Shown: positions 1-50,168 of the stretch, piece after piece | Position numbering within the stretch: position 1 is the stretch's first letter | How the letters are laid out: each line of letters opens with the position of its first letter | Source: Acidobacteriota bacterium | GTDB lineage: Bacteria > Acidobacteriota > Terriglobia > Bryobacterales > Bryobacteraceae | Assembly (NCBI GenBank): GCA_016870915.1 | Contig: VFZY01000013.1 | Span: 1-50,168 of the forward strand | Direction of reading: 5' to 3' | Length of the DNA: 50,168 nt | The notes under the pieces: model-generated | Told to the model about the DNA's origin: nothing | Seen by the model: only the letters and a program-made list of their open reading frames with translations | Database searches by the model: none | Program-made: the position numbers and the translations under genes

Positions 1-127
1 TGCGGTTCACTTCGCGCAGCAGCAACGCGCCACCGTCGCTACTGATCGTCCCGCCGTCGAATCCCGCCTTCACCTGGCGCCGTCCCTGTTGGCCAAACTC
101 GAACTCTGATTGGCTACACTCTGTCAT
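1..127 (-). CDS. IS1380-family transposase, N-terminal fragment
   Basis: The minus strand from the ATG at 127 gives 42 codons before the window edge. The product includes KAGFDGGTISSDGGALLLRE, which matches the conserved N-terminal segment of IS1380-type transposases (family pattern: FDGG, two or three residues, SSDGGALLLRE). The DDE catalytic residues would lie outside the window, so it is not possible to say whether the gene is intact. The hit was short and missed by length filters. The family call rests on this one well-conserved motif. Confidence 0.72.
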   Translation of the reverse strand, partial: MTECSQSEFEFGQQGRRQVKAGFDGGTISSDGGALLLREVNR

Positions 128-230
128 AGGGGAAAGCCGCTCCTCTCTTCGCACAACTTTTACTAGAAAAATCAGTTATGCAAGAGAATGCGGCTTTCCG
201 CTACACTTCCCGTGAGAAAAACGGGTTAGG
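1..230 (-). mobile_element. Partial IS1380-like insertion sequence (5' end, cut by window edge)
   Basis: The first 127 bases encode, on the minus strand, the N-terminus of an IS1380-type transposase. About 100 bp upstream of its start, at 209-230, lies a sequence that reads on the minus strand CCTAACCCGTTTTTCTCACG. Its CC start and distance from the transposase fit a terminal inverted repeat. I infer that the element ends near 230 and extends left beyond the window. The other end is not visible, so neither the inverted repeat nor a target duplication can be confirmed. Bases 231-417 hold nothing I recognise. Confidence 0.5.
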
Positions 231-417
231 CCGAGGGCCTTATGTAAAGAGAGTATCACAACGGCGCCGCGAAAGTGTATGATTTTCTGCTGGCCTGGTA
301 CTGGTATTCCCAACGGCGTCCCAGCAGTGCGGGAACGCGTTCCAGATCCGCGAACGCGTGAGGTGTCCGGCCTCCGGCCCGATGGATCCGGCTCTTACCG
401 GAACGCGGCCCGGAACG

Positions 418-2079
418 CTACTGGAGGACCGGCATCTCCGGACGGACCCGCTCCTCGGGAATGGGCACACAGTCCGGGACGCTGTACCGGGGCTCCATCC
501 GGCCGCTGTAATCCAGGTACAGATGCCGCCGCAGGTACCACTCCGGGAAATGCGCCAGACGGTAGAGCGGATACTTCATCGGGGGACCAAAGAGCTTGCG
601 CCCAAGACCGTAGTAGTAGAGCGGAATGCCGGCATTGAATTTCCACTGCACGGACTTCTCCCGCCGGAAGAAGTCGATGTTGTACCGCCAGCAGGTGAAG
701 AAGAACTCCCACTGCAGGTCCGTCAGCCGCGCGATCTTGGCGCTCTCGCTTGAGCCCATCCGCGTGTCTTCCAGGGGAACGAACAGCGTGGGGATGACGC
801 ACCATTTGGCGTCCTTCAACGCAAACAGCAGATCCAGCGACTGCTTCGTGTCTTCCCGCGTTTCGCCCGGCAAGCCCACAATGAAGGTGCACATTGGAAA
901 CCAGTTGTGCTTGTTCATGGTGTGCATGCCCTTCATGATCACATCCGGCCACTGCTCCGGCTTGAACGGATAGGACTTGCCCTTCATGAACTGCTTGAAC
1001 AGCCGGACGGAACCCGTTTCCAGGCCCACGAACATCATGGCGTAGCGCTTGTCCGGATGCGTCGAATCCGGGTGCGTGTTCACGGACTTGTCCACCGCGA
1101 TCTGAAGCTCCTCGCAGATTTCGGGCTGCACCACCACTGGCGACATTGTCCCGTGCGTCATCATCACGTGCTTCACGCCCGGCACTCCGGCCACTCCATG
1201 GAACAGGCTTTTCAGGGCCGGCAGGTTGGTCTTGAACCGCTTACCCTGCTCATAGAGGAAGACATCTTCGGTCACCAGCGTGATGGTGTCGGCGCCTTCC
1301 GCCACCTGCGTGCGGGCGTTGGCGATCACCGTATCCAGCGGAATGCTCTTGCCCTTCCGCAGCGCCACGGAGCAGAACTGGCACCCGCGCCCGCAGCCCC
1401 GCGTGATCTCCACCACGCCGAACGTGGAACGGTGAACCAGCGGCGGAATCGCCTCCAGGTTGGGGCTGTCGCAGTCCACCTTGGCCGGAAGCGATTCGCC
1501 CTTCACGGCCGATTCGAACAGCGGCAGCACCACGTCCTCGGCTTCGCCATTCACCAGACAGTCCACGCCCCATTCCCCAAGCAGCCCCTTGTGCTCAAGC
1601 TGCCAGGCGCCCGGACCGCCGACGATCACCTTGATCCGGTCCCGGTGCCGGGCGATCACCGGATGGGTGATCAGGCGGCGGAACGCGTGCGCGTTGATCG
1701 GCTCACAGTCGCCGCCGTAGAATCCGGCGTAGACGTCGGTGGCGAACGTGATGCCCAGCGGGTTGTGCGCATGGATGCCGATCACGCGGGTGTCCTCGCC
1801 AACGAACTGCTCAAGCTGTTCGGGGTAGCACACCACCACGTCCTCCGGCCGGAACTTGCGATGCAGCAGGCTCTCCACCACACGCAGGCCATTCGGCACG
1901 TACTTCGCCTGCCCATCGGGAGTGGTTTCAACATGCGTCGACCAGTCCGTGCCCATCATCCGCGCATACTTCTGCGGAAGCGTCGCCAAAAGCATCTGCC
2001 GCCAGGTACTGCGTTGATACTCGCTTGATTCCGACGTGCTGGCGGCCAGCACGATCAGTTTCCCTCGGTTGTTTGCCAA
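418..2079 (-). CDS. Radical SAM protein with N-terminal B12-binding-like domain
   Basis: A 553-residue cytosolic protein. The first ~210 residues look like a cobalamin-binding-type Rossmann domain (IGIHAHNPLGI, VIVGGPGAW). A radical SAM core follows, with the cluster motif CGRGCQFC (CxxxCxxC) near residues 229-236. These enzymes cleave S-adenosylmethionine with a [4Fe-4S] cluster to start radical chemistry, often methylation. The start is a TTG; an AGAGGG ribosome site sits about seven bases upstream and no better ATG is available. The C-terminus (about residues 420-553) is rich in Trp, Tyr and Arg. It is separated from the upstream FecR-like gene by a strong hairpin, so it is probably transcribed alone. 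The substrate cannot be inferred. Confidence 0.85.
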   Translation of the reverse strand: MANNRGKLIVLAASTSESSEYQRSTWRQMLLATLPQKYARMMGTDWSTHVETTPDGQAKYVPNGLRVVESLLHRKFRPEDVVVCYPEQLEQFVGEDTRVIGIHAHNPLGITFATDVYAGFYGGDCEPINAHAFRRLITHPVIARHRDRIKVIVGGPGAWQLEHKGLLGEWGVDCLVNGEAEDVVLPLFESAVKGESLPAKVDCDSPNLEAIPPLVHRSTFGVVEITRGCGRGCQFCSVALRKGKSIPLDTVIANARTQVAEGADTITLVTEDVFLYEQGKRFKTNLPALKSLFHGVAGVPGVKHVMMTHGTMSPVVVQPEICEELQIAVDKSVNTHPDSTHPDKRYAMMFVGLETGSVRLFKQFMKGKSYPFKPEQWPDVIMKGMHTMNKHNWFPMCTFIVGLPGETREDTKQSLDLLFALKDAKWCVIPTLFVPLEDTRMGSSESAKIARLTDLQWEFFFTCWRYNIDFFRREKSVQWKFNAGIPLYYYGLGRKLFGPPMKYPLYRLAHFPEWYLRRHLYLDYSGRMEPRYSVPDCVPIPEERVRPEMPVLQ

Positions 2080-2152
2080 AATGACCCTCTGCCAACGCCA
2101 TAGGCGTGAATCTGTTCGATTATACCGGTTATTCCCGTACCCCTAAACGACG

Positions 2153-2201
2153 AAAAGTCAACCCGGTTGTTTCCTCGAAAGGAACAGCCGGATTGACTTT
2201 T
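2153..2201 (-). terminator. Long A/T-flanked hairpin, probable (bidirectional) terminator
   Basis: An imperfect stem of about 21 pairs: AAAAGTCAA at 2153-2161 pairs with TTGACTTTT at 2193-2201, followed inward by CCGG/CCGG and a TTGTTTCC/GGAACAG arm around a loop near 2175-2180. The outer A and T tracts let it work as a Rho-independent terminator on either strand. It lies 29 bp beyond the stop of the leftward FecR-like gene. Confidence 0.7.
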
Positions 2202-2229
2202 GAACTTTGAATGACCGCGCCCTGCGTTT

Positions 2230-3234
2230 CTATTGGCTGCGGCTTCCGCCGGCGCTCTCACCGCCCGCCCGGCCGCCGCCGCCATCGCCGCCGCGCGGCG
2301 CCGCCACCGGCGCCGAGGATGCTGCCGCGGGGCCCGAAACCGAAGGCGCCGAAGAGACGTAGCCCGCGTCGCTGCGCGAAGTGACCGTGTTGTATCCGTA
2401 ACTGGGGTTGTAGCTGGTGCTGAAGCCCCGCTGGTCGCCCACCCAGCCGCCCGCGTAGATCATCGGCCGCTCATAGATCCGCATCACCGAACGAGGCGAA
2501 TACCACCGGTACCCGAACGGGCTCAAGAACACGCCGTTCATCGGAACAAACGTATACATGCCAAAGTAGGGGTTCCAGAACCAGGTGGAGGAGCGAATCG
2601 CGTAGCCGCTGTTGTACATGGACCGCGATGCCGAGATGTTCGCCATGCTGATATAGGATGCCCGGCGCCGCGCCCACCGGAACAGCGGATCGCCTGTCTC
2701 CGGATCGAACTTCACCAGCGCCCGGCTGCCGTCAAACGCCAGCATCCTGCCCGCCTTCACCGGAATGGGGGCGGAGCCTTCGAAGGTTACAAGCGCCTCG
2801 CCGCCGTGCACCTTCAACAGTCCGGCCTCAACTTCCAGGCGATAGATGCCGGTCTTGCGCACGGCGATCAGGCCATCCTTCATCCGGAACCGGATGTTGT
2901 ATTCCTTGGTGGACTCACCGGTCTCAACCACCGCCGAGCCCTTCACCATCTCGATGTCGATGCTGCCGAACTCCCCGTTGTGCAGGCGCATGGCGCTTTC
3001 TTCGCCCAGCCGGAGGAACGAACCCGGCGCCAGCAGCACTTCCACCCGGCCTTCGCCCGTGGCCAGCGTGTCGCCCTTGGCCATGATGGGAATCTTGCCC
3101 ATCTTCCGCTCGGCGGAGAGGCCGTTTAGGGTCACCTCGCCCTCGGTGTAGTGGACCACCCCGGCGCGGGCCGGTGTCGTATCCTGGGCCAGGGCGGCCG
3201 TTGAGAGTAGAACCGCGGTGTAAACAATGCGCAT
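2230..3234 (-). CDS. Exported FecR-domain protein
   Basis: A 334-residue protein with a short Sec signal peptide (VYTAVLLSTAALAQ, cleavage near residue 16). Residues ~25-150 resemble the FecR domain: a TEGEV start, then GDTLATGEGRVEVLLAPGSF and EMVKGSAVVETG. FecR domains outside iron signalling are common in exported acidobacterial proteins, where the role is unclear. No membrane helix is seen after the signal. The C-terminal ~150 residues are Tyr/Ser/Gly-rich, ending in low-complexity Gly-Ala sequence, so a cell-surface or periplasmic role is likely. No sigma factor or TonB gene is adjacent, which argues against classical FecR anti-sigma function. It is divergent from the BON gene at 3383. 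Confidence 0.75.
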   Translation of the reverse strand: MRIVYTAVLLSTAALAQDTTPARAGVVHYTEGEVTLNGLSAERKMGKIPIMAKGDTLATGEGRVEVLLAPGSFLRLGEESAMRLHNGEFGSIDIEMVKGSAVVETGESTKEYNIRFRMKDGLIAVRKTGIYRLEVEAGLLKVHGGEALVTFEGSAPIPVKAGRMLAFDGSRALVKFDPETGDPLFRWARRRASYISMANISASRSMYNSGYAIRSSTWFWNPYFGMYTFVPMNGVFLSPFGYRWYSPRSVMRIYERPMIYAGGWVGDQRGFSTSYNPSYGYNTVTSRSDAGYVSSAPSVSGPAAASSAPVAAPRGGDGGGGRAGGESAGGSRSQ

Positions 3235-3382
3235 CGTGGGCTCCTACCTAAAGAGTATAGTCCTGAACCGCAGACGCGGCGCGCCACCCGAACGTTTCAG
3301 GAATGAATGCGCCAGGGGCCGGGATTTCATTCCCGGAGTCCGGTCAGCGAAAAACACCGTAATCTGGATGGAGGCAATATCG

Positions 3383-3919
3383 ATGAAAACTCTCACTCTC
3401 TCCCTCATGATGGCAGCCGGAGCCATGGCGGCTCAAGGACAGGGCCCCGGGCCGCAGGGACAGGCCAGGCTGGTCAAAATGGTGACCCACGAACTCCTGA
3501 TGCTGCCCTTTTATGGTGTGTTCGACAACCTGTCGTTTTCGCTCGATGGCTACAGCGTCACGCTCAAGGGGCAGGTCACCCGGCCCACCCTGAAAAGCGA
3601 TGCCGAAAACGTGGTGAAGAAGATCGAAGGCGTTGAACGCGTCGTCAACCAGATTGAGGTGCTGCCGCTGTCGAACCAGGACAACCAGATCCGCCTGGCC
3701 ACGGCACGGGCCATCTTCGGCCACCCGTCCCTCAACCAGTACTCGCTGCGGGCCGTGCCGCCCATCCACATCATTGTGAAGAACGGCCACGTCACCCTGG
3801 AGGGCGTCGTGCTGAATGAAGGCGACCGGACCATTGCCGGCATTCAGGCCAACGGCGTCAGCGGGGTCTTTTCCGTCACCAACAATCTGCGATTTGAGGT
3901 CCCCTCGAAGCGGAAGTAG
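3383..3919 (+). CDS. Exported double-BON-domain protein
   Basis: A 178-residue protein with a signal peptide (MKTLTLSLMMAAGAMAAQ). It has two BON-like modules: about residues 50-100 (FSLDGYSVTLKGQV ... GVERVVNQIEVLP) and 125-172 (IHIIVKNGHVTLEGVV ... VTNNLRF). BON domains bind phospholipid surfaces in OsmY-like periplasmic proteins. I chose the ATG at 3383 because GGAGG lies eight bases upstream and a signal peptide follows directly; upstream in-frame starts add about 50 implausible residues that overlap the divergent gene. A role in envelope stress is inference. Confidence 0.85.
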   Translation: MKTLTLSLMMAAGAMAAQGQGPGPQGQARLVKMVTHELLMLPFYGVFDNLSFSLDGYSVTLKGQVTRPTLKSDAENVVKKIEGVERVVNQIEVLPLSNQDNQIRLATARAIFGHPSLNQYSLRAVPPIHIIVKNGHVTLEGVVLNEGDRTIAGIQANGVSGVFSVTNNLRFEVPSKRK

Positions 3920-3920
3920 C

Positions 3921-5021
3921 TCAGTCCACGCCGTTGTCACGCAGACGCGTAATCTCTTCGGGCTGAAGCGTCCGGAAGCCTGACGCCTTCAACCGTTCCA
4001 GGTACGCGCCATCCACGCCGTGCGTGGAAAGCGTCACCAGATCGCCGGCGTTGAACTCATGGCCCAATGCGCGGGCCCGCCGCAGCAGGTCCTGGGAAAC
4101 GCCATGGTTCTGCAGCGTCACCAGATCATCGGTCGAAAACTTGTACCCGGCCGCGGCGGCCGCCTTCACGTAATCCGCCTGGATGCCATGCTGGTGCAGA
4201 CGGACCAGGTCGCCCGGTTCGGCGGGAACACCGGCGGCGATCATCTCCCGAACCGTTTCCATGGACACGCCCTGCTGGTGCAGTTGAATGGCGTCCTCCA
4301 CGCTGGCCGCCAGCCCGGCCTTCCTCAGGTCGGCAAGCGACCGCGCTGGCACGCCATGGTTGTGAAGGGACACCATTTCTTCCAGCCGCGGCGTAAAGCC
4401 CGCGCCGCGCAGGTCGCGAATGTAGCGGGCGTCCACGCCCTGGTCCACCAGCGACGCCAGTTCGTCCGCTTGAACGGACTCGATGCCCGCCTCCTGCACC
4501 GCCTGCAGCAACTCCGGAGAAACGCCGCGGCCGGAGAGCATCAGCAGTTGGTCGAAGGACGCATGCACACCCGCCTTGTTCATGGCCCGGGCGAAGTCCA
4601 GCGAGAGCCCTTCCATGAAAGCGCGCATCAGCGCATGCTGCTCCGGCACGCCAAAGCCCAGACGGGCAATCTCATCGGCAAAGGCCGTGTTCGGTTCAAA
4701 GGTGAACTCGCCGGAGCCATTGCCAAAGCGCAGATGCCCGCGGCAGAGAAGCTTGCCCGCATCCCGCACGTAGGCGAACCTGATATCCTCCCGCAGGCCC
4801 GATAGCGTCTCCGCCGTCAGCCCCTCGAACCGGCTGAGCGGCACGTCATTCGACATGCGGGAACGCTGAAACTGGTCCACCACGTTCACGGTGAGCCGCA
4901 CATGGCCGGCCTGCTTGGACCGGTCAATCCGCCATCCGCTGTCGAAAACCAGGTTCTGGGCGTTGAGCAGGAAGAACGCGGCGGTGGCGCCGGCAATGAT
5001 GTAGAGTTCAGTGCTACGCAT
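3921..5021 (-). CDS. Membrane-anchored HGV-repeat protein, partner of the M56 receptor
   Basis: A 366-residue protein with one N-terminal hydrophobic helix (residues ~7-20), a ~120-residue non-repetitive domain, then at least seven tandem units of about 28 residues from ~residue 155 to the end. The unit pattern is DLVxLxxHGVxxxxLxxLRxAG with 5-7 linker residues, probably a helical hairpin solenoid. Examples are DLVRLHQHGIQADYV and DLVTLQNHGVSQDLL. The same repeat makes up the C-terminus of the gene just upstream, whose stop is 12 bp from this start. This suggests the two proteins interact or sense the same ligand. No catalytic motif was found. The repeat resembles segments seen beside BlaR1-like peptidases in related bacteria, with no function I can name. 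Confidence 0.7.
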   Translation of the reverse strand: MRSTELYIIAGATAAFFLLNAQNLVFDSGWRIDRSKQAGHVRLTVNVVDQFQRSRMSNDVPLSRFEGLTAETLSGLREDIRFAYVRDAGKLLCRGHLRFGNGSGEFTFEPNTAFADEIARLGFGVPEQHALMRAFMEGLSLDFARAMNKAGVHASFDQLLMLSGRGVSPELLQAVQEAGIESVQADELASLVDQGVDARYIRDLRGAGFTPRLEEMVSLHNHGVPARSLADLRKAGLAASVEDAIQLHQQGVSMETVREMIAAGVPAEPGDLVRLHQHGIQADYVKAAAAAGYKFSTDDLVTLQNHGVSQDLLRRARALGHEFNAGDLVTLSTHGVDGAYLERLKASGFRTLQPEEITRLRDNGVD

Positions 5022-5033
5022 GGACAGGTTCCT

Positions 5034-6086
5034 TTAGATCACTCCGGCATTCTTGAGTTTGAGAATCGTTTCGAAGGTGACGCGCGGACCCAGTTTGAAG
5101 GCCTCGCGCACGTTGTCCGGGTTCACGCCATGGTTGTGCGCCCTGATGGCATCCTCCACGCTCAGCCCGGCAAGTCCGGCATCCCGTAGAGACTTCACAT
5201 AGGCCGGACGCACACCCTGCTGCTGCATCTGGACGATGGCATTCGCGGGGAGATTCGCCAGACCGCTCTCCTTCAGTTCCCTGAGGAACCCGGCATCCAC
5301 GCCGTGCTGGCGCAGCCGGATCACCTCATCCACGGCAAGGTCCTTCAGACCCGAATCCACCAGCGCGGCAAGGAAGCTGTTTCGAAGCGCAGGCTTTGGC
5401 TCCGGCGCGGGCGCGGGAACCGGTGCCGGCGCGGGCTTCCTCGCAGGGGCCGGAGCCGCGGCGGGCGCAGGGAGCGCTGCCGGAGCCTGGCTGACGGAGG
5501 AAGCTGCCGGCGCGGGCGCCCTCTGCGCCGCCCACCCGAACACAGGAGGATACAGGACAGCTGCCAGCGTCAGACCGGCCAGCAGCGGCAGAACCGCCGC
5601 CAGCCGCCAGACCGATACCCGTGGACGCGACGCCAACGTGGCCGCGGCCAGACGCTCAACGCGCAGCCTGAGCTGTGACTTCCGCTCAGCAATGCCCGAC
5701 GCCATCAACAGGCCGCGATGCTCCAGCCGCAGTTCCGCCACCCGCGCCAGGGCAGCCATGTACCGTCGGGCCGAGCCGGAGGCGGAAACCACCCAGTCAT
5801 CACAGGCCAGTTCCCGCTCCACGTCCAGCCGGCGGGCGATGAAATGCACCAGCGGGTGCGGCCAGCACAACGCCTGCGCCAGACGGGACCCAAGACGCGA
5901 CCAGTCATCGCGCCGCTCAAGGTGGGCAATCTCGTGAATCAGCACCAGGTCCAGCGCCGGCGGCTCCAGTTCACTCAGCAGCCGCGTGGGCACAATCACC
6001 ACCGGCCGCAGAAACCCCGCGGCCATCGGAGACTCCACCAGATCCGTGTGGAGCAGCCGAATCGGGCGCTCCGCCGAAAGATGCAC
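5034..6086 (-). CDS. M56 (BlaR1/MecR1-type) peptidase, C-terminal part after an in-frame TGA
   Basis: The catalytic half of a BlaR1-like receptor. It contains the zinc-binding HEIAHLERRDDW (HExxH) and the downstream ERELACDDWV segment typical of M56, where the Glu is the third ligand. A membrane helix follows (LAAVLPLLAGLTLAAVLYPPV), then an Ala/Pro-rich linker of ~60 residues, then four HGV repeats like those of the next gene. The first possible start (GTG, 6084-6086) lies inside the conserved domain. The same frame runs unbroken from 6554 except for TGA at 6102-6104, so this is the second half of one gene (about 506 residues if read through). In BlaR1 systems ligand binding activates the protease, which inactivates the BlaI repressor; here the repeats would replace the penicillin sensor (inference). 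Confidence 0.8.
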   Translation of the reverse strand: MHLSAERPIRLLHTDLVESPMAAGFLRPVVIVPTRLLSELEPPALDLVLIHEIAHLERRDDWSRLGSRLAQALCWPHPLVHFIARRLDVERELACDDWVVSASGSARRYMAALARVAELRLEHRGLLMASGIAERKSQLRLRVERLAAATLASRPRVSVWRLAAVLPLLAGLTLAAVLYPPVFGWAAQRAPAPAASSVSQAPAALPAPAAAPAPARKPAPAPVPAPAPEPKPALRNSFLAALVDSGLKDLAVDEVIRLRQHGVDAGFLRELKESGLANLPANAIVQMQQQGVRPAYVKSLRDAGLAGLSVEDAIRAHNHGVNPDNVREAFKLGPRVTFETILKLKNAGVI

Positions 6087-6101
6087 CAGCCTCTCCCGGA
6101 A

Positions 6102-6554
6102 TCACCGGGCCAGGGGTTCGGCGACTGGAACACAGGATCGCTTCAAACGGCGCAGGGCGCGCCAGCCGCCGAACAGAACCAGCAGCCGCCAAAGCGCCAC
6201 CACCGCCCACACCGCGGCGCCCAGCATCGCCCAACGCCCCGGGGCCAGCAGCATGCGCCGCGAACGGTCGCCGCCCGGCGCCGGCGCTGCCGGCGGGGCG
6301 TCAACAGAACTGGCCACCGGGCCCAGGTCCAGATCGCTCATCGAAGCCGCATGCTCCCTGCCACCGTCCTCTCGCGGCATGGGCAGCAACAGAAGCAGCA
6401 CGGCGGCCAGCGTCAGCCACCAGAGACTATGGCGCGTCGCGGCATTCAGGCCGGGCACCAGACGCGCCGCCAGCCAGACGCAGGCCGTCAGCAGCAGCGC
6501 CGGCAACAGGCCGTTTAAAACGGCCAGCCAAAGCGTTTCAACGGCATCGGACAT
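6102..6554 (-). CDS. M56 (BlaR1/MecR1-type) receptor, N-terminal membrane part ending at TGA
   Basis: A 150-residue product holding three hydrophobic helices (LLPALLLTACVWLAARLV, HSLWWLTLAAVLLLLL, AMLGAAVWAVVALWRLLVLF), matching the N-terminal membrane region of M56 receptors. It stops at TGA (6102-6104) after VPVAEPLAR; the next codons in the same frame continue the family pattern without loss. I chose the ATG at 6554 because GGAGG lies eight bases upstream; a GTG at 6569 is possible. It begins 17 bp after the BlaI-type gene. On its own it has no catalytic residues. The TGA may be a nonsense mutation, a sequencing error or, less likely, a readthrough site. Confidence 0.75.
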   Translation of the reverse strand: MSDAVETLWLAVLNGLLPALLLTACVWLAARLVPGLNAATRHSLWWLTLAAVLLLLLPMPREDGGREHAASMSDLDLGPVASSVDAPPAAPAPGGDRSRRMLLAPGRWAMLGAAVWAVVALWRLLVLFGGWRALRRLKRSCVPVAEPLAR

Positions 6555-6571
6555 GTTCCGCACCTCCACGG

Positions 6572-6949
6572 CTATCGTGACTCCCCGACAATCTGGCGGA
6601 TGCGCCGCAACTCGCGCTCGCTCAGGTCCTCGTCTTCCAGCAGATTCATCACCAGCGCCTCGGGCCGCCCTCGGAAGAACCGCTCCACCAGATGGCGCAG
6701 CGCGCTCCGGCTGGCTTGCCCCCGGTCCACCAGCGGGTGATAAACAAACGCCCGCCCTTCCTTGGTGTGGCGAAGGTACCCCTTCTCCTCAAGAATTCGC
6801 ATGGTCGTCAGCACCGTGCTGTAGGCCAGCCCCAGGTCTTTGGGAAGCGACGCGGCAACCTCACCCACGGTGGCCTGGCCATGCTCCCATACGATGTCCA
6901 TCAGGCGAAGTTCCGCCTCGGTGAGGTTGGGCGATTTGGTGCGCGGCAT
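6572..6949 (-). CDS. blaI: BlaI/MecI/CopY-family transcriptional repressor
   Basis: A 125-residue winged-helix protein, the usual length for BlaI. Family hallmarks are LTEAELRLMDIVWEHGQATV, then AYSTVLTTMRILEEKGYL (recognition helix) and EGRAFVYHPLV, followed by a C-terminal dimerisation helix region. The chosen ATG (6949) follows GGAGAGAGG by three bases; a TTG at 6967 is less likely. It is the first gene of a leftward operon with the M56 receptor and the HGV-repeat protein. It probably binds the inverted repeat at 6978-6996 over its own promoter and is inactivated when the receptor fires; the regulon beyond this operon is unknown. Confidence 0.92.
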   Translation of the reverse strand: MPRTKSPNLTEAELRLMDIVWEHGQATVGEVAASLPKDLGLAYSTVLTTMRILEEKGYLRHTKEGRAFVYHPLVDRGQASRSALRHLVERFFRGRPEALVMNLLEDEDLSERELRRIRQIVGESR

Positions 6950-6977
6950 AGGCCTCTCTCCAAGCAACGAAAGAATT

Positions 6978-7023
6978 AATAGTTACGTAGACTATTGTAC
7001 TCCGGTTCGCACGAACTTGTCAA
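6978..7023 (-). promoter_or_regulatory. Sigma-70-type promoter with overlapping BlaI-type operator
   Basis: Read leftward, TTGACA (7018-7023) and TACAAT (6994-6999) are separated by 18 bases, a near-consensus promoter for the blaI operon. The inverted repeat AATAGT-N7-ACTATT (6978-6996) overlaps the -10 box and start site, as expected for autorepression. Another palindrome, GTTCG-N2-CGAAC (7005-7016), lies in the spacer. The 11-mer AATTAATAGTT occurs at 6974-6984 and again at 7030-7040, just before the divergent gene at 7063, so that gene may be co-regulated. Confidence 0.75.
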
Positions 7024-7062
7024 CGAAAAAATTAATAGTTCGCGGCTGGTATCCTGGCTCAC

Positions 7063-8310
7063 ATGACACGCAGGCAGTTTCTAGCCGGAGCCGGAGCCTC
7101 CCTTTTCCCGGCATCCCTTGAGCGTCTGGCGGCGGCGCAGCGCGGCAAGGTGAAGATCACCGACGTGAAGTGCATGATCGTGCGCGGCACCTGGGATTGG
7201 AACCTCATCCGGATTGAGACCGACAGCGGCCTGTACGGCCTGGGCGAGGCGTACTGGGGATATGGCGTCAAGGATCTGGTGGTCAACCATTTGAAGCAGG
7301 TGGTGGTGGGCGAGGATCCCATGAACGTGGACAGGCTCTACACCAAGATGCTGATGCGCAGTGCGGGCCAGGGCGCGATTGCCGGCGTCACCATGACTGC
7401 CGCCAGCGGCATCGAGATCGCCCTCTGGGATCTGGTGGGCCGCATCCTCAATACACCGGTCTGCAACCTGCTGGGCGGCCGTTTTCGCGACCGGGTGCGT
7501 TTCTACCGGACCATGCAGGTGCTCGCCCGCGTCAATGACCCGCACTCCTGGCGCGATATGGTGCGCGCGGCCAGGGCGGAGAAGTTCGGCTGGACCGCGT
7601 TCAAGTTCCAGGGCGACGGCGTGCCCCCCGCCGCCGACCCGCAGTACCGCGAACCCGGCCATGACCCCTACGGCCGCGCGCTCACCCACAAGGACTACAA
7701 ACGCATCGTCGACGGCATGACCGTGATCCGCGAGGAACTGGGCTGGGAAGCCGACTTCGGCATCGAAGCTCACTGGAAGTACGACACCCGTGACGTCATC
7801 CGGCTGTGCCGCGAACTGGAACCGGTGAAGCCGATGTGGATCGAGGACCCGGTGCCGCCCGACAACCCCGAAGCCATGGCGCGGGTGACACACGCCGTCG
7901 ACATCCCCGTCTGCACCGGTGAGAACCTCTACGGACGGCACGGCTTCCGGCGTCTGATTGAACTGCAGGCCTGTGACGTGGTTCACATCGACATTCCGAA
8001 ATCGGGCGGGCTGCTTGAAGCCAAACGGATCGCCGACCACGCGGACATGTACTACATCTGGACCGCGGCCCACAATCCGGCCAGCCCCATCGGAACCATC
8101 GCTTCGGCGCACGCCTGCTCCGCCATGCGCGACTTCAGGATCCACGAACTGGCCAAGTACATCGACTGGTGGGAAAACCTGGTGGTCCACGACGGACCCA
8201 TCATCAAGGATGGCTATTTCACCATCCAGGACAAGCCGGGGCTGGGCGTCGAGATCAATCCCGACGTGGCCCGGGCACACCTGGCGCCGGGCGAGACGTG
8301 GTGGGGATAA
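7063..8310 (+). CDS. Exported enolase-superfamily (mandelate racemase/sugar acid dehydratase-like) protein
   Basis: A 415-residue protein with a Tat-like signal (MTRRQFLAGAGASLFP). It has the enolase-superfamily layout: an N-terminal capping domain, then a TIM barrel. Probable metal ligands are D231 (EADFGIEAH), E261 (MWIEDPVPP) and E287 (CTGEN). K181 (FKFQ) is near the usual base position and H337 (AAHNP) is the likely acid/base on the other face. The set resembles galactonate/mannonate dehydratase relatives more than muconate cycloisomerases. Export is unusual for this superfamily, although Tat-signalled members are frequent in Acidobacteriota and Planctomycetota. It is followed after 12 bp by a SIS-domain gene, so a sugar-catabolic role fits. 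The exact substrate is unknown. Confidence 0.85.
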   Translation: MTRRQFLAGAGASLFPASLERLAAAQRGKVKITDVKCMIVRGTWDWNLIRIETDSGLYGLGEAYWGYGVKDLVVNHLKQVVVGEDPMNVDRLYTKMLMRSAGQGAIAGVTMTAASGIEIALWDLVGRILNTPVCNLLGGRFRDRVRFYRTMQVLARVNDPHSWRDMVRAARAEKFGWTAFKFQGDGVPPAADPQYREPGHDPYGRALTHKDYKRIVDGMTVIREELGWEADFGIEAHWKYDTRDVIRLCRELEPVKPMWIEDPVPPDNPEAMARVTHAVDIPVCTGENLYGRHGFRRLIELQACDVVHIDIPKSGGLLEAKRIADHADMYYIWTAAHNPASPIGTIASAHACSAMRDFRIHELAKYIDWWENLVVHDGPIIKDGYFTIQDKPGLGVEINPDVARAHLAPGETWWG

Positions 8311-8322
8311 TAGAAACAGAAC

Positions 8323-9381
8323 ATGTCAAAAATGTTGCAGGAGGTGCGCGAGCAGCCGGCGGCCCTCGAGCGCACCCTGGCCGGTGAGCTGAGAAACGTT
8401 GAGGAACTGCGGGAGCGGTTCCGGAACAACCGGCCCAGTCTGATCGTTCTGGTGGCGCGAGGCACCTCGGACAACGCGGCGCAGTTTGGCCGCTATCTGC
8501 TCGAAATGGCCACCGGAATTCCGGTCTCGCTGGCCGCCCCGTCGATCGTCACGCTCTACCAGCGGCCGCCGCAACTGCGCGGGGCGCTGGTGGTGGCGGT
8601 CTCTCAATCGGGAGAATCCACGGACACCAACCGGGTGCTGGAACAGGCCAAGGCCGATGGCGCCATGACGGTGGGCATCACCAACGAAGCTGGCAGCACG
8701 CTCGCCCGCATCGCCGGGCATACCATCCTGGTGCGTGCCGGCAAGGAGTTGAGCGTCGCCGCCACCAAGACCTACACAGGACAGTTGCTGGCCATGTACC
8801 TGCTGGCCTACGCCCTGGGAGCTCCCGTGGAGTTGGACACCCTGCGGCGCCTGCCCGCCGCGGCCGAAAGCGCCCTGAGCCTTGAGGAGCAGGTGGGCAG
8901 CCTCGCCACCGGGTATCGCGACATGCAGAAGGCCGTGGTCGCCGGGCGCGGCCTGAACTATTCGAACGCCTTCGAACTGGCCCTGAAGCTGATGGAGACG
9001 TGCTACGTGGTGGCCGAACGCTTCTCCCCGGCCGACTTTCTGCATGGACCCATCGCGATTCTGGACCGCGCGTTTCCGGTATTCCTCTTCGCCCCCGCGG
9101 GCGTCACATGGACGCTCAACCGCGAGGTGCTGGAGCGGTTCGGCCAGACCGGAGCGAAAACTCTGGTGATCACGGACCGCGGTAACGCCGAGGCGGCAAG
9201 CGCCGCGCACGGCATCGTGATTCCCGCAGACCTGAACCACACGGGCGATCTCCCGGTGGACGTCTACACCCCGATTCCCTACATCATTCCCGGACAGTTG
9301 CTGGCGGCGCATCTTGCGGTGGCCAAGGGGCTGAACCCTGACCAGCCAAGGACGCTGTCCAAGGTCACCAAGACGCTGTAA
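8323..9381 (+). CDS. SIS-domain glucosamine-6-phosphate deaminase / isomerase (NagB-II/GlmS C-terminal type)
   Basis: A 352-residue protein with two SIS sugar-phosphate-binding domains, equal to the isomerase half of GlmS without the glutaminase domain. Motifs are LVARGTSDNAAQFGRYLLE, VAVSQSGESTDTNRVLEQA, GKELSVAATKTYTGQLLAM and SPADFLHGP. Such stand-alone proteins usually act as type II GlcN-6-P deaminases. With nagA at 21647-22801 (other strand) it could complete GlcNAc-6-P breakdown to fructose-6-P. It lies 12 bp after the enolase-superfamily gene and 13 bp before the LRR gene, so probably one transcript. The start is ATG 8323; an ATG at 8332 is an alternative. Confidence 0.87.
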   Translation: MSKMLQEVREQPAALERTLAGELRNVEELRERFRNNRPSLIVLVARGTSDNAAQFGRYLLEMATGIPVSLAAPSIVTLYQRPPQLRGALVVAVSQSGESTDTNRVLEQAKADGAMTVGITNEAGSTLARIAGHTILVRAGKELSVAATKTYTGQLLAMYLLAYALGAPVELDTLRRLPAAAESALSLEEQVGSLATGYRDMQKAVVAGRGLNYSNAFELALKLMETCYVVAERFSPADFLHGPIAILDRAFPVFLFAPAGVTWTLNREVLERFGQTGAKTLVITDRGNAEAASAAHGIVIPADLNHTGDLPVDVYTPIPYIIPGQLLAAHLAVAKGLNPDQPRTLSKVTKTL

Positions 9382-9394
9382 GGCGGCAATCGCA

Positions 9395-10042
9395 ATGCGG
9401 CTCAACTTCTGGAAACAGGGGCTCACGGCCGTGCCATCCCCGGTCTGGACTTCCCCGGGCGTTCGAGAGCTGATCCTGGCCGGCAACCGCCTCACCACGG
9501 TCCCGGAGGCCTTGGGCACATTGACCTCACTGCGCACCCTGGACCTGGGACACAACGCCCTGGAGTCCGTGCCGGCCAGCCTGGGCCTCCTCGAAAGTCT
9601 CTCCGGCTTCCTGTACCTGCACGACAACCGGCTGGCTTCCCTGCCCCCGTCGCTCGGGCGCTTGAAGCGGCTGCGGTATCTCAACATCAGTGAGAACCGG
9701 TTCGAGTCGCTGCCGGACTGCGTAACGGAAATGGAATCGCTGGTGGAACTGCGGGCATCTGCTAATCCAATCACCGCCCTGCCCCCGAGCCTTGCACGGT
9801 TGGCGCGGCTGCGGGAACTTCACCTTCGGAACACGCTCCTCACCAGTCTGCCGGAAGAGACCGCCGCGCTGGCCAGCCTGCGTCTGCTCGACCTTCGCGG
9901 CTGCCCGCTCACCAGCCTGCCGCCATCACTGGCCGCCCTGCCCCGGCTGGAAAAACTGGACTTGCGGTGGGTGGACACGCTGAAGGAAGCGCCCGAGTGG
10001 CTTCGAGAACTGGAGTCGCGCGGCTGCCTGGTGTATCGTTAG
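9395..10042 (+). CDS. Leucine-rich-repeat protein
   Basis: A 215-residue protein made almost entirely of about eight 23-residue leucine-rich repeats (for example LRTLDLGHNALESVPASL, LRYLNISENRFESLP). The LPxxLxxLxxLxxLxLxxN spacing is that of bacterial/Ras-suppressor-type LRRs. No signal peptide or membrane segment is seen, so it is probably cytosolic and binds a protein. It lies 13 bp downstream of the SIS-domain gene. The association of an LRR scaffold with sugar enzymes is unexplained. Confidence 0.85.
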   Translation: MRLNFWKQGLTAVPSPVWTSPGVRELILAGNRLTTVPEALGTLTSLRTLDLGHNALESVPASLGLLESLSGFLYLHDNRLASLPPSLGRLKRLRYLNISENRFESLPDCVTEMESLVELRASANPITALPPSLARLARLRELHLRNTLLTSLPEETAALASLRLLDLRGCPLTSLPPSLAALPRLEKLDLRWVDTLKEAPEWLRELESRGCLVYR

Positions 10043-10106
10043 CGTCCGAACCTGATAGGATGAAAGTTCAGACCGGCCCCCAAAGCCGTCCCTTCCTATT
10101 CTCCAG

Positions 10107-10484
10107 ATGAACAGCAAGAAAATCGTGGCCGCCGTGGACGACCTTATGTTCGCGGTCAAGATCAATGAGGCCGCCAAACGCGCCGGGATGAGTGTGGACT
10201 TCGTGAAGTCCGAGGAGGCTGCCATGCAGCATGCCGCCAACCTGCCCACACTCCTCATCGTTGATCTGAACGGCAGTTCCATTGACTCCATCAGCCTGAT
10301 CACACGGGTCAAGACCGACGAATCACTGCGCAAGATCAGCGTGCTTGGGTTCGTTTCGCACGTTCAGGGTGAGTTGAAACAACAAGCCCAGGACGCGGGT
10401 TGCGACCTGGTTCTGGCCCGTTCCGCCTTCTCCCAGAATCTGCCGCAGATTCTCAAGCGCCACACCACGGTGCTCTATCCTTAG
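10107..10484 (+). CDS. Stand-alone receiver-like (CheY-fold) protein
   Basis: A 125-residue protein with the length and layout of a response-regulator receiver. An acidic pair (VDD, residues 10-11) follows the first strand and the likely phosphoacceptor is the Asp in LLIVDLNG (about residue 50). The switch Thr/Ser position could be in GFVSH, but the conserved Lys near the end is replaced by Arg (LARSAF). It has no output domain and no adjacent kinase. It may therefore be a weakly phosphorylated or phosphorylation-independent regulator. Its stop is three bases from the stop of the convergent TonB receptor. Confidence 0.65.
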   Translation: MNSKKIVAAVDDLMFAVKINEAAKRAGMSVDFVKSEEAAMQHAANLPTLLIVDLNGSSIDSISLITRVKTDESLRKISVLGFVSHVQGELKQQAQDAGCDLVLARSAFSQNLPQILKRHTTVLYP

Positions 10485-10487
10485 TTC

Positions 10488-13400
10488 TTAAAACTCCACT
10501 CGCAGCAGAATCTGCAACTGGCGGCCTGCCTCCACGAACGGTGTGAGCGCCGGAAAACCGCTCTCCACGCCTCGGCGCCCGTAGCGGGCCTGGCCAAAGT
10601 CCGGGCTGCCCAGGAACGCCTGCGGTGCGCCGAGATTGGCGTGGTTCAGAACATTGAACGCATCCACCCACACGGTGGCCTTGCCGGCCTCACCCAGGCC
10701 CCGCACTCGAACCGCGCGAGCCAGGCCGAGATCCAGATTGAAGAAGCCAGGCGCGGTGAAGGCGTTGCGGCCGGAATCCCCCAGTTGCCCGGGCGCGGGT
10801 GGAGCAAAGGCCCCGGCATCCAGCAACAGCTTCCCTCCCGCGGCGGGTTCGTTCCTCCGAAACCCGGACCCCACCCGGTTGGCACGCTGATCCACCAGGT
10901 TGGTGACGCCCTGTGCCGGCGCCAGAACCGTGAACGGAAACCCGGAACGGGCGGCGAATACGGCCGCCAGACGCCACCCGCGGCGCTCTGCCTGGCCAAG
11001 CACCGTGAGGTTGTGGCGCTGATCGAAGTCGGCCGGACCACGGTTGCTCGCGGGGTCAAACTCCACCGGAAAGCGGGCAAAGCGCGTGGTCAGACCGGCA
11101 AAAGGGTTGAAGTTGAAGAAGCTGGCGCCCAGCGGATCGCTCTGCACATCCCGGGCCCGCGCCAAAGTGTAGGAGATCCTCAGGTTCCGGCGGCCGGCGC
11201 GTAACGCCAGGGCATCATAGCGGGACCAGCCCTGGTTGGCCCGCAGATCCACCCGCGGTAGCAGCGCACTGAGCGGCGCGCAGGTAGTGGTGGTGAGGAT
11301 GGCGCACTCCCGATTGACCGAATCGGTGGCAATGAGCGTGTTGGCTCTTGAACCGAGGTAATCCATCTCCATCGCCCAGCTTGCCAACTCCAGCCGGGCC
11401 CCGGCAAAGTAAGCGTGCACGCGGGGAGCGCGCAACACGGTGTCAAACATCGTGACGGCGGGCACATCGGGGCTGAGTTGCAGGCGGGAACGCCCCAGGA
11501 TGGTCAGCACTCCGGGCAGCGCGTTCGCCAGGTCGATCCGCAGGGGCGATTCCGGGTTCGCCGAGACGAACGCATAGCTGTTGTTGCGCGCCGTCTGCCA
11601 GAGATTGTCAAAGGGCCGGTCGAAATAGCCGCCGTAGGAGGCACGCAGGGTCAGCCGTGGCGATACCGCCGCCGAGACGCCCAGACGCGGCGCCCACTGC
11701 CAGTCACCGGCGTCGTACAGCTTTCCACCTGCCAGGGTGCTCATGCGGGCGCCGGCCACCCGATCGCGCAACGTGCCGCCGGCGCCCGGAACCACGCGGA
11801 GATCGGGCCCCCCGCTGCTCAGGGACGGCGCGCCGAAGCGGTCGCCGCGCAAGCCCGCTGTCAGCACCACGCGCGATGCCAGCCTCAGGCTGTCTTCGGC
11901 GAACACGTAGCCCTGCGCGTGGCGATAGCGCCGCCGCGGGTCAGGCGGCCGGATGGCAGGCAGGGCAGCGCGGTCAACACCCAGGCCCACCGTCAGCGGC
12001 TCGCCGCGGATAAGGCCATCGCGATTCAGGAACAGCAGCCCGGCGGGGAAGAAATCGAGCCGGGTGTCGACGGCGCGGGCGAACACGCCGCCGCCCGCCT
12101 TGGCCACATGCGGTCCACGGACCAGCGAGGCCGTGTGCGAGATCTGCCAGCCTCCGCCGCCGTTGCGATACCCATACGGCAGCGTACTACCAGGCATGAC
12201 GGCGCCGCCCAGAGAGTTGCTGTCCGCCAGCAGGTACGCCACGCCCGGCTGTGCCCGTTGGAAGCGAATGGTGTCAGCCGTCGCCGCGGCGGCGGTCTCA
12301 AAGGCCGCCCGGGCCAGGCGAACCTGGTGGACCACCGCCGCGCCGGAGGCATCGAGCGACAGGCCCGAGGTCGAATCCGGGTAAGGGCTCCAGAAGAGAT
12401 CCGGGCGGTCCGATGCCGAGTGAGTGAGACGCAGCAGCAAGCGGTCACGCCCTCCCGCAAGCGCACGGTCCAGCCGCAGCGATCCCAGGCCACGGCGCAG
12501 CGTTGCGGGGGGCGAAAGCGCCCGAACGCCCAACTGGCCCCGGGGCGCATCCAAACCGGCGAACAAGGCCCGCGTCGCGGCCGGCAACGAGGCGATCAGG
12601 TCTTGGCCAGGCAGGTCGTATCGCCTGGGATCAAGACGGCTGCCAAAGCGCAGGCGTTCGAAACCAGCCGAAACCAGCCATCCGCGCAAGGGGCCGCCCA
12701 TCTGAAACCCCGGCTGCACCTCTTTATGAGGCACTCTCGCCAGCGGCATCCATGGCAAGTCCGCGGGCTGCTGGCGAAAGCCGTTGGCATTCAGCAGGTC
12801 GTGTTTCGCGTAGGCGTAGACCATGCCGTGCCATCCGTCGGTGGACGCGGCGCGGGTGACGGCGTTCGCCAGGATTCCGGCCGTCCGGCCGAACTGGGCG
12901 GAAAAACCGTTCGCCGATAGGCGATACTCCTCCACCTGTTCCGGCGCAGGCGCCGCGAGCGGTCCCGTGAGCAGTTCATGGTTATGCTCCACTCCATCCA
13001 GCAGGAAGTTGGTGGAGGATGGCCTTTGCCCCTGGCTCGAAAGGCCCAGGCCGCGCGCCGCCGAGGCGTCCGAAGCGACGCCGGCGATCAACGCGAGGAA
13101 CGCATAGGTATCCCGGCCCTGCAGCGGGTAGGCCAGCAATTCCTGGCGGCTGATCACCTGGGAGAGCGACGGCTCCACGGTGCCCCGGACGCCGCCCGTG
13201 GCGTCGAAGCTTCCGGCCCGGGTGAAATCGCGATCCGGTCCGAAGTACCTCACCAGAGCGCCGCTGCCGGGAAGAAACACACTGCGATACTGGCCCGATT
13301 CCCAGACATCGGCCAGCGGCCGCAGGCGGAACCGGAAGTCGAGCCGTCCCGCCACCGGCAGTTCGATCTCGTCCAGCATCTGGGGCTGGTAACCGGGGCC

Positions 13401-13658
13401 GCCATCCACGGTCATGCGGTACACGCCGGGCGAAAGCTGCGCAACGGCGAAGCGCCCGTGTGCATCGGCGTTCACGGTCACCACATCGCGTTCACGAAGG
13501 CAGGTGATGGCCGCCGGCACGGGGCGGCCGGTCACCGAGTCGACAACCGTGCCGCCGATCAGCCCCTGCGTGGACTGCGCCTGGCACCGGGCGCCCAACA
13601 CCAGAGCCGCCAGTGCGGTACGATAACCCACGCTGAGCGCCGCGATGGTGTTGCGCAC
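10488..13658 (-). CDS. Oar-like TonB-dependent receptor with carboxypeptidase-regulatory-like N-terminal domain
   Basis: A 1056-residue outer-membrane protein. A signal peptide (TALAALVLGARCQA) precedes a CarboxypepD_reg-like domain (GLIGGTVVDSVTGRPVPAAI ... GRFAVAQLSPGVYRMTV). A plug region follows (FLLDGVEHNHELL, VEEYRLSANGFSAQFGRTAG), then a long beta-barrel ending LQILLRVEF with a terminal Phe, as in outer-membrane barrels. These receptors import large or complex substrates or act in protein export in Acidobacteriota. The annotated GTG start (13658) overlaps the 5' end of the divergent caspase-like gene by 14 bp; an in-frame GTG at 13631 would avoid this and still leave a signal peptide. 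Confidence 0.88.
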   Translation of the reverse strand: MRNTIAALSVGYRTALAALVLGARCQAQSTQGLIGGTVVDSVTGRPVPAAITCLRERDVVTVNADAHGRFAVAQLSPGVYRMTVDGGPGYQPQMLDEIELPVAGRLDFRFRLRPLADVWESGQYRSVFLPGSGALVRYFGPDRDFTRAGSFDATGGVRGTVEPSLSQVISRQELLAYPLQGRDTYAFLALIAGVASDASAARGLGLSSQGQRPSSTNFLLDGVEHNHELLTGPLAAPAPEQVEEYRLSANGFSAQFGRTAGILANAVTRAASTDGWHGMVYAYAKHDLLNANGFRQQPADLPWMPLARVPHKEVQPGFQMGGPLRGWLVSAGFERLRFGSRLDPRRYDLPGQDLIASLPAATRALFAGLDAPRGQLGVRALSPPATLRRGLGSLRLDRALAGGRDRLLLRLTHSASDRPDLFWSPYPDSTSGLSLDASGAAVVHQVRLARAAFETAAAATADTIRFQRAQPGVAYLLADSNSLGGAVMPGSTLPYGYRNGGGGWQISHTASLVRGPHVAKAGGGVFARAVDTRLDFFPAGLLFLNRDGLIRGEPLTVGLGVDRAALPAIRPPDPRRRYRHAQGYVFAEDSLRLASRVVLTAGLRGDRFGAPSLSSGGPDLRVVPGAGGTLRDRVAGARMSTLAGGKLYDAGDWQWAPRLGVSAAVSPRLTLRASYGGYFDRPFDNLWQTARNNSYAFVSANPESPLRIDLANALPGVLTILGRSRLQLSPDVPAVTMFDTVLRAPRVHAYFAGARLELASWAMEMDYLGSRANTLIATDSVNRECAILTTTTCAPLSALLPRVDLRANQGWSRYDALALRAGRRNLRISYTLARARDVQSDPLGASFFNFNPFAGLTTRFARFPVEFDPASNRGPADFDQRHNLTVLGQAERRGWRLAAVFAARSGFPFTVLAPAQGVTNLVDQRANRVGSGFRRNEPAAGGKLLLDAGAFAPPAPGQLGDSGRNAFTAPGFFNLDLGLARAVRVRGLGEAGKATVWVDAFNVLNHANLGAPQAFLGSPDFGQARYGRRGVESGFPALTPFVEAGRQLQILLRVEF

Positions 13659-16110
13659 CCTTCTACTCTACAGCGTGTCGTGGCGCGTTCTGGCGCAAGC
13701 GCCCGAACTGCCCGCGGCCATTGTTCTTGTGCCTGGCGGCGCTGAAATCATCGCCGCCGGAACGGAGTCCGCGCTGGCGGCCAGGCCGTTCGACGCGCTC
13801 TTCCCGGGCGACCGCATTGTGAATCAGGGCCCTCCCGTCACACTGGCTGTATGCGCCACTCGCACCGCCGGGGATGTTACGGGCGACGCATTCATCGAAG
13901 CAGGGCGCATCCGCGGCTCGGTAACGCCGCGCGGCGCGGGCGCGTGTCCGGGGGTCGCGCTAGCGCGCCGGATTGCGCCTGCCGGACGCCATCTCACGCC
14001 CGGCGATGTGGCCGCTCTGAACGCGCCCCCACCACTGCCTGACGCCGTGCGGGATGAAGTGAAGCCCATTCTCGACGAACTGGCCCGGGCGGAGAGCGTT
14101 GACCTTCGCCTGGCGGCCGCCGCCCTGTTCGAGCGCAACAGCCGTCCGCTCGAAGCCGCCGAGCACTATGCGAAGACCGGCATTGACCGCTACCGCGAAC
14201 GCGCGCACCGGCTGCGCGAGGCCGGCGAGCGGTCCTTGAAAGCCGGCCGGGCGCCCGGCGACGCACGCACCAATGCCGTCCTACTGGGAGTTTCCGAACG
14301 GCCCGCCGAGATGCCCCCGGCCAGCACCATTCATTTCGCCCATCTGGATGCGCGCCGGCTGGCGGAGTTTCTTGAATCACCACGCGGCGGCGGACGCCCT
14401 GGCACGGTGCAGGCGCTGCTGAACGGCGCCGCGACGCTGTATGCCGCACGCGATCGCCTGAAGCATGCCGCGGAGTTGACCGGGCCCGACGACACGCTGG
14501 TGGTGCATGCCGCGGCGCACGGGTTCAACTATGGCTCCGCCCGCGATGCGTCGTTCCTGTTGATGGCGGACTCCAGCCTGAACGAACCCGGCAGCAGTTC
14601 GTTGAGTCTGCCGGAAATCTTCGCCCTGCTGGCGCCGGTGAAGGCGCGCCGGATTCTCATCTTTCTGGATGCGTGCCGGACACGTTTGGAGGACAAGGAC
14701 GCAGGTGTGCGGGCCAGGGTGTATGAGCGATTGAAGGACCTGGCGGCGATGGAGTTGCGTTCGCCCACGCTGGTGCTGATGGGTTGTTCGGTGAATGAGA
14801 AGTCGGAGGAGAGCGCGGCACTGGGAGGCGGCCTGGAACCGGGTGCGGGACTCTTCAGCCATTACCTGACAGAGGGGTTGCGCGGCGCGGCGGGTGACCG
14901 CGTCACCGCGGGATCACTCTTTGATTTTGTCTTCGACAATGTCAGGCGTGAGGCGAAAAAGCAACGGCCGGAACGGATTGAGTTGAACGGCATGGACTCA
15001 GAGCACGTGCTGCTGGAACCACCCAAACCGGCCACGCTGCTCGATTCGCGCGGCGATCGCGTTCTGGTGACGGCGGCGCAGATCCCTGGGCTGCCCGGCG
15101 CCGCGGGCCGCCAGGCGGAACTTGAGGCCCGGCGTGCGGCCCGCGTCGATCATGAGAACCGCGGCCAGCAGGTGATCGTGGAATACCTTCATGGCGACCG
15201 ACTGGCCCCGGCCCGCGACCGCTTCGAATTCTGCGCCGGGGAGTTTGCCGCCGCCGCGCGCCTTGCGCCTTCGTCGCTGCTGCTGGCCGGACGGCAGGCG
15301 TTCTGCGAGGGCCGTGCTCTGCTGTTTCGCGGCGCGGCCGATCGCCTGCCGGAAGCGCAGTTCCGCCGGGCCCGGGCGCGGTTGGAAGATGCCATACGGC
15401 TCGATCCGGGCGGGGCTTACGCGTACAACGCCCTGGGGATCGCGTGGCTTGAGAACGGCCAGTATGACCGCGCCATCGCTGCCTTCCAGGACGCCATCGC
15501 GCGGGCGCGGGCATGGGCCTATCCTCGCCTGAATCTGGCGCTTGCGCTCACCGAGCGCGGTTCCCACAACGATGTCGTGGCAGCCTACCGCCAGGCGATC
15601 CGGCTGAGTCCGGCAAATGGCTTCCTTGAGTTCAATCTCGGTCTGCTCTATCAGAGGATGAACCGGCGTGGCGATGCCGAAGCCGCCTACCGCCGGGCGA
15701 TCCCGCAGCCGGGCGCGGAGTATCCGGGCGGAGCGCCGCGCCTGGCCGAGGTCTACAACGCGCTGGGCGCCCTGCGCGCCTCCGGACGCCGTCCGATGGA
15801 TGCGGCCTGGTTTTACCAGCAGGCCAAGACGCTCGATCCTCGTTCCGTCACACCGGGTTACAACCTGGCGCTGCTCTACCTGCGTTCCGGCCGCGATGCG
15901 GACCCGGCACGGGCTCTCGCGGAGCTGGATCGGAACCTGACGCTGGATGCGGAGCACCTGCCGACGCTGATTCAGCGCGCCATCGCGTTGAACGCCGCCG
16001 GGCGCGGCGCGGACGCCATCGCTGCCTGGGAAGCCGTGCTCAAGCGGCGTCCGGACTATCCGGCAGCGCGCGAAGCTCTGGATCGTTTACGGAGCCGGCC
16101 CCGGCGTTAG
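13645..16110 (+). CDS. Exported caspase-like (C14) protease with TPR domain
   Basis: An 821-residue protein with a signal peptide (LRTLLLYSVSWRVLAQA). Residues ~25-120 form a FecR-like or beta-rich region (FPGDRIVNQGPPVTLAVC). A caspase-fold domain spans about 205-460: the catalytic His is H292 (VVHAAAHGFNYG) and Cys is C344 (ILIFLDACRTR), with a large GLFSHYLTEGL segment after them. The C-terminal ~300 residues carry about six TPRs (AYAYNALGIAWLENGQYDRA, GFLEFNLGLLYQRMNRRGDA). Metacaspase-like proteases usually cut after Arg or Lys, but the target here is unknown. Its 3' end overlaps the convergent transporter gene by 71 bp. Confidence 0.85.
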   Translation: MVLRTLLLYSVSWRVLAQAPELPAAIVLVPGGAEIIAAGTESALAARPFDALFPGDRIVNQGPPVTLAVCATRTAGDVTGDAFIEAGRIRGSVTPRGAGACPGVALARRIAPAGRHLTPGDVAALNAPPPLPDAVRDEVKPILDELARAESVDLRLAAAALFERNSRPLEAAEHYAKTGIDRYRERAHRLREAGERSLKAGRAPGDARTNAVLLGVSERPAEMPPASTIHFAHLDARRLAEFLESPRGGGRPGTVQALLNGAATLYAARDRLKHAAELTGPDDTLVVHAAAHGFNYGSARDASFLLMADSSLNEPGSSSLSLPEIFALLAPVKARRILIFLDACRTRLEDKDAGVRARVYERLKDLAAMELRSPTLVLMGCSVNEKSEESAALGGGLEPGAGLFSHYLTEGLRGAAGDRVTAGSLFDFVFDNVRREAKKQRPERIELNGMDSEHVLLEPPKPATLLDSRGDRVLVTAAQIPGLPGAAGRQAELEARRAARVDHENRGQQVIVEYLHGDRLAPARDRFEFCAGEFAAAARLAPSSLLLAGRQAFCEGRALLFRGAADRLPEAQFRRARARLEDAIRLDPGGAYAYNALGIAWLENGQYDRAIAAFQDAIARARAWAYPRLNLALALTERGSHNDVVAAYRQAIRLSPANGFLEFNLGLLYQRMNRRGDAEAAYRRAIPQPGAEYPGGAPRLAEVYNALGALRASGRRPMDAAWFYQQAKTLDPRSVTPGYNLALLYLRSGRDADPARALAELDRNLTLDAEHLPTLIQRAIALNAAGRGADAIAAWEAVLKRRPDYPAAREALDRLRSRPRR

Positions 16111-17287
16111 CCTTTGCCGCCCACCGCTCCACCACGGGTGAGGCGGCGCAGTGGCCCAGCACGTTCACCGTCGTCCGCACCGGGTCAATCAGCGCATCGA
16201 TTCCGAGCAGCACCGGCAGAACACCGGAAGGCAATCCGAAGGAGGCAAACAGGCCGGTGAGGATCAGAAAGTTCGCTCGTGGAATGCCGGCCACTCCCTT
16301 GCTGGTGAACTTGAGCGTCAACAGAATGAGCAACTGCTGGCCGGCGCTAAGCGTCATCCCCGCCGCATGGGCCGCGAAAAAAGCGCACATGGCCAGATGC
16401 AGCGTGCTGCCGGTAAGATGCAGCGACAGGCTCAACGGCGTCACCACGCCGTAGACCCGGCGGGGCACACCCAGAGTCTCCAGCGCTTCCATCGCCTTGG
16501 GAATCGCCGCCGCGCTCGACGTGGTGGCAAAGGCCACCAGGACCGGTTCTTCCACGGCGCGCACGAAGGCCCGCAGGGGCACTCGGGCCAGCATCAGACT
16601 GCCGCCCAGAACCAACACCAGGAAAGACGCCTGCGCTCCCCACGCTGCCGCAACAAACGCGCCCAGGCTTTCCAGAGCCGCCGGCGCCGAGCGGGCCACG
16701 GTGCCCGCCATCGCCGCGAACACCGCCGCCGGCGCCAGCCACATCACGAATCGGGTGAACTCAAAGCAGGCGGCGGACAGTGCCGCGGCCAGACGCAACA
16801 GCGGGGCGGCTTTGTCGCGCACCCCCGCCGCCGCTGTCCCCAGCAGAAAGCAGAACACCAGGATCTGCATCACGTCCGTCCGGATGAGAGCATCGGCGAT
16901 GCTGGCAGGCGCCATCGCAACCGCCAAAGACTGAAGGGATTCGCTGGCCACCGGGCCCGCTTCACTGAAAACCAATCCCTGCCCAAGGCCGGCGCCAAGA
17001 CCAAACAGGGCCACCACACCCCAGCCGGCCGCCAAGGCCAGCGATGTCGAGAGTTCGAAGAAGACCAGCGCGCGCCAGCCGATGCGGCCAACGCCGCCGA
17101 TGCCACCGGCCTCCGCCAGTCCAGTGACCAGCACGCCTACCAGCAGAGGCCCCAGAATGGCCCGGATGAGCCGCAGGAAGATCTCCGGCACCAAACCGAG
17201 GTTTCGTGAAAACTCAGGAAACAACCAGCCGGCGGCCGCGCCTGTCACCATGGCGGCAGCGGTAGCCGTGGCAAGGCGATTCTTCAC
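16040..17287 (-). CDS. Dicarboxylate/amino acid:cation symporter (DAACS family)
   Basis: A 415-residue inner-membrane protein with eight predicted helices and re-entrant loops of the GltP/DctA fold. Diagnostic motifs are the serine-rich AFATTSSAAAIPKAME (HP1), the helix-7 LTGSTLHLAMCAFF segment in place of the usual NMDG, and a glycine-rich HP2 region (GVAGIPRANFLILTGL). The missing NMxG sodium-site motif suggests a variant substrate or coupling. The GTG start overlaps the aroE stop in a GTGA junction, so the two genes are translationally coupled. The last 71 bp overlap the convergent caspase-like gene. Confidence 0.87.
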   Translation of the reverse strand: MKNRLATATAAAMVTGAAAGWLFPEFSRNLGLVPEIFLRLIRAILGPLLVGVLVTGLAEAGGIGGVGRIGWRALVFFELSTSLALAAGWGVVALFGLGAGLGQGLVFSEAGPVASESLQSLAVAMAPASIADALIRTDVMQILVFCFLLGTAAAGVRDKAAPLLRLAAALSAACFEFTRFVMWLAPAAVFAAMAGTVARSAPAALESLGAFVAAAWGAQASFLVLVLGGSLMLARVPLRAFVRAVEEPVLVAFATTSSAAAIPKAMEALETLGVPRRVYGVVTPLSLSLHLTGSTLHLAMCAFFAAHAAGMTLSAGQQLLILLTLKFTSKGVAGIPRANFLILTGLFASFGLPSGVLPVLLGIDALIDPVRTTVNVLGHCAASPVVERWAAKANAGAGSVNDPELRALPDSPDAA

Positions 17288-18147
17288 GGCACGGCCACGT
17301 CCAATGCCTCAAGGAGCGCCCGCTTCATGATGTCTTCGGGCGGCTTGCGCCCGGTCCAGATCTCAAACCCGATGACGCCCTGATAGACCAGCATTGAGAG
17401 GCCGTCCAGCACAGGCAAACCGTGCGCCCGTGCCGCGGCGAGCAGCCGGGTTTCGGGAGGATTGAAGACGGCGTCGGCCACCAGCATGCCCGGCGGCGCG
17501 GGGGCCAGGTCCACCGGCGGCATGGCATCCACATCGGGGAAAAGGCCGATGGAGGTGGCGTTGACCAGCATGTCGAAACCGAGCGGTGCGAAAACCCCGC
17601 GCCAGGGCTCGAACAGGATGCGGGCATGGGTTTTCGCCGCCAGATCTTCCACCATCCGGGCGCCGCGCTCAACCCCTCGGTTCACCACCACAATCTCGCG
17701 GGCGCCGGCCAACGCCAGTTCCGTCACAATGGCGCGCGCCGCCCCGCCCGCGCCCAGCACCGCAATGCGCATCCCCAGTGGATCACGCCCCGCGTCCTGC
17801 CGCACCCCGCGCAGAAATCCTTTGCCGTCGGTATTTTCTCCGATGAGCCGCGCGCCATCGCGGCGCACCGTGTTGACGGCGCCGATCATCCGCGCATCGG
17901 GCGCCACATCATCCAGCCATTCCATCACCGCCACCTTGTGCGGAATGGTCAGGTTGATGCCGCGCATGCCAAAGGCGCGCACGCCATCAATGGCGGCGCG
18001 AAGGCCCTCCGGCGGCACCTCAATGTTCAGGTAACGCCAGTTGAGGCCCAGCGCGGCGAACGCGGCTTCGAGCATCGCGCCGGTGGGATTCTCCGCCACG
18101 GGAGATCCCAGCACTCCCGTCAATTCAGCCTGGAAATTTCTTGCCAC
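17284..18147 (-). CDS. aroE: Shikimate dehydrogenase
   Basis: Converts 3-dehydroshikimate to shikimate with NADPH in the aromatic amino acid pathway. The 287-residue protein has the N-terminal substrate domain with INLTIPHK (K71 catalytic) and NTDGKGF (Asp), then the Rossmann motif VLGAGGAARAIV, NATSIG, and the C-terminal DGLSMLVYQG that contacts the substrate. The first loop reads GSPVAENPTGAM rather than the usual SxSPxxHN, a moderate deviation that could affect substrate carboxylate binding. Length is normal. It is coupled through GTGA to the DAACS transporter and lies 9 bp from the stop of the second TonB receptor, so the three may share a leftward transcript. Confidence 0.93.
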   Translation of the reverse strand: MARNFQAELTGVLGSPVAENPTGAMLEAAFAALGLNWRYLNIEVPPEGLRAAIDGVRAFGMRGINLTIPHKVAVMEWLDDVAPDARMIGAVNTVRRDGARLIGENTDGKGFLRGVRQDAGRDPLGMRIAVLGAGGAARAIVTELALAGAREIVVVNRGVERGARMVEDLAAKTHARILFEPWRGVFAPLGFDMLVNATSIGLFPDVDAMPPVDLAPAPPGMLVADAVFNPPETRLLAAARAHGLPVLDGLSMLVYQGVIGFEIWTGRKPPEDIMKRALLEALDVAVP

Positions 18148-18156
18148 GGCGCAATC

Positions 18157-21100
18157 CTAATAGCTGAGCTTCAGCCCGAACTGAATGATGCGCGGCATGT
18201 TACTCTGGGCCGCCACAACACCGTACTGAGCGGTACCGAACGCCACGTTCGGCGGATTGAAGCGCGGCGTGTTCGTCAGGTTGAAGAACTCCGCCCGGAA
18301 CTGGGCCTTGAACCGTTCCGTGATCTTTGTGTTCTTGGTCAATGTCAGGTCCAGGCCCGCCAGGCCGTCGGCCCGGGCGCCTCCGAACGTCCGCGGCGCG
18401 TTGCCGAACCGGAACGGCGCCGGATTCGAGAACACGGAGCCGTCCAGCCACCGGTTGGGCACCGGGGCACTGACGGCGGGGCTGGTACCGTTCCAGTTCG
18501 GCCGTTGGCCGCCACCCTGGGAAAAGGTGTTGTTCACGGCGGAGGTGACGCCCACCGGCCCACCGGTGTACGCCGAGACGATCGCGCCCAGTTCCCAGCC
18601 GGCGAACAGCCGCCTCGACACGCCGCCGGCATTGCGGGCGAACGGCAGTTCATACACCGTATTCACGATGAGCCGCTGCGTCTGATCGATCAGCGATACG
18701 CCGCGTTCCGAGCGAAGGTCGAACCAGTTCTGCACCGCGGCCGCGCTCAGTGATTCGCCCGCGAACTGCCCGGTTCCCAGATCGATCAGCTTCGAATAAG
18801 TGTACGCACCCAGAATCAGGAACCCCGACGCGAACCGCCGCTCCATCTTCACCTGCAGCGAGTGGTAGCTGGAATCGGCCCAGGTGGCGCTGGCGGAAGT
18901 GAGGGCATTGTAGTGCGGGTGCGGCCGCAGCAACTGCGCACGCGACACCGTGCGCTGAGCCAGAGGACCACTGGCGATCTGCCCGAAGAAAGGATTCGGC
19001 AGCTGTTGCTGCAACTGCGTCCCCAAATCGAGCGCGGCCGGCGGAAGCTGGTTCATGTTCCGGCCCTCGGCAAACTTCAACCCGCGGCTGCCCGCATAGC
19101 CCACATCAAACAGCACGCGTCCGGGCAACTGCTGTTGCACGTTGAAATTCCACTGCGCGGTGTACGGCACAAGGTTGCCGCGGTCAAAGTAAGCCGGATT
19201 CTGCCCCAACTGCGTGGCCGGGCCCAGGCGGCTTCCGCTGGGCTTGACGACTCCGTCGGGATAGGGGTTCCGCAGGAAGGTCAACGGTGTCACGCCGTCC
19301 AGGCTGGTGGTGATGGGTGTCAGCGCTTCAAAGCCGCTCACACCGAACCCGCCCGGCGCTCCGCCCACACCGGTCGTCGAGCCGTAAAAGAGTCCCCCGC
19401 CCGCCCGCACCACGGTATTCGATGTGAGCTTGTAGGCCAGCCCCACGCGCGGCGCCAGGTTGTTCCGGTCGGGATTCGCCTGATAGCGTGACAGCCCGCC
19501 CGTGCCGGGAAACTTCAGCGCACCGCGCAGGTTCAGTCCATCGGCGCGAAGCGGCGGCGCCAGGGCGAAATCGAAGTTGGTGAGCTGATTGAAACGGTCC
19601 GTGCGGGGTGACTCGAAATCGTACCGAAGGCCCAGGTTCAGGGTAAGCTTCGGGGTCACCTTGAAATCGTCCTGAACGAACCCGGCATAGTAAAGGATCT
19701 GCTGTGCCAGCGCCGGCACAATCTGGTTCTGCCCGCCGGTCACGCCCAGCATGAAGGTTGCCAGGGCAAAGCCCGACGTGGCGCTGGCCACGTTCGGGTT
19801 GGGCCCCTGGGTCCAGTTGTTGGCAAAGGAGAACTGCCGCGCTGTGTCGCCCTGCTGCTGGAAGTTGCCGCGGATGACGCGTGCATCGAAACCGAACTTC
19901 AGGTTGTGACGTGTCAGGGTTCTGTTGAAGTTCACCTGCAGCGCGTGGTTGTCCATGCCGAACGCGATCAGGTCAACCGCGCCGAGCGTGCCGCCGACAA
20001 TGGTGTTCGGCACGGACCCGGTCATGCCAAACCCGGTGATCAACACCGAGGGAAACGCCCGGGGCACGCCCAGTTCATTGGCCAGGCCGGAGGGCAGCCC
20101 CAGACTCGCGATATCGAACCCGTTGCTGTACGGCAAGCGGAAATTCGACAGGCGGGAGAAGGAATAGCGGAACGTGCCCAGCATCGCCGGCGACAACACC
20201 CACGTGTCTTCGAGCACGGCGTTCTGCCGCTTGAACACCTGGGGTCCGGCGGTCGGGTCCGCCTGGGAGTCCGGCCCATACGTCTTGGCCCGGGCGAGCG
20301 GCGTGTTGTCGTAGGAGTACCGGCCGAAGATCCGGTTGCGCTCACTGAAGTTGTGGTCCAGCCGCACCATGAACGTCTCCTTACTCACCGCGTTGGCGTC
20401 GGTGCGGACAAAGTTGTTCACTCGTGTGACCGGATTTCCGGTGGTGTTCGGCGCGGGCCAGAAGCGCGACATCGCGCGAGCCACCGGATCCAGGCGCGCC
20501 GTGGGAATGATGTTTCTGGGAAACAGGGTCCGGGCGAAGCCGCCCCCCGGCGCGGGAGCCGTCGAGGCCGGATCGTAGATCTGAACCATCTGGTTCGCCG
20601 CGTTCCGGGTGGTGGAAAAGTTGCCCGCCAACTGGTCCGGATTAGGGACGGTTCCCACGAACGTGATGCCTTGCTTGAACCGCACAATCTCCGTATTGGC
20701 GAAGAAGAAGGTCCGGTTCTTGCCGTTGTATCCGGGCAGCCGCACCGGCCCGCCAATCGACCCGCCGAACTGATTGAACCGCAGAGGAGCCCGCGCCGTG
20801 CCGGTGCGATTGGCGAAAAAGTCATTGGCGTTAAGCTTTTCGTTCCGCAGGAACTCATAGGCCGAAGCATGGAACTCATTGGTTCCGCCGCGTGTCACCA
20901 CGTTGAACACGCCGCCCGCGGCCCGGCCATACTCGGCGCTGAAGGCGTTGGTCTCCACTTTGAACTCCTGCACGGAATCGGGGTTGGCATAGATCACCGG
21001 CTGGTTCTGCGCCGACGCCGTGTTGGGGGCTCCGTCCAGAAGGTACTCGTTTTGGTTGGCGCGTGCGCCGTTGATGGAGTTGAACGCCGTGCTGATCTGA

Positions 21101-21594
21101 TCAATCGGCAGATTGTTCATCCCCTGCGACGGCCGGACACCCGGCACCAGCATCGCCAGCGCGTAGGGATTCCGCCCCAGCAGCGGCAGGTCGAGAATCT
21201 GCTTGCTGTTCACCACCTGTCCCAGCGTCGAGGTTTCACTATCCAGCAGAACCGCCTGCGCCGAGACTTCCAAGGCCTCCGCCACCGCGCCCACCTGCAG
21301 CGTCACGTCGATGCGCGCCACCTGCTGCACGATGAGATTCAGGTTCGTTTGCCGCACCGCCTTGAAGCCGGTCTTCGAAACGCCCAGCTCATACCGTCCC
21401 GGCTGGAGCGCCGGAACACTGTAATAGCCTTCCTGGTTGGTGACCGTGGTGGTCTCGATCCCGCTTTCGGCGGACTTGACCCGCACTTGTGCGTCGGGGA
21501 TCACGGCCCCGCTCGCATCGATGACGCGCCCGGTCATCGACGCCGTCTGGGCGCACGCGGCCATGGCGGCGGCAAGAAACACGATCAATCGCAT
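18157..21594 (-). CDS. Oar-like TonB-dependent receptor (large)
   Basis: A 1145-residue outer-membrane receptor. A signal peptide (MRLIVFLAAAMAACAQ) is followed by a carboxypeptidase-regulatory-like domain (SMTGRVIDASGAVIPDAQVR ... YYSVPALQPGRYELGV). A plug follows (EYLLDGAPNTASAQ, VETNAFSAEYGRAAGGVFNV), then a barrel of ~900 residues ending FGLKLSY. The true start is ATG 21594, with GGAAGGGAG six bases upstream; an upstream open frame adds 68 implausible residues that read into nagA. It lies 52 bp from the nagA stop, suggesting co-transcription with nagA and possible uptake of amino-sugar polymers (inference). Confidence 0.9.
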   Translation of the reverse strand: MRLIVFLAAAMAACAQTASMTGRVIDASGAVIPDAQVRVKSAESGIETTTVTNQEGYYSVPALQPGRYELGVSKTGFKAVRQTNLNLIVQQVARIDVTLQVGAVAEALEVSAQAVLLDSETSTLGQVVNSKQILDLPLLGRNPYALAMLVPGVRPSQGMNNLPIDQISTAFNSINGARANQNEYLLDGAPNTASAQNQPVIYANPDSVQEFKVETNAFSAEYGRAAGGVFNVVTRGGTNEFHASAYEFLRNEKLNANDFFANRTGTARAPLRFNQFGGSIGGPVRLPGYNGKNRTFFFANTEIVRFKQGITFVGTVPNPDQLAGNFSTTRNAANQMVQIYDPASTAPAPGGGFARTLFPRNIIPTARLDPVARAMSRFWPAPNTTGNPVTRVNNFVRTDANAVSKETFMVRLDHNFSERNRIFGRYSYDNTPLARAKTYGPDSQADPTAGPQVFKRQNAVLEDTWVLSPAMLGTFRYSFSRLSNFRLPYSNGFDIASLGLPSGLANELGVPRAFPSVLITGFGMTGSVPNTIVGGTLGAVDLIAFGMDNHALQVNFNRTLTRHNLKFGFDARVIRGNFQQQGDTARQFSFANNWTQGPNPNVASATSGFALATFMLGVTGGQNQIVPALAQQILYYAGFVQDDFKVTPKLTLNLGLRYDFESPRTDRFNQLTNFDFALAPPLRADGLNLRGALKFPGTGGLSRYQANPDRNNLAPRVGLAYKLTSNTVVRAGGGLFYGSTTGVGGAPGGFGVSGFEALTPITTSLDGVTPLTFLRNPYPDGVVKPSGSRLGPATQLGQNPAYFDRGNLVPYTAQWNFNVQQQLPGRVLFDVGYAGSRGLKFAEGRNMNQLPPAALDLGTQLQQQLPNPFFGQIASGPLAQRTVSRAQLLRPHPHYNALTSASATWADSSYHSLQVKMERRFASGFLILGAYTYSKLIDLGTGQFAGESLSAAAVQNWFDLRSERGVSLIDQTQRLIVNTVYELPFARNAGGVSRRLFAGWELGAIVSAYTGGPVGVTSAVNNTFSQGGGQRPNWNGTSPAVSAPVPNRWLDGSVFSNPAPFRFGNAPRTFGGARADGLAGLDLTLTKNTKITERFKAQFRAEFFNLTNTPRFNPPNVAFGTAQYGVVAAQSNMPRIIQFGLKLSY

Positions 21595-21646
21595 GGTGAA
21601 CTCCCTTCCGGTGTTCAGCCATGATCTCAGATTTACGCGTTTACGG

Positions 21647-22801
21647 TCAGGATTCGAAGAGCGTCGAGCCGCCCACAATATTCCGCCGGATGGCAATGGA
21701 CTTCGTATCCGGGTCCATCTCGAACAGCACCAGATCCGCCCGCTCGCCCACCGCCAGTCCCCGCTGACGCCCGGCCACGCGCCCGGCCCGCGCCGCATTC
21801 ACCGTGCCCATCGTCACCGCATCGCGCAGCGAAAGGCCCACCAGCTCCATCAGATTGGAAACGCCGTGATCCATGCGCAGCGCGGCCCCGGCCAGGCGCC
21901 AGTGGTTACGCACCGTCACCCGGTCCCCGGGCGGATGCAATTCCACTTCCACCTCACCCAGTCTGTAGAACCCGGGCTCGCACCCGGCGGGCATCACGGC
22001 GTCGGTGATCAGCACACTCCGCTCGATGCCCTTCGCCCGCAGGGCCACCTTGAGAAACGCCGCGCCCAGGTGGATGCCATCCACGATAAACGACGCCGCC
22101 AGGCGGTCATCGGCCAGTTGGTCGAAGATGTAATTCGGATGCCGCGTGATCTGCTGGTGCGCGCCGTTGCCCAGATGCGTCGACATCGTCGCCCCGGCCC
22201 GCACCGCGTCGTCGATCTGCGCCGAGTCCGCCTTGGTGTGGCCGATCGCGATCACCACACCCGTCCGCACCACGCGCTCGATGAACGCCGTCGTGCCTTC
22301 CCACTCCGGCGACACCGTCATCAGCTTGATGTGCCCCTGCGCCGCATCCTGCCACCGCTGGAACTCATCCCAATCGGGCCGCCGGCACCAGCGCTGAGGA
22401 TGCGCCCCGCGCGGACCGTCCTCGGGCGAGATGTACGGCCCCTCCACGTGGAACCCGTCCATCATCGCACCGTGCGGCAGCTTCTCCCGTGCCTCCGCCA
22501 GCACGCGCAGCGATCCGGCGATCTCTTCATAGGAGTTCGTGATCAGCGTGGGAAACAGCCGCGCCACGCCCAATCGCGCCTGCGCGTCCAGCGACTGGCC
22601 GATCTGTTCCACCGTGGTCTTCGGCGTGTTGTAGTCGACACCCGCAAATCCGTTGATCTGGATATCGATCCATCCCGGGGCCACGAACGGCAGCGGCTGG
22701 CTGGGAGGGTGAATCAGGGAATCCACCCCTTCGATCACGCTGGAATAGCGGATCTCCACCGCTTCACCGGTCGCGTAATGACGCGCGAAACATTTTTCCA
22801 T
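21647..22801 (-). CDS. nagA: N-acetylglucosamine-6-phosphate deacetylase
   Basis: Deacetylates GlcNAc-6-P in amino sugar recycling. The 384-residue amidohydrolase has PGWIDIQINGFAGVD, HVEGPYISPEDGPRGAH (metal-binding Glu), IGHTKA (His ligand), STHLGNGAH (His ligand), and DGIHLG and ITDAVMPAG (catalytic Asp). THLGNG replaces the usual THLFNAM, but the ligands remain. Start choice is uncertain: ATG 22801 is used, although a TTG at 22828 is open and neither has a strong ribosome site. It is 52 bp upstream of a TonB receptor. With the SIS-domain deaminase at 8323 it would complete the route to fructose-6-P. Confidence 0.9.
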   Translation of the reverse strand: MEKCFARHYATGEAVEIRYSSVIEGVDSLIHPPSQPLPFVAPGWIDIQINGFAGVDYNTPKTTVEQIGQSLDAQARLGVARLFPTLITNSYEEIAGSLRVLAEAREKLPHGAMMDGFHVEGPYISPEDGPRGAHPQRWCRRPDWDEFQRWQDAAQGHIKLMTVSPEWEGTTAFIERVVRTGVVIAIGHTKADSAQIDDAVRAGATMSTHLGNGAHQQITRHPNYIFDQLADDRLAASFIVDGIHLGAAFLKVALRAKGIERSVLITDAVMPAGCEPGFYRLGEVEVELHPPGDRVTVRNHWRLAGAALRMDHGVSNLMELVGLSLRDAVTMGTVNAARAGRVAGRQRGLAVGERADLVLFEMDPDTKSIAIRRNIVGGSTLFES

Positions 22802-23068
22802 GTTCTTGATTTTTCCACACGGCATCAACAGACGTGTGCCGTTAAGCTTATGCTAGCAAACGGCTTATAGTTGAGGAAAAAACCCTCGAAATCGTGTTTC
22901 ACCTCTGGCGCTCCACCGCCCGCCCCTGATACAACAGACAAAGATCGCCGCGGGCGCCTCTGAGTGACGGAAAATCTCGGGGGAGGTGGCCGTCGTTAAG
23001 TGGTGCTCGCGGTACGGTCGATCCAGCTCTTCCCTCCCACTCCCCGCATTCGATAGCCTGAAAGGGAC

Positions 23069-23896
23069 ATGCCGTTCCAGGGACTCCGGGTCATCGCTCT
23101 TGAAAGCCGCCGCGCGCGTGAGATCGGCTTACTCATTGAGAACCAGGGCGGCCAGGCCTTTGTGGCCCCCTCCATGCGCGAGGTCCCGCTGGAAGCCAAT
23201 AGCGCGGTCTTCGAGTTCGCCGAAGGTCTCTTCGCCGGCGCCTTCGATTGCGTGATCCTTCTCACCGGCGTCGGCGCGCGAGCGCTGCACAAGGTGCTTG
23301 CCACCCGATATCCACCGGACCGGCTGATCGAGGCTCTGCGCACCCTGGCCGTCATCGCCCGCGGGCCCAAGCCCATGGCTGTGCTGCGCGAGTGGAACGT
23401 CGCCGCGGCTGCCGTGGCCCCCGAACCCAACACCTGGCGCGAGCTGTTGCAGGTGATGGAAGGACGTCCGGAGCGCCGCATCGCGGTGCAGGAATACGGC
23501 AAACCGAATGAGGAACTGCTGGCGTCCCTGCGCGCGCGCGGCGCCCGGGTGACCCCTGTCCGCGTCTACCAGTGGGATCTTCCCGAGGTCACCGCCCCCC
23601 TCGAAGAGGCCGCCCGCCGGATCGCCGCGGGCCAGGCCGACGTCCTGCTGCTCACCACCTCCATTCAGGTCCACCACCTGCTGCGCGTGGCCGCCGCGCA
23701 AGGCATTGAGAACCAGTTACGCGAGCACCTGCACCGTATGGCGATCGTCTCCATTGGACCCACCACCTCCGAGGCGCTGGAAGAGGCAGGGTTCCACGCC
23801 GACCTCACCCCCTCCCATCCCAAGATGGGATTTCTGGTGCGCGAGGCCGCCGATGCAGCACTTGAGATACTGTCTGGAAAGAGGAATCTCCGATGA
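23069..23896 (+). CDS. hemD: Uroporphyrinogen-III synthase
   Basis: Cyclises hydroxymethylbilane to uroporphyrinogen III, the branch point to heme and B12. The 275-residue, two-lobed HemD-type protein has FDCVILLTGVGARALHKVL in the first domain and ADVLLLTTSIQVHHLLRVA and IVSIGPTTSEALEEAGFHAD in the second. The family is poorly conserved in sequence, but SIGPTTSxAL is diagnostic. AAAGGG lies just upstream of the ATG. It is the first gene of a run in which each junction to atpB overlaps. No other hem genes are near; pairing with a hexaheme cytochrome two genes downstream is a plausible reason for its position. Confidence 0.87.
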   Translation: MPFQGLRVIALESRRAREIGLLIENQGGQAFVAPSMREVPLEANSAVFEFAEGLFAGAFDCVILLTGVGARALHKVLATRYPPDRLIEALRTLAVIARGPKPMAVLREWNVAAAAVAPEPNTWRELLQVMEGRPERRIAVQEYGKPNEELLASLRARGARVTPVRVYQWDLPEVTAPLEEAARRIAAGQADVLLLTTSIQVHHLLRVAAAQGIENQLREHLHRMAIVSIGPTTSEALEEAGFHADLTPSHPKMGFLVREAADAALEILSGKRNLR

Positions 23897-25065
23897 GCAA
23901 GTTTACCCGCCGGCGCCACGCCCTGCGCCAGTTCGCCGGCTTTCTGGCCGCCTCGCCGCTCTGGCCCCAGGCCCTCACACCGCAGCAGATGGACGATGAC
24001 GTGAACGGGCCAATCAACGTCCACGAATTCGAGGAAGTCGCCCGGCGCAAGCTGAACAGGCTGGCGTACGACTTCATTGCCGGCGGTGTGGAAGACGAAC
24101 TGGCTCTGCGCGCCAATCGCGAGGCGTTCTCGCGCCATTTCATCGTGCCGCGATTCATGCGCGACGTGTCCGAGGTGTCCACCGGAGTCGAACTGTTGGG
24201 CATGAAGCTCGCAACGCCGCTGATCATCGCGCCCACCGGCGGCAAGAACCTGGTGCTGCCCCGCGCCGATGAGGTGGTGGCCGCCGCGGCGCTCAAAACC
24301 AACACCCTGATCTGCACCCCCACCGGCACGCAGAAGATTCTGGAGGACGGCCATCCGCTCATGTGGTGGACCAACAACGTCGGCGCCCCGGACAAGGCAT
24401 CCGCCATCACGGGAGCCCGGCGCGTGGCCGACCAGGGCTGCAAGGGCATCGTCGTCACCGTGGACAATGCGTATCAGTCCAATCGCGACCGCAACAACCG
24501 CAACCGGTTCGACTACGGCTACATGCAAACCGGCGTTCCGAAGCCCGGCGACCCGCCCCGGCCTCCTCGCAACCCCGCCCGGCCGGCCATGTGGCAGCCC
24601 CATGTCCCCAGCCTGAACTGGAGCTACATCGAGTGGGTGAAGGGCGCCGTCAACCTGCCCATCATCCTGAAAGGAATCCTCCATCCGGAAGATGCCGCCC
24701 TCGCCGTGAAGTACGGTGCCGACGCCATCTCTGTATCGAATCACGGCGGACGCCAGATGGACGGCGTCATCGCGCCTCTAGACGCCCTGCCGGACGCGGT
24801 GGAAGCCACCGGCGGCCGCATCCCCGTGCTGATGGACGGCGGCATCCGGCGCGGCAGCGACGTCATCAAGGCGCTGGCTCTGGGCGCAAAGGCTGTGCTG
24901 TTGGGCCGTGCGCCGCTGTGGGGCCTTGGGGCGTATGGCCAGCCCGGGGTGGAGCGCGTGCTCACCATGTTGAGCGATGAGGTTAAGCTGGGCCTGGCGC
25001 TTTCCGGGGCTCGCACGCCCGCCGATCTCAAACCCGGAATGATCCGCCGGAGACCGCTGGTGTGA
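23893..25065 (+). CDS. FMN-dependent alpha-hydroxy-acid oxidoreductase (lactate dehydrogenase LldD-like)
   Basis: A 390-residue flavoenzyme of the LldD/glycolate oxidase family that oxidises 2-hydroxyacids to 2-oxoacids. Motifs are ARRKLNRLAYDFIAGGVEDE, IIAPTGG, the catalytic His in ISVSNHGGRQMDG, and the FMN-phosphate site MDGGIRRGSDVIKALALGA. The N-terminus TRRRHALRQFAGFLAAS is basic and hydrophobic, suggesting a Tat/Sec signal and a periplasmic location. Overlaps hemD by ATGA and the hexaheme cytochrome by GTGA. This gene order suggests the cytochrome could accept its electrons (inference). Substrate is not determined. Confidence 0.88.
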   Translation: MSKFTRRRHALRQFAGFLAASPLWPQALTPQQMDDDVNGPINVHEFEEVARRKLNRLAYDFIAGGVEDELALRANREAFSRHFIVPRFMRDVSEVSTGVELLGMKLATPLIIAPTGGKNLVLPRADEVVAAAALKTNTLICTPTGTQKILEDGHPLMWWTNNVGAPDKASAITGARRVADQGCKGIVVTVDNAYQSNRDRNNRNRFDYGYMQTGVPKPGDPPRPPRNPARPAMWQPHVPSLNWSYIEWVKGAVNLPIILKGILHPEDAALAVKYGADAISVSNHGGRQMDGVIAPLDALPDAVEATGGRIPVLMDGGIRRGSDVIKALALGAKAVLLGRAPLWGLGAYGQPGVERVLTMLSDEVKLGLALSGARTPADLKPGMIRRRPLV

Positions 25066-25538
25066 CCGTTTTTTTCACCGCCCTGTTCCTTCTGGCCACC
25101 GGCGCGCTCGCCCAGCCGGTTCAGGAACTGTGCAAGGCCTGCCATCTCGAACAGGTCACCGATTGGGAGACGCACCGCCACGCAGCGAAGCAGGTGGCCT
25201 GCGACGCCTGCCACGGCGCCAGCACGCGGCATCGAACATCCGTGGGCAATGTGCCGCCGGACCGCATCGCCGGACCGGCCGAACAGGCCAGGCTCTGCGG
25301 CGCCTGCCACGCCAAGCCCGCCCAGGAGTACAGCGGCACCAGACACGGGGCACTGGTGCTGGCCAGTTCCCGCACCCGCGCCGCCGCCTGCACCACCTGC
25401 CACGGCACGCACACCCTGCGCACCGTGGCGGCCATGGAGAAACAGTGCGCGCGCTGCCATGCCTCGCTCCCGGCGCCATGCAAACCCACAGGCTGCGCCA
25501 CCTGCCATAAGCCCCACCAACTGGCTGCCAGGCGATGA
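25062..25538 (+). CDS. Small exported hexaheme c-type cytochrome
   Basis: A 158-residue protein with a signal peptide (FFTALFLLATGALAQ) and six CxxCH heme-binding motifs: CKACH, CDACH, CGACH, CTTCH, CARCH, CATCH. Extra His residues (for example HRHAAK, RHGALV, HGTHT) could be distal ligands, as in cytochrome c3/NapC-NrfB-like families. About one heme per 26 residues is dense. Translation starts at GTG overlapping the oxidase stop and its stop overlaps atpZ (ATGA). It probably carries electrons in the periplasm, perhaps from the adjacent FMN enzyme. I cannot name the family. Confidence 0.88.
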   Translation: MTVFFTALFLLATGALAQPVQELCKACHLEQVTDWETHRHAAKQVACDACHGASTRHRTSVGNVPPDRIAGPAEQARLCGACHAKPAQEYSGTRHGALVLASSRTRAAACTTCHGTHTLRTVAAMEKQCARCHASLPAPCKPTGCATCHKPHQLAARR

Positions 25539-25747
25539 AGAAACGGCCCAGTCCTCTCGTCCAGTTGGCGCGCTACAGCACGCTCGCCTTCCTGCTGCCC
25601 GCCAGCACCGTCGCCGGCTATCTGATCGGCGCCGCGCTTGACCACTGGCTGGGCACTGGATTCTTTACCGTGCCTCTGCTGCTGGTTGGGATCGCGGCGG
25701 GTTTCATCAAGCTGGCCCGCGAAGTGAGCCGGGGAGACGGGTCATGA
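25535..25747 (+). CDS. atpZ: F0 assembly factor AtpZ/AtpI-like (short)
   Basis: A 70-residue protein with two membrane helices (LAFLLPASTVAGYLIGAAL and FFTVPLLLVGIAAGFIKLA), the size and layout of AtpZ/AtpQ proteins found before F0 genes in many bacteria. They are thought to help c-ring assembly or magnesium uptake. ATGA overlaps on both sides (25535-25538, 25744-25747) couple it to the cytochrome and to atpI. Confidence 0.75.
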   Translation: MKKRPSPLVQLARYSTLAFLLPASTVAGYLIGAALDHWLGTGFFTVPLLLVGIAAGFIKLAREVSRGDGS

Positions 25748-26109
25748 CCGGCGACACCTCCATCCGCCGCGTCACCGCCCTCACCTGGATCCTGGCCGTG
25801 GTGGGCACTGTGGCCACTTTCTTCGGGTGGGGCTCCTTCCCTGCCCTGGGGTTTCTGTTTGGCGCCACGGCCTCCGCCATGAACTTCCGCTGGCTCAAAC
25901 ACCTCGTCGATGGGCTGGGCGAAACGGCCCCGCCGCGACGGAAAGTGGTGCTGTTTGTGCTGTTCCGGTATGCCCTGGTGGCCATTGCCGGCTTCGCTCT
26001 GGTAAAATACTCAAAGGACAGTCTGTTCGCCGCCTCGGCCGGCCTTCTGGTGCCCGTGGCCGCGATCCTCATCGAACTGATCTACGCAATCATCTATGCA
26101 AGAGCATGA
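25744..26109 (+). CDS. atpI: ATP synthase subunit I (AtpI/AtpR-like)
   Basis: A 121-residue four-helix membrane protein (TWILAVVGTVATFFGW, ALGFLFGATASAMNFRWL, VVLFVLFRYALVAIAGFALV, AASAGLLVPVAAILIELIY). Position immediately before atpB and the four-helix length support the call more than sequence identity does. It overlaps atpB by 14 bp (26096-26109). Confidence 0.75.
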   Translation: MTGDTSIRRVTALTWILAVVGTVATFFGWGSFPALGFLFGATASAMNFRWLKHLVDGLGETAPPRRKVVLFVLFRYALVAIAGFALVKYSKDSLFAASAGLLVPVAAILIELIYAIIYARA

Positions 26110-26833
26110 ACTCTGGATAACCGCCCTGTTCAACCAGTTTCTGGCGGGGCCGGCCAACGCCGTTCTTGAGCTTTTCGGACAGCATGCCGAAAACCCCGGT
26201 AAGCCCTGGGCGAACTTCGTTGTGATGGAAATCGCGGTCGTGGCGCTGCTCATGATCGTTCTCGCGGTCCTGCGCGGACGCCTGTCGGTGGACCGTCCCG
26301 GAAAGCTCCAACACATCTTCGAACTGGTCGTCGAGTTCCTGCGCGGAACCGCTTCGGAAGCGGGCGGCCACGACGGTCCCAAGCACGTCCACCTGTTCAC
26401 CACGCTGTTCGTGTTCATTCTGGCGAGCAACCTCATCGGAATCATTCCGACACTCGAATCGCCCACCATGTTCCCGCCGGTGCCGCTGGGCTGCGCCCTT
26501 CTCGCGTTCGTCTATTACAACGTGGAAGGCATTCGCAAGCAGGGGGCGGGGCACTACTTCGCGCACCTGCTGGGCCCGGTCTGGTGGCTCGCGCCGCTGA
26601 TGCTGCCCATCGAGATCGTCAGCCACTTCGCCCGCCTGCTCTCGCTCACCGCGCGTCTGTACGCCAACATCTTCGCCGGCGAGCAGGTGACGCTGGTGTT
26701 CCTCAGTCTCACCTATTTCGTGGTGCCCTCGCTGTTCATGGGCCTCCACGTGTTTGTTTCGCTTCTCCAGGCCTACGTCTTCACGCTGCTCACCATCGGT
26801 TATGTCGGCGGCGCCATCGCGGAGGAGCACTAA
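26096..26833 (+). CDS. atpB: F0F1 ATP synthase subunit a
   Basis: A 245-residue membrane protein forming the ion half-channels of F0. The essential Arg is in SLTARLYANIFAGEQV (equivalent to E. coli aArg210), with the neighbouring Glu (AGEQV) and LLQAYVFTLLTIGYVGGA (conserved Gln in the last helix). The upstream LFTTLFVFILASNLIGIIP is also typical. Its normal length and intact residues suggest function. Followed by 96 bp, then atpE. No atpF, atpH, atpA, atpG, atpD or atpC follow, so F1 and subunit b must be encoded elsewhere. Confidence 0.95.
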   Translation: MQEHELWITALFNQFLAGPANAVLELFGQHAENPGKPWANFVVMEIAVVALLMIVLAVLRGRLSVDRPGKLQHIFELVVEFLRGTASEAGGHDGPKHVHLFTTLFVFILASNLIGIIPTLESPTMFPPVPLGCALLAFVYYNVEGIRKQGAGHYFAHLLGPVWWLAPLMLPIEIVSHFARLLSLTARLYANIFAGEQVTLVFLSLTYFVVPSLFMGLHVFVSLLQAYVFTLLTIGYVGGAIAEEH

Positions 26834-26929
26834 TCCGGGTTTCGTAACGCCCCGGGCGTGAGCCGGCCGTCCCCCAGGGCGGCGCCAGGAACCACCTCCC
26901 CAGGGCCATTTCACTGAAGGAGAAAGACT

Positions 26930-27226
26930 ATGACGTTGAAGAAAGTACTGTTTCTCATCGCGCTGTTCACCCTCGCCACCCCGATGTTTGCCCAGGGCAA
27001 CTCGAACGGGGCGAACTGGGTGGCCATCAGCGCCGGTTTCTCGATGGCCATCGCGGCCGCCGGCTGCGGTATCGGCCAGGGCAAGGCGATCGCTTCGGCC
27101 TGCGAAGGCATCGCGCGCAATCCCGGCGCCGCCACGGCCATCCGCGGCGCGCTCATCCTGGGCTTGGCGCTCATCGAATCGCTGGCCCTGTACGTGCTGA
27201 TCATCATCTTCATCAAGGTGGTGTAG
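26930..27226 (+). CDS. atpE: F0F1 ATP synthase subunit c
   Basis: A 98-residue c-ring subunit. Residues 1-22 look like a cleavable or extra N-terminal hydrophobic signal (LFLIALFTLATPMFAQ), followed by two helices joined by the polar loop EGIARNP. The ion-binding carboxylate is E83 in LIESLALY. Q50 (GIGQG), S84 and Y88 match positions that bind Na+ in Ilyobacter-type c rings. AAGGAG lies upstream of the ATG. It ends the operon and a strong terminator follows at 27257-27286. Confidence 0.94.
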   Translation: MTLKKVLFLIALFTLATPMFAQGNSNGANWVAISAGFSMAIAAAGCGIGQGKAIASACEGIARNPGAATAIRGALILGLALIESLALYVLIIIFIKVV

Positions 27227-27256
27227 CCCGGCGCGCTCCCGGAGCGTTTTCCCAAG

Positions 27257-27286
27257 GCCCGTGGGGACCAACCCCGCGGGCTTTTT
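27257..27286 (+). terminator. Rho-independent terminator of the atp operon
   Basis: GCCCGTGGGG (27257-27266), a five-base loop ACCAA, and CCCCGCGGGC (27272-27281), a ten-pair GC-rich stem with one G-U pair, then TTTTT. It begins 30 bp after the atpE stop. Confidence 0.92.
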
Positions 27287-27311
27287 CATTTGGAATACTG
27301 GAACAACCACC

Positions 27312-28007
27312 GTGGACAATGAAGTTCTGGGCCTGGCCCTCTTCTCATACCTGATCTTTCTTTTCTCCACCGTCTGCCATGAAGCAGCCCACGCCCTGGC
27401 CGCGAAGCTCGGCGGCGACCCCACCGCCTACCACAACGGCCAGGTGTCGCTCAGCCCGTGGCCCCACATCCAGCAGGAGCCCTTCGGCCTGGGCATCATC
27501 CCGCTGATCAGTTTCTTCACCAGCCTCAGTTCCGGAGGGCTCGGCATCATCGGCTTCGCCAGCGCCCCCTTCGATCCCTATTGGATGCTCCGCCATCCGC
27601 GCCGCGCCGCCTGGATGGCCATGGCCGGACCCGCGGCCAACCTGGTGCTGGCCGGTCTCGGCGTGCTGGGTCTGAAGCTCGGCCTGGCGGCCGGCCTGAT
27701 GCAGCGCGGCGAGGAATTGGCGCACCTCGCCACATCGCCCAACCCGCTGGTCGACGGCGCCGCCACGTTCCTCAGCATTCTCTTCTTTCAGAACCTGCTG
27801 CTGGCCTGCTGGAATCTGCTCCCCATTCCACCGATGGACGGATTCAGCGCCATCCTTTTCGTGCTGCCGGAACGCTACGCGGCGAAGTTTCTCGCCATCC
27901 GGTCCCAGGTGGGCATGGTCTTTCCCATCCTCATGATCGGTCTCAGCGGCACCTTCTGGAGCTTCTTCTACCCGGTGCTCGGCTTCGTCTACCGCCTCTT
28001 TTTCTAG
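27312..28007 (+). CDS. Site-2-protease-like M50 metallopeptidase
   Basis: A 231-residue polytopic membrane protein with CHEAAHALAA (HExxH zinc motif in a helix) near residue 22 and NLLPIPPMDGFSAI (NxxPxPxxDG, third ligand) near residue 172, the short S2P/Rip1 'minimal' type without a PDZ domain. Members cut transmembrane segments in the membrane or process signals. The start is GTG 27312, chosen because the upstream part of the open frame runs through the atp terminator; an earlier ATG (27261) is therefore unlikely. It has an antiparallel neighbour at 28009. Its substrate is unknown. Confidence 0.85.
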   Translation: MDNEVLGLALFSYLIFLFSTVCHEAAHALAAKLGGDPTAYHNGQVSLSPWPHIQQEPFGLGIIPLISFFTSLSSGGLGIIGFASAPFDPYWMLRHPRRAAWMAMAGPAANLVLAGLGVLGLKLGLAAGLMQRGEELAHLATSPNPLVDGAATFLSILFFQNLLLACWNLLPIPPMDGFSAILFVLPERYAAKFLAIRSQVGMVFPILMIGLSGTFWSFFYPVLGFVYRLFF

Positions 28008-28008
28008 T

Positions 28009-28773
28009 CTAGCGGCGTTCAACGAACCGCACCCGCCCCCAATGCCACGGCAGGTGCATATCGATCAGCCCCATCGGCGACCATACCCAGTTGTCTTCCG
28101 GGCCCGGCAGCTTCCGGTACTTTCCATCCACCACCTCCACCCGCCATTCGACACGTGAGAAGTTCACCCTCCACTCGTCGCCCGCCCTCGGCGGCGCCGG
28201 CTTATGGGCATACTTCGCCATCGCCGCCCAGGGAATGGCGATCTCAACACTCCAGCCCCGGTCGCGGTCGCCGGGCCGGTTGAGCGTCCCCTCCACCCGC
28301 ACCGCCGTCTTCAACCCCGGAATCTCCCAGCCGTTGTCCGCCTTGCCGCCGTCCAGATAGGGCTTGGGCAGGAACAGATCCCAGCCCGTATTCAGCGCGT
28401 TGATTTCGAACTCGTAGTATTCGTCGCCGTCGGAATCGGGGTCGATGAAGACTTCAAAGTCGTTGTCGTGGAAAATCACCGAATCATGCTCCGTGAGCGT
28501 GCCCCAAACATCGGGCTCCTCCATCCACGCCGCGATGTAGAAATAGGTCTCGTCCCACTGCATCCGCGCCCGTGTTCGAAAACGCGGCGCCGGCTTCCCG
28601 TCTCCTTGAATGTCCACGAAGTATGCCGTCCAGGGAGCGCCCCGCCACTCGTTCTCCGCGATCCGTCCGTCCACCTTCACCGGCCGCCGCGCCCTCGGAG
28701 CGTCGTAAACCAGCGGCCCTTCAGCCGGCACGCCCGGCAGGCCGCACAACAGCACGGCGATCATGCGCCACAT
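28009..28773 (-). CDS. Exported CBM9-like carbohydrate-binding protein
   Basis: A 254-residue exported protein. A short signal (MWRMIAVLLCGLPGVPAEG) precedes a CBM9-type domain: VDGRIAENEWRGAPW, YFYIAAWMEEPDVWG, DNDFEVFIDPDSDGDEYYEF, DRGWSVEIAIPWAAMA and the closing DNWVWSPMGLIDMHLPWHWG. These features occur in carbohydrate-binding family 9-like exported proteins and xylanase modules. No catalytic domain is attached. It overlaps the 3' end of the preceding membrane-protein gene by 53 bp, so the pair are probably translationally coupled. ATG 28764 is an alternative start. Confidence 0.82.
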   Translation of the reverse strand: MWRMIAVLLCGLPGVPAEGPLVYDAPRARRPVKVDGRIAENEWRGAPWTAYFVDIQGDGKPAPRFRTRARMQWDETYFYIAAWMEEPDVWGTLTEHDSVIFHDNDFEVFIDPDSDGDEYYEFEINALNTGWDLFLPKPYLDGGKADNGWEIPGLKTAVRVEGTLNRPGDRDRGWSVEIAIPWAAMAKYAHKPAPPRAGDEWRVNFSRVEWRVEVVDGKYRKLPGPEDNWVWSPMGLIDMHLPWHWGRVRFVERR

Positions 28774-29008
28774 AACGGTCCCACTGCGAAAAGCATGCCA
28801 CCAGGATAGCCAGAAGCAACAGTCCTTCAATCGGCTCAAGGATGTGAATCGACCGTCCGCCCCAGGTGTCGTCATGGAACCAGAAAGCCTGCGGCTTAAG
28901 CCGTGTCAGATGCACCAGCACCGGCGACACGCCGTCCACCTTGCGAATCTTGAGTTCGCCCAGCACTGCCAGCAGCCCTCCGGTCACCAGGATCGCCCCG
29001 GTCACCAT
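28721..29008 (-). CDS. Small membrane protein of unknown function
   Basis: A 95-residue protein with two predicted helices (MVTGAILVTGGLLAVLG and EPIEGLLLLAILVACFSQW) around a 45-residue loop. It starts within the ATGGTGA that overlaps the VanZ-like stop and runs 53 bp into the CBM9-like gene. Nothing conserved is recognised. Its place in a coupled three-gene set is the main support. Confidence 0.6.
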   Translation of the reverse strand: MVTGAILVTGGLLAVLGELKIRKVDGVSPVLVHLTRLKPQAFWFHDDTWGGRSIHILEPIEGLLLLAILVACFSQWDRYVAHDRRAVVRPAGRAG

Positions 29009-29604
29009 GGTTCCCAAACGGCGCCACCAGGGGTCACCGTCGCCTCCCGCCCGTTGAAGAGGTACAAGACAAGAGCCAGCACGATGCCCGCGCCCAGTGC
29101 CGACCCGCACAGGTCCAGCACAAAATCGTTCAGATCCCACGGAATGCCCCAGTCCGGATGCAGCACCGCGTACTGATACGCTTCATCCAGCGCCCCGGTC
29201 AGCGTCCCCCACAACACCGTCTGCCCCAGGCTGCCGGTAAGCGCGAACAACGGGACAGCCAGCAGACCGTACTGCGCGAAGTGCACGAACTCGTTGTTGT
29301 TGACACTGAACAGGAACACCGACGCCACCGAGAGCGAGACCGCCAGCAGCCAGAACGCCAGAATCGCGGCACGATAGGGCGACCGCACGGCTCTCTTCGC
29401 GACATGAGCCGTCAGCGCCGCAACGCACAGTCCGCTCAGCAGCAACCACACCAGGGCCAGGACGTCACGCGTCAGCAGGTTCTGCACAGCCAGCACCGTC
29501 TTCTGGCCCGTTTCATGAGTCGGAATGGTGAGCAACGCATAAACCACCACAGCCGCCAAGGTTACCAGCCGATGCCGGGCCATCTTGAGAATCAGCCCTT
29601 GCAT
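29002..29604 (-). CDS. VanZ-like membrane protein
   Basis: A 200-residue membrane protein with about five helices. It carries a VanZ-like signature: VNNNEFVHFAQYGLLAVPLF (NEFVHFxxY resembling DKxxHFxxY) and GALDEAYQYAVLHPDWGIPWDLNDFVLDLCGSALG (xDExxQxxxPxRxxxxxDxxxNxxG-like). VanZ proteins confer low-level teicoplanin resistance in enterococci but most relatives are unstudied. I used ATG 29604; ATG 29583 is also possible. The divergent STT3 gene begins 26 bp away, leaving little promoter room. Confidence 0.78.
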   Translation of the reverse strand: MQGLILKMARHRLVTLAAVVVYALLTIPTHETGQKTVLAVQNLLTRDVLALVWLLLSGLCVAALTAHVAKRAVRSPYRAAILAFWLLAVSLSVASVFLFSVNNNEFVHFAQYGLLAVPLFALTGSLGQTVLWGTLTGALDEAYQYAVLHPDWGIPWDLNDFVLDLCGSALGAGIVLALVLYLFNGREATVTPGGAVWEPW

Positions 29605-29629
29605 GATTCCGGTTATCATATCAGTTCGC

Positions 29630-31645
29630 ATGAAACGGCCCCTGGCAGCCACACTCGCCGGGCTGCTCGGTTTGGCGGGGCTTGCCCTGGCCATCCGCGT
29701 GGCATACCCGTGGGAGGCCGTCTTCGGGGGCGCCTCCGTGCAGTTCCAGGAGACCGATGCCTGGCACCACCGCCGCCTCATCGAGTTTCAGGTCCGCAAC
29801 TACCCCGCGCGAATGGCCTTCGATCCCTACGGCGCGCACCCCCAGGGCCAGGAGATCGCCGTCGGCCCCCTCTTCGACTTCATCGCTGCCACCATCATCA
29901 GCATCACAGGCGCCCCTCTCGACGAGTTCGCCGCCTTCTACCCGGCCGTGCTCGGCGCACTCTGCCTCATCCCGGTGTTTCTCTTCCACGCCTCGCAGGA
30001 CCGGCGCGCGGCGTGGCTGGCCGCACTGACCGCCGCCGTCATGCCAGGCTACTTTCCGCTTGTTTCCTCGCTCGGCTTTACCGATCATCACGTGCTGGAA
30101 TGCCTGCTCAGCGCCGCGTTGCTCGCAAGCTTCGCCCATCCGGGGCGCGGCATCCTCAGCGGCGTCATCCTGGGCGCCTATGCGCTCACCTGGGTGTGCG
30201 CGGCGTTTGTGGTCGCCATCCTGCTGGTATGGGTGGCGCTGTATGCCTGGCTCAACCGGCCGGCGCCGGAATTGGGCGCCCAGGCCGCCCGGGCCTTCGG
30301 CATCGCATTCCTCATGGCAGTGCCCTTCTTCCGCATCATGTGGATGGAGTACACACTGGGGGCGCTTGGGGCCGGTTGGGTGTTCGCCGTCCTGCTCGCG
30401 CGTGGGCGATGGGACCCGCGGATCACTATCCTGGGGGCCGCCGCCACGGCTCTGGCTGCCGCCGCGGTGCTGCTCGGAGGCGATTTCGGAAGAGTGCTCT
30501 CCCGGCTGGCGCCGGAAAGCAGTACGCTCGTGCAGGAACTCGCTCCCATCTTTCGAGTCGGCAGCCGGTTCACGCTGCTGCCCGCGCTGGGCGCCTATGG
30601 ACCCGCGTTTGCCGCCGCGTTCGCCGGGCTTCCCCTGCTCCTGCGTCTGGGTGCAAGCCCCGGTGCCGGCCGGCTCACGCTGCTCGCCGTCTGGACCTTG
30701 GTCTCATTCGCGGCGTCGCTCCTGCAGCTCCGCATGGCCGCGTACTTCGCGTTGCCGGCGGCCCTGGTCACCGGATGGTTCTTGTCGCGGTTGGCGGAAC
30801 TGGCCGGCCGGCGCGCGCGTCTGGTCACCATCGCGGGCGCCGCCGCCATCTGTCTCACCTCCCTGCCCTTCCACGCCGAGTTGCTGGTGCCCCAGCGCGG
30901 ACCCGATCAGGACTGGCTGGCCGCCCTCAGCTTCCTCCGCGACCACACACCGGAACCGGAGCCCAGCCTCTACTGGAAGCCCGCTCCGCCCGGCGCCAGA
31001 CCCGCCAACTCCTATGGAGTTCTGGCCTGGTGGGATGCCGGCTACTGGATCACCGGTATCGCCCGGCGCATCCCCGTGACCAACCCGTCCCACATCAATG
31101 CCGCCGAAAGCGCGCGGCTCCTGCTGATTCACTCCGAACAGGAGGCACGCGACCAGTTGAAGCGTTGGGGCATCCGCTACATCGCCGTCGATCGCACGCT
31201 GCCCATGCTGGTTCCGCCGCGGGGCTCAGAGGCCATCGGACGTTTCCCCGGCATCGTCCAGTGGAGCGGCTACAATCCCAACCTGTTTGCCATCACGCTG
31301 CACGGGGAAACCGCTCCCGGCCGTTACGAACCGGCCGCCGCCTACCTGCCGGCGTACTATCAGACGCTGTTGTTCCGGCTGGCGGTGCTTCGCAATGCGC
31401 CTCTTGAGAATCCGGAACCGGTGGTGGCCACGTGGCGCATCGTGAATGGCATCAAGGTGATCACCAGCAATGTGCGCTTCTCAAACGCCGCCGAGGCGCA
31501 GCGGCACCGGGCGAAGCTCAACCCGGAGTTGTCGGGCATTGTGTCCGATCATCCGGCGCGAAGTCCGGTTGAAATCAGGCCCTGGCCATTCCTCCGGCAG
31601 GTGTTCGCCGAAGGGAGTGTCGCGATCTTCGAAGTGATCCCGTAG
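29630..31645 (+). CDS. STT3/PglB-type oligosaccharyltransferase
   Basis: A 671-residue polytopic membrane protein with the GT66 layout: about 12 N-terminal helices and a C-terminal periplasmic domain. Key motifs are ETDAWHHRRLI (D43, catalytic acid of the first external loop), GFTDHHVLECLL (D152-H154, E157 near the second metal-binding loop) and AWWDAGYWITGIARRIPVT (the WWDxG sequon-binding motif, residues 467-472). In Campylobacter PglB and archaeal AglB these bind lipid-linked oligosaccharide and transfer it to Asn in Asn-X-Ser/Thr. The neighbours are not glycan synthesis genes, so the lipid-linked donor pathway must lie elsewhere. The chosen ATG (29630) starts a basic, hydrophobic N-terminus. 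Confidence 0.86.
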   Translation: MKRPLAATLAGLLGLAGLALAIRVAYPWEAVFGGASVQFQETDAWHHRRLIEFQVRNYPARMAFDPYGAHPQGQEIAVGPLFDFIAATIISITGAPLDEFAAFYPAVLGALCLIPVFLFHASQDRRAAWLAALTAAVMPGYFPLVSSLGFTDHHVLECLLSAALLASFAHPGRGILSGVILGAYALTWVCAAFVVAILLVWVALYAWLNRPAPELGAQAARAFGIAFLMAVPFFRIMWMEYTLGALGAGWVFAVLLARGRWDPRITILGAAATALAAAAVLLGGDFGRVLSRLAPESSTLVQELAPIFRVGSRFTLLPALGAYGPAFAAAFAGLPLLLRLGASPGAGRLTLLAVWTLVSFAASLLQLRMAAYFALPAALVTGWFLSRLAELAGRRARLVTIAGAAAICLTSLPFHAELLVPQRGPDQDWLAALSFLRDHTPEPEPSLYWKPAPPGARPANSYGVLAWWDAGYWITGIARRIPVTNPSHINAAESARLLLIHSEQEARDQLKRWGIRYIAVDRTLPMLVPPRGSEAIGRFPGIVQWSGYNPNLFAITLHGETAPGRYEPAAAYLPAYYQTLLFRLAVLRNAPLENPEPVVATWRIVNGIKVITSNVRFSNAAEAQRHRAKLNPELSGIVSDHPARSPVEIRPWPFLRQVFAEGSVAIFEVIP

Positions 31646-31880
31646 AAGGTCAGAGCCCAGGCGGCGGGGCGGCTCTAAACCAGAATTGCTGTTCGGGCTC
31701 CCGGTCACCGCTCAGCATACGCCCGCTTGTCTCCCGTAGCACTTTCTGGTGCAGTTTTTCTCGCCCACCGCCCCCGTTTGGCCAGGAACGGGTAGCTCCG
31801 GCCCGTCCCAAGGAACTCAGCACCGGCCCCCTCATTACTTCGCATTCCGCGAACACAGCTTCCGTCACCGCCGCGTCCGC

Positions 31881-32933
31881 TTACACCTGGTAAGCCGCCA
31901 GGAAAGCGCGGATGAGGCCATCCAAGGAACCTGCCCGTACGTTGGCATAGAGCGGCACGGGCGGCTGGCCTCTCTGTTCATTGGGCTGGATGGCGATGAC
32001 ACCCCTTACGCTGGGCAACACAACCACGTAGCGTCCGCCATTACCCGCCGCCGCGTAGGAACCCAACGGAATCCCAGCGGGATCAGCGCCATCTCTGTCG
32101 GTTGGCCCCCACCATAGATAGCCGTAGCCGCCGTGGATGCCTTTACGGCCCGTGGTGGAATAGATCGTCGTGCTCTCCGCCACCCAAGCCGCGGGGACAT
32201 ACGGATGGCCGTTGAGCATGCCCTGGTCCAGATACAGTTGCCCCAACGTCGCCAAGTCGCGCGCGGACATGGACAGGTGGTAGGCGGGGAACCGTGGCGC
32301 TTTCGCGAGATACTGATAGACTGAATCGCGCATCGGATCGAAATCGCGCCACTTCAAGGGTCCTGCCAGTTCGTGTTCCACAGCGGTGTAAAAGCTGTGG
32401 CCCGTCACACGCTGATAGATTTCGCCCAGCGCATTGAAGTCCCAATTGTTGTAATACCAGAATGTTCCTGGCGCATGGCTGCCGCGCTTCGGTCTTGCCG
32501 CTATCATGGCCGGCGTTTCGGCTGCCGTGGAAATATAGATGCCCGAACGCGCCTTGAGCAGATCCCGCACCTTCGCTCTACGTTCCACCTCGGTCAGCGG
32601 CGTGTAGTCGTCAATTCCCACCTCCATCATGGTGGCATCGAGATTGATGCTCTGCTTGGCTATGGCAACGCCGTAGAGTGCATTCAGGATCGACTTTCGT
32701 ACCGAGGCAATCCGGAAAGGCTTGGACACCTCGCCATCGGAAACGATGGTTGCGCCGTCAGCCAGACACACCAGGCCCAACACACCTAATTCCCTCGCCT
32801 GTTTCGTGAAAGACGCCAGTTTTTCCTCAGACCACTTTCCTGAGGAGGAAGGCCGAGTGATTTGGGGGGATGCAACTGCTGCGCCCAGTGCTGCCGTTGT
32901 GCCCAGCAGAAATTCCCTGCGATCAGTGATCAT
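31881..32933 (-). CDS. Exported serine hydrolase, class C beta-lactamase-like
   Basis: A 350-residue protein with a Tat-type signal (TDRREFLLGTTAALGAAV). Active-site elements of the beta-lactamase/transpeptidase fold are SVRKS (SxxK) near residue 77, YYNNW (YxN) and the KTG-equivalent loop AAGNGG. Members of this group include esterases, DD-peptidases and lactonases, so antibiotic resistance should not be assumed. Upstream bases 32934-33174 have no gene. Coding sequence here is less GC-biased than its neighbours, possibly a sign of transfer. Confidence 0.87.
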   Translation of the reverse strand: MITDRREFLLGTTAALGAAVASPQITRPSSSGKWSEEKLASFTKQARELGVLGLVCLADGATIVSDGEVSKPFRIASVRKSILNALYGVAIAKQSINLDATMMEVGIDDYTPLTEVERRAKVRDLLKARSGIYISTAAETPAMIAARPKRGSHAPGTFWYYNNWDFNALGEIYQRVTGHSFYTAVEHELAGPLKWRDFDPMRDSVYQYLAKAPRFPAYHLSMSARDLATLGQLYLDQGMLNGHPYVPAAWVAESTTIYSTTGRKGIHGGYGYLWWGPTDRDGADPAGIPLGSYAAAGNGGRYVVVLPSVRGVIAIQPNEQRGQPPVPLYANVRAGSLDGLIRAFLAAYQV

Positions 32934-33174
32934 CGTGTTTCCGTCCTCCAGTTTGAGCCTTGTTACAAGCCGTCGAGTGTATCAGCCCCGGTTGCCGTTC
33001 AACACGATCGGCTGCGTGCGGAAAACGTCATTTCGTCCGCCGTGATGAGAATTGCCATCGAACTGCCAGCCATGTGGCTTGAGATGGAGGCCTCGTCTTG
33101 CGTGACTACTCTCTAGCGAAATAGAAGAGTGCTGCAGTGCCCGTGATGTCCGAAGTCCATTCCCTGAAAGAGGG

Positions 33175-33987
33175 TCAGCTCTTCCGGCGCCAGCGGGCCG
33201 CCACCAGAAAGCCGGCCGCGCCCAGGCCCAGCGTGATCAGCGTGGCCGGCTCGGGAATGCGAGGATCCGTGGGACGTCCCACCGTCGCATCCCGCACGGT
33301 GATGCTGTCCGGAAGGCTGATGAACTCGTCACTGGCCAGATTCAGCCGCAAGGCGATCCTGCCGGCAAATCCCAGCATCCGGCTCACGTTGTACCGGATG
33401 GCCAAGGGAAGCCCGGTGAACGCCAGGGACTGGTTCATGATGAAATTCTGGCCGAAGACGCTGTCCCAGAACAGATGATCCGGATCGGCGGCTTGCCGCC
33501 GGGCAAAAAGATCATCCGGGTCGTTGTACAGTCCCCCGCTGATCCGTAGGAGATTCGAATTCCGCAACTTCGATGAAAACACGCCGTCAAAGTCCATCAC
33601 GGCGAAGAAATCAATGGGATCGCCGGCCGCCGGCCTAAAGCGTAAACCGAAGTCTGCCGTGACCGTGACCAACGGACCGCATTGGCCCTTGCAGTGGAGC
33701 AGGAAATTGTGCAGCGTAAAACCCAGTGGCTCCTCCACCTCGGAGCCCTTGGCGGACTTGCCGAAATGGAAGTCCGAACTGAATTGCAGGTTGCCGGCCA
33801 CCGGATTGTTCGTGAACTGATAGGGAACGCTCATCAAGCCCGACGCGCCCGCAAGCGCCTGCACCACAACTTGTTCGCTGTGGGTTTGTGAGTCCAGCCG
33901 GAAACGAACGATGGGGTCCGCCACCAGGATCGTGCCGGCATAGGCAGGCGCCAGCCCGAACAATACGAGCAAGCCGTGGAACTTCAT
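33175..33987 (-). CDS. PEP-CTERM exported protein
   Basis: A 270-residue protein with an N-terminal signal (FHGLLVLFGLAPAYAG) and a C-terminal sorting tail: IPEPATLITLGLGAAGFLV then ARWRRK, that is PEP motif, hydrophobic helix, basic end. The body (about 220 residues) is beta-rich with no catalytic motif. PEP-CTERM proteins are handled by exosortase and commonly associated with exopolysaccharide; no exosortase is in the window. Confidence 0.85.
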   Translation of the reverse strand: MKFHGLLVLFGLAPAYAGTILVADPIVRFRLDSQTHSEQVVVQALAGASGLMSVPYQFTNNPVAGNLQFSSDFHFGKSAKGSEVEEPLGFTLHNFLLHCKGQCGPLVTVTADFGLRFRPAAGDPIDFFAVMDFDGVFSSKLRNSNLLRISGGLYNDPDDLFARRQAADPDHLFWDSVFGQNFIMNQSLAFTGLPLAIRYNVSRMLGFAGRIALRLNLASDEFISLPDSITVRDATVGRPTDPRIPEPATLITLGLGAAGFLVAARWRRKS

Positions 33988-34099
33988 TTCACTTCCCTCC
34001 GAACCGAATCGCTCCGAAAGGTAATCCTATCTCATCGGGCCCCGGTTCGCCACCGGGGCCGGATCAGGCGAGGCAATCAACGGAGGACCGTTTATGGTC

Positions 34100-35107
34100 T
34101 CAATATCCCTTCTTCTTGTCCACCACGTTCAGCAACGGCATCCCCTCGCCGAAACGGCGGATATTCTCCTTGATCGTCCCCAGCATGCGGCCGCGATCCA
34201 TATCCGAGCGCCCGGCAATGTGCGGCGTGATGATCACATTGTTGAACTTCCACAGCGGGTGGCCCGGGGGCAGCGGCTCGGGATCCGTCACATCGACACC
34301 GGCGCCCGTCAGGCGCTTGGAATCCAGCGCCTTCACCAGCCCGTTCATGTCGTAGATTCCGCCCCGGCTCACCGCGATGAAGAAGCTGCCCTGCTTCATG
34401 GTGTCGAAGTGGCGCATCGCCATCATCTTGTGGCTCTGTTCGGTGTGCGGCGCGGAGATGAACACCACGTCCATCTGCGGCACCACCTGATCCATCTGGT
34501 CCGGCTTGATCACCCGCTCAATGTACGGCGAGTACGGAATGTCCTCGGGGTCGACGCAGGTGATGTGCATGCCGTGCGCCCAGGCACGCAGCGCGATCTG
34601 CTGGCCAATGCCGCCGCAACCAATCACCAGGCCGTTCTTGCCCCGCAACTCAATGCCGGGATACGGCCGGGCCTGCCATGTCTCGGTCTTTCGATCCTCG
34701 AAAAACTTCAGCAATCCGCGCGAAACCGCCAGCAGCATCGCCATCGCATGGTCGGCGATCTCTGGCCCCTGCACAATCTGGTTGTTGGTCAGAACGATGT
34801 TGGAATCGCGCAAATCCGTCCCGCCCGATTTGTGAAGAACCGTCTCCACGCCGGCGCTCATGATCTGCGTCCACTTCAGATTCTTTCCGGCCCGCACCAT
34901 CGCGGGCGTGATCGTGCCGATGAACCCGTCCGCGTCGGCGAGTTCCGCCATCAGCTTGTCGTTCGTCGTGTTGACCACCCGGACCTTGGAAGTGGCCGAT
35001 TGCCAATCCTGGATCACCTCGGGCGGCTGGCCCACGGTGACCACCTTCTTCGTCTGCCCGCTAAGCGCGAGCGCCGTCAATGCTAGTGAGAGTGTGATGC
35101 GATGCAT
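34100..35107 (-). CDS. Exported D-isomer 2-hydroxyacid dehydrogenase-like protein
   Basis: A 335-residue NAD(P)-dependent oxidoreductase of the D-2-hydroxyacid family. It has the Rossmann motif GLVIGCGGIGQQIA, ISAPHTEQSH, VSRGGI (catalytic Arg), and the catalytic His in TPHIAGRS. Before these lies a signal-like segment (ITLSLALTALALSG). An NAD-linked enzyme outside the cytosol would be odd, although similar exported family members are found in Acidobacteriota. CAGGAG five bases before ATG 35107 fixes the start; the longer frame is rejected. It is divergent from the PQQ enzyme. Confidence 0.84.
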   Translation of the reverse strand: MHRITLSLALTALALSGQTKKVVTVGQPPEVIQDWQSATSKVRVVNTTNDKLMAELADADGFIGTITPAMVRAGKNLKWTQIMSAGVETVLHKSGGTDLRDSNIVLTNNQIVQGPEIADHAMAMLLAVSRGLLKFFEDRKTETWQARPYPGIELRGKNGLVIGCGGIGQQIALRAWAHGMHITCVDPEDIPYSPYIERVIKPDQMDQVVPQMDVVFISAPHTEQSHKMMAMRHFDTMKQGSFFIAVSRGGIYDMNGLVKALDSKRLTGAGVDVTDPEPLPPGHPLWKFNNVIITPHIAGRSDMDRGRMLGTIKENIRRFGEGMPLLNVVDKKKGY

Positions 35108-35258
35108 GGAAACTCCTGGGACTGCTGATTCTATCGCAACTGGCGGGGCCGGTGCTTGCCCAACGGCAGGCCCGACGGCAAGCCAGGCGGCAGGCCTGTC
35201 GCACCGCACATCACGCCCCACAGCCAGATCCGGTGCCGCGGCGCCTGCCCATTGGATA

Positions 35259-37223
35259 ATGGAGTTCATGAAGTACCGTTTCCTTGCGCCCTCGTGTCTC
35301 GCGATCCTTTGGGCGAACTCCCTCATCGCTCAGGACCAGACTCCCGGACAACGCGCCTATGAAACCCGTTGCGGCCGCTGCCATGGCAGCGACGGACGCG
35401 GCAGCGAAATGGCTCCTTCCATGCTGCGCGGGCTGGCGTCGCGCGATGCGGCCCAACTGGCGGCCCTGGTGCGTGATGGCATCCCGGGAAAAATGCCGGG
35501 CGCCAGAATCGATGACGCCGAGTTGACCGTTCTGATGGAACACGCGCGGCTGCTCCGCGCCCGCATGCGCCAGCGCCCCGTGGTGCGGGAGACGGTGGAA
35601 CTCATCGACGGCCGGAAAATCGAAGGCGAGGTGTCGGGAGAGGGATTCACCGACAAGCAGATCAAGGCCAACGGCAAGGTGCATCTTCTGCGGCGCACTG
35701 AGAACGGCCGGTACCGGGAAGTCACCTCATCGGCCGACTGGCCGGGCTACAACGGCGATCCGCGCGGCAACCGCTACACCACCATGACCCAGATCAACCG
35801 CCAGAACGTCAAGGGACTCACCGCCAGATGGGTGTTTACCTTCCCCGGCGGATCCCGCATGCAGGGCACGCCGGCCGTTGTGGGCGGCATCATGTATGTC
35901 ACTGACGTGAACCAGTGCATCGCGCTCGACGCCGGCACCGGGCGTCAGATCTGGCACTGGCGGCGCCCCCCGACACCCGGCGCCGTGGGAGCCGGTTCCA
36001 ACCGCGGCGTCGCGGTCTCCGGCGACCGGCTTTTCATTGCCACCGACCACGCGCATCTGGTCGCCCTCAACCGCCATACGGGCGAAGAGCTCTGGGACAT
36101 CGAAACGGCCGATTTCCGTCAGAGTTATTTCGCCACCGGCGCTCCGCTCGCCGTGGGCGCTCTGGTGCTCACCGGCGTCGGTGGAGGCGAACATGGCACA
36201 CGCGGCTTCGTTTCGGCGCATGATCAGGCCACCGGCAGGGAAGTATGGCGCTTCTGGACCATCCCTGCCAAAGGCGAGTTTGGCGCCGATACTTGGAACG
36301 GCAAGGACATGCAGCACGGCGGCGCGCCCACCTGGCTCACCGGCACCTACGACCCCGATCTCGACACAATCTACTGGCCCATCGGCAATCCCGCCAAGGA
36401 GTACGACGGCCGCGACCGCGAAGGCGACAACCTGTTCAGCGATTCCGTCGTCGCGCTCGACCCTAAGACCGGCAAACGCAAGTGGCACTTCCAGTTCACC
36501 CCGCACGACCTCTGGGACTGGGATGCCACCGAGACCCCCATGCTGGTGGACGCCGTCTGGGAAGGCAAACCGCGCAAGCTGCTCTTGCATGGCAATCGCA
36601 ACGGCTTCTTCTATGTGCTGGACCGGACCGACGGCAAGCCGCTCCTGATCAAACAGTTCGTCAAGAAGCTCACCTGGGCCACCGGCATGACGCCGGAAGG
36701 CCGGCCCATCAAGGCGCCGAACCAGAAGCCAGGCAAGGAGGGCACCTACGTCTGCCCATCGCAGGACGGCGCCTCGAACTTCTACTCGCCTTCCTATGTC
36801 CCCTCCACCGGAATCTTCTACTTCCAGACGTTTGAAAAGTGCAGCGTCTACACGCTGCGCGATCAGGGCGATTGGGTGCCCGGCAAGTCCTACCTTGGCG
36901 GGTCGCAGCGCACCGCTGCCGGCGTCGCCGAGCATTACCTGCGGGCGCTCGACATCCGCACCGGCAAGACCGTCTGGGAACTCCCGCAGCCCGGCCCGGC
37001 CATGGGCTGGGGCGGCACCATCGCCACCGCCACCGGAATCATCTTCTTCGGCGAAGAGAACGGCGCCATGATGGCCGCCGACGCGGAAACCGGCAAGCCG
37101 TTGTGGCGCTTTGAGACCAACCAGAACTGGAAGGCGTCGCCCATGGCCTACATGTTCGACGGAAAGCAGCACATCGCGGCCATCGCCGGAGGAAACGTCA
37201 TCGCCTTTGGCCTTCCGGACTAG
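35259..37223 (+). CDS. Exported N-terminal cytochrome c - PQQ dehydrogenase fusion
   Basis: About 654 residues with a signal peptide, then cytochrome c (CGRCH at about residues 35-39, Met ligand probably in GKMPG). A ~50-residue beta module follows (VELIDGRKIEGEV), then an eight-bladed PQQ propeller (from SADWPGYNGDPRGNRYT; WDWDATETPML contains the likely catalytic Asp; tryptophan-docking repeats such as LDPKTGKRKWHFQ). It oxidises alcohols or sugars in the periplasm and passes electrons to its own heme. Classical quinohemoprotein alcohol dehydrogenases carry the heme domain at the C-terminus, so the order here is reversed. The start is ATG 35259 or 35268. Confidence 0.88.
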   Translation: MEFMKYRFLAPSCLAILWANSLIAQDQTPGQRAYETRCGRCHGSDGRGSEMAPSMLRGLASRDAAQLAALVRDGIPGKMPGARIDDAELTVLMEHARLLRARMRQRPVVRETVELIDGRKIEGEVSGEGFTDKQIKANGKVHLLRRTENGRYREVTSSADWPGYNGDPRGNRYTTMTQINRQNVKGLTARWVFTFPGGSRMQGTPAVVGGIMYVTDVNQCIALDAGTGRQIWHWRRPPTPGAVGAGSNRGVAVSGDRLFIATDHAHLVALNRHTGEELWDIETADFRQSYFATGAPLAVGALVLTGVGGGEHGTRGFVSAHDQATGREVWRFWTIPAKGEFGADTWNGKDMQHGGAPTWLTGTYDPDLDTIYWPIGNPAKEYDGRDREGDNLFSDSVVALDPKTGKRKWHFQFTPHDLWDWDATETPMLVDAVWEGKPRKLLLHGNRNGFFYVLDRTDGKPLLIKQFVKKLTWATGMTPEGRPIKAPNQKPGKEGTYVCPSQDGASNFYSPSYVPSTGIFYFQTFEKCSVYTLRDQGDWVPGKSYLGGSQRTAAGVAEHYLRALDIRTGKTVWELPQPGPAMGWGGTIATATGIIFFGEENGAMMAADAETGKPLWRFETNQNWKASPMAYMFDGKQHIAAIAGGNVIAFGLPD

Positions 37224-37301
37224 GCCCGGGCCATCCGGAACCGGCTGAACCTGGTGGGCCATCGCACCGGGCGGTTGCCGGCTCCCTGCTACCATGGCGT
37301 T

Positions 37302-37907
37302 ATGCCATTCGAACTACCACAACTCCCCTACGCCCACGATGCCCTGGAGCCGCACATCGACACCGCGACGATGCAAATTCACCACGGGAAGCATCATCAG
37401 GCCTATGTGACAAACCTCAACAAGGCGCTTGAGTCGGCGCCGGAACTGGCCGGCAGGAGCCTGGAAGAACTGCTGGCGAACAATCTCGCCATCGTGCCGG
37501 AAGGCATTCGCGGCGCCGTGCGCAACAACGGCGGCGGACACGCCAACCACTCGTTGTTCTGGACCATCCTCAGCCCCAACGGCGGCGGCGCGCCCGAGGG
37601 CGCCCTGGCCGACGCCATCAACGCCGCGTTCGGCGGCTTCGATGCCTTCAAGGAGAAGTTCAAGGCCGCGGCCATCGGCCGCTTCGGCTCCGGTTGGGCC
37701 TGGCTGGTGAAGAATGGCTCAGGTGTCGAAATCGCTTCCTCACCGAACCAGGACACGCCGCTCATGGAAGGCAGGTTTCCCATCATCGGCCTCGATGTTT
37801 GGGAGCATGCCTACTATCTGCGCTATCAGAACCGCCGGCCGGATTACATCGACGCCTGGTGGAACGTCGTCAATTGGAAGGAAGCCAACCGCCGCTTCCA
37901 GTCGTAA
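37302..37907 (+). CDS. sodA: Superoxide dismutase [Mn/Fe]
   Basis: A 201-residue enzyme that dismutates superoxide. Metal ligands are H27 (IHHGKHH), H83 (HANHSLFW), D165 and H169 (DVWEHAYY). GGGHANH and ANQD-like (PNQDTPL) match manganese or cambialistic enzymes rather than Fe-only ones. The absence of a signal means cytosolic. The stop is followed at once by the GTG of rmuC. Confidence 0.96.
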
Positions 37908-38975
37908 GTGGACGCGGTCTTCGCAGTCGCACTGTTCGCGGCCGGCCTGGCAGCCGGGGGCGTCAGCGTCTTCTTTCTGATGCGCGCCCTCCACGCAGGC
38001 CGGCTGGCGGCCGAACAGCGCGACATTGACGCGGCGCGAATCGCGCAAACCGCGGGCGCTCTGGTGGACCCGCTGCGCCGTGCCATCGAACAGTTGGACC
38101 GCAATCGCGCCGAGTCCGCCGGCGAACTGCGAGGCCAGATCGCGGCCCTGGCCCAGGCTCAACGGTCACTGGAAACGCAGACCAGTTCTCTTGCCCAGTC
38201 CCTCCGGTCGCCTTCCGTTCGCGGACGTTGGGGTGAAGTGCAGCTTCGGCGCGTGGTGGAACTGGCCGGCATGCTGCCCTGGTGCGACTTTCAGGAACAA
38301 CCGGTGGCCGCCGGCGACGGGCCGCGCTCCCGGCCTGACCTCATCGTGCGGCTGCCCAATGAGCGGATCGTTGTGGTGGATGCCAAGGCGCCTCTCAAGG
38401 CCTATCTGGAGGCTCACGAGGCCCGCGAGGAAGCGGTCAGGGCGGCTCGCCTTCAGGAGCACGCCTCCCAGGTCAAGGCGCATCTCAACACGCTGGCGTC
38501 GCGCAGCTACTGGAGCCAGTTTCCCCAGGCGCCCGAGTTCGTGGTGCTGTTCCTTCCCGGCGAAATCTTCTTCAGCGCCGCGCTCGAACAGGACCCGGCG
38601 CTCATCGAAAGCGGAGCCTCACAGCGCGTGATTCTGGCAACGCCCACCACGCTCATCGCCCTGCTCAAGGCCGTGGCCCATGGATGGCGGCAGGAGCAGG
38701 TGGCCCAGAACGCCCGCGAGGTGGGTCAACTGGGCGCCGCCCTCTACGACCGTCTGGCGCGCATGACCACCCATCTTGAAAGCCTGCGCGGCAGCCTGCG
38801 GCGCACGGTGGATTCCTACAACGACCTCGTCGGGTCGCTTGAAAGCCGCGTCCTCGTATCGGCACGGCGGATGCGCGATCTGGGCGTCGCCGCGTCGCGC
38901 GAACTGCCCCAGCCGGAACGCATCGACACCAGCCTCCGCGTGCCGGGACAGCAGTCCCTGCCGCTGGATGACTGA
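37908..38975 (+). CDS. rmuC: DNA recombination protein RmuC
   Basis: A 355-residue protein with an N-terminal membrane helix (FAVALFAAGLAAGGVSVFFL), a coiled coil (~40-105) and the RmuC nuclease-like core: RGRWGEVQLRRVVELAGML, RPDLIVRLPNERIVVVDAKA, LIALLKAVAHGWRQE. RmuC limits inversion of short repeats in E. coli. The GTG immediately follows the sodA stop codon. The C-terminus is short and disordered. Confidence 0.92.
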   Translation: MDAVFAVALFAAGLAAGGVSVFFLMRALHAGRLAAEQRDIDAARIAQTAGALVDPLRRAIEQLDRNRAESAGELRGQIAALAQAQRSLETQTSSLAQSLRSPSVRGRWGEVQLRRVVELAGMLPWCDFQEQPVAAGDGPRSRPDLIVRLPNERIVVVDAKAPLKAYLEAHEAREEAVRAARLQEHASQVKAHLNTLASRSYWSQFPQAPEFVVLFLPGEIFFSAALEQDPALIESGASQRVILATPTTLIALLKAVAHGWRQEQVAQNAREVGQLGAALYDRLARMTTHLESLRGSLRRTVDSYNDLVGSLESRVLVSARRMRDLGVAASRELPQPERIDTSLRVPGQQSLPLDD

Positions 38976-39031
38976 GCAGAGGCCGCACTAATGGCGTTTG
39001 CGGGGAACGCGCTAGAATGGGTGGACCTACG

Positions 39032-40054
39032 ATGCACCTGAGAATCCTGGCCGTGGCCGTGGCGGCCGCCGCGCTTGTGGGCTGCTCCGCATCAGCCCCG
39101 GCAAACGTAGCGGCAACCGTCAATGGCCGCAACATTACCTTCGCTGAACTCGAGAAACAGTACCAGGTCCAATTCCCAACGCCGGCCGAACGGCCCTCGG
39201 ACGACCAGAAGAACATCCAGAAGCTGGAACTCCTCCGCACCATGGTGGATAGCGAGATCATGCTGCAGCGGGCGGAGAAACTGGGCCTTCTCGCGGCGGA
39301 CGCCGAAGTGGACTCGAAGCTGGGTGAGATGAAATCGGGCTACACCCAGGAGGAGTTCTCAAAACAACTGGAAGCGCGTAAGCTCTCTCTGGAAGATCTG
39401 CGCACCCAGTTGCGGCGCGACCTGAGCATCCAGAAGCTCTTCAACAAGGAGATCACCGCCAACGTCAACATCACCGACCAGGAAGTGGCGGACTTCTACA
39501 ACCAGAATAAGAGCGCGTTCAATCTGCCGGAGCCGCAGGTGCACATGGCGCAGATTGTGGTCACCTCAAACCCCGATCCGAACGTGCGCAATCTGAAGAA
39601 CGACAAGGCCCAGAACGACGAACAGGCGCGCAAGAAGATCCTCATGATCGAAAGCCGCCTCAAGCAGGGCGAGGATTTCGGCATGCTCGCCCAGAATTAC
39701 TCCGAGGATCCGGCTTCGGCCGCCAACGGCGGCGACCTCGGCTTCATCCCGGAGTCTTCCCTCGAAAAGGCCAACGTCGAACTCCGCCGCCTCGTGATGA
39801 GCCTGCCCTCGGGCGGCGTCTCGCAGGTGATTCGCGGCAGCGGAGGCTACCAGATCCTCAAGGTGGTCTCCAAGGAGCCTTCAGGCCAGCGCGAATTGAC
39901 CGATCCCAGAGTGCAGCAGAATATCCGCGAAACGCTGGTGAACCGCAAGGATCAACTGCTCAAGGCAGCTTACTTCGAGGTGGCCCGCAATGAGGCCAAG
40001 GTGACTAATCACTTTGCGGCGAAGGTGGTTCAGGAGAAGACCCGGAAGAAGTAG
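39032..40054 (+). CDS. SurA/PrsA-like parvulin peptidyl-prolyl isomerase lipoprotein
   Basis: A 340-residue periplasmic folding factor. The signal peptide ends in a lipobox (ALVGC), so it is probably an inner- or outer-membrane lipoprotein. The SurA_N-type helical region (NGRNITFAELEKQYQVQ ... EKLGL) comes first, then a parvulin domain near residues 175-280 (PQVHMAQIVVTS, GEDFGMLAQNYSEDPAS, GGDLGFIPESS, VIRGSGGYQILKVV). ATG 39032 is chosen because GGTGGA precedes it and the lipobox follows; an ATG at 39017 is less likely. Its last 50 bp overlap the convergent RHH gene. Confidence 0.9.
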   Translation: MHLRILAVAVAAAALVGCSASAPANVAATVNGRNITFAELEKQYQVQFPTPAERPSDDQKNIQKLELLRTMVDSEIMLQRAEKLGLLAADAEVDSKLGEMKSGYTQEEFSKQLEARKLSLEDLRTQLRRDLSIQKLFNKEITANVNITDQEVADFYNQNKSAFNLPEPQVHMAQIVVTSNPDPNVRNLKNDKAQNDEQARKKILMIESRLKQGEDFGMLAQNYSEDPASAANGGDLGFIPESSLEKANVELRRLVMSLPSGGVSQVIRGSGGYQILKVVSKEPSGQRELTDPRVQQNIRETLVNRKDQLLKAAYFEVARNEAKVTNHFAAKVVQEKTRKK

Positions 40055-40214
40055 CGGCGGCGTCCTTTTTCCAGCGTCCCGCGCCGGCCAGCGCCCGGCG
40101 CAGGACGAACTCAATCTGCCCGTTCAGTGACCGCAAGTCATCATCCGCCCAGCGCTTCATCGCGTCGAGCACCTGCTCATCCACTCGCAGAAGAAATGAC
40201 TTGCGGTCCGCCAT
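40005..40214 (-). CDS. Ribbon-helix-helix DNA-binding protein (Arc-like)
   Basis: A 69-residue protein: FLLRVDEQVLDAMKRWADDDLRSLN (a strand plus helix 1) and GQIEFVLRRAL (helix 2), matching Arc/MetJ-type small repressors. It sits 12 bp downstream of the SPFH gene, a pairing found in several phyla. It may bind the inverted repeat at 41134-41150 upstream of the pair. The last 15 residues are disordered. Confidence 0.8.
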   Translation of the reverse strand: MADRKSFLLRVDEQVLDAMKRWADDDLRSLNGQIEFVLRRALAGAGRWKKDAAATSSGSSPEPPSPQSD

Positions 40215-40226
40215 GCGCCCGGTCCT

Positions 40227-41114
40227 TTACTGGTAAATGGTGCCGGCGTTCACCACGGGCTGCGCGCCGCGTTCGCCGCAAAGCACCACCAGCAGATTGC
40301 TCACCATGGCCGCCTTGCGCTCCTCATCCAGCGCGACAACGCCGCGGCGGGAAAGCTGTTCCAGGGCCATCTCCACCATGCTCACCGCGCCTTCCACAAT
40401 CCGGGTCCGCGCGGCAATGATCGCGGCCGCCTGCTGGCGCTGCAGCATCGCGGTGGCGATCTCCGGCGCGTAGGCCAGGTGGCTGATCCGCGCCTCGACA
40501 ATGTTGACGCCCGCCTTCTGCGCCCGTTCTTCGATCTCCTGCTTGAGATGCTCCGCCACGGCCGAAGTGTGGCCGCGCAGAGACTTGACGTGATCTTCGT
40601 GCGAATCGTACGGGTAGGCAGTAGCCAGATTGCGGAGCGCGGCCTCGCTTTGCACCGTCACGTAGTTCTCGAAGTTGTCCACGTCGAACAGCGCCTGCGC
40701 GCTGTCCACCACCTGCCAGACAACCACCGCGGCAATCTCGATCGGGTTGCCTTCATGGTCATTCACTTTAAGGCGCTGCGTCTCGAAGTTGCGCACCCTC
40801 AGCGAGACCTTGCGCTTCGAATAGAAGGGATTGGCCAGCCGAAGACCTTGATCCCGCACGGTCCCCACATAACTGCCGAAGAGTTGCAACACCGCCGCCT
40901 CGTTCGGGCCGACGGTAAACAGGCCCGACGCGCTCGCCCCCACCAGCAGCAGGGCGATGGCCATGGGCACAATCATGCCCGGCTTGTCGCTTCTTTCAAT
41001 GGTGGTGCTCTTGCCAACAAGAATCATGGCAGTCGCCAGACCGGTGATCAGCACTGCCAGCACCAGAAGGGCCGCCAGGCCACGAGGGGTGGAACGGATG
41101 GTTTCTCGGTTCAT
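40227..41114 (-). CDS. SPFH/stomatin-family membrane protein
   Basis: A 295-residue protein with two N-terminal membrane helices ([38 protein letters not shown]), then the SPFH domain ([39 protein letters not shown]) and a helical tail rich in Ala ([20 protein letters not shown]). Stomatins and flotillins form oligomeric rafts in bacterial membranes. AGGAG lies six bases before ATG 41114; ATG 41120 is too close to it. It is promoted by 41132-41160 and pairs with the RHH protein downstream. Confidence 0.9.
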
Positions 41115-41131
41115 TTTCATCTCCTATCAAA

Positions 41132-41160
41132 ATGATATCACTTTTATATCTCTCACGCAA
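41132..41160 (-). promoter_or_regulatory. Promoter of the SPFH-RHH operon with overlapping inverted repeat
   Basis: Read leftward, TTGCGT (41155-41160), 17 bases, TATCAT (41132-41137). The inverted repeat GATAT-N7-ATATC (41134-41150) and the palindrome TGATATCA (41133-41140) overlap the spacer and -10, a likely site for the RHH partner (inference). Confidence 0.6.
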
Positions 41161-41283
41161 GAGTTGCGGTGCTGCCACGCAAAACGGTATGTTGGTTTTT
41201 CGACCTGCGAGCCCTGGACGCCACCCGTCCGCGCGCCTATCGCGCACCTGGGCCAATGCTCGGAAAAACAACTCGGAAACAAC

Positions 41284-42720
41284 ATGGCCAATAACACCCC
41301 CATCACGGTCGCGCATGGCGACGGCATCGGTCCGGAGATCATGGCGGCTTCGCTGCATATCATTCAGGAAGCGGGCGCCCGCGTCGACATCGAGCAGATC
41401 GAGATCGGCGAAAAGGTCTACTTGAGCGGCAACTCGGCCGGCATCGAGCCCTCGGCCTGGGAATCGCTGCGCCGCACGCGGGTCTTCTTCAAGGCGCCCA
41501 TCACCACCCCGCAGGGCGGCGGATTCAAGAGCCTGAACGTCACCACGCGCAAGATGCTGGGCCTGTACGCCAACGTCCGGCCCTGCGTCGCCTACCATCC
41601 CTACGTCGACACCAAGCACCCCCGGATGGATGTCGTCATCGTGCGCGAGAACGAAGAGGATCTCTACGCCGGCATCGAGTACCGCCAGACGGCGCAGGTG
41701 ATGCAGAGCATCAAGCTGATCTCGCGCCCCGGCACCGAACGCATCGTCCGGTACGCGTTTGAGTACGCGCGCCGCAACAACCGGAAGAAGGTCACCTGCT
41801 TCACCAAGGACAACATCATGAAGTTGTCCGACGGACTGTTCCACAAGATCTTCGACGAGATCGCGGCCGAGTATCCGGACCTGGTGAATGAGCACTGGAT
41901 CGTCGATATCGGCGCCGCCAAACTGGCCGACACACCCGAGGCGTTCGACGTGGTGGTCATGCCCAACCTCTACGGCGACATCCTGTCCGACGTGGCCGCG
42001 CAAATCGCCGGCTCGGTGGGTCTTGCCGGATCCTCGAACATTGGCACCAACTACGCCATGTTCGAGGCCATCCACGGCTCGGCGCCGCGGCGCGCCGGGC
42101 AGAATCTGGCCAATCCTTCCGGCCTGCTGCTGGGCGGCGTCATGATGCTGGTGCACATCAACCAGGCCGATATCGCCGAGCGCGTTCACAACGCCTGGCT
42201 GAAGACCATCGAGGACGGCATCCACACCTACGACATCTACGTGGAAGGCGTGAGCAGGCAGAAGGTGGGCACGCGCGAGTTTGCCCAGGCTGTGGTGGCG
42301 CGGTTGGGCCAGGCTCCCGAGAAGCTGAAGGCCGCCAGGTACGAGCGCGACGCCTCGGATCTGAAGGGGCTTTCGGTGCAGCCTGCGCTGAAGAAGGATC
42401 TGGTGGGCGTGGATCTTTTCCTCGATTGGGACAGCGGCACGGGCGACGATCTGGCGGCCGCTCTGGCCCGCGTCAACGGCGATGGCCTCAAGCTCCAGAT
42501 GCTCTCCAACCGCGGTGTGAAGATCTGGCCCAACGGCTTCCCGGACACCTTCACCAGCGACCAGTGGCGCTGCCGCTTCATGGGCGACGGCAACGTCTCG
42601 CACGCCCAGGTTGCCGCTCTGCTCAGCCGTGTGGCCGAGGCCGGTCTCGACTTCATCAAGACCGAGAACCTCTGCAACTTCGACGGCAAGCCGGGCTACT
42701 CGCTGAGCCAGGGCGAATAG
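41284..42720 (+). CDS. icd: Isocitrate dehydrogenase (long NADP-type)
   Basis: A 478-residue isocitrate/isopropylmalate dehydrogenase family member of the TCA cycle. Motifs are [30 protein letters not shown] (substrate Ser), the IRENEE-like [12 protein letters not shown], Lys in [11 protein letters not shown], and [20 protein letters not shown] (metal Asp). Its length with a ~140-residue C-terminal extension matches the Thermus-type enzymes rather than the E. coli form. Ribosome site is weak. Followed after 4 bp by purE. Confidence 0.93.
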
Positions 42721-42724
42721 CGAA

Positions 42725-43207
42725 ATGAGCGCGATCGTAGGCGTGATCATGGGGTCCCGGTCGGACTGGGAGACCATGCGCCACGCCTCGGAGACGCTCA
42801 CCGCGCTCGGTGTTCCGCACGAGACCCGCATTGTCTCGGCGCACCGCACGCCGGACCTGATGCGCGACTACGCACGGTCCGCCGAGGAGCGCGGGCTGAA
42901 GGTGATCATCGCCGGGGCGGGCGGCGCGGCCCATCTGCCCGGCATGACCGCTTCGCACACCGTGCTGCCCGTGCTGGGTGTGCCCGTGGAGAGCCATGCC
43001 CTCAAGGGCCAGGACTCGCTGCTCTCGATTGTCCAGATGCCCGGCGGCATTCCGGTGGGTACGCTCGCCATCGGGCGCGCCGGAGCGATCAACGCCGCCC
43101 TGCTCGCCGCCGCCATCCTCGCCACGCAGGATCCCGAACTGCGGGAACGCCTCCGCTCCTGGCGCCAGGCCCAGACCGCTCGTGTCCTGGAGGATTCGCT
43201 GCCGTGA
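42725..43207 (+). CDS. purE: N5-carboxyaminoimidazole ribonucleotide mutase
   Basis: A 160-residue class I PurE that interconverts N5-CAIR and CAIR in purine synthesis. Signature: [53 protein letters not shown] with [10 protein letters not shown]. It overlaps purK by GTGA at 43204-43207. Confidence 0.97.
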
Positions 43208-44337
43208 TCGCACCCGGCGCCGCGCTCGGCGTGCTGGGCAGCGGCCAGCTTGGCCGCATGTTTGCCATGGCCGCGCGCCGTCTGGGCTATCGCGTCCACA
43301 CGTTCTCGCCGGAGCGGGACACTCCCACCGGCCAGATCGCCGATGTGGAGGTGTGCGCGTCCTACGACGATCTGGATGCCGTGCGCGCTTTCGCCTCGGG
43401 CGTCGCGGCAGTGACCTTCGAGTTCGAAAACGTCAGCGCCGCCGCCGCGGCCGCCGCTGAATCCGTGGCCGTGGTGCGCCCGGCCGGGCGGGTGTTGCAC
43501 ATCACCCAGCACCGCCTGCGCGAGAAGACATTCCTGGCCGGCAAGGGCTTTCCGGTAACCCCGTTCCGTACGGTTGGGTCCCTGGAGGACTGCCACGCCG
43601 CAGCCGCGGAACTTGGCCTTCCCGCCGTGCTCAAGACCGCCGGGTTCGGTTACGACGGCAAGGGCCAGCGTGTGATTCAAACGGCCCGGGACATTCCCGC
43701 TGCGTGGGCTGCCATGGCCGGGGCGGAGTCGATCCTTGAAGCGTTCGTCCCGTTCGAACGCGAGATCTCCGTGGTGGCCGCGCGGTCGCACACCGGTGAG
43801 TTTGTTCACTACGGGGTGATGGAGAACCGCCACGCCAACCACATCCTGGACGTGACCATCACACCGGCGGCTGTGAGCGGGCCGGTCGCCAACGAGGCCG
43901 CCGCCATTGCCCGTGGCGTGCTTGAAGCGCTCGATGTTGTGGGGGTTCTGTGTGTCGAGATGTTCCTTGAGTCTTCGGGCGGCCTGCTGATCAACGAACT
44001 GGCGCCGCGCCCGCACAACTCCGGGCACGTCACCATTGAGGCGCACGCCACCAGCCAGTTCGAGCAGCAGGTGCGGGCTCTCTGCGGTCTGCCGCTCGGC
44101 TCAACCGAACTCGTCCGGCCCGGGGCCATGGCGAATCTCCTCGGCGGCTTGTGGCAGGCGGGCGAGCCCAACTGGGCGGCAGCGCTCGAAGTGCCGGGCG
44201 CCCGGCTGCATCTCTACGGCAAGGGCGAGGCGCGGCCCGGCCGGAAGATGGGCCATATCACCGCGCTCGGCGCCACGGCCGGGGAAGCCCGTGGGCGCGC
44301 GGTGCTGGCTCGCCAGCGGCTGGCGGATTCCCAGTAA
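43204..44337 (+). CDS. purK: N5-carboxyaminoimidazole ribonucleotide synthase
   Basis: A 377-residue ATP-grasp enzyme that carboxylates AIR using bicarbonate and ATP. Markers: [58 protein letters not shown]. The GTG start is coupled to purE. The TolC-like gene follows 5 bp after its stop. Confidence 0.96.
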
Positions 44338-44342
44338 CAGCC

Positions 44343-45581
44343 ATGCGCTTGCTCAGCCTGCTGCTTCTTGCCCTTCCCTTGCTGGCACAGGAAAAGCTGA
44401 CACTCCAACAGGCCGTGGCTACCGCGTTGCGCAGCAATCCGCGCATGGCGCTGGACCGCATTGCCGCGGAGATGGCGGCGGAGTCGCTCAACGAATCGCG
44501 CTCCGCCTACTTCCCAACCATCATCGCCAGCACCACCGCCGCCGGGGCGCTCAATGAGAGCCGGCTGGCGGCGGGAGCGCTGAACAACCCCATCATCTTC
44601 AACCGCTACGCGGCCGGTGCCGCGGTGACGCAGCTCATCACCGATTTCGGGCGCACCAACAGCCTGGTGCAAGCGAGCCGCCTGCGCGCCCGGACGCATG
44701 AAGAGAACATCCGCGCCACGCAGGCCCAACTCACGCTGGCCGTGCATCGCGCCTACTTCCAGGCGCTTCGGGCGGCGGGCATCCTGGCCATCGCGCGCCA
44801 GGCGGAGCAGGCCCAGGCAGCGGCCCGGAACGGTCCGCGGCCGGCCTTGGACGCAGGCTTTGCGGAGGTAAACCGGGCCGAGGCCCATCTGGCCGTGCTG
44901 GCGGCTCGCAGCGAGCATGACCAGGCCTTGGCCGATCTGTCGCTTCTGCTGGGTTACCCGCGTCCACGCAGGTTTGAACTGGAGGATGTGACCGCACCCG
45001 GCGAGCCACCGCCCGACGCCGAGCCGCTGATTGCCGCCGCGCTCAACGAGCGTCCCGACTTGGCCGCCATCAGGACTGAGCGTCAAGCGGCTCTGGCGCA
45101 GGTGACCGCGGAACGGCGAGCCGCCTTGCCCACCGTGACCGCGTTTGCCAACGGCGGCGCCGCACCCATCCATGACGACCGGCTGAGGAACCGCTTCGCC
45201 GCCGCGGCCATCAACCTGAGCGTCCCGGTGTTCAACGGAGGTCTCATCGCCACCCGCCGCCGCGCCGCCGAACTCCGCGTTCAGGCGATTGACCAGCGCC
45301 TTCGCGAGTTGGAAAATCAGACGGCGCGGGACGTCACCGCGAGCACACTGGCCGCGCAGGCAGCCTTTGAGCGGATCGGCCTGACGGCCAGCCTGTTGAG
45401 GCAGGCGGCGCTTGCGGGAGAGTTGGCACGGCAGCGCTACGAACAGGGGCTCGCGTCGATCGTCGAACTCACCCAGGCCCAGGTCAACGAGACAACCGCT
45501 CGCATCCAGGCCACGGCCGCGGGTTACGACTACCTGACGCAGAGAGCCCAGCTCGACTTTCAAGCGGGCCGCCTGCGGTGA
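44343..45581 (+). CDS. TolC-family outer-membrane efflux protein
   Basis: A 412-residue outer-membrane channel protein. The signal peptide (MRLLSLLLLALPLLAQ) precedes two internal OEP repeats of alpha-helical barrel type (TLQQAVATALRSNPRMAL, ALNERPDLAAIRTERQAAL, GLASIVELTQAQVNETTARI). It would join an inner-membrane pump through an adaptor, but none lies adjacent. The start is ATG 44343; upstream frames belong to purK. Its end overlaps a decayed PEP-CTERM gene on the other strand by 22 bp. Confidence 0.9.
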   Translation: MRLLSLLLLALPLLAQEKLTLQQAVATALRSNPRMALDRIAAEMAAESLNESRSAYFPTIIASTTAAGALNESRLAAGALNNPIIFNRYAAGAAVTQLITDFGRTNSLVQASRLRARTHEENIRATQAQLTLAVHRAYFQALRAAGILAIARQAEQAQAAARNGPRPALDAGFAEVNRAEAHLAVLAARSEHDQALADLSLLLGYPRPRRFELEDVTAPGEPPPDAEPLIAAALNERPDLAAIRTERQAALAQVTAERRAALPTVTAFANGGAAPIHDDRLRNRFAAAAINLSVPVFNGGLIATRRRAAELRVQAIDQRLRELENQTARDVTASTLAAQAAFERIGLTASLLRQAALAGELARQRYEQGLASIVELTQAQVNETTARIQATAAGYDYLTQRAQLDFQAGRLR

Positions 45582-46022
45582 AGAAAACGCCCGGCGATGA
45601 CCAGAGGCAGGGCACAGGCGAAGAGAAGGCAAGTTCCGGGCTCCGGCGCCGGAGGCGCCGCACTGTGGAAGTTGTAGGTGACCACCAGGCTGACCCGGGC
45701 GTGGCAATAGAGCGCCACATACTTAGAGCCATCATAAAAGCTGGGCGCGCCGAACCGGACCTGCGGTAGCCCGGCGCCGAGAAGATGAAGGCTCTGGACG
45801 CGCATTTTGTAGTACTGGCCCTGAGTCCTGGATATGTTCCGGAAACTGTAGTCGGTCCACGGAGATCAACTCGCCGAGGCTTGCATCGAAGGTTGGAACC
45901 GTTCAGCTCTTCCAGCCAAAGGAGGCATCCGGGAACTCGTAGCTGTGCGACACGGTGACCGAGGCGGCGTGGACGGCCTGAACCAGCAGCGCAGCACCGA
46001 CGATGCATCGAGAGAGTTTCAT
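45560..46022 (-). pseudogene. Decayed PEP-CTERM exported protein gene
   Basis: A signal peptide starts at ATG 46022 (MKLSRCIVGAALLVQAVHA) and reads SVTVSHSYEFPDASFGWKS to TGA (45903-45905). The same frame continues with sensible sequence (TVPTFDASLGELISVD), then coding passes into another frame near 45800-45850 and ends with PAPEPGTCLLFACALPLVIA plus RRR, a PEP-CTERM tail stopping at 45560. At least one nonsense and one frameshift are therefore needed to explain it. The pieces together (~150 residues) would make a small choice-of-anchor protein. A sequencing error is possible. Confidence 0.7.
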
Positions 46023-46515
46023 GAGCCCAAACTTAGCCGAAGTCACGTTAGGCAACGCGGCGGAACAGCAGTTGGAGCGGATTCTGGCGCACCCCCGCTT
46101 TTCCGGGTCGGCCCGGTTGAGCGAGTTCCTTCGCTTCGTCGCCCGGGCCTCGCTCGACGGTGACCTGGGCAGCACCAAAGAGGTGGTGATCGCCGCCGAA
46201 GTCTACGGACGGGGCACCGGCTACGATCCTCAGGTGGACTCCACGGTTCGAAGCGAGGCGAGCCGTCTGCGCGCCCGTCTCAGGGAGTACTACGTGGGGG
46301 ACGGGCAGTTCGATCCGGTGGTGGTTGAGATCGCCCGCGGAGGCTATGCACCGGTGTTCCGGTACCGGAATCCGGCGCCGCCTTCACCAGTCACAGGTGC
46401 TGGAAGGCCAGGCGCGGAAGATGGTCCCTCCGATGGCGGATCATCCGGCGACTGGCTCCACGGCGCCCGAACCGGTGACCTTGGATTCGCTGATCGCCGC
46501 GTCGCGCCTGTTTGA
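46021..46515 (+). CDS. wHTH-type N-terminal domain of a TPR protein (frameshifted fragment)
   Basis: A 164-residue product. Residues 1-117 match the N-terminal domain of a large Solibacter-type family: EQQLERILAHPRFSGSARLS, LRFVARASLDGD, KEVVIAAEVYGRGTGYDPQV, DSTVRSEASRLRARLREYY, IARGGYAPVF. The end (from about residue 118) is out-of-frame low-complexity sequence. The TPR half is in the next frame at 46421. The start ATG overlaps by two bases the opposite start of the decayed PEP-CTERM gene. Confidence 0.75.
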   Translation: MSPNLAEVTLGNAAEQQLERILAHPRFSGSARLSEFLRFVARASLDGDLGSTKEVVIAAEVYGRGTGYDPQVDSTVRSEASRLRARLREYYVGDGQFDPVVVEIARGGYAPVFRYRNPAPPSPVTGAGRPGAEDGPSDGGSSGDWLHGARTGDLGFADRRVAPV

Positions 46516-47350
46516 AGCTTCAATCGCCGCCGCCCCACGGCGCAGTAGCGCCTGGGCTGGTCTGGCACGCACCTACCAACTGGCATCGGACTTCGACCGC
46601 CGGTATGCGCAGCGGGCCCGGGATTCCGCCGCTCGGGCCGTGGCTCTGGATGCCCGCAACCCGGAGAGCGTCTACATGGACGGCTACATGCGCTTCTTCG
46701 AGGCGTGGGATTTCGCGGGTGCGGAACGCTCCTTCCGGCAGGTGATCGCATTGAATCCCCGGTGGGAAGTGGTCTACCGGCTGTATGCCGACGCCGCGAC
46801 GCTCAGTGGCAAGGTGTCGGAGGCATCGGCGGTGCTGGCCGCAGGACGGCGGTTGTTCCCGGGCTCCGTGTCCCTTCAAGCCGCCGAGGCGATGGCGGAG
46901 TATCATCAGGGGCACTTCGACCGGATGCTGGCTCTGGCCAAACAGATGCCCGAGACCGTGGACCTGACCCACTGGGTGCGGGGACTGGCGCTGGAGCAGG
47001 CGGGCGACAAGCCGGGCGCGCGCGGGGCTTTCAACCGGTGCCTCGGCATCGCCCAGTCGTCGCTGCGCTGCGCCTTTGCGCTGCTGCACCTTGACGCCTC
47101 AAGCCGCCGGGTGGCGGAAGCGGAAGCTCGAGCCGCCCGGCTTGCCGACGGGCGGGGTGAACTCTGCGTGGCGAAGGCTTTTCTCCACGCGGGGCTTGGC
47201 GATCCGGCCCGGGCGCTCGACTGGATTGAGCGCGGGCTGGCTCAGCACGATTTCTCGGTGCCCTGGGTGCTTGTGGATCCCCGCTTCGCGGCCGTGCGAA
47301 ACACCGTGCGATTCAAGGGTGTCCAGCAGCAGCTTTCGAACGGAAACTAA
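46421..47350 (+). CDS. TPR C-terminal part of the same frameshifted gene
   Basis: A 309-residue product with about six TPR-like units: SSAWAGLARTYQLA, SAARAVALDARNP, AERSFRQVIALNPRWEVVYR, EASAVLAAGRRLFP, HWVRGLALEQAGDKPGARGA. No TolB-like or membrane domain lies between this and the wHTH half, whereas related proteins carry one, so some sequence may also have been deleted. The frame is +1 relative to 46021-46515. Nearby starts (ATG 46421, ATG 46433) have weak ribosome sites. Confidence 0.7.
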   Translation: MVPPMADHPATGSTAPEPVTLDSLIAASRLFEASIAAAPRRSSAWAGLARTYQLASDFDRRYAQRARDSAARAVALDARNPESVYMDGYMRFFEAWDFAGAERSFRQVIALNPRWEVVYRLYADAATLSGKVSEASAVLAAGRRLFPGSVSLQAAEAMAEYHQGHFDRMLALAKQMPETVDLTHWVRGLALEQAGDKPGARGAFNRCLGIAQSSLRCAFALLHLDASSRRVAEAEARAARLADGRGELCVAKAFLHAGLGDPARALDWIERGLAQHDFSVPWVLVDPRFAAVRNTVRFKGVQQQLSNGN

Positions 47351-47362
47351 CCAAGGGGGGAT

Positions 47363-47437
<75 letters not shown>

Positions 47438-47483
47438 AATCTTCTTTATTAAGATACCACGGGCGTTGTGAGCGCCCGCGGAT

Positions 47484-49954
<2,471 letters not shown>

Positions 49955-50013
49955 GGGTGTGCGGGGGTGCTCATCGCGGACGGGGCGCCGCGGGGGTGCG
50001 GGCTGGTGTGAGA

Positions 50014-50168
50014 CCGTTGCAGAACGAAGCCAATTCGGCGGTTGGGGCGGCGTAAGGCCGCTGCGAAACGAAGCCAATTCGGCGGTAGGGGTTGGGGTAC
50101 GCCCGGGGCTGGGGGTGGATGTGGGGCCGGGGGCGGAGGCCGGGGTGGGGCCGTTGCGAAACGAAGCC
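50014..50168 (+). repeat. Short direct repeats (CGAAACGAAGCC family) at window edge
   Basis: Three copies share the core ACGAAGCC: 50024-50040 (within CCGTTGCAGAACGAAGCC), 50068-50085 (CCGCTGCGAAACGAAGCC) and 50161-50168, cut by the edge. Two full copies continue AATTCGGCGGT. Cores are 44 and 93 bp apart, separated by G-rich sequence. The repeat reads as RNEANSAV in one frame, but no intact gene is visible. Confidence 0.75.

Follow-up and report, generated by a model that had tools for sequence, protein, structure and literature searches.

A three-gene switch encoding a BlaI-type repressor, an M56 metalloprotease with C-terminal HGV repeats (M56-HGV), and a further protein carrying the same type of repeat (beta-HGV) is present in many soil bacteria. 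In the window (the whole 50,168-nucleotide stretch of DNA from an Acidobacteriota bacterium that was analysed), the three genes follow one another in this order on the same strand, from position 6949 to 3921 (Table 1). The preliminary description of this locus as a BlaI-M56 operon, in which the receptor and its neighbour have a repeat in common, was borne out by Pfam matches, motif spacing, and a search of the same genome. In that search, the 3921-5021 product matched the M56 C-terminus with an E-value of 6.9e-11 and 34% identity over query residues 171-275, so this sharing of repeats is not due to chance. Because the partner is built from the receptor's repeats, the pair may sense a signal together, and we give an even chance to a proteolytic switch of the BlaR1/BlaI type whose solenoid sensor is split between the M56-HGV receptor and the beta-HGV partner.

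Table 1. Features of the three-gene locus in the window.
Feature	Position	Strand	Basis or remark
BlaI/MecI-type repressor	6572..6949	-	Pfam Penicillinase_R, E 4e-36; alternative TTG start at 6967
M56 (BlaR1-like) metalloprotease frame	5034..6569	-	One in-frame TGA inside
In-frame TGA	6102..6104	-	Cuts M56 into 6102-6569 and 5034-6086 (ORF list, translation)
Receptor C-terminal HGV repeats	5037..5375	-	About 3 full units, with half units at the ends
Beta-HGV partner, 366 aa	3921..5021	-	ORF list, alignment, structure model
Partner N-terminal hydrophobic segment (signal peptide or anchor)	4962..5006	-	Sequence; residues 1-20 of low pLDDT
Partner small six-strand beta domain	4692..4943	-	Conserved RDAG and G.G motifs (alignment); strands between residues 27 and 110 (model)
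Partner HGV repeats, 17 helices, residues 128-362	3936..4640	-	Sequence and model
Promoter-like TTGACA-N18-TACAAT of the operon	6994..7023	-	Read from sequence
Candidate operator copy AACTATTAATTCTTTCGTTG	6965..6984	-	Genome-wide repeat search
Candidate operator copy AACTATTAATTTTTTCGTTG, overlapping the -35 box	7021..7040	-	Genome-wide repeat search

The source assembly is a draft genome of 367 contigs.

The M56-HGV receptor

The 5037-6086 product is matched by Pfam Peptidase_M56 (E 8.8e-27, 94.5 bits, cut-off 31) and carries the HExxH metalloprotease motif as HEIAH. Its structure model resembles BlaR1 (8exq) with a Z-score of 10.2 and an rmsd of 3.2 over 130 residues, and the scores for BlaR1 cryo-EM structures range from 9.5 to 10.2. 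About four repeats had been noted at the receptor C-terminus, in agreement with HGV-type motifs spaced 29, 29, and 28 residues apart, the last being a half unit; in the model these repeats form helices at residues 238-346. No Pfam match to a penicillin-binding (class-D beta-lactamase-like) domain was found at this C-terminus, and the hit to the NCBIfam model blaR1_generic does not extend beyond the protease part (72 bits vs a cut-off of 400).

The ORF at 5034-6086, previously taken for the receptor product, lacks the N-terminal part: the gene is one frame running from 6569 to 5034, with a TGA at 6102-6104. The N-terminal half of this frame is matched by Pfam M56 at an E-value of 0.011, and the frame scored as one match reaches 5.1e-34 with the single TGA inside. 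It is a serious possibility, if not quite a probable one, that the system of this particular genome is decaying or was wrongly sequenced, the TGA truncating the receptor and leaving only BlaI and beta-HGV whole, which would be compatible with any other reading of the locus. Besides the TGA and the 367-contig draft state, the length of the receptor argues for it. The HExxH position was found in 86 of 90 repeat-bearing M56 frames. Among those not cut by a contig end, the window has the fewest preceding residues (50, vs a median of 216.5), followed by 83 at a locus (L142) without BlaI and the M56 N-terminal part. On the other hand, BlaI, HEIAH, both repeat sets, and the TTGACA/TACAAT promoter are intact, and a GGAGAGG stretch precedes a GTG at 6086, from which translation might restart to give a receptor in two pieces.

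The beta-HGV partner and its repeats

The partner consists of a small beta domain and about 8-9 HGV units, consistent with the at least seven copies counted earlier, and each unit comprises 28-29 residues in two helices. It had also been described as membrane-anchored, which is uncertain: an N-terminal hydrophobic segment does occur, in all 85 paired partners by a crude hydropathy test run without a control, and it may be an anchor or a signal peptide. The beta-HGV protein is probably exported.

Neither Pfam nor NCBIfam offers a credible model for the repeat, so that the possibility of a known domain, considered in the preliminary description, received no support. No match above cut-off to a curated repeat family (TPR, HEAT, TAL, MTERF, and others) was found: the window partner had only Pfam/NCBIfam hits below the cut-offs, and the Pfam/NCBIfam matches listed for 58 beta-HGV family members were scattered and unrelated (e.g., LytB and Nif11 leader). 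Scans with Pfam, NCBIfam, PHROGs, and PADLOC yielded no credible function for beta-HGV. Several candidates were rejected. LytB (Pfam, 40 of 58 members, best E 1.8e-9; IspH models in NCBIfam) was read as sums over short repeat pieces, a judgement for which per-member stretches and cut-offs were seen for the window protein only. DotG/IcmE was set aside in the same way, both for the window partner (E 0.0019, 16.4 bits vs a cut-off of 750) and for the M56 profile (E 3.6e-7, no single stretch passing). A rule that both proteins end on a half repeat was also dropped, as by a simple end pattern it held for only 31 of 85 M56 proteins and 58 of 85 partners.

The AlphaFold model of beta-HGV is an alpha solenoid with a pLDDT of 92.3 (structure modelling drew on 57 of the 82 partner rows available and on 39 of the 64 for M56). 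Structure comparison of the beta domain, made within the full model, gave only VIA Z-scores below 4.

The repeats of true partners are more alike, in register, than those of mismatched pairs. Among 25 pairs whose M56 proteins are less than 45% identical, with shared ancestry left in and the window pair not included, the mean percentile was 0.853 and the observed value was reached in 0 of 5000 permutations; the column-scrambled control gave 0.009 +/- 0.019 vs an observed 0.209. The signal comes from columns 7, 4, 8, and 25. A bolder and improbable reading combines the M56 ectodomain with the exported partner in a single stacked structure, a natural alpha/alpha solenoid or ring that would come close to designed toroids. 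Columns 7 and 8, just before GV, would then form a matched ladder reading a periodic ligand (a cell-wall or surface polymer), and these residues would code partner identity, resulting in many insulated BlaI switches.

Distribution and conservation of the gene pair

M56-HGV was found directly upstream of beta-HGV in 64 of 80 named loci, together with BlaI in 59. The gaps between the two genes range from -147 to +210 bp, with 83 of 85 from -22 upward. Since the named loci were fetched through beta-HGV, the presence of a partner beside all 64 of their M56-HGV genes means little; in the locus set from the genome search, the partner stands beside 21 of 24 M56-HGV genes, and M56-HGV without it occurs at L083, L099, and L100. 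Repeat or partner matches are present in 49 of 297 sampled genomes of the Acidobacteriota phylum. Of 117 Myxococcus-phylum genomes, 42 have matches. The two kinds of hit lie no more than about 2 kb from each other in 36 of these; two genomes (G397 and G450) show an M56-length repeat ORF alone, and in three (G454, G460, and G482) the hits are widely separated or fall on separate contigs. The best 30 loci of this phylum include 29 paired ones, and in 22 the short stretch that was fetched contains the M56 part itself. Moreover, M56-HGV and beta-HGV are fused into one chain behind BlaI in two genomes (L060 and L061), where all HGV matches at E<=1e-8 sit within the fusion gene. By this gene-neighbourhood survey, the two genes co-occur strongly in relatives, as the preliminary description had supposed, in named loci, in Myxococcus-phylum genomes, and as fusions. 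The locus sets overlap (e.g., L174 is L016 and L179 is L017) and both include close relatives; thus, the counts refer to loci and not to independent events. No conserved fourth gene was found in the neighbour list, judged by eye, which held lineage-bound neighbours only.

Solo beta-HGV genes, without an M56-HGV neighbour, were detected in 10 of the 80 named loci and in 28 of 50 loci of the Acidobacteriota set, where 16 of the 28 belong to one family. Such solo genes are common enough to imply that the partner also works without M56. The earlier proposal of a two-protein sensor or a self-assembling solenoid is thus partly supported: a solenoid is predicted with high confidence by the model, and the 28 solo loci speak against a purely two-protein sensor.

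The BlaI repressor and candidate operators

The window BlaI matches MecI (1okr) with an E-value of 1.2e-12. At the aligned position of the MecI/BlaI cleavage site, which we take to be Asn-Phe in the repressor, it has Asn-Leu. Among 88 aligned BlaI family members, the Asn at this presumed site occurs in only two, the window included, and His occurs in 50.

A dyad, ACGAA-N4-TTCGT, was identified upstream of 72 of 87 BlaI genes and in none of 20 mononucleotide shuffles of each region; TTCGTTGACA is present in 63 of the 87 upstream regions. The exact dyad is not in the upstream region of the window's BlaI, which has a different repeat, AACTATTAATT, as a candidate operator; with up to 3 mismatches, this occurs at two places in its own genome, both at this promoter. 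Nine strict dyad sites were found in 11 genomes, five at the triplet and one at a second BlaI-M56 pair, suggesting that the visible targets lie mainly at the operon itself.

This self-directed pattern bears on two other explanations. As BlaZ-like effector, beta-HGV would be induced and would bind, sequester, or shield the ligand sensed by the M56-HGV ectodomain, much as beta-lactamase and the BlaR1 sensor have a common fold (excerpts of PMC7593790 liken this sensor to class-D beta-lactamases). Its place as third gene behind the BlaI promoter and the solo copies also suit such a role, which is nevertheless somewhat unlikely, given that two genomes would then have effector and receptor in one chain, with no other HGV match at the above threshold, and that no credible enzyme family was found for beta-HGV. 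Alternatively, free or misplaced beta-HGV might itself be the signal, the receptor gauging the amount of this envelope protein that reaches export or assembly. The matched repeats of receptor and partner and the lack of a conserved fourth gene (by eye) agree with this homeostasis loop, but there is no conserved envelope partner gene and nothing ties beta-HGV to a structure, making it decidedly improbable.

A proposed split-sensor model

For the split-sensor switch, the logic of BlaR1 as outlined in excerpts of PMC7593790 was used as a template. BlaI would repress its own operon, and the M56-HGV membrane protease would inactivate BlaI once its C-terminal part is triggered. The beta-HGV protein would be exported, dock on the receptor via matching repeats, and supply the ligand-binding part, be it the beta domain, the solenoid surface, or both. 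Export, docking, the ligand, BlaI cleavage, and the direction of the response are thus steps that we infer. The model is supported by the set of genes, the repeats that receptor and partner share, the conservation of the operon, the two fusions, in-register similarity, promoter dyads, and predicted folds. The solo beta-HGV genes, the three partnerless M56-HGV genes, the Myxococcus-phylum genomes with an M56-length repeat ORF alone or with separated hits, the rarity of Asn in BlaI, and, in the window, the TGA and the absence of the exact dyad are evidence against it. Named Myxococcus and Pyxidicoccus isolates have the triplet, and the signal is therefore directly testable.

Comparison with known systems

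In the PDB, Foldseek returned only the designed chains 8v2d and 5byo at E <0.01 for the beta-HGV model. Like HGV, the 8v2d nanocage component and the 5byo left-handed alpha/alpha toroid are built of two-helix repeats; unlike it, they are designed and not natural, and TM-scores are 0.19-0.37. The HGV repeat may represent a natural counterpart of designed helical-repeat proteins. TAL effector/BurrH and MTERF4, whose helical repeats are also short, were matched with VIA Z-scores of about 5-6.5, within the common range for helical arrangements, and an rmsd of 3.5-21 A, but they show no sequence family match and are nucleic-acid or ribosome-assembly proteins.

Beta-lactam resistance is the setting in which M56/BlaI switches are best known. 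A literature search of papers outside subscription found none that describes M56 proteins with HGV repeats or triplets of this kind. The triplets form a class of M56/BlaI switches that combines a matched partner with a repeat sensor absent from curated families. The window BlaI belongs to the same repressor family as those of BlaR1/BlaI and MecR1/MecI (Staphylococcus and Bacillus), although the presumed cleavage-site Asn is not kept across the HGV-linked BlaI family. Similarly, the receptor shares with BlaR1/MecR1 an M56 protease with HExxH and a C-terminal sensor part, whereas HGV repeats stand where BlaR1 has its penicillin-binding domain, and the HGV system differs further in having a third conserved gene that bears the receptor's repeat type.

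Operon organization and the shared repeat

The window carries an operon on the minus strand, in which only a few bases separate the consecutive starts and ends of a BlaI repressor gene, an M56 protease frame and a partner gene. Peptidase_M56 matched both halves of the frame in Pfam (E 0.011 for 6105-6569 and E 8.8e-27 for 5037-6086), and a Pfam search of the whole genome (GCA_016870915.1) recovered the frame as a single match (E 5.1e-34) that spans one TGA, together with one further M56 on a different contig. A GGAGAGG stretch and a GTG follow the TGA; decay, an error, or a split receptor produced by restart are the candidate alternatives for this region (6086-6104).

Features of the BlaI-M56-partner operon in the window
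Feature	Position	Strand	Evidence
BlaI	6572-6949	-	Penicillinase_R, E 4e-36 (Pfam)
M56 frame	6569..5034	-	Peptidase_M56 in both halves (Pfam)
In-frame TGA dividing the M56 frame	6102-6104	-	
366-aa beta-HGV partner	3921-5021	-	

The preliminary description held that the receptor C-terminus and its neighbour share a repeat, which is borne out: both proteins contain units 28-29 residues long, each with two helices and an HGV-like turn, the M56 end (M56-HGV) having about four motifs and the partner (beta-HGV) 8-9 units, and the partner matched the M56 tail at E 6.9e-11 in a search of the same genome. Two further elements precede the repeats of the partner, a hydrophobic segment and then a small beta domain of six strands in which RDAG and G.G motifs are conserved. 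All Pfam and NCBIfam matches of this protein were below cut-off. The commonest Pfam and NCBIfam matches across the family were unrelated; LytB, found in 40 of 58 members, and the others were set aside as repeat identity, being judged to be sums over short repeat pieces.

The predicted beta-HGV structure (pLDDT 92.3, pTM 0.78) comprises the beta domain at residues 27-110, followed by 17 helices that begin at residue 128. Its two best PDB matches in Foldseek were of designed origin, namely 8v2d (E 4.9e-4) and 5byo, a left-handed toroid (E 1.4e-3), with the third-ranked match at E 0.23; similarity to BurrH, TAL and MTERF4 (Z about 5-6.5, VIA) was at a level that common helical arrangements also reach. 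Circular repeat proteins have been obtained by design, and that report describes geometries and topologies, including a closed architecture, unlike any observed in nature (PMC8556268). For the M56 part (pLDDT 82.8, pTM 0.46), the protease and repeat parts were confident and the linker was not, and cryo-EM structures of S. aureus BlaR1 were the best matches.

Distribution and gene pairing

The partner was matched in 6 of 81 genomes in a draw of relatives (E<=1e-5, own genome counted), and its profile in 49 of 297 genomes from 30 of 169 genera in a phylum-wide draw (E<=1e-8), in which HGV copy numbers are lower bounds because at most eight candidates were scored per genome. Genes of the fetched loci were classed with profiles built in this analysis. 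Among 58 loci (window counted), 50 had a separate beta-HGV gene (21 beside M56-HGV, 28 solo and one at a contig edge) and two further loci a fusion gene. Conversely, 21 of 24 M56-HGV genes had the partner, 20 of them also with BlaI under a distance rule that the window fails, its M56 being split.

Named genomes were scanned with a pattern from beta-HGV proteins, giving 129 relatives, of which 80 were kept; judged by record title, 67 of these lie in groups that we take to be Acidobacteriota. M56-HGV stood directly upstream in 64 loci, while 10 were solo and six were cut by contig edges. In this neighbourhood survey, all three genes stood together in 59 of the 80. Triplets were present in five Myxococcus/Pyxidicoccus isolates (L133, L134, L143, L150, L163) and in records labelled Eisenbacteria (L175), Rhodothermia (L127, L131), proteobacterium (L176) and Comamonas (L169); both Gemmatimonadota records had beta-HGV only (L167 solo, L180 close to a contig edge).

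Matches were obtained in 42 of 117 genomes from the phylum to which the Myxococcus locus belongs. Judged from the listed places, receptor and partner hits lie no more than about 2 kb apart in 36 of the 42; the remainder had hits apart (three), an M56-length repeat ORF only (two) or a partner at a contig end (one). Such exceptions with hits apart or a receptor-length ORF alone are G454, G460, G482, G397 and G450. Among the best 30 loci, 29 were paired, and an M56 profile hit fell within the short stretch in 22.

Several neighbouring genes were also observed. FecR-domain (2230-3234) and BON-domain (3392-3919) protein genes adjoin the window operon. FtsX-like permease genes, judged by eye, adjoin HGV genes in L053, L055, L106, L118 and L166; as such genes are common in Acidobacteriota, this may be chance. 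In Myxococcus, a same-strand gene of 870-873 aa lies 44-60 bases after the triplet (L133, L134, L150, L163).

A proposed joint sensor or a possible sensor and effector

Two readings of the partner can be weighed. The solo genes point away from a sensor split between the two HGV proteins and towards beta-HGV as an induced, BlaZ-like effector, an explanation that we regard as possible but rather doubtful. One family (f30) accounts for 16 of the 28 solo loci. In one bacterial family (L063, L064, L066-L069, L071-L075, L077, L078, L080, L081, L084), each genome gave one beta-HGV match and no M56-HGV match at E<=1e-8, so that beta-HGV seems to act independently of M56 in these bacteria. The window's own genome also carries a solo paralogue (L019 6901-7665, contig 66), with no M56 in the fetched stretch.

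On the other hand, natural fusions speak against the effector. In two genomes (G133 and G194; L060, L061), a single chain of M56, beta domain and eight repeats lies behind BlaI, and every HGV match at E<=1e-8 falls within that gene. These fusions are the strongest hint that the two proteins act as one receptor, and because of them a joint sensor is preferred, at roughly even odds of being correct. ORFs with at least three units comprised 50 beta, 23 M56, two fusions and three others in one set, and 82 beta, 64 M56, no fusions and four others in the other; the others were mostly truncated at contig ends.

Partner matching was examined in those of the 85 pairs that had three or more units on each side (79 pairs), by comparing repeat profiles across all M56 x beta combinations with double centring. 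With M56 proteins below 45% identity (25 pairs, window pair excluded), the true partner stood at a mean percentile of 0.853 and was best of all in seven, and the observed value was attained in 0 of 5000 permutations; below 60% identity (44 pairs), the percentile was 0.749 and the true partner was best in six. Column scrambling with composition kept gave 0.009 +/- 0.019 (200 runs, maximum 0.073) versus 0.209 observed. The signal came chiefly from repeat columns 7, 4, 8 and 25, columns 7 and 8 being the I-H, V-Q or D-H residues preceding GV. It is possible that this matching stems from shared ancestry or gene conversion.

Promoter and candidate operators

Among the 87 BlaI genes of the fetched loci, 72 are preceded by the dyad ACGAA-N4-TTCGT, which has at least two copies in 62 regions and was absent from all 20 mononucleotide shuffles of each region. 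TTCGTTGACA was present in 63 of the 87, an arrangement in which the dyad and a -35-like box overlap. The exact dyad was missing upstream of BlaI in the window and 14 others; the window promoter region has TTGACA-N18-TACAAT and a 20-base repeat present twice, with no further copy in the genome at up to three mismatches. The 113-base gap between BlaI and a divergent MR_MLE (enolase-superfamily) gene (7063-8310) contains candidate operators, and a divergent gene 31.6% identical to it is found in KBS 96 (L016 9845-11110); these are two loci only.

Strict sites (TACGAA-N4-TTCGTA) were searched in 11 genomes: five had none, and nine lay in the other six. Five of the nine stood at the triplet, one stood at another BlaI-M56, and three preceded other genes, which were named by eye. 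No conserved fourth gene was found beside the triplet when neighbours were judged by eye. Taken together, the cassette looks mainly self-regulated. Strict dyads precede genes named by eye as hydrolase-like (L184 4682), TPR-like (L185 4842) and large outer-membrane-receptor-like (L186 4771), and a wider regulon is possible.

Comparison with BlaR1/BlaI

In BlaR1, as summarized in PMC7593790, an extracellular penicillin-binding domain activates a cytosolic M56 protease that degrades BlaI. The gene set, fold and promoter of the HGV triplet agree with this logic. However, the HGV receptor has no penicillin-binding domain, and the aligned repressor residue that we take to be the MecI/BlaI cleavage Asn is not conserved across the family. 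Thus, the system would work like BlaR1/BlaI without being BlaR1 proper.
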